A stretch of 22,434 bases of DNA from a virus. Location of the stretch: the IMG/VR virus record IMGVR_UViG_3300017757_000178, positions 1-22,434 of that record; one strand, 5' to 3'. Below are positions 1 through 22,434 of this stretch, piece by piece (position 1 is the stretch's first letter; each line of letters begins with the position of its first letter). Both the position numbers and the translations under genes were made by a program. The notes beneath the pieces were generated by a model. The model saw nothing but the letters and a program-made list of their open reading frames with translations, ran no database searches and was not told where the DNA came from.

Positions 1-593
1 CCGTTCACGCCAGAATCGCGGGAGCCGGCGGTCAGGGCACGACGCATTTGCTTCGACATGACCAAGTATTTTTGGCCGCCAGTGGCGTCGACTGCGTCGA
101 GGGCCTCGTCCAAAGCTGCGAAGGACAGGGCGCCGGAATTGCCGGACTGGTTGGCGATGTACTGGCTGGAAGTTGCAGCGATGCGGGCTTGCAGTCCGTC
201 GAACTCGAGGCCGTTAGAACCGGCTTCGGATCCTTTCACAAAAACCTTCTCGAAATTATGGCGCATGGCGCGGACGCGAGCCTGGATGTTCCATGCACGA
301 GCTTCAGGACCTTCGAGGGTCAGGATTGCTTTGTCAACGCGCAGGTCGCCACCGTAGAGGTGAAGAGCCTCGCTTTGCATCGAGATCTCACCGTATGATT
401 CAGTTAGCGTGCCATTTACGTGGCGGAAACCAACATCGGGGAGAGACTCTTCGCGGCGAAAGCGGATACTGTTTCCTTCAATTTGACGGAAGGGCAGCAC
501 CGATAGCAAATCGCCCGCTGATAATTCACTGATAATCGCCAGCGCTTCGCCTGATGTAGCGAACTGGCCTTGTTGTAGCAGAGTTAAAGACAT
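1..593 (-). CDS. Major capsid protein, N-terminal 197 residues (runs off left edge)
   Basis: This is the probable major capsid protein with HK97-type fold, the shell subunit of the head. The frame is open from an ATG at 593 to the window edge, with no stop. It begins MSLTLLQQGQFATSGEALAI and continues with a pattern typical of siphovirus capsid proteins: an ALHLYGGDLRVDKAI segment, a helix rich in Gln and Arg, a VFVKGSEAG...GLEFDGLQARI segment, then a LSFAALDEALDAVDATGG helix and a KYLVMSKQMRRAL strand. The gene directly upstream looks like a scaffold, which is the classical neighbour. No clear ribosome binding site precedes the ATG, and a 216-nt leader separates the genes. The C-terminal part is outside the window. 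The family assignment is by remembered pattern, not by search. Confidence 0.8.
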   Translation of the reverse strand, partial: MSLTLLQQGQFATSGEALAIISELSAGDLLSVLPFRQIEGNSIRFRREESLPDVGFRHVNGTLTESYGEISMQSEALHLYGGDLRVDKAILTLEGPEARAWNIQARVRAMRHNFEKVFVKGSEAGSNGLEFDGLQARIAATSSQYIANQSGNSGALSFAALDEALDAVDATGGQKYLVMSKQMRRALTAGSRDSGVN

Positions 594-809
594 TTTTCTG
601 AGGTGTCAGAGTGACGTTGAGTTGGTGATCTGGGAAGTTCGGAACAGAGGCGTCACACCTCAAGGGGTCCGTTCTGCCCAGGCCACCGATTCGGCGTCGC
701 ACCGAATCAGAACCGTGGGCATCTTCCATCTCGTGATTAGGGTTCCGAGAGAGTGCCGAAGTTGACGCAAGTGGCCCACGTCAACTCCCGAACTCACTGG
801 TTTTTGGGC
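594..809 (-). other. Structured 216-nt leader of the capsid gene
   Basis: This is the longest non-coding stretch between minus-strand genes apart from the HNH insertion. It contains an 8-bp perfect stem (760-767 with 779-786, loop 11 nt) that can be extended imperfectly to about 751-795, a 7-bp perfect stem (688-694 with 702-708), and an outer 6-bp pairing (671-676 with 708-713). A copy of the recurring CGGAACCCTA element lies at 738-747. The ATG-started frame at 729 to 526 overlaps the capsid gene in another frame and has no recognisable product. The stretch may hold the promoter or translational control of the most abundant virion protein; that is inference. Confidence 0.5.
738..747 (-). 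promoter_or_regulatory. Recurring CGGAACCCTA element, capsid leader
   Basis: Reads CGGAACCCTA on the minus strand. It lies 154 nt before the capsid start, so this copy does not show the usual spacing of about 30 nt. It follows the hairpin at 760-786. Confidence 0.4.
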
Positions 810-1547
810 TTAGCCCTTCTTGTTGCCGAACGAACGGGCGAAGATTTCGCTAGTGCTTAGACCTTTGAAATCACCCATAGTTCCTGTGTCGCGACGCTGT
901 GAGGGGTGATTGGTTGCCCCGGTGCCGTAGCCCTGTTCGGGCTCAAAGCAGAAGCCGAGAAAGTCATCGCTTTTCCACTGGCTAACCCACTCTTTTGGGT
1001 CGATGCGCTTGCCTGACTCATCGTCGAGCAAGGGGTCGCCGTTGGGGTCGACGACCGTAAATGAGCCGTTGTCTTCTAGGCGTAGGCTTTTGCCGACAGC
1101 GTCGAACGCTGTATCTAGGAATCGGCCGCCCTTACCGCCTGCGGCAGAGAACAAACCCTCAAAAGCCCTGTGCCGATTCATGTGGCTGATCTGGCCTTCG
1201 AGCTTGCGCTCACGGACAGCCGCCTCCTGTCGCATTGATTCGAACGCCTTTTGGCGATCAAGCTCACGGGCCTCGAATGTTGCCTCAGCTTCCGCACGTC
1301 GTGCGGACTCCTCTTGCAGTCGGTCGTATGTCGCCTTATCAATACCCTCGAGACTCTGCAGCTTTGACGCTGACTCTTTAAGAGCCTTCTCTTGCGCTTT
1401 ACGAGCGTCGCGCTCGGTGTGCAGTGCCTTTAAAAGCTTCGAGACTTCTTCTTTGCTGTAGCTGTCTTGCTCAGTGGAGGGGGATGCGTCGACCGGTTCG
1501 GCGGTTTCAACGGCGTTGACGTCGAGATTGAGGTTCTCTTCGGACAT
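810..1547 (-). CDS. Capsid scaffolding protein
   Basis: This is a probable internal scaffold that directs capsid assembly and then leaves the prohead. The protein is about 245 residues. It has an acidic N-terminus (MSEENLNLDVNAVETAEPVD), then a long heptad-like coiled coil rich in Glu, Lys, Arg, Ala and Gln (about residues 30-130), and a C-terminal part ending SFGNKKG. An acidic head plus coiled coil, directly before a capsid gene, is the usual scaffold signature. The start is uncertain: ATG at 1547 gives the natural-looking MSEEN terminus, but an in-frame GTG at 1565 lies 31 nt from the recurring element, matching the spacing seen at other genes. That GTG sits in a small GGGG/CCCC hairpin (1557-1568). 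The stop codon lies inside the palindrome GGGCTAAGCCC (806-816). No protease gene is visible nearby. Confidence 0.75.
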   Translation of the reverse strand: MSEENLNLDVNAVETAEPVDASPSTEQDSYSKEEVSKLLKALHTERDARKAQEKALKESASKLQSLEGIDKATYDRLQEESARRAEAEATFEARELDRQKAFESMRQEAAVRERKLEGQISHMNRHRAFEGLFSAAGGKGGRFLDTAFDAVGKSLRLEDNGSFTVVDPNGDPLLDDESGKRIDPKEWVSQWKSDDFLGFCFEPEQGYGTGATNHPSQRRDTGTMGDFKGLSTSEIFARSFGNKKG

Positions 1548-1586
1548 GGTGCAGACGGGGATCACCCCCGGCAGAAAGTTGCCCCC

Positions 1587-1596
1587 TATGGTTCCG
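1587..1596 (-). promoter_or_regulatory. Recurring CGGAACCATA element before scaffold gene
   Basis: Reads CGGAACCATA followed by GGGGGC on the minus strand. It is 31 nt from the GTG at 1565 and 49 nt from the ATG at 1547, so its spacing bears on which scaffold start is used. Confidence 0.5.
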
Positions 1597-1619
1597 GGTT
1601 GTTACGATTCGAACCCCAA

Positions 1620-2036
1620 TCAATTACACGAGCCGGCTAGGTCGAATGAGTGAACGAGGTTGGTTATGACCTGACCTTCGTACTCTTCGCCGATGCTGTA
1701 GGGAACCGCTCCCGCTGCGATAAAACCAGTTCCATCGAAGATCTCGATCTGATCGTCAATCACTCGGGACCCGCCGCCAGCAATGCCACCAGCAATAGAT
1801 GGATAGAACGTCGTCACGGTTTGACTGCCCAGCCTGCTTGTCATGTATGTCGTCAGCGTCCCACCTATGCCGTTGGGGCAGGGCGTATCAATGGGGAAGC
1901 AGTCGCAGACCTCAGCGACAAACTGATGGCCTGCAGGGCAGGGGGCCTTGGCGTTGTAGGCCAAACCCTGATTAGGTCCCGTCAGACAGCGAGCCTTGAG
2001 GGTGCATTGATCCATCGGCGCGGGATTGATAGCCAT
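1620..2036 (-). CDS. Small Cys-containing protein of unknown function
   Basis: Unrecognised 138-residue protein. Its N-terminal half holds six of seven cysteines (in DQC, ARC, APC, VCDC and TPC contexts, residues about 11-53), suggesting a small disulfide-bonded or metal-binding module. The C-terminal half is rich in Gly, Ile and Thr and looks beta-structured, ending AGSCN. No signal peptide or membrane segment is seen. It starts at an ATG only three bases after the TGA of the zinc-ribbon gene, so the two are probably translated together. Position between the fibre genes and the scaffold suggests a virion or head-decoration role, but nothing in the sequence proves it. Confidence 0.6.
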   Translation of the reverse strand: MAINPAPMDQCTLKARCLTGPNQGLAYNAKAPCPAGHQFVAEVCDCFPIDTPCPNGIGGTLTTYMTSRLGSQTVTTFYPSIAGGIAGGGSRVIDDQIEIFDGTGFIAAGAVPYSIGEEYEGQVITNLVHSFDLAGSCN

Positions 2037-2039
2037 TGA

Positions 2040-2408
2040 TCAGCGCTCCCATTTTTTGAGAGGGCAGAGCATGTCTGGATCGCCGGCGATGTAGGTCTTC
2101 GCTTCCATAAAGCAGCCACACTCGGAGCATCGCTTGTCGTTCTTTCGAAAAGCAGGACACGCCTTGCAGACGTCATACCGCTCATCCCTCACTGCCTGGC
2201 TCACCTTGCCGTTGCGTAGGCCCTGAAGGGCGACCTTCCCTAAACCCTTGGCCAGTCCTGCGACTGAGACCTTGATGTCTGGATCTGGCTTGTGCTCTTT
2301 GGCCCCCTTCATTTTGGGGCCGGCGACATTCCGCTCTTTTGGCCATGCAGAAACGGGGCCAGTAGGCAACACCCCACCGCTTCTCAGGTCCTCGACGGAG
2401 TTGATCAT
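2040..2408 (-). CDS. Zinc-ribbon-like small phage protein
   Basis: A 122-residue protein with a poorly conserved-looking basic N-terminal half and a C-terminal cysteine cluster. The pattern is CKACPAF, then CSECGCFMEAKT, then a final CPLKKWER, with Cys pairs spaced to bind one or two metal ions. Small phage proteins ending in a CxxCGCxM...CP(L/I)xKW motif are widespread in cyanophages and other phages and are of unknown function; this one fits that family well. The middle has an amphipathic VSVAGLAKGLGKVALQGLRNG helix. The gene is followed after three bases by the small Cys protein, and its start lies 33 nt from a copy of the recurring element. Confidence 0.7.
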   Translation of the reverse strand: MINSVEDLRSGGVLPTGPVSAWPKERNVAGPKMKGAKEHKPDPDIKVSVAGLAKGLGKVALQGLRNGKVSQAVRDERYDVCKACPAFRKNDKRCSECGCFMEAKTYIAGDPDMLCPLKKWER

Positions 2409-2431
2409 GAAGCCGGCTTGATCTGTCGGCC

Positions 2432-2441
2432 TATGGTTCCG
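2432..2441 (-). promoter_or_regulatory. Recurring CGGAACCATA element before zinc-ribbon gene
   Basis: Reads CGGAACCATA followed by GGCC on the minus strand. It begins just after the TGA of the 388-residue fibre gene and lies 33 nt before the ATG at 2408. Confidence 0.55.
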
Positions 2442-2442
2442 A

Positions 2443-3609
2443 TCAGAGCGCCGCGATCCTCGACTGAAAGTCTGAGAAGTCCGAAGCCGCTGCCGTCTCT
2501 GCTTTTAAGCTGGCCAGGCTGATGAATTGGCTGGGAACCCACTTCGATGCTGCTGCGTCGTAGACGATCGCGTCACCATTAGCTACGCCCGTAGTGTCGA
2601 CATCGAGTAGTTCATTCAGCTCACTCAGATATGCACCGCGTCCCTCGATGGGTACGACGTCAACGGTGACAGTGATTGCGGTTGCAATTGTCTCCAGGTT
2701 CGTCACGCTCACGTAGAGCTCGCCGGCTGCGCCTGGCTCAGAGTTTTGATAGAGAATTGCTGGCGTGACCTCTAACGTCTCAGCGCCTGCGGTGACCACC
2801 TCCATCAACACGCCGGAGCTAGCCAAGGGAGTCGAACCCTGCTGCCTTGACGAGTCGGCTGTTCTCGCTGCTGTCGTGCTGTAAAAAATTACGCGGGCCG
2901 CTGCTGAGGTCGAGATCTTTGTGAACTGGCCAGATCGTGCGGTCTGGCTGAGAGTTAAGAACTCGGAGGCGTTAGTGGTTAGCGCAGCAGTTTCGACGCT
3001 GAGGCCTTTGATGCGAGCTGTCCCCTCTGCTTCATATAGGGAGCGCCCTTCGATGGGAACCACGGTGGCCGTGACAGTGACGGCTTGAGTTGTCGCGTCC
3101 TGGTTGACGACCTTCGCGTAGACCTCGGCGCCTTCGTTGACGTCGTCGTTGAAGTAGAGAACAGACGGCGTGATCAGAACGGCCTCAGCCTGATCGGTGA
3201 ACACCTCCATCAGTACGCCGACGCCCTGCGCGGGATTCTCGTTCGACGTCCTGACAGCGTCAGCAGTACGAGCAGCCTTGCTTGAGTAGAAGACTATCCA
3301 CGAAGCACAGCTAGCTTCGACCTTCAGGAACTGGCCAGCCCTGCCCGTCTGAGCAAAGGTGGCATCCTCAGAGGCGTACTGGGCTAATGCCGCTGTAGTG
3401 ACCTGCGGGGCGCTCGTCCTGACTGATCCGTCACCCGATCCACCGCCTGACCCAGAAATCTCCTTGATGCTGCCGTCGGTGTGCTTGACGAACAGCTTGC
3501 CGTCGGCGGTGTTAACTGAAATCTCGGAGACTTCGAGGTCTGAGGCCGTGGGGACTTCACCTGATACGGAGCTCTTTTTTGGTTTGATCCGTGCGATGAA
3601 GTCCGCCAT
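2443..3609 (-). CDS. Tail fibre / receptor-binding protein with duplicated domain
   Basis: A 388-residue virion adhesin candidate. Residues 1-52 (MADFIARIKPKK, then DLEVSEISVNTADGKLFVKHTD) match the attachment-type N-terminus seen in many cyanophage fibres. A Gly/Ser linker (53-62) follows. Two tandem copies of an approximately 120-residue domain occupy about 72-192 and 207-327. Both carry an I-x-FYS-x-x-AARTAD motif, a GVLMEV strand, a TPxxLY motif and end in VVPIEGR. After these come one fibre repeat (LLDVDTTGVANGDAIVYDAAASKWVP, broken here only by description) at about 334-360 and a short C-terminal helix. The same domain occurs once at the C-terminus of the upstream fibre, so the two genes probably encode parts of one fibre or alternative tips. 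Receptor binding is inferred. Confidence 0.75.
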   Translation of the reverse strand: MADFIARIKPKKSSVSGEVPTASDLEVSEISVNTADGKLFVKHTDGSIKEISGSGGGSGDGSVRTSAPQVTTAALAQYASEDATFAQTGRAGQFLKVEASCASWIVFYSSKAARTADAVRTSNENPAQGVGVLMEVFTDQAEAVLITPSVLYFNDDVNEGAEVYAKVVNQDATTQAVTVTATVVPIEGRSLYEAEGTARIKGLSVETAALTTNASEFLTLSQTARSGQFTKISTSAAARVIFYSTTAARTADSSRQQGSTPLASSGVLMEVVTAGAETLEVTPAILYQNSEPGAAGELYVSVTNLETIATAITVTVDVVPIEGRGAYLSELNELLDVDTTGVANGDAIVYDAAASKWVPSQFISLASLKAETAAASDFSDFQSRIAAL

Positions 3610-3610
3610 A

Positions 3611-3629
3611 AGCCCGTCAATCTCGGGCT
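3611..3629 (-). other. Small hairpin before the 388-residue fibre gene
   Basis: Six-base arms AGCCCG and CGGGCT with a 7-nt loop lie between the recurring element (3629-3638) and the ATG at 3609. It has no U tract, so it is not a typical terminator; it may affect translation. Confidence 0.4.
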
Positions 3630-3638
3630 AGGGTTCCG
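3629..3638 (-). promoter_or_regulatory. Recurring CGGAACCCTA element before 388-residue fibre gene
   Basis: Reads CGGAACCCTA followed by GCCCG on the minus strand. It starts one base after the TGA of the 1248-residue gene and lies 29 nt before the ATG at 3609. Confidence 0.55.
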
Positions 3639-3639
3639 G

Positions 3640-6600
3640 TCAGCCGCTGCCGAAAGTGCCTCCAGAGACTGCGGTGTAACCGCTGATCGCGAACGCCCTG
3701 ACGGTTACCGAGACGTTATTGAGCGCGGCCGCTGTCGATGGGTTGCGAACGACTGCATAGATCGACTCGGAGACAAGACCCTCTGAATTGAAGTAATTGG
3801 TCGACGGCGTCGTCAGCACTGTTGTCGATGCGGGGATAACGAACTCCGCAAGGACTCCCGACCCTTGTGCAGGATCTTCCTCGAGGCTTCTTGCGGCGTC
3901 CGCGGCCCTTGTCGCTACTGATGAATAGATGGTCACCCATGCCTCTGCGTCTGCCTGAATGTCGATCAACGTTCCAGAGGTGCCCAGGTCGACGAACGTC
4001 ATGAAACCACTCGCATCAGATGACTGTGTCTCAGTTACGGACTGGCTAATAGCTGATCCGGTAGCGCCGCCAGAATTGAGGACAGACCCAGGGACCCACT
4101 CCGTGCCGCTCCAGACGAGCGCTTGACCTGCTGTCGGTGTAGTTGACGAGACGTTGCCGAGCTCTTCGATGTTCGACGAGGCCAGGTCGACGCCAGCATC
4201 GAGGACATAGATGACCCCCTGCATTGACGGGTGAGCCGTGCATCGGTAGCCAAGGGTTGAGGGTGCATCCATCGGCACCGTCCAGTTCAATTCGCCCAGG
4301 GCCAACGGCTGACTCTCCACAGCTCCGGCGGTGTACTGGGTAACACCATCGGCCTCGACTAATTCGAACGGATGGTTAGAGATGGTTTTATTGAACGTGT
4401 ATTTCTGACCGCGCACCACGTAAAGGGCCGGGTTGCTTGTCGTAGTCGAAAAGCCTGAGCCGGTAAACCCGTAAGCAATGACCCCAACGTTTGTTACGTC
4501 CCAAACAATCGCAGGGGATGCTTCATCAACTCCGGGCTCGATCCAGGAGAGGACCCCTGATCCGTTAGTGGTGAGCACCTCACCTGTTGCCCCGTCGTCA
4601 ACGGGGAGCGTATAAAGAACGGTCGCGTTGTAGTTCGCGGGTGAGGTGAACCCAATGACTCCAGTGCCTGCCGTGTCCTCGAGGACAATCGCCTGCAGTC
4701 CAGTGGCAGTGAACGCCCCGTTTGAGAAGGTGACATCAGCCAGGTCGTCGAGCGAGACCGCAATGTCATTCGGCACCCAGGCGCTGCCGTTCCATAGCAA
4801 TGCCTGACCTGTCCCCGGTGTGCCTCCATAAGAGACGTCCGAGATGTCATTCAAAACTGACGTGCTCAGGTCTGTGACGCTGGCTCCAGGAACCCAAATC
4901 GAGGCCGCTGAGTTGTAAATTAACGCGCTGCCGTCGACTGGTAACTGAGTGCTCAGATCGACGTCGCTCAGTTGGCCCAGATCATTGTTCGAGGCGCGAG
5001 CAATCCAAGACAACTCACCAGATCCATTGGTGGCTAGTACGTCGCCAACGTCGCCATCTTCCTGAGGCAGGTAGTAAGTCTGATCCTCGAGGACCGTGGC
5101 CGGCATTTTCAATGAAATGAAGTTGCCGCTCGCAGGACTAGCGAACGAATCGCCGGTCTCGAAACGAAGTTCAGGCCTGTTAGTAATTACATCAGGCTTG
5201 CCGCGTAGACGGAAGAAGTTGACATCAGAGCGGAGGTCAACACCACCGCCACGGCTAACAAAGATCTCTGATCCTGTGTCGTCAGAATCACGAATAGCCG
5301 AAAGGCCAAGACCTAATCGGTCGTGGTCGTACATCACTTGGTAGGTGATATTAGAAGCAAGGAGGGGATCATCAAAGATCAAACTCCCCATATCCTCAAT
5401 CGTTATTATTGCCGGCGCAACGACATTCGCCTGAGTTCTTGTAACGTCCGCAAGATCGCCAATTGAGTTGCTAGTGATATTTGCCGGTGGGCCGAATTCG
5501 TTCCGCCACTCGCCGGACCTGTAGACCAGGACATGGGATTCGACGGGGCTGGTTATATTTACATCGCCGAAAGAGTTGACAGAGAACGTTGCCAGATTGG
5601 ACGCCGAAAGATAACCAACGTCATTGGTGAAACTGTTTAGAGTTAGATCGTTGTTTAGATCGCTGAGGTTTGAAGGTGCTTCGAAGACCTCCGTGTAATC
5701 CAGAGTGCGCGGCTCCCACTTAGCGTCGATCGCATTCCATGCCAACCAGGTATAAGTGTTTAGAACGCTTTGACTTACGTCGGCGAACGTTTTGACATTG
5801 AGAAGTTCGTCGAGATTGTTTCCGGTGATGTTTGCCGGTGGCTGAGCAATGTTTTCGAACTGACTATTAGCGTCGTTCCATGCGAGGACGTCGCCCTGTT
5901 GAATCGAGGTAACAACAACATCGGCCAGGTCAACGACGTTGTAGAGACTTAAATCCAGGTCTTGTGTCAGGTCGCTCAGAGCTGCAGGGGCATTACTCAG
6001 ATCGGCGTAATCGAGGCGCTCTGATTTCCAGCCGGTCAAACCGTCGTGGCGGATCACATATCCCGTGCCCGTAAGGGTCGTATCGACGTCGGTGTTTTCG
6101 ATCAGGATCGGGCTGTTGATCCAATTAGAGGTCGCGACATCCCACGTAATCGTTTCGCCTTGAGTCAGCGAGGCGACTGCCGCGATGGTGACGTCTCCAA
6201 TATCTCCAAGGTTGTTGCCAGTGAGGCTGAATGCTGGAGCTGGTGAGTTCTCCCAGGCGCCCTCCGTGGCGTTATAGACAAGCGTTTCGCCATTACCTGG
6301 GATTGCGTCGATGCCCGTGTCGAGGAGTGTCCGCAGCGTGTCTAGGGGTTGCTGTACTGGGTCGTCGTTTGGAGCAGAGGTGGGGACTGTAAACTGACGC
6401 AATCCCCGAAAAATGGCGTTGCCGGCATACAACGTGACACCATCAAGCCTGCCGTTGAATCCGAAAAACTCTGATCCAGGAAATACGTCGTTGTCATTGA
6501 TCTGAAGAGCTCCACCGAACTCGAGACCCGAGGGCATCAAGATCCCTGAAGTTCCTGAGTCGCCGTAATTGACGGGGCTGTCGAGGATGTTTCTTTCTTT

Positions 6601-7386
6601 CAGTTCGCCGTCAATGAAACAGGAGTAAACCCCGCTGCCCTCGTGCATGAAGGTGATGTAGTGCCAGTTGTTGTCACAGACACCAGTCGCAGCAGAAGTG
6701 ACGATCTCGCCTGTGGAGGGGATCTGAGGGATGGTGCTTTCTGTCGCGCCGTACATGCCACCCAGGCCAAACACGATCGCGCCCTTAGCCAGGTCCGCCG
6801 TGCGACTTGTGTCCGTGCCGATCCCGCCCGTGTCAGTCGTGCCACCATCAATCGTGACAGTGAAAGCTCCAGGTCCATGGACATAGTCTCTCGCCGAAAC
6901 AACTAGCAGGCTGTTTGGGGCGGGGTCGAAGTGGCTGTAAAAGTCAAAAGTAAAATCGCTTTTAAACCAGAAGTTAAATGTCCAAGTTTCGCTCCCTAGG
7001 ACAGGCACATTCTCGGCCTGGATTCTCAGGGGATTGATTCGTGGGGAAGTGCTGCCGGCAATGTGTTTATAACAGTTGCCAAACTTGCCGCTGGTGTCGA
7101 AAGAATATCCGCCGACAACATATTCATACGGCGTATCGGTGCCATCTTCCTCAAAATTCAGCTTGATCGATGGAGTGGTCGCTCCAACATTTGCCGAAAC
7201 GCCTACAACTACTGGAGTATTATTAGCATCAAGAGTGAGTAGTTGAGCGCTGCCAATAGATCTTTGAACTACAAGTTCACCGCCGATGATTGGGTCTGAA
7301 CCGATCACGGGATCGACAGCAGTTCTTACCGAACCGGCAGGATCTGTGCTGTTTTTCTGGACAATACGATCAGGAAAAACAGCCAC
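3640..7386 (-). CDS. Large modular tail fibre with LamG-like and cupredoxin-like domains
   Basis: A 1248-residue adhesin candidate started by GTG. The N-terminus (residues 1-65, with an IIGGELVVQRSIGSAQLLTLD stretch) looks like a fibre attachment region. Residues about 73-335 form a LamG/concanavalin-like beta sandwich (WTFNFWFKSD, NNWHYITFMHEG, CFIDGELKE, FNGRLDGVTLYAG), often sugar-binding. About 340-950 hold repeats of the form LGDIxDVx...GxxLxWNxxxxxWxP, the usual shaft repeats. About 958-1064 is cupredoxin-like, with His1005, Cys1049, His1052 and Met1055 in type-1 copper ligand positions. About 1121-1236 is one copy of the domain duplicated in the next gene. Host-surface binding is the likely role; metal binding has not been shown. 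The recurring element lies 32 nt before the GTG. Confidence 0.8.
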   Translation of the reverse strand: MAVFPDRIVQKNSTDPAGSVRTAVDPVIGSDPIIGGELVVQRSIGSAQLLTLDANNTPVVVGVSANVGATTPSIKLNFEEDGTDTPYEYVVGGYSFDTSGKFGNCYKHIAGSTSPRINPLRIQAENVPVLGSETWTFNFWFKSDFTFDFYSHFDPAPNSLLVVSARDYVHGPGAFTVTIDGGTTDTGGIGTDTSRTADLAKGAIVFGLGGMYGATESTIPQIPSTGEIVTSAATGVCDNNWHYITFMHEGSGVYSCFIDGELKERNILDSPVNYGDSGTSGILMPSGLEFGGALQINDNDVFPGSEFFGFNGRLDGVTLYAGNAIFRGLRQFTVPTSAPNDDPVQQPLDTLRTLLDTGIDAIPGNGETLVYNATEGAWENSPAPAFSLTGNNLGDIGDVTIAAVASLTQGETITWDVATSNWINSPILIENTDVDTTLTGTGYVIRHDGLTGWKSERLDYADLSNAPAALSDLTQDLDLSLYNVVDLADVVVTSIQQGDVLAWNDANSQFENIAQPPANITGNNLDELLNVKTFADVSQSVLNTYTWLAWNAIDAKWEPRTLDYTEVFEAPSNLSDLNNDLTLNSFTNDVGYLSASNLATFSVNSFGDVNITSPVESHVLVYRSGEWRNEFGPPANITSNSIGDLADVTRTQANVVAPAIITIEDMGSLIFDDPLLASNITYQVMYDHDRLGLGLSAIRDSDDTGSEIFVSRGGGVDLRSDVNFFRLRGKPDVITNRPELRFETGDSFASPASGNFISLKMPATVLEDQTYYLPQEDGDVGDVLATNGSGELSWIARASNNDLGQLSDVDLSTQLPVDGSALIYNSAASIWVPGASVTDLSTSVLNDISDVSYGGTPGTGQALLWNGSAWVPNDIAVSLDDLADVTFSNGAFTATGLQAIVLEDTAGTGVIGFTSPANYNATVLYTLPVDDGATGEVLTTNGSGVLSWIEPGVDEASPAIVWDVTNVGVIAYGFTGSGFSTTTSNPALYVVRGQKYTFNKTISNHPFELVEADGVTQYTAGAVESQPLALGELNWTVPMDAPSTLGYRCTAHPSMQGVIYVLDAGVDLASSNIEELGNVSSTTPTAGQALVWSGTEWVPGSVLNSGGATGSAISQSVTETQSSDASGFMTFVDLGTSGTLIDIQADAEAWVTIYSSVATRAADAARSLEEDPAQGSGVLAEFVIPASTTVLTTPSTNYFNSEGLVSESIYAVVRNPSTAAALNNVSVTVRAFAISGYTAVSGGTFGSG

Positions 7387-7408
7387 AGAAACTATTCACA
7401 AGCTGCCT

Positions 7409-7418
7409 TATCTTTCCG
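7409..7418 (-). promoter_or_regulatory. Degenerate recurring element before 1248-residue fibre gene
   Basis: Reads CGGAAAGATA followed by AGGC on the minus strand, 32 nt before the GTG at 7386. It matches the core CGGAA and the TA-GG tail but not the central CCC. It lies at the end of the preceding gene's 36-nt downstream gap. Confidence 0.35.
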
Positions 7419-7422
7419 ATCT

Positions 7423-8931
7423 TCAGTCACTGCAGATGCTGTATCCAGCAGGCCCAATCCGCTTGAGACCTTTCTGACAGTCCAGATGTTGAGCGACCTG
7501 ACCCCCTTGGACCGTAACAGCGCAGTGAGTGTGCCAGCGATCGCACACCGCATCTTCTTTCGTGACGTCCGTTGTATGGACTAGCGCAGGGGTGACACCT
7601 TGAGGAGCCGCGAAAGTCGCGCCCTGGAAGTGGCACGCGTCGATAACTTGCCAAAGGACTGCGGGGACGCATTTCTGGCCCGGCCCGCAACATGCGCCAT
7701 TACAGGGAATGGCACAGGGCTGGTCGCAAGCAGGATCGTAAACGCATTCGCCATTGGGTCCGCAGGTGTGGCAATCCGGGCAATCATTCTCACAATTGCA
7801 ATCGCACTCTTCGCAGTCGGGATCTTCTTGATTTAGCTTGCAAACGCGAATAAACCACGTAATCCCGCCTTGAGACCAAGCGCCGGTCGGGTTGCCTCCG
7901 TCCTCGCATTCGCCATTTTCGCCAGTAGCAGCGAAGAGCTTGCCTGTCACGGTGCAGCTATGACCGTCGGGGCACGTATAGGTCCCATTACAGGGCGTCT
8001 TCTGACTCATGCCATAGCAGGACTCCTCGCACTTGTTGCCAGGGTCCTCCTTCATTGGGTCTTTCTGCGGTGGACAGCTTTGATTGGCGCCGTCAACGCA
8101 GTATTTCTTATAAGTAGCCGCTCGACATGCGGCAGGGCAGGCCAGGCCGTTGTCGTAATAATCCTGAGAGTGAAAGCCTTGGTACTGAGTTCCGCAAGGG
8201 CAGGTGACAAAGCAATTGCAATCGATCGCGCAGACTCCCTGCGCCTTGACACAGCCCCCGCCAGGTCGTGAGCACTCCTGGCAGTCAGGACATCCTGAAT
8301 TCCCTGGGAAACAGAAGCAGTTAGCCCTACCTGTAGCCGGTCGGCACAGGCTGGCGAAACACTCGCTGCATTCGCCGCAGTAGTCGTCGTCATTGCAACC
8401 CGGAGCGACTTCTCCGTGTGACTTAAACCATGAGTCGCAAAAGTCGTTACATTCGCGCCCGTCAGAGTCATCGCATGGCTCACACTGCCGTCGGCCGTCT
8501 TGGCACGTATAGATAGGGTCGCCGCAACAGTTCAGAAGCTCCTCGTCACTGCCATCGCCACAAGTCGGACCCGATTGACAGTTTTTATCCTCACAGTTCC
8601 GGGTCTTATCTGGCGGGTCGTCGGTGCAGGCTGCGTACCCGCTACCTCCTCCTGAGCCGGTGCTCTTTGCCCCCGTGCCTGTGCTGTTGCTTGGGACGCA
8701 TTCGCCGCCCGTACATATATGGTCAGCCCCGCAATCTTCCGCAGTCTGGCAACTCGTGAGCCTTCCCCTTTGTGAGTCACCTTCCTCAAAGGAGTCCAGA
8801 GGCATTTGCCCGAAGGCCCTGCCAAAATTATTATTGAAGTCGTCCTCAGGCCTCAGCCTTTCAGGCTGGAAACCGGTGTTTCGGCCACCTTCTCTCCACC
8901 TCTCGAGCGAGCTGTCGCCGAAGTCGAACAT
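7423..8931 (-). CDS. Cysteine-rich protein (about 60 Cys in 502 residues), probably virion-associated
   Basis: Unrecognised and very unusual. The first 55 residues are Cys-free and acidic (MFDFGDSSLERWREGG...). From about residue 60 the chain becomes a near-continuous series of Cys-rich modules with about 61 cysteines in total, in patterns such as CGADHICTGGECVP, CPDCQECSRPGGGC, CPDGHSC, CDCNCENDCPDCHTCGPNGEC and CNGACCGPGQKCV, resembling EGF-like, knottin-like or metallothionein-like repeats. There is no signal peptide, so any disulfides would have to form in or after release from the cell, or the cysteines bind metal. It lies between the tail-tip genes and the fibres, pointing to a tail or fibre component. 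A copy of the recurring element with one mismatch sits 32 nt before the ATG. The function is unknown. Confidence 0.65.
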   Translation of the reverse strand: MFDFGDSSLERWREGGRNTGFQPERLRPEDDFNNNFGRAFGQMPLDSFEEGDSQRGRLTSCQTAEDCGADHICTGGECVPSNSTGTGAKSTGSGGGSGYAACTDDPPDKTRNCEDKNCQSGPTCGDGSDEELLNCCGDPIYTCQDGRRQCEPCDDSDGRECNDFCDSWFKSHGEVAPGCNDDDYCGECSECFASLCRPATGRANCFCFPGNSGCPDCQECSRPGGGCVKAQGVCAIDCNCFVTCPCGTQYQGFHSQDYYDNGLACPAACRAATYKKYCVDGANQSCPPQKDPMKEDPGNKCEESCYGMSQKTPCNGTYTCPDGHSCTVTGKLFAATGENGECEDGGNPTGAWSQGGITWFIRVCKLNQEDPDCEECDCNCENDCPDCHTCGPNGECVYDPACDQPCAIPCNGACCGPGQKCVPAVLWQVIDACHFQGATFAAPQGVTPALVHTTDVTKEDAVCDRWHTHCAVTVQGGQVAQHLDCQKGLKRIGPAGYSICSD

Positions 8932-8952
8932 TTCTCTCGCACTTAAGACCGC

Positions 8953-9267
8953 CTAGGGTGCCGAGGAAAGGCGAGTTCCAGTCCGCTTCAGTACGGCTTT
9001 CCACTGAAGGGTTCCGTTGATATCCACTGCTACGAATGCCTGAGCGGTCTTAACTCCATACTCGGTCACAAAGAGGATCACAAGCTCTCCCTCGATCGTC
9101 GGGTCTTGACTCTGCGGCTGGTATAGGCCCTCAACCTTGACTAAACGAGTTTGATCTAAAGGGGTAGAAGTTGTCCTGGGATACAACGGGACGATCTCTT
9201 CCCATGCCTTTGTGTAGACGTTCGTAAGTGTGCCCCTGTCCAACCTTTCCCGCGGGTCAGTAGTCAC
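8953..9267 (-). CDS. Small tail-region protein of unknown function (104 residues)
   Basis: Unrecognised 104-residue protein. It starts with GTG whose G is also the last base of the upstream TAG (TAGTG), with a GAGG ribosome binding site seven bases before, so translational coupling to the upstream gene is likely. The sequence (VKVEGLYQPQSQDPTIEGELVILFVTEYGVKTAQAFVAVDINGTLQWKAVLKR) suggests a compact beta-rich fold; there is no membrane segment or Cys. It is the last of three tiny genes in a tight run after the 237-residue structural gene, and precedes the Cys-rich gene by 21 nt. A minor tail or connector role is a guess from position. Confidence 0.6.
   Translation of the reverse strand: MTTDPRERLDRGTLTNVYTKAWEEIVPLYPRTTSTPLDQTRLVKVEGLYQPQSQDPTIEGELVILFVTEYGVKTAQAFVAVDINGTLQWKAVLKRTGTRLSSAP
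8954..8963 (-). promoter_or_regulatory. Recurring element with one mismatch before Cys-rich gene
   Basis: Reads CGGCACCCTA followed by GGCGG on the minus strand, 32 nt before the ATG at 8931. It overlaps the TAG stop and last codons of the 104-residue gene, so its TA is shared with the stop codon. Confidence 0.4.
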
Positions 9268-9479
9268 TAGCCAACCTCGCGCCAGAACAGGCCGCCCGCA
9301 GAAGCTACGAACAGCTCGACCTTGTCGGTGCCGGGGTTGTAATAACCAACCATCTCGCCAGGAGTCCGAGGAGGGTCGTTCGTAGCGTTCAGGTCAGGAC
9401 GAGCAGAAGTCAGGCCTAAGACCATCTTCTGCATGTTCTCGACATCTACCGAAGTAAACGACGCGGAGTTAATAGCCAT
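9267..9479 (-). CDS. Small tail-region protein of unknown function (70 residues)
   Basis: Unrecognised 70-residue protein. It opens MAINSASFTSVDVENMQKMVLGL, an apparent helix, and ends in GYYNPGTDKVELFVASAGGLFWREVG, a beta-hairpin-like stretch with a terminal Trp. No Cys or membrane segment. The ATG lies two bases after the stop of the 87-residue gene, and its TAG overlaps the GTG of the next gene by one base, so all three are probably translated from one message. The short beta-rich tail suggests a virion component. Confidence 0.6.
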   Translation of the reverse strand: MAINSASFTSVDVENMQKMVLGLTSARPDLNATNDPPRTPGEMVGYYNPGTDKVELFVASAGGLFWREVG

Positions 9480-9481
9480 GG

Positions 9482-9745
9482 TTAGAACTTGGAGTAATAA
9501 ACGCCGTTGGCATAGGAGAGCTCGACCTCTGTTCCCTTCGCGGTAGAGACAAAGCCGAGAGGCCTGGTCTTGTACTCCCTGCCCTGGTAGTCGACAATGC
9601 CGACGCCTTGGTCGTTCAACTTGACCCAGTAACCGGTAACACTGCCCTCGAAGTCACCGGCAGGGCGCGACCCTTGCAATCGCTTCTCGAGCTCAATAAC
9701 CCGTGATGATAAGGCGGTGTTTAGAGTGTCAGACAAAAGGTCCAT
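9482..9745 (-). CDS. Small tail-region protein of unknown function (87 residues)
   Basis: Unrecognised 87-residue protein. An N-terminal helix (MDLLSDTLNTALSSRVIELEKRLQG, coiled-coil-like) is followed by a beta-rich domain (GYWVKLNDQGVGIVDYQGREYKTRPLGF...GTEVELSYANGVYYSKF), a layout that suits an oligomerising structural protein. The ATG overlaps the upstream TAA by one base (TAATG), indicating coupling to the 237-residue structural gene. Confidence 0.6.
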   Translation of the reverse strand: MDLLSDTLNTALSSRVIELEKRLQGSRPAGDFEGSVTGYWVKLNDQGVGIVDYQGREYKTRPLGFVSTAKGTEVELSYANGVYYSKF

Positions 9746-10458
9746 TAGTCAGCGAATCCGAAGAGCTTGAAATCCCAATAGAAGGCGGCCTCGTTACCGT
9801 TGTCGAGGGTGACGGTGTTGTCAGTCGGAGCAACGGCGATGATCTGGCCCGCCTCTGTGTTGCTGCTCACCGCGCCGACAAGCATGGTTGCAAGCCCGTC
9901 ACCCGCCGAGATAGCTCCGGCCTGTTCCATGGTGGCCTCGAGAATCGTGACTGAGTCGCCTATTTCGTAGTTGCGACCAAAGCGACTTGGCGAGAATACA
10001 AAAACGTTATTAGCGACAGTGAGGTCGACCGTTAAGCCTGTGCCTGAGCCGTCTGTAGTGGTAGGCAGATCGGTGTAGACACCGTCGACGCCAGTGGTCG
10101 GGTCGGTCGTTGCAGCATCCAGGGCGGCCACGTTTCCTGTACCCCACACCAGAACGGCATGACTGAAGTCGATAGCCGTAGCAGATCCGTCGTGAGCGAA
10201 AATTGTTCCCTTAGTCGCAAGGCCGACGCCGTCGTCGGTGTAGGCGGTTTGATCCTGCCCCTGATAGACGAAGACCTGGCGCTCATACCCTGCAGCCTCG
10301 GCCACTTCAAAGCTAAGGAACGTCGAATCCACAGTCGTTCCTGGGGAGTAGCTGACGCCGGCGGCGTTGACCAGCATCCCCTCGATGTACTTGTTGACGA
10401 ATCGCTGGCTGACCTGTGCCGAGATCTCGTCGGCAGATATCTTTGCGCTAATTGCCAT
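9745..10458 (-). CDS. Probable virion structural protein (237 residues)
   Basis: Start chosen at the ATG giving MAISAKISADEIS; an in-frame upstream ATG at 10533 would reach into the preceding gene and adds an unlikely Cys/His-rich leader. The N-terminal region contains a helix (SQRFVNKYIEGMLVNAAG). The middle is Asp/Thr/Gly-rich, and residues about 135-185 (GSGTGLTVDLTV, then FGRNYEIGDSVTI) form a repeat of the GxGTG...GYxVGDxITI type often found in phage tail and fibre proteins. The extension behind the major tail protein carries the same kind of repeat. It lies 37 nt downstream of the tail-tip gene, with the recurring element 35 nt before this ATG. A tail-tip or baseplate role is likely from position only. 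Confidence 0.65.
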   Translation of the reverse strand: MAISAKISADEISAQVSQRFVNKYIEGMLVNAAGVSYSPGTTVDSTFLSFEVAEAAGYERQVFVYQGQDQTAYTDDGVGLATKGTIFAHDGSATAIDFSHAVLVWGTGNVAALDAATTDPTTGVDGVYTDLPTTTDGSGTGLTVDLTVANNVFVFSPSRFGRNYEIGDSVTILEATMEQAGAISAGDGLATMLVGAVSSNTEAGQIIAVAPTDNTVTLDNGNEAAFYWDFKLFGFAD

Positions 10459-10483
10459 GGGTCGGTCAACTTTTCTGTCGAAG

Positions 10484-10493
10484 TAGTGTTCCG
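10484..10493 (-). promoter_or_regulatory. Recurring CGGAACACTA element before 237-residue structural gene
   Basis: Reads CGGAACACTA on the minus strand. It begins two bases after the TAA of the 774-residue gene and lies 35 nt before the ATG at 10458, which supports that start over the longer one. Confidence 0.5.
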
Positions 10494-10495
10494 GC

Positions 10496-12820
10496 TTATG
10501 GGTTGACGATGTCAGGGAACAACACGTCGTCATCGGTGACGATCAGGGTCTCGTCGACGACTAGCTCTCTACCGCTTGTCATCGGAATAGAGCCATCGTT
10601 CTCCAGGGCAACGAGAGCGCCAGGCTGAGCGATCTTGCCTCGACAGAAGACCACTAGGGTCATCCCTAGGTCAAGTGTTTCAGGGCCTGGAGGTGGCCGC
10701 CTGATGCCATCAGCTCCTGACGGGTTACAGGTCATCCGCATATCGAAGAAGACATCGACCTCGAAGTTAAATCTTTTATTCGTGACGACGTCACCAATGA
10801 CCTCAGGGTCTGGGTCTGCTGGAGGGGTTGGAGCTGTTGGACTGCCTCCTGCCATGTCGGGAGCAGCGTTCCCCACAAGATTGTCTCTGACGTTGACGGT
10901 GCCTGTCATGTCGGCCACCCAGATGCCGTTCATCACAACAACACAGCCGCCCGAATCAGCTCCCCATGAGCAGCTATCGGCCCTGAATGCCATCAGCTTG
11001 TCCGCGACAGGGTCGTAATACCTAAACGGCATGTTCGGCGTCCAGTTCGTTCCGATCTTTTCTCTTAGGGCTTCGCCGATCGTGATGCCTCGAGCGTCTC
11101 CCTCGATGAAACGCGCCAAGTAGTGGCCGTATCTATTGACCGCGATGTTCACTAGCGATCGGTTTGTATAGAGAATCGGGACCGGGGTGTCTTCTTTTTG
11201 AGTAAGAGGGCCGGCGTCGTTGATATACCCGCCTACCTGTCCGTGCATTCGGATAATCGTCTTAGCTGTCTCTACTGATGTAGTTCCAGCGTTTACGGAG
11301 TCAGGACGAACCTCAGCGGTCACGGAGGAGACTGAGCGGCGCTCCTCTCTAGTCTTAATCCCTTTGTAAGCGTCGATTTCTCCGCCAATGCCGCCACCTC
11401 TTGATGTCGTCGAAGTGAAGGTTTTGGTTTTCTGAACATTGGTATTCCCTTCTATCTTGAATCGTCTTTCGACAACTTGATGTTTATATAGTTTTTTCGA
11501 GTATTTGTTTCCGAAGTTGTTCTGGAAGTCCTGGGCGATTCCATTGATAGTCCCTGATCTCCAATCATCAGGCTGTGCAGCCGAAAGCATGGGCCGCCAA
11601 GTGGTCGTAATTGTTTTGACTACCTCAGCAGCTTTTCCGAAGAAGTATTGGGTCTCTTGCCTGCCTAACAGGACCTCATAGGTGCCAAACATCTCGCAAG
11701 GAGAAGGGAGACACTGGTTGGCGTAGGTGACGCCGCAATAAGCGAACTTATCCGCCCAGAATTGAGAGTTAAGCTCAAGGGCTGGCCCGTAGACGTGCGA
11801 GGTCGTCAGCGACGTCTGAGCGGCTGGTCCCTTGTAGTGTGTTTCCCTGATCTCCCTGCGTCTGGCTGGGATGTACTGAGGGACCTTCTTTGTCTCGTAG
11901 CCCAGCGAGCAAGGCGCCGGGACTTGAATCGTGACCTCCTGGCCAGGGACTGGGATGGTGATCGCCGGAGAATAAGTGGGAGGTGTTGGAGCGTTACCGC
12001 ACCCGGTGCTAGGAATCGATGGCCCTCTTTCGGCAGGGATCGTGATCGTTCCGCCGCTGACGATTGTCTTCATGTCAACGGTTGCGCCCTTGATCCGCTC
12101 AAACACCGTGGCCGGATATTTGATGAAGTAGTCAGACTCTGTTGTCACAGTGTCCACCCTTCCCTTCTCGTCCGACGCCACCTCGTCGACGGGGTACTGG
12201 TAGCTGAGTTCGATTTTGTCCGGTATCGGAGCAGTCGCGGCTAACGGATTGACAGCCAGGGCCGTCACGCCTCGGACGGAAACAAACTTGCCGGCTGAAT
12301 ACGAGCCATAGTCATCACCTCCGAAGAAGAAGTCCTCCTGAATTGTCCCGGCACTATCTTGGTAGATAAACTTTCCCGAGGTAGCAAGACTTGATGCAAC
12401 CCCTTCGAAAGTTTTTGACGTTTCATCCAAAGGAACAGACGTATAAGGCAAAACCTTTGAATCATCATCAAGCAATTTTGCGATAACAAGATCACAGCCA
12501 ACATCGATAGCTAGCGATTCAGATTCCGGGCTGTACGAGGCGCTTATGACATTAAGTCGGCCGCGAGGATGAAACGAAGTCGTACCACTTGGATAGGTAA
12601 CTTTGAATTCAATTGCGGTGCCGCGCCTAAAATTGATGCGCTGATAATCTTCGAATTGATTGGCAGCAATCGACCCAAGAGCGATCGTTCCAGTTGTAGT
12701 TATGATCCCGTTTCGATACGATGACGTGTCCGAAACTTGAAAGGATTGCAGGTTGTCGATGTATTCGACCGTTCCGATCTTGAGGCTTGCGGGACGGGCT
12801 GAGTTGATTAAATAGCTCAT
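10496..12820 (-). CDS. Large tail-tip / baseplate hub candidate (774 residues)
   Basis: A 774-residue protein in the place where siphoviruses encode the distal tail and tail-associated hub proteins, two genes after the tape measure. The first 120 residues (SLKIGTVEYIDNLQSFQVSDTSSYRNGIITTTGTI, then FRRGTAIEFKVTYP) look like hub-type beta domains. A Pro-rich stretch lies near 280-310, several TTT/TSTTSRGGG low-complexity segments near 400-490, and a Pro-rich linker (TAPTPPADPDPE) near 660. Seven or more cysteines are scattered in pairs. The C-terminus is beta-rich (GRELVVDETLIVTDDDVLFPDIVNP). The ATG is three bases after the stop of the upstream small gene. No lysozyme or peptidase motif was recognised. 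A baseplate role is inferred from order and length. Confidence 0.65.
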   Translation of the reverse strand: MSYLINSARPASLKIGTVEYIDNLQSFQVSDTSSYRNGIITTTGTIALGSIAANQFEDYQRINFRRGTAIEFKVTYPSGTTSFHPRGRLNVISASYSPESESLAIDVGCDLVIAKLLDDDSKVLPYTSVPLDETSKTFEGVASSLATSGKFIYQDSAGTIQEDFFFGGDDYGSYSAGKFVSVRGVTALAVNPLAATAPIPDKIELSYQYPVDEVASDEKGRVDTVTTESDYFIKYPATVFERIKGATVDMKTIVSGGTITIPAERGPSIPSTGCGNAPTPPTYSPAITIPVPGQEVTIQVPAPCSLGYETKKVPQYIPARRREIRETHYKGPAAQTSLTTSHVYGPALELNSQFWADKFAYCGVTYANQCLPSPCEMFGTYEVLLGRQETQYFFGKAAEVVKTITTTWRPMLSAAQPDDWRSGTINGIAQDFQNNFGNKYSKKLYKHQVVERRFKIEGNTNVQKTKTFTSTTSRGGGIGGEIDAYKGIKTREERRSVSSVTAEVRPDSVNAGTTSVETAKTIIRMHGQVGGYINDAGPLTQKEDTPVPILYTNRSLVNIAVNRYGHYLARFIEGDARGITIGEALREKIGTNWTPNMPFRYYDPVADKLMAFRADSCSWGADSGGCVVVMNGIWVADMTGTVNVRDNLVGNAAPDMAGGSPTAPTPPADPDPEVIGDVVTNKRFNFEVDVFFDMRMTCNPSGADGIRRPPPGPETLDLGMTLVVFCRGKIAQPGALVALENDGSIPMTSGRELVVDETLIVTDDDVLFPDIVNP

Positions 12821-12823
12821 CGT

Positions 12824-13222
12824 TTAAACTTCAGCCAGTCCGAAGGAAACAGTAAAATTAAGAGGCCCAGTTCTGATATAAGAAGGGGGAGTCGAGAAGA
12901 TCGCGCTCGTCGTCAACGAATTAAATAACGTCTCGTCAGTGATGCCCACCGCTGCCGCTAGCCCCGCGGCCCGGTCTGCGTCCCAAGCCTTGAACATGTC
13001 GTCGAGGTCTTTCGCTTGGTCTTCAGACAAGAGCCCAGAGATTGCCCAGATAAATTTCTGGCGACTTGGTTGCCCTGTGATCAGTTGCTGCCCTGATACG
13101 CCGCGCTCAAACTGCGCCGACTGCTCGTAGGCCCTCGCAACCTCTCCGCCCGAAAATAGGTCAATCACGACGTTATAAGAGACACCGCCTTGAGGCGCGT
13201 AGGCCACACCGATCGAGGACAT
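12824..13222 (-). CDS. Minor tail protein, possible distal-tail-like (132 residues)
   Basis: Start taken at the ATG giving MSSIGVAYAPQGG; a longer in-frame start at 13369 would overlap the upstream gene with an Arg-rich, unlikely leader. The sequence has a beta-rich N-terminus (VSYNVVIDLFSGG), then FIWAISGLLSEDQAKDLDDMFKAWDADRAAGLAAAVGITDE and a final TSAIFSTPPSYIRTGPLNFTVSFGLAEV. The W-x-x-SGLL...LDxMFxxWD...PPxY...L-x-V pattern resembles small phage tail-tip proteins that connect tube and hub. It follows the tape measure after one small gene and precedes the large hub candidate. The recurring element lies 31 nt before the ATG. Confidence 0.6.
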   Translation of the reverse strand: MSSIGVAYAPQGGVSYNVVIDLFSGGEVARAYEQSAQFERGVSGQQLITGQPSRQKFIWAISGLLSEDQAKDLDDMFKAWDADRAAGLAAAVGITDETLFNSLTTSAIFSTPPSYIRTGPLNFTVSFGLAEV

Positions 13223-13242
13223 AAAGAGGCGAGCTGCTGCCC

Positions 13243-13593
13243 CTAGAGTTCCGAGGTCTTGCCCTTCGCATACGCGACATAAGGGTCGCTGCTGCCGATC
13301 GGAACGTTGGTCTTCCCTGCGATAACCCGCCTGCGGAACTCCCGATCCGCCTCGATTAGAAGGAGCCAAACTTCGTCGAACTGAGCCTTAGCCAAGAGAG
13401 CTACATCCTCTGAATATTCGTCACTAGCGACACACGCCAGCCCGTAGGAGTAGGCCAACGACGCCCTGAGCTCATCCAGACTTTGCTCATCGAGCGGTAG
13501 ATCTGACACACCCGGACCACCGCCAGGGTTCGCCCTGCGAGCATCCTGCAGCATCTGCAGCGATGCCTCTGGACTCGACGAAAAATCGAACAT
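13243..13593 (-). CDS. Small protein downstream of tape measure (116 residues), unknown
   Basis: Start taken at the ATG giving MFDFSSSPEASLQML; the in-frame GTG at 13608 lies inside the terminator-like hairpin. The protein has a Gly/Pro-rich segment (NPGGGPGVSDLP) and then is mostly helical (LDELRASLAYSYGLACVASDEYSEDVALLAKAQFDEVWLLLIEADREFRRRVI). No domain is recognised. Position next to the tape measure suggests a tail-tip or chaperone-like protein. Its last codons contain a copy of the recurring element that serves the next gene. The ATG abuts the U tract of the hairpin, so a transcript ended there would exclude this gene. Confidence 0.6.
   Translation of the reverse strand: MFDFSSSPEASLQMLQDARRANPGGGPGVSDLPLDEQSLDELRASLAYSYGLACVASDEYSEDVALLAKAQFDEVWLLLIEADREFRRRVIAGKTNVPIGSSDPYVAYAKGKTSEL
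13244..13253 (-). promoter_or_regulatory. Recurring CGGAACTCTA element before 132-residue tail gene
   Basis: Reads CGGAACTCTA followed by GGGGC on the minus strand, 31 nt before the ATG at 13222. It overlaps the last codons and the TAG stop of the 116-residue gene, so the stop and element share bases. The following GGGGC can pair with GCCTC just before the ATG. Confidence 0.5.
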
Positions 13594-13594
13594 T

Positions 13595-13617
13595 AAAAAA
13601 GGGGCCACGCGACCCCT
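13595..13617 (-). terminator. Intrinsic terminator-like hairpin after tape measure gene
   Basis: On the minus strand, arms AGGGGTC and GGCCCCT pair around a GCGT loop with one G-T wobble, followed by six T. It lies 12-34 nt after the tape measure stop, and its T run ends two bases before the ATG of the next gene. Structure and U tract fit a Rho-independent terminator or an attenuator with partial read-through. Confidence 0.65.
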
Positions 13618-13627
13618 CAGCTTTCCG
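13618..13627 (-). promoter_or_regulatory. Degenerate recurring element downstream of tape measure
   Basis: Reads CGGAAAGCTG followed by AGGGG on the minus strand. It starts one base after the tape measure TAA and lies 34 nt before the ATG at 13593, upstream of the terminator-like hairpin. Confidence 0.35.
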
Positions 13628-13628
13628 A

Positions 13629-16600
13629 TTAGCGCAGACGCCTGCGTTTAATTTTGGTCAGCTCGACCATCATGTCTGAGGCGGCTCTCGTTGTATTAGC
13701 AGACTGGATCGTGACGTTGTTGGTGATGTTGTCTCCACCTGTAGCTCTCGCGATTGCTCTCAACAGGTTGCGCGTCTCGCTACCGCTTGCGTTCTGAGCT
13801 GCTGCGCCACCTGCCGGGTCAATCGCTGCCCCTATGGCTACCGGTGAGCCTGCGGACGGCAGGCCTAGCTTTTCGGTCTGAGCCGCGTTGATGACGGTGC
13901 CGCTGGATGGCGCTTTCCACCGACCGAACGCAGGAGCATCGATAAGGCTGAGTTTGCCGGTCGATGACCTGAAAGCTTCTTGCCCAAGCTCGTTCACCGT
14001 GTAGGTCTGGCCAGCCGACACAGGGCCACCCGTCCACACCCCTTTCGGTTTGCCGCCGTTTGCCGCTGCTGCTGCTGCTGCTGCTTTCGCTGCTGCCTCG
14101 ACCCTTCGGAGTTCCGAGATCGCATTGTTTGCGTAGGTGCCCCAGGCGGTCTCACCTTCTCTGATGATCACGTCGGTGGTATTCCCTACCGCTTCATTGA
14201 ACTGCGAGAGCAGATCGTTCTTTCTAGTGTTGTATGCCTCTTCGGCCTTGGTCTTCTCTGCGGCTGCATCCTTTTCGAGCTTGTCGATCTTGTCGATTAG
14301 CACTTTCGTTGCGTCGGCAGTGGCTTTCTTGTCGTCACGTTTCTGCTGCTCGAGCCTCTTGATCTCATCCTCGTTGTCGCGCTTGATCTGCTGCATGTCT
14401 TCCTCGAGCTGCTGCTCGGCCGCTTTGCCGTCAGCCTTGGCTTGTGCGATGTCAGCCTCGGCAGTTTTCTCCTTCGCCGCTGCGTCCTCCTTCACCTGGT
14501 CAATCTCGCCCTGGAGCTTCTTCTGCAGATCCGCTTGGTCCTTAGCTCTCCGCGACATTTCATCGTCGTGTGCGATCTCCTTCAGCCGTATCTCCTCTTC
14601 TTTTGCTTCGCGCTTTGCGTCAAGAGTCGCCAGCTCTTCCGCCTTCTGCTTTTCAAGTATGGCGGCTGCAGCGTCTGCATCCATGCGCTGAAGCGCTGCC
14701 TGTGCGCGGAGGCCTTCCTCTCCTCCCAGCTTGACCTGCTGCTGAAGCTTGAACTTATCCAGGGCCGCTAACTGCTTCTCGGCCGGTGTCAATTCGCGAA
14801 GAGCATCAAGCGCCGCGTCGTAACGACTCTCGACCGCTTCCTTCTGCTTGTCGATAGCCCTGAGCTGTTCGTCCAGGTTTCTCATCACCCTGGAGTGGGC
14901 CGCATTGGCTGCGTCGACCTCTTTGTTGTAGCGACTAGCCACGGCCTGCTTAGCCGTCTCCATGTTGCGGATGAGCTGGTCTGAGTTGCTCTTCTGCTTT
15001 GCGGCGACTTTCTCAAGACTTGAGACCCTGGCGTCGGTGCTCTGCTTGATGGCGGCCTTCTGATCCTCTGCTGACCTGCTCGCCGCGTCTCCGATTTCTT
15101 TAATTGCCCTGATCTCGTCGTCCTTACCGGCCTGGAAAACCTTCGAGGCATCCTTGAGCGAGGCGATGTCGTCCTTAATCGCGCCCACTTCAGCCTTGAG
15201 GCCTTCCTCTAGTTTTTTCTTGAAGTTATTAAAAGCCTCTCCCATCGCTTTCACCTGTGCCTTGAATGCCGCCGACCCTTTCTTGATCTCGGCCTCAAGT
15301 TCTTCCGTGGACATTTCGCTCATTTCTACGTTGAGCGCCTTTGCGGCACCTGTAGTTTCGACGTACTTGTCCTTTAGTGCGCCGAGCATCTGACTGCTGA
15401 GGCCTAAGCCTTTGATCAACTGGTCGAAGACCTGAAGCTGCTGCTTCTCTGCGTCTGTCATGTCGTCGATGCCGCCTGATGCTTCGATTAAGGCTTCGCG
15501 CTGTTTCTTTAGCGTTTGAACCGAAGCGCTAACGACATTTTTAACGTCCCCTTCGATCTTTTTGAGCTGGGCCATTTTTTCAGCTCGCTCTGCAGGGGAG
15601 GCATCCTTCAGAGAAAGCGCGACCTCCTTGTACTTAGCGACTAGCTGATCAGTTCCCTCTGTGACGGCGCCGAATTCCTTGAGAAGGGCGACAGTGCCGT
15701 GCTGTAGCTGCCCTTCTTCTGCAGTCGTCAATCCCAGCCCTTTACGGAGGCCTTCGAGGCTTGCGTCGAAGTGGCCCACGCGCTCGACTGTGGTCTCCCA
15801 TTCTTTGTCTAGCTTCACTAACTCTGTATTGGCACCTTCAGCAGCGATGCCCTGCTCGTTGAGTGCATCGGCCAGGCTTTTATGAATTGGCTCCGCCGTC
15901 TCACCAACTGCGTTGGCTTGCTTGTGGACGTTGTTGTAGGTGTTCCATGCAGCGGCTACCGCCCCGATAGCTATCCCCAGCCCAATAAGAGAGGCGTTAG
16001 CTAAAAGAAACTTAGCCATAGCGACGGTGGCTTTTCCTGCTGCGGCTCCCGCGGCGGCCAATCCAGAGGCGATGCTTGCGAGGATCGCCTTCATGCTCAG
16101 CCCCTTCATGGCCAGGAGCGCGGCGTTGTATTTGTTCTGGGCGAAGGTTGCGATTTCCTTGATGGTGATGGTCTTGGCTAGTGCAGCCTTGAGGCCGACA
16201 AGGGCGGCACCCGCACCCTTGATGGCGCCAACAAGCATCCCGGACATAGTGGTTCCCAATGCCGCCATCTGAGCCCCGACCCCGGCGGCTGCGGCGCCAA
16301 TCCCTGCAAATAATCCACCTGCAGCGGCTGCTTTAAATAGGACGAACCCAGCGGCGGCTATAGCTGCAGCGCCGCCAACAGCAGTAAGGGCTATCACCAG
16401 ATTTTGCAGCGGCCCAGGCAGCGAATTGAACGCATTGAGGATCCCTGTCAGGGCATCGATTAAAGGCTTGAGGAAGCCCTCGAGGAACTTGCCCACGGTT
16501 GCGGATGCTGCGTCAAAGGCTGACGCCAGGAGTGTCAGAGAACCCGCGATTCCCGAGAGGTTGGCTTTTGATGTTTCGGCGGCGGTGCCGGTCGCGTTAT

Positions 16601-17840
16601 TGGTAGAAGTCGCGAATGCTTCGATGTCCTCGACCGAATTAGACAGCAGTGCTCTGAAGCCTGCGGCCGCTTCTTCACCAAAGAGGATTTTAGAAACAAG
16701 CTGCTGCTCGTTAGCGGACAGGTCGCCGAGTGATTTTTTGAGCGTCTTTAGGAGCTCAGGGAATGACTTGAGGTCGCCTTCAGCATTGGTTACATCAGCA
16801 CCCAGCATTTGAAGCGTCTTCGACAGTCGACCAGTACCTCTTGAGAGTTTTGAGAATTCGCTGTTTTGACCAGCGGCAGCAGCCGACAAGCGGCTAAGGC
16901 CGGCGCGGAGCGTCGTGCCTGCTTGTGATCCCCTGATGCCTGCGTTAGCAAGCAGTCCTAGGGCCGCTGACGTGTCCTCAAGCGATAAGCCCAGGCCGTT
17001 AGCAATTGGGCCTACATACTTGAGAGCTTCGCCCAGGTCTGTTACGGACTGATTCGATCCGTTCGCCGTAGCCGTCAATACGTCAACGACGGCAGTGGTC
17101 TCGTCTGTCGATTTCTGGAATCCACCCATAGCGCCGATGACGGTGTCCGACATCTGCTCCATGCCTTGGCCTGCAGCGGCTGCGCCTTCTGCAATGCCCG
17201 GCAATGCTTCCTGTACTTCTTGTGCGGAGAATCCGGCACGAGCCAAACCGATGGAGGCTTCAGCGAGCTCGCCGGTGGTGAACTTAGTATCCTTGGCTAG
17301 TCCGATGACTGCGTCCTGCAGCGCCAGAAACTCGTCCTCAGTGGCGCCAGAGATTGAGGCGGTCTGGCGAAGTGCTGCGTCGATGTCAACGAATCTCCCA
17401 ACGGCTCCGCCTATGGCTCCCGAGATGACTGATCCGAAGTTATTAAGCGGAGCTAGCAGTTGCTGGCCAATCGCCAGGCCGATGCCTTGAGGGATGCCCT
17501 GAAGGACTTGCTTGAATCCTTGAGCGATGCCGCCTAGAGCTTGATCGGCTGCGTCCTTGGTCTTTTCTAGCGAATCGTTGAGCTTGTCTACTCTCTGCTT
17601 TATTTGTGTAAGGGTTTGAACAGTGCCTTTCGAGTTCTTAAATACCTTGTTGACCTTGTCGTATTCAAAGCCTAATTTCTTAGCCGAAGCTACAATTTTG
17701 CCTAGCGCTGTGCCTATGGGACGCTGGGATCCTGCCGCCTGCTGTGCGCCTTGATTTAGCTTTTTGTAGTATTGCTGAAGCGCAACAGTTGCGGGGGTGG
17801 TGTCGAGACCTAGCTTGAGATTTACATTCCCCTGAGTCAC
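13629..17840 (-). CDS. Tail tape measure protein
   Basis: This 1403-residue protein sets tail length and helps in DNA delivery. Residues about 150-400 hold the TP901-type tape measure core: LAKDTKFTTGELAEASIGLARAGF, AMGGFQKSTDETTAVVDVLTATAN, LGEALKYVGPIANGLGLSLEDTSAALGLLANAGIRGSQAGTTLRAGLSRL, each typical of the family. Hydrophobic Ala/Gly-rich segments lie at about 480-550 and 590-632, perhaps membrane-inserting. Roughly 880-1245 is a charged coiled coil, followed by an alanine run and a C-terminus ending KRRRLR. By the usual relation of about 0.15 nm per residue, the tail would be roughly 210 nm long. The GTG start lies 32 nt from the recurring element, and terminator-like hairpins flank the gene on both sides. 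Confidence 0.93.
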   Translation of the reverse strand: MTQGNVNLKLGLDTTPATVALQQYYKKLNQGAQQAAGSQRPIGTALGKIVASAKKLGFEYDKVNKVFKNSKGTVQTLTQIKQRVDKLNDSLEKTKDAADQALGGIAQGFKQVLQGIPQGIGLAIGQQLLAPLNNFGSVISGAIGGAVGRFVDIDAALRQTASISGATEDEFLALQDAVIGLAKDTKFTTGELAEASIGLARAGFSAQEVQEALPGIAEGAAAAGQGMEQMSDTVIGAMGGFQKSTDETTAVVDVLTATANGSNQSVTDLGEALKYVGPIANGLGLSLEDTSAALGLLANAGIRGSQAGTTLRAGLSRLSAAAAGQNSEFSKLSRGTGRLSKTLQMLGADVTNAEGDLKSFPELLKTLKKSLGDLSANEQQLVSKILFGEEAAAGFRALLSNSVEDIEAFATSTNNATGTAAETSKANLSGIAGSLTLLASAFDAASATVGKFLEGFLKPLIDALTGILNAFNSLPGPLQNLVIALTAVGGAAAIAAAGFVLFKAAAAGGLFAGIGAAAAGVGAQMAALGTTMSGMLVGAIKGAGAALVGLKAALAKTITIKEIATFAQNKYNAALLAMKGLSMKAILASIASGLAAAGAAAGKATVAMAKFLLANASLIGLGIAIGAVAAAWNTYNNVHKQANAVGETAEPIHKSLADALNEQGIAAEGANTELVKLDKEWETTVERVGHFDASLEGLRKGLGLTTAEEGQLQHGTVALLKEFGAVTEGTDQLVAKYKEVALSLKDASPAERAEKMAQLKKIEGDVKNVVSASVQTLKKQREALIEASGGIDDMTDAEKQQLQVFDQLIKGLGLSSQMLGALKDKYVETTGAAKALNVEMSEMSTEELEAEIKKGSAAFKAQVKAMGEAFNNFKKKLEEGLKAEVGAIKDDIASLKDASKVFQAGKDDEIRAIKEIGDAASRSAEDQKAAIKQSTDARVSSLEKVAAKQKSNSDQLIRNMETAKQAVASRYNKEVDAANAAHSRVMRNLDEQLRAIDKQKEAVESRYDAALDALRELTPAEKQLAALDKFKLQQQVKLGGEEGLRAQAALQRMDADAAAAILEKQKAEELATLDAKREAKEEEIRLKEIAHDDEMSRRAKDQADLQKKLQGEIDQVKEDAAAKEKTAEADIAQAKADGKAAEQQLEEDMQQIKRDNEDEIKRLEQQKRDDKKATADATKVLIDKIDKLEKDAAAEKTKAEEAYNTRKNDLLSQFNEAVGNTTDVIIREGETAWGTYANNAISELRRVEAAAKAAAAAAAANGGKPKGVWTGGPVSAGQTYTVNELGQEAFRSSTGKLSLIDAPAFGRWKAPSSGTVINAAQTEKLGLPSAGSPVAIGAAIDPAGGAAAQNASGSETRNLLRAIARATGGDNITNNVTIQSANTTRAASDMMVELTKIKRRRLR

Positions 17841-17862
17841 TCTTAGGCCCCTAGATTCCGAC

Positions 17863-17872
17863 TAGGGTTCCA
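17863..17872 (-). promoter_or_regulatory. Recurring GGAACCCTA element before tape measure gene
   Basis: Reads TGGAACCCTA followed by GTCGGAATCTAGGGGCC on the minus strand, 32 nt before the GTG at 17840. A second partial copy (CGGAATCTAG, 17851-17860) follows 20 nt before the start. CCCTAG and CTAGGG of the two copies can pair as a hairpin. The first copy begins where the upstream T tract ends, which suits a restart of transcription. Confidence 0.55.
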
Positions 17873-17900
17873 ATAAAAATGGCCCGCCAATTGGCGAGCC
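17872..17900 (-). terminator. Intrinsic terminator between tail-tube extension gene and tape measure gene
   Basis: On the minus strand, arms GGCTCGCC and GGCGGGCC (8 bp, one G-T wobble) close an AATT loop and are followed by ATTTTTATT. This is a good Rho-independent terminator. It would lower transcription of the tape measure relative to the many-copy tail-tube protein. Confidence 0.75.
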
Positions 17901-17943
17901 TTGAGTATGCCGTAGTTCTTCCTAAGGGCTGAGGTTAGGTAGT

Positions 17944-18348
17944 TTAAGCGAGAGAAGTAACGCGGAAGTGGCCTTCGCCTTGTCCGCCAACTTCGTTGAC
18001 CTCGATGATGTCGTCGATCATGAATCCGTAGCCGCCATCTGTGAGCTGAACGCTGTCGAGCAGCGTTGGGCCTGAGGTTGTAACTGTTCCGGCTAGGCCG
18101 GCTCCAAGCTGGCCGCTGACGCCAGCCGAAGGAATGAAGGTGACAGCAACACCAGAGGTGTCAGCAGCGGTGAACGGGTTGTCGGTGTTGAAGGCCACGG
18201 CGCCAGAGATGACGCCAATTTTTTGACCTTCATGAATAGCGGAGACGATTGCAGTTGCAACACCGGTTCCGCCGTTTTCAGTGAAGGTGATGGTGTCACC
18301 AACTCTGAATTTGTCGTTAGAGATGCGAATGACCTCAAGGTTTGTCAT
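17944..18348 (-). CDS. Tail-tube-associated repeat protein (possible extension of the major tail protein)
   Basis: From the ATG at 18348 this is a 134-residue protein. It has two beta repeats: ISNDKFRVGDTITFTENGGTGVAT and LTDGGYGFMIDDIIEVNEVGGQGEG, of the (G)GYxVGDxIxV type found in phage structural proteins. The frame is the same as that of the major tail protein upstream and is open all the way to its TAG, with no ATG, GTG or TTG in between; the extra 53 codons look like the first half of the first repeat. Three readings are possible: start at this ATG (a partial CGGAACC element lies 34 nt before it), start at a CTG at 18483 behind a strong GGAGGGG site, or amber readthrough giving a long tail-tube form. 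The ATG is given as the conservative start. Confidence 0.6.
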   Translation of the reverse strand: MTNLEVIRISNDKFRVGDTITFTENGGTGVATAIVSAIHEGQKIGVISGAVAFNTDNPFTAADTSGVAVTFIPSAGVSGQLGAGLAGTVTTSGPTLLDSVQLTDGGYGFMIDDIIEVNEVGGQGEGHFRVTSLA

Positions 18349-18507
18349 GAGGTCGCCGCCTGTAACGATGTCAGCGGTTCCGATAGCCCCGTTAGGACCG
18401 GTGATGTCAACCAGAACACCATTGGTGTCCTGATTGGCGAAACCGGTGGAGGTGGTGACGCTTGAACCGTTGAGGGTTCTCAGCGCACCTTCAGCCCCTC
18501 CAGTCAG
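18349..18507 (-). other. Open in-frame segment between tail-tube TAG and downstream ATG
   Basis: Fifty-three sense codons encode LTGGAEGALRTLNGSS..., then TNGVLVDITGPNG and DIVTGGDL, which complete the first repeat of the downstream protein. A GGAGGGG ribosome-binding-like sequence (18495-18501) and GAGGG/CCCTC arms that could form a hairpin lie just behind the stop. A stop-free run of this length has roughly an 8 percent chance in random sequence, so openness alone is not proof. Confidence 0.5.
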
Positions 18508-19092
18508 CTAAGCAAGGCCGAGACCCAGTGCGCCGTAACCAGCGGCTTCGATTGTGAAGCTCACGATCGAACCAGCCTCCACGCTCTCAGAGAAGCTTTG
18601 AAGAGTTGCGTAGCCATAGACCTGCTCGCCTCCGGGAGTTGTGCGGCCAATCTTGACGCGAATACCGCCGGCCACGTTGTTCTTCTCTGCGAGACGCATG
18701 ACCTGGTAGCCAGCATCGTTGAAGTCGGTAACGCCGCTGAGGCTGATTGACCAGCTCTTGGAAGTCGCAACGCTCTGGCTGTAGCCGGAGTCGTCGGAAT
18801 ACGTCACAACTTCTTCAGACGAGGTGTCGGTAGACAGAGAAGCGTCTGTCAATCCGAGCAGTTCGACTGGGGTCGCAGCGCCTGCAACGATGTCAGAGCC
18901 GCCGACATTGATTTCGGCCACTGTGCCCTCGGTGACCACGGCATCAGTTGCCACGACGTTGGCTTCTGATGCGCCCAGGGCGATGAATCCAGTTGCGCCA
19001 ACACCGCCAGTCACGCTGTTTACGTTGACCGCTGTGGCCAGGCAAGGGACTAAGTAGACCTTGAAGCCGAACGCGGATGAAAAATTTGCCAT
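18508..19092 (-). CDS. Major tail (tube) protein
   Basis: A 194-residue tail-tube subunit candidate that polymerises around the tape measure. It begins MANFSSAFGFKVYLVPCLAT and contains EEVVTYSDDSGYSQSVATSKSWSISLSGVTDFNDAGYQVMRLAE, then GGEQVYGYATLQSFSESVEAGSIVSFTIEAAGYGAL. The TSKSWSISLSG...D..DAGYQ block is typical of TP901-type major tail proteins. The length suits the family. The gene follows the tail-terminator-like gene and precedes the tape measure, which fits. It ends with TAG, behind which the same frame remains open. No ribosome binding site is evident; the recurring element is 52 nt upstream, farther than usual. Confidence 0.82.
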   Translation of the reverse strand: MANFSSAFGFKVYLVPCLATAVNVNSVTGGVGATGFIALGASEANVVATDAVVTEGTVAEINVGGSDIVAGAATPVELLGLTDASLSTDTSSEEVVTYSDDSGYSQSVATSKSWSISLSGVTDFNDAGYQVMRLAEKNNVAGGIRVKIGRTTPGGEQVYGYATLQSFSESVEAGSIVSFTIEAAGYGALGLGLA

Positions 19093-19134
19093 TGCAATGA
19101 GTGAGTAAAAGGGTGATCAATTCCCCGGTCCTTT

Positions 19135-19144
19135 CAGGGTTCCG
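19135..19144 (-). promoter_or_regulatory. Recurring CGGAACCCTG element before major tail gene
   Basis: Reads CGGAACCCTG followed by AAAGG on the minus strand, 52 nt before the ATG at 19092 and three bases downstream of the palindrome at 19148-19171. Confidence 0.45.
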
Positions 19145-19147
19145 GAG

Positions 19148-19171
19148 TAGTCACAGTTCGAACCGTGACTA
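19148..19171 (-). repeat. 24-bp near-perfect palindrome at the end of the tail-terminator-like gene
   Basis: Arms TAGTCACAGTTC and GAACCGTGACTA pair with one mismatch. It overlaps the TAG stop of the 140-residue gene. No T run follows on the minus strand, so it could be a mRNA-stabilising hairpin or a protein-binding site more than a terminator. Confidence 0.6.
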
Positions 19172-19591
19172 GGTCTGTGCAACAGGATTTGATGGCAGCT
19201 TTATGACTGATTGGCCGTCGCCAGACAGCAGGTCAGGGCCAGCCAGAGGAATCGCTGTTGCGCCAGGGAAGATGTGGAGAAGTCGCTCAGTAGCGGCCCG
19301 CAGGTTGCGGGAGACGCTCGGGAACTGAATCAGACGGATCGTGAACATTCGATCAATCACTACTTGAGTAGTAAGCAGCCGTTTTGATGTCACTTGAGGA
19401 TCTTTGTCGATAACAACTAGCAGCCCAGACGCGCCGTCAATACCTTCGAGAGGTTTTGAGGCCAAAGCGACTAAGAGAGCGTCTTGATTCCCATCTTCGA
19501 ATTCAAGCGAACCGATCAAAGCCGAGAAGGCTGAATCAGACGCCAGGACGTCATAAATGATCTCCGCGGAATCGATTTCAACGAATGCCAT
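19169..19591 (-). CDS. Tail-terminator-like protein (140 residues)
   Basis: Start taken at the ATG giving MAFVEIDSAEIIYDVL; an in-frame upstream ATG at 19642 adds 17 residues that are probably leader. The N-terminal helix plus the SAFSALIGSLEFEDGNQDALLVAL segment, the strand-rich centre (RMFTIRLIQFPS) and the NLRAATERLLHIFPGATAIPL helix and strand resemble gpU/DUF3168-type terminators that cap the tail tube and join it to the head. The position directly before the major tail gene supports this. The recurring element lies 31 nt before the chosen ATG. The call rests on order and fold-like pattern, so it is moderate. Confidence 0.6.
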   Translation of the reverse strand: MAFVEIDSAEIIYDVLASDSAFSALIGSLEFEDGNQDALLVALASKPLEGIDGASGLLVVIDKDPQVTSKRLLTTQVVIDRMFTIRLIQFPSVSRNLRAATERLLHIFPGATAIPLAGPDLLSGDGQSVIKLPSNPVAQT

Positions 19592-19612
19592 GGGTCTTTT
19601 ATCACGTCTCAA

Positions 19613-19622
19613 CAGGCTTCCG
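19613..19622 (-). promoter_or_regulatory. Recurring element variant CGGAAGCCTG before tail-terminator-like gene
   Basis: Reads CGGAAGCCTG on the minus strand, 31 nt before the ATG at 19591, supporting that start. It differs from consensus in the middle. Confidence 0.4.
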
Positions 19623-19730
19623 ATTGAATGATTTTGCATCACTGATGACGCCCGGAATCCTTGGGCAGACAGCCCAGAGGGTCCACATGTTTTTCAAGCA
19701 TCTGTCAACAGTTAAGGCCCGAACTTCTAA

Positions 19731-20135
19731 GTGATTGCGCAGCAAAATCTCCCGCTTAGGGAGTCACCGTCTGAACACCTTTACCACTTGGAAGCCATGA
19801 CATCTGCCGAAGCGCGTCGACTCTGGCGACGTGCAATTAAAGCCGCTTGGGGTGACCGCTGCGCCTACTGCAACGCCACACCTATCGACGATAAATCGCT
19901 CACTATTGACCACGTAAAGCCCAAAGCCCACGGCGGCAAGGACATGACAAGTAATTGCATCCCGGCCTGTCGACATTGCAACGCCAACAAGGGATCGCGG
20001 GACTGGATTTCATGGTTTCGTGAACAAGATTTTCACTCAGATTGGCGCGAAATAGAGATCCGGCATTGGCTTAAGACCGGAGAGGTTCTTCGTCAGTTAG
20101 CCGTTAACGCTGACGAAGACGTCCTCGCGAGCTAA
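19731..20135 (+). CDS. HNH homing endonuclease (only plus-strand gene)
   Basis: A 134-residue free-standing HNH nuclease. The zinc knuckle cysteines are Cys44/Cys47 and Cys80/Cys83; the catalytic core is LTIDHVKPKAHGG with His61, followed by SNCIPACRHCNANKGSRDW. The EARRLWRRAIKAAWGDRCAYC lead-in matches cyanophage HNH proteins. The first start is a GTG at 19731 without a good ribosome binding site; ATG at 19797 (MTSAEARRLWRR) is a fair alternative with GGAA just before it. The gene faces against the operon between the T chaperone and the tail-terminator-like gene, and its last 39 nt overlap the end of T antisense. It has no copy of the recurring element. This fits a later homing insertion. 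Confidence 0.88.
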   Translation: MIAQQNLPLRESPSEHLYHLEAMTSAEARRLWRRAIKAAWGDRCAYCNATPIDDKSLTIDHVKPKAHGGKDMTSNCIPACRHCNANKGSRDWISWFREQDFHSDWREIEIRHWLKTGEVLRQLAVNADEDVLAS

Positions 20136-20675
20136 GAACATCTCTTCGAAATCGGGAACTGTTGCCTTTGCCTTTATTCGGCCAAGAGTCACATCGATGA
20201 CTTGGCCAGAGGCTCTCCGCTGGGCGATCAGCAGGCCTTCCATTCCTCCATTGACTGGGCGAGGCGCGAGGAGGATGAATCCATCCCCAATCGCTGCCAC
20301 GGGATCTGGAGCAGGGATGGAGCTCTTCATCTTCTTCATCTCGGAGAACACGAAAAGCGCCCAAGAAGGAAGGAGCTTTTTGTCGATCAGTTCGAAGTAA
20401 GCGGCCGCGTTGATCTCGTCCGGTTCATTTTTCTCGCCAGCGGTTGCGAAGAAACAGAAGTCAGATGCCTTGAATGGAGTCTTGGTTTTCTTTGGATCAC
20501 GGTTTAAATTTGCCGTCAGCGCCGTGAGGTTGGCCACGCCGATTTCGCTTTCGTGCAGCTCACGCCGACGAAGCTCCTGACCGTTTTTAATTGCCTGGAG
20601 TACATAGGTCGACGGGAGCTCCCCGAATGTCTCAGTGGAGAACTGAGGGTCTCCTGGCCAGAGGCGTTTAGCCAT
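20097..20675 (-). CDS. Tail assembly chaperone T (C-terminal part of the G-T frameshift product)
   Basis: A 192-residue frame from the ATG at 20675 that is probably made mainly as the C-terminal part of a G-T fusion. The frame stays open upstream, adding 19 codons (VDDGSYEEPESLDWGDLFW) back to the slippery site, so the fusion would have 395 residues. In lambda such fusion chaperones bind the tape measure and recruit the tail-tube protein. Visible features are a helical region (SDFCFFATAGEKNEPDEINAAAYFELIDKKLLPSWALFVFSEMKKMKSS) and a beta-rich C-terminus ending in DVFVSVNG. A GGGGGGACC stretch 12 nt before the ATG could allow separate initiation. The end overlaps the HNH gene antisense by 39 nt. 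Confidence 0.75.
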   Translation of the reverse strand: MAKRLWPGDPQFSTETFGELPSTYVLQAIKNGQELRRRELHESEIGVANLTALTANLNRDPKKTKTPFKASDFCFFATAGEKNEPDEINAAAYFELIDKKLLPSWALFVFSEMKKMKSSIPAPDPVAAIGDGFILLAPRPVNGGMEGLLIAQRRASGQVIDVTLGRIKAKATVPDFEEMFLAREDVFVSVNG

Positions 20676-20728
20676 CCAGAACAGGTCCCCCCAGTCAAGA
20701 GATTCGGGCTCCTCGTAGCTGCCGTCGT

Positions 20729-21283
20729 CTACTTTCCCAGGTTCTCGGCGATGTCTTCTTCTGACTCGAGCACATCCTCGTCTGCCATTGCTGCGCCGGT
20801 TTCCATCAAGGCGAAGGCGTAGATCTCGGTCAAAAGCTGTTGACTCATTTCACGCGCATCATCTACCTCGAAATCCTCCATCCCCTCGAGGCGGTAACGG
20901 ATCAAGGCAGTGACGGTGACGAGCTGGCGCTCCCATTGCGTCTTAAGGAGATAGGCGCCGAGACCTTCAATCTCGCGAGCGAACTTGATACGAAGGTTGT
21001 CTTCCTTGGTGTCAAATTCTCCCTTCCCCAGCATCTGAAACGTCACACACTTGGTGATGAACCGATGAGCAGCGACTGGCTGGATCTTGGCGTCCTTGGC
21101 CACCTTGTTGGCGATTCGAGCGATCTCAAGGAACGTTGAATTGCTGGCCAACTTGTCGTTGATAAAAGCTTGTTCGCGGACTGTTAAGTCGTTGTGGACC
21201 GGGAACTCGAGAACCCCAATGTCCTCGTTTCCAACTTCACGAGTCTCCTCTTTTGGTTCGGTCTTAAAGGGCAGCTTTGCCAT
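20729..21283 (-). CDS. Tail assembly chaperone G
   Basis: A 184-residue protein equivalent to lambda gpG. It is acidic and helical: DLTVREQAFINDKLASNSTFLEIARIANKVAKDAK, then DNLRIKFAREIEGLGAYLLKTQWERQLVTVTALIRYRLEG and an acidic C-terminus ADEDVLESEEDIAENLGK. Its last sense codons, CTG GGA AAG, contain the heptamer GGGAAAG immediately before TAG, and the -1 frame enters T. The length and the frameshift architecture fit a tail chaperone better than any other role. It lies after the HK97 gp10-like gene and, unusually, before the tail terminator and major tail genes. The recurring element is 30 nt before the ATG. Confidence 0.8.
   Translation of the reverse strand: MAKLPFKTEPKEETREVGNEDIGVLEFPVHNDLTVREQAFINDKLASNSTFLEIARIANKVAKDAKIQPVAAHRFITKCVTFQMLGKGEFDTKEDNLRIKFAREIEGLGAYLLKTQWERQLVTVTALIRYRLEGMEDFEVDDAREMSQQLLTEIYAFALMETGAAMADEDVLESEEDIAENLGK
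20732..20738 (-). other. -1 ribosomal frameshift site GGGAAAG
   Basis: Reads G-GGA-AAG in the zero frame of G, the same heptamer and register as in lambda G-T. After a -1 slip the next codon is GTA (20732-20730), in frame with T (57 nt, 19 codons, to its ATG). The zero-frame stop TAG follows directly. Confidence 0.85.
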
Positions 21284-21303
21284 GGATCAGCCGGGGACTG
21301 GCC

Positions 21304-21313
21304 CAGTGTTCCG
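21304..21313 (-). promoter_or_regulatory. Recurring CGGAACACTG element before chaperone G gene
   Basis: Reads CGGAACACTG followed by GGCC on the minus strand, 30 nt before the ATG at 21283 and five bases after the TGA of the gp10-like gene. Confidence 0.5.
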
Positions 21314-21318
21314 AGGTG

Positions 21319-21864
21319 TCAACCCGTCCGCTGCGTGATGTACTTCTTCAGGTTCTCCGCCACCGGATAGACCGGAATTCCTGTTGCGGCAGTGTTTCCT
21401 TCTATGACTGCTTGCGTCCATGGCCTCGCTGGCAATTGCACGAGCTTTCTCGGGTTGCCAAAGGGGTTGATGAATGCGCCCTCGTGGACTGCTGCTGCGT
21501 AGTCCGCATTCCAGTTCCATTCAGCAGTAAGGCCGGCACGATTCAGGTTGAAGTCTCTCGACTGCTTCAAGTTGCCACTGTCGACAATCGAGCGCGGTGA
21601 GCCCGCTATTGCTTTTGGTCTTGCCCCTGTCCCGCTACCTGTTAGGTAGGTATTCCAGTTATCGGCAGCAGACTCAAGATCTCTAGCGCCACCGAAGCGA
21701 GGCGTCGCATCAGGCCATGGCCAATAACTACCAGAGACCGCGTCATCAAGGCGAGCTGTCAGCTCACCAGCAACCTGTGCAAACGCTTGCTCTGTCGCCA
21801 GGCGTAACTCTCCTTCAATGTCGTCCGTGATCTCGAAACTGACGGTTGCTCGAATATTTGTCAT
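21319..21864 (-). CDS. HK97 gp10-like head-tail connection / neck protein
   Basis: A 181-residue protein. An N-terminal helix (EGELRLATEQAFAQVAGELTARLDDAV) is followed by a SWPWPDATPRFGG-like loop, IVDSGNLKQSRDF, an AEWNWNADYAAAVHEGAF segment and a LPARPWTQAVIEG helix. The Y-A-x-x-VHxG...PARPW pattern is the hallmark of HK97 gp10/virion-morphogenesis-type proteins that act at the head-tail junction. Its ATG overlaps the TGA of the upstream gene (ATGA), with a GGGGGA ribosome binding site. The start is therefore well defined. The position between the head-closure-like gene and the chaperones fits. Confidence 0.68.
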   Translation of the reverse strand: MTNIRATVSFEITDDIEGELRLATEQAFAQVAGELTARLDDAVSGSYWPWPDATPRFGGARDLESAADNWNTYLTGSGTGARPKAIAGSPRSIVDSGNLKQSRDFNLNRAGLTAEWNWNADYAAAVHEGAFINPFGNPRKLVQLPARPWTQAVIEGNTAATGIPVYPVAENLKKYITQRTG

Positions 21865-22334
21865 CCGATCTGTCCCCCTTCGAGGAATAGCGAGTCGCCG
21901 AGGACGCCTCGGATGATCCCGCCAATTCCCTCGGTTCCAAACTTGCCGGCCTTGTCGGTGAATCTGATCTCAATCAGCTCATGACCGGCAACATGCAGAG
22001 TGCCCTTTGAGTCTCTTCGCACTTCTGCGGGAAGAGCCATCGACTCGTCGAAGGCCAAGCCTGCCAAGTCGATCGAGTGAAAGACGGCGGACTCTGCGCT
22101 GCTGACTGGCGCGAAGTTGATGACATACCCCTGCCATTGCAGTGGCATCCCATCGACTGCCGGGAGGCCTAGCCGGTCGTCGAGTAGCCCTGGGGTGGAC
22201 CTGCGCTTTAAGAAGGCTTGGATCAAATAAGACTGACCCTCCGCAACCTTGAATCCGCCTCGACCATTAGTGCGAGCACCTGAGGCTGTAAAGAGGATTC
22301 GAGCGTTAGCAAATTGTGCGAGTGGGGATGCCAT
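21861..22334 (-). CDS. Head-closure-like protein (157 residues)
   Basis: A beta-rich 157-residue protein: LFTASGARTNGRGGFKVAEGQSYLIQAFLKRRSTPG, then PLQWQGYVINFAPVSSAES, and AGHELIEIRFTDKAGKFGTEGIGGIIRGVLGDSLFLEGG. Gene order directly before an HK97 gp10-like protein suggests the head stopper or head-completion protein that seals the connector after DNA packaging. The fold-like pattern is compatible, but the family is not certain. The ATG overlaps the TAA of the preceding gene (TAATG), and the stop overlaps the next start, so the three are coupled. Confidence 0.55.
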   Translation of the reverse strand: MASPLAQFANARILFTASGARTNGRGGFKVAEGQSYLIQAFLKRRSTPGLLDDRLGLPAVDGMPLQWQGYVINFAPVSSAESAVFHSIDLAGLAFDESMALPAEVRRDSKGTLHVAGHELIEIRFTDKAGKFGTEGIGGIIRGVLGDSLFLEGGQIG

Positions 22335-22434
22335 TAGCTGCGATACAGGCGAGCGGTGCCATGTCCAGGCGTCAGACCTAATGAGACGCGGATCTCCATT
22401 TCGAGCTGGCCCATGCGGGCGTTGATCCCCTGCG
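22334..22434 (-). CDS. C-terminal fragment of an unidentified gene (runs off right edge)
   Basis: An open frame enters from the right edge and ends at TAA (22336-22334), giving a C-terminus QGINARMGQLEMEIRVSLG then LTPGHGTARLYRS. The stop shares a base with the next ATG, so the gene belongs to the same operon. By position it may be a head-tail connector, but 33 residues do not allow a call. Confidence 0.6.
   Translation of the reverse strand, partial: QGINARMGQLEMEIRVSLGLTPGHGTARLYRS

Follow-up and report, generated by a model that had tools for sequence, protein, structure and literature searches.

The major tail (tail-tube, MTP) gene in the stretch of viral DNA analyzed here (the window, the 22,434 bases of an IMG/VR virus record) ends in a UAG codon that is probably subject to programmed readthrough, which would yield a minor, C-terminally extended tail-tube protein. 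In the family related to the cultured Synechococcus phage S-CBS2, a leaky UAG apparently adds one or two β-domains to some of the tube subunits. Sequence comparison makes readthrough the best-supported explanation of the locus, in line with the initial annotation, which had suggested that a minor long tail-tube form arises in this way.

The tail-tube gene and its in-frame extension

The whole feature, i.e., the tail-tube gene and the extension, lies on the minus strand of the window (Table 1). The gene of 194 residues does end in TAG, as the initial annotation had claimed, and the same frame then stays open for 187 codons (18507-17947) up to a closing TAA (17944-17946). The MTP matched PF06199 (phage tail tube protein) with an E value of 2e-10 and 41.2 bits against a curated cut-off of 23.8, and phrog_38654 with an E value of 1.4e-53; the best PDB match of the AF2 tail-tube model was lambda gpV (7t4f; E 5e-4). 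Next after the extension comes the tape measure gene (13629-17840), and the window holds no chaperone gene between the tail tube and the tape measure, unlike lambda. Before the tail-tube gene, positions 20100-20675 (minus strand) matched minor tail protein T weakly (E 0.023). An HNH endonuclease gene (19731-20135, plus strand) is located just upstream of the tail-tube region on the strand opposite the tail genes, and the S-CBS2 and S-CRES phages carry an HNH gene at the same place and in the same orientation.

Table 1. Features of the tail-tube locus in the window
Feature	Position	Strand	Evidence
Major tail (tail-tube, MTP) gene, 194 aa, TAG end	18508..19092	-	PF06199, phrog_38654, AF2 match
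UAG stop, proposed readthrough site	18508..18510	-	TAG in 41/41 with extension; TGA/TAA in 68/68 without
In-frame extension, 187 codons + TAA	17944..18507	-	Purifying selection over full length
Extension β-domain 1, residues 15-91	18235..18465	-	HMM from single-domain relatives, i-E 7e-8
Extension β-domain 2, residues 98-186	17950..18216	-	HMM, i-E 3e-19
Internal ATG, codon 54, first conventional start in extension, within domain 1	18346..18348	-	
Proposed recoding motif TTAGCTGACTGGAGG: T before stop, TAG, CTG, ACT, GGAGG	18497..18511	-	Position frequencies, 41 relatives
Stable mRNA 3' of stop, without defined consensus fold	18427..18510	-	Synonymous-shuffle folding z

An open frame of 187 codons was retained in only 0.04% of mononucleotide shuffles. 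Among six double-domain relatives, pN/pS in the tail-tube frame was 0.06-0.56 for codons 2-53 and 0.20-0.39 for codons 54-187, while the mean for the other two frames ranged between 1.4 and 2.5 (1.5 and 2.5 for codons 2-53). The extension is protein coding from its first codons, including the 53 that precede the ATG. As the initial annotation had stated, these 53 codons contain no ATG, GTG, or TTG, the first of them being the ATG of codon 54 at 18348. The complete extensions of three relatives (L061, L127, and L167) have none at all.

The β repeat that had been described as spanning the parts before and after this ATG turned out to consist of two copies of one domain, recognized by the HMM at residues ~15-91 and 98-186. 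For the 85-aa extension domain of S-CBS2, AF2 predicted an all-β fold with a pLDDT of 97.6, in which the first strand begins with residue 5 of the extension, so that the fold sets in directly behind the stop. The ColabFold model of the whole 382-aa product had a moderate pLDDT of 69.7 only, and the domain claims are therefore based on the HMM and the S-CBS2 single-domain model. The extension gave no Pfam Ig or FN3 match and the S-CBS2 domain model no PDB match at E < 1, and thus the domain is not recognizably Ig or FN3. Its best BFVD matches were a protein of 78 aa that shows full identity in the matched region, as expected of S-CBS2 gp20 itself, and Syn5 gp58 (A4ZRD9; TMq 0.83, E 1.7e-5); regions of larger cyanophage virion proteins matched more weakly. 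In BLASTP, the C-terminal domain of Syn5 gp58 was 40% identical to the S-CBS2 domain (E 3e-14). Syn5 gp58 associates with the capsid, and its precise location has yet to be settled (PMC9207676). The matches to gp58 and to the cyanophage virion proteins make the domain look like a virion module shared among cyanophages, with the difference that in Syn5 it belongs to an ordinary 169-aa podovirus gene with no internal stop. In S-CBS2, gp20 (NC_015463.1, 12118-12354) is annotated as a separate "structural protein" with a database start at a GTG, residue 8 (seven codons into the extension), which falls inside the first β-strand. S-CBS2 gp20 probably belongs to a tail-tube fusion and has been annotated wrongly.

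Stop codon, junction sequence, and mRNA stability in relatives

We drew tail-tube relatives from viral contigs and cultured phages and inspected the 3' end of each distinct gene. The 109 distinct MTP ends comprised 41 with TAG and 68 with TGA or TAA. A homologous in-frame extension of 81-187 codons (two were cut by contig ends) stood behind every TAG and behind none of the TGA or TAA codons. This comparison, which the initial annotation had proposed as a check, thus found TAG in 41/41 extended genes and no replacement of the stop by a sense codon. The extensions had one domain (81-92 codons) or two (185-187 codons). S-CBS2 shows the same arrangement, i.e., TAG followed by a one-domain extension, and its MTP is 87% identical to that of S-CRES3, which has TGA and no extension.

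In an MTP tree built without the last 12 residues, extension and stop type needed at least nine changes each, and the two changed together in all three independent pairs on well-supported branches; with only three such contrasts, the phylogenetic sign test is suggestive and not significant. We also scanned, independently of the protein, for a 17-base motif in which the stop was preceded by AAT or GCT. Of the 56 loci found, 44 had a tail-tube end upstream, and 12 were unrelated sites with no long frame. At 43 of the 44 a scored extension was present, and at the other one the contig broke off. A tighter version of the motif had no match in prokaryote genomes. The motif is present in a single copy in the window, in S-CBS2, and in a close relative of 74.7 kb (G001). 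The single-domain extensions proved so divergent that their alignment could not serve for scanning contigs.

In five relatives (L004, L021, L022, L025, and L031), tail-tube and extension types were shuffled. The extensions of L021 and L022 are 79-84% identical to that of the window, with tail-tube proteins only ~48% identical, and L004 has a tube similar to that of the window and an extension of another, one-domain type. Judging from these pairings, the site of exchange seems to be close to the stop codon. Junction and extension may in part have been swapped together as one cassette, and the 41 cases are therefore not independent.

The base before TAG was T in all 41 extended genes. Their last sense codon was AAT 25 times and AAC never, the others being GCT, AGT, CCT, GTT, and ATT; elsewhere in the genes of this group Asn was encoded by AAC 220 times and by AAT 57 times, and the last codon in the TGA/TAA group was AAC 29 times and AAT never. 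The codon after TAG was CTG in 37 genes and TTG in 4. No other Leu codon was found there, nor ATG or GTG; across the extensions, the Leu codons were CTC (84), CTT (56), CTG (26), and TTG (19). The following base was A in 40 cases and G in one, position 8 was T in 38/41, and R-G-R-R-G came next. The first base 3' of the stop was C in 37/41 genes that end in TAG and T in 51/68 that end in TGA or TAA; in bacteria, a U at this position (+4) has been linked to more stringent termination, an effect seen for cyanobacteria mainly with UAA (PMC5289835). The invariance of synonymous sites at position -1 and in codon +1 is a constraint at the nucleotide level beyond that on the protein, and the constraints at the junction are such as a recoding signal would need. 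To our knowledge, the motif U-UAG-CUGAYU-GGAGG matches no established readthrough context. The relevant CTG is the one directly after TAG, which the initial annotation had not singled out; it had considered a CTG start behind GGAGGGG (codon 9, GCG CTG), where relatives have CTT, TTG, or CTC, and GGAGG itself is absent in some of them, so that this start is disfavored.

We then determined the folding z of the mRNA against synonymous-codon shuffles in 75-base windows at 36 positions in 27 representatives. The most extreme value was found at 0 to +75 from the stop (mean -2.16), and of the other windows only the one at +15, which overlaps the first, fell outside the range of -1.3 to +0.9, with -1.73. 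When the first five codons were held constant, the mean z was -1.92 at +9 to +84, and it was below -1 in 22/28 cases. The control region after the MTP start also showed a mild excess of stability (mean z -1.06). RNAalifold gave no consensus structure on a MAFFT alignment of 27 junctions, and GGAGG as the 5' arm of a conserved stem was rejected, its pairing probability not being above that in synonymous shuffles. We conclude with moderate confidence that the mRNA is unusually stable just downstream of UAG, with no conserved fold.

Translation of the extension

In the mechanism that we propose, most ribosomes would terminate at UAG and produce the tail-tube protein (19.5 kDa in the window), while a fraction would decode UAG as an amino acid, probably via a near-cognate tRNA. 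The flanking signal would promote this decoding, perhaps assisted by the stable mRNA structure just downstream. The readthrough product would have 382 residues (~38 kDa) and carry two extra β-domains, which, by analogy with SPP1 and lambda, may project from the tube exterior in a subset of subunits. For S-CBS2, the calculated masses are 21.3 kDa for the MTP and ~29.6 kDa for the putative fusion, against ~8.3 kDa for a free protein begun at the CUG. The comparisons above demonstrate that junction and frame are conserved and that the extension is selected as protein; the readthrough event, its rate, the inserted amino acid, the presence of the product in virions, and its function at the surface are inferred.

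The extension could also be made by termination at UAG and a restart at the adjacent CUG or UUG, giving a separate virion protein of 81-187 aa. We regard such reinitiation as unlikely, even though codon +1 is always NUG, the base following it is nearly always A, and gp20 of S-CBS2 is annotated as a protein of its own. Since CUG and UUG are both NUG, a conserved adjacent NUG is allowed by readthrough and reinitiation alike. Nor is the missing SD before CUG informative, since the true MTP start also has no SD-like sequence, and SD strength thus cannot separate the two. ATG and GTG are generally better starts than CTG and TTG. Each is one step away from CTG or TTG, yet neither was found at codon +1 in any of the 41 genes. 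Reinitiation further gives no reason for the exclusive use of TAG or for AAT over AAC before it, and the putative start never overlaps the stop and never drifts apart from it. Weak structure would be expected of an initiation region, but the junction mRNA is unusually stable. Programmed readthrough fits the restriction to TAG, the T before it, the lack of ATG and GTG, and the stable mRNA, if CUG or UUG is part of the stop context. The weights that we give to readthrough and to reinitiation are judgements and not computed values.

An ordinary gene started at ATG 18348 (MTNLEV...), for which the initial annotation had also seen a sign, is very improbable. Most double-domain relatives do have an ATG there, preceded by a purine-rich stretch with a duplex energy of -3.3 to -9.5 kcal/mol, but in L031 the position is not occupied by a start codon, and the ATG has no counterpart in the single-domain relatives, some of which contain no start codon whatsoever. 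As domain 1 covers residues ~15-91, a start at codon 54 would cut it, and the 53 codons upstream are under selection at the protein level. A product begun there would not contain the peptides LTGGAEGALRTLNGSS... or NGVLVDITGPNG. The upstream element CGGAACC (18376-18382), which had been taken to mark a normal start, is not conserved: it was found in the near-identical L020 and in 0/6 diverged double-domain relatives. The window holds eight copies of CGGAACC, all on the minus strand, where 3.3 are expected and 1/100 shuffles reaches as many. Those at 741, 1590, 2435, and 3632 (minus strand) extend to CGGAACC(C/A)TA, another copy lies at 19138, and those at 1590, 2435, and 3632 are ~20-30 nt upstream of gene starts. 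CGGAACC is possibly a promoter or processing element.

Two further explanations appear still less probable. Every extension stands behind TAG, as would be expected if TAG were recoded genome-wide by a suppressor tRNA or an altered code, but ARAGORN found zero tRNA genes in S-CBS2, in G001, and in 60 of the 60.8 kb of a third record (G002), and TAG ends 16/64 genes in the first 50 kb of S-CBS2, several of them with another stop within 2-8 codons. Equally remote is a stop hop, or a pair of frameshifts returning to frame 0 across UAG. In-frame stop hopping is a recognized route to apparent readthrough (PMC5009743), but the codon before UAG varies (AAT, GCT, AGT, CCT, GTT, or ATT) and never resembles CTG or TTG, and re-pairing of the tRNA is thus not supported. 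Decoding of UAG itself remains our preferred reading.

Comparison with known systems

Stop-codon readthrough is known in viruses from the A1 coat extension of Q-beta, from MLV gag-pol, and from TMV. The arrangement proposed here would resemble these in having a leaky stop before an in-frame extension and a fixed low ratio of the two products; it differs in that those examples come from RNA viruses or retroviruses, whose stop contexts are different.

Among tailed phages, SPP1 produces gp17.1 and gp17.1* at 3:1 via a +1 frameshift at CCCUAA that adds 87 residues (PMC6316719, PMC8718954). As with gp17.1 and gp17.1*, a single start would give a major short and a minor long form, with a β-domain of similar size added at the MTP stop. 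In contrast to the +1 frameshift and the FN3 Ig-type domain of SPP1, the extension here stands in frame 0 behind UAG and has no recognizable Ig fold match. The product logic is the same as in SPP1, and the decoding route and the domain are different. Listeria phages A118, A500, and PSA likewise undergo a +1 frameshift in the gene of the major tail protein (PMC5009743) and, as proposed for the present family, obtain a second, longer MTP product by recoding; their extension is in another frame, whereas here it is in frame. The locus does not fall into the slippery-site frameshift class of the SPP1 and Listeria type, since the extension is in frame 0 and the codon before TAG varies. Lambda gpV, which the AF2 tube domain matches, and T5 pb6 likewise have an external C-terminal β-domain, but theirs is a Big_2 Ig-fold domain present on every subunit with no stop between (PMC8718954), whereas here a stop intervenes.

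On balance, we favor the view that U-UAG-CUGAYUGGAGG and the downstream RNA structure form a dedicated bacterial UAG-readthrough element that passes between the tail-tube genes of cyanophages as a cassette and is the first programmed readthrough described in a structural gene of a tailed dsDNA phage; our literature search, with most subscription papers outside its coverage, found no case of readthrough in tailed phages, so priority is not established.

In the literature that we consulted, minor long tail-tube forms are ascribed to frameshifting, and extended ones also to direct fusion on every subunit; here, apparently, a leaky stop is used. If this is true, the annotation of S-CBS2 gp20 needs correcting, and the junction would offer a naturally occurring context for readthrough in bacteria, with a signal that is compact and conserved. 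The decoding route would then be interchangeable, and the extended subunit would be what selection acts on.
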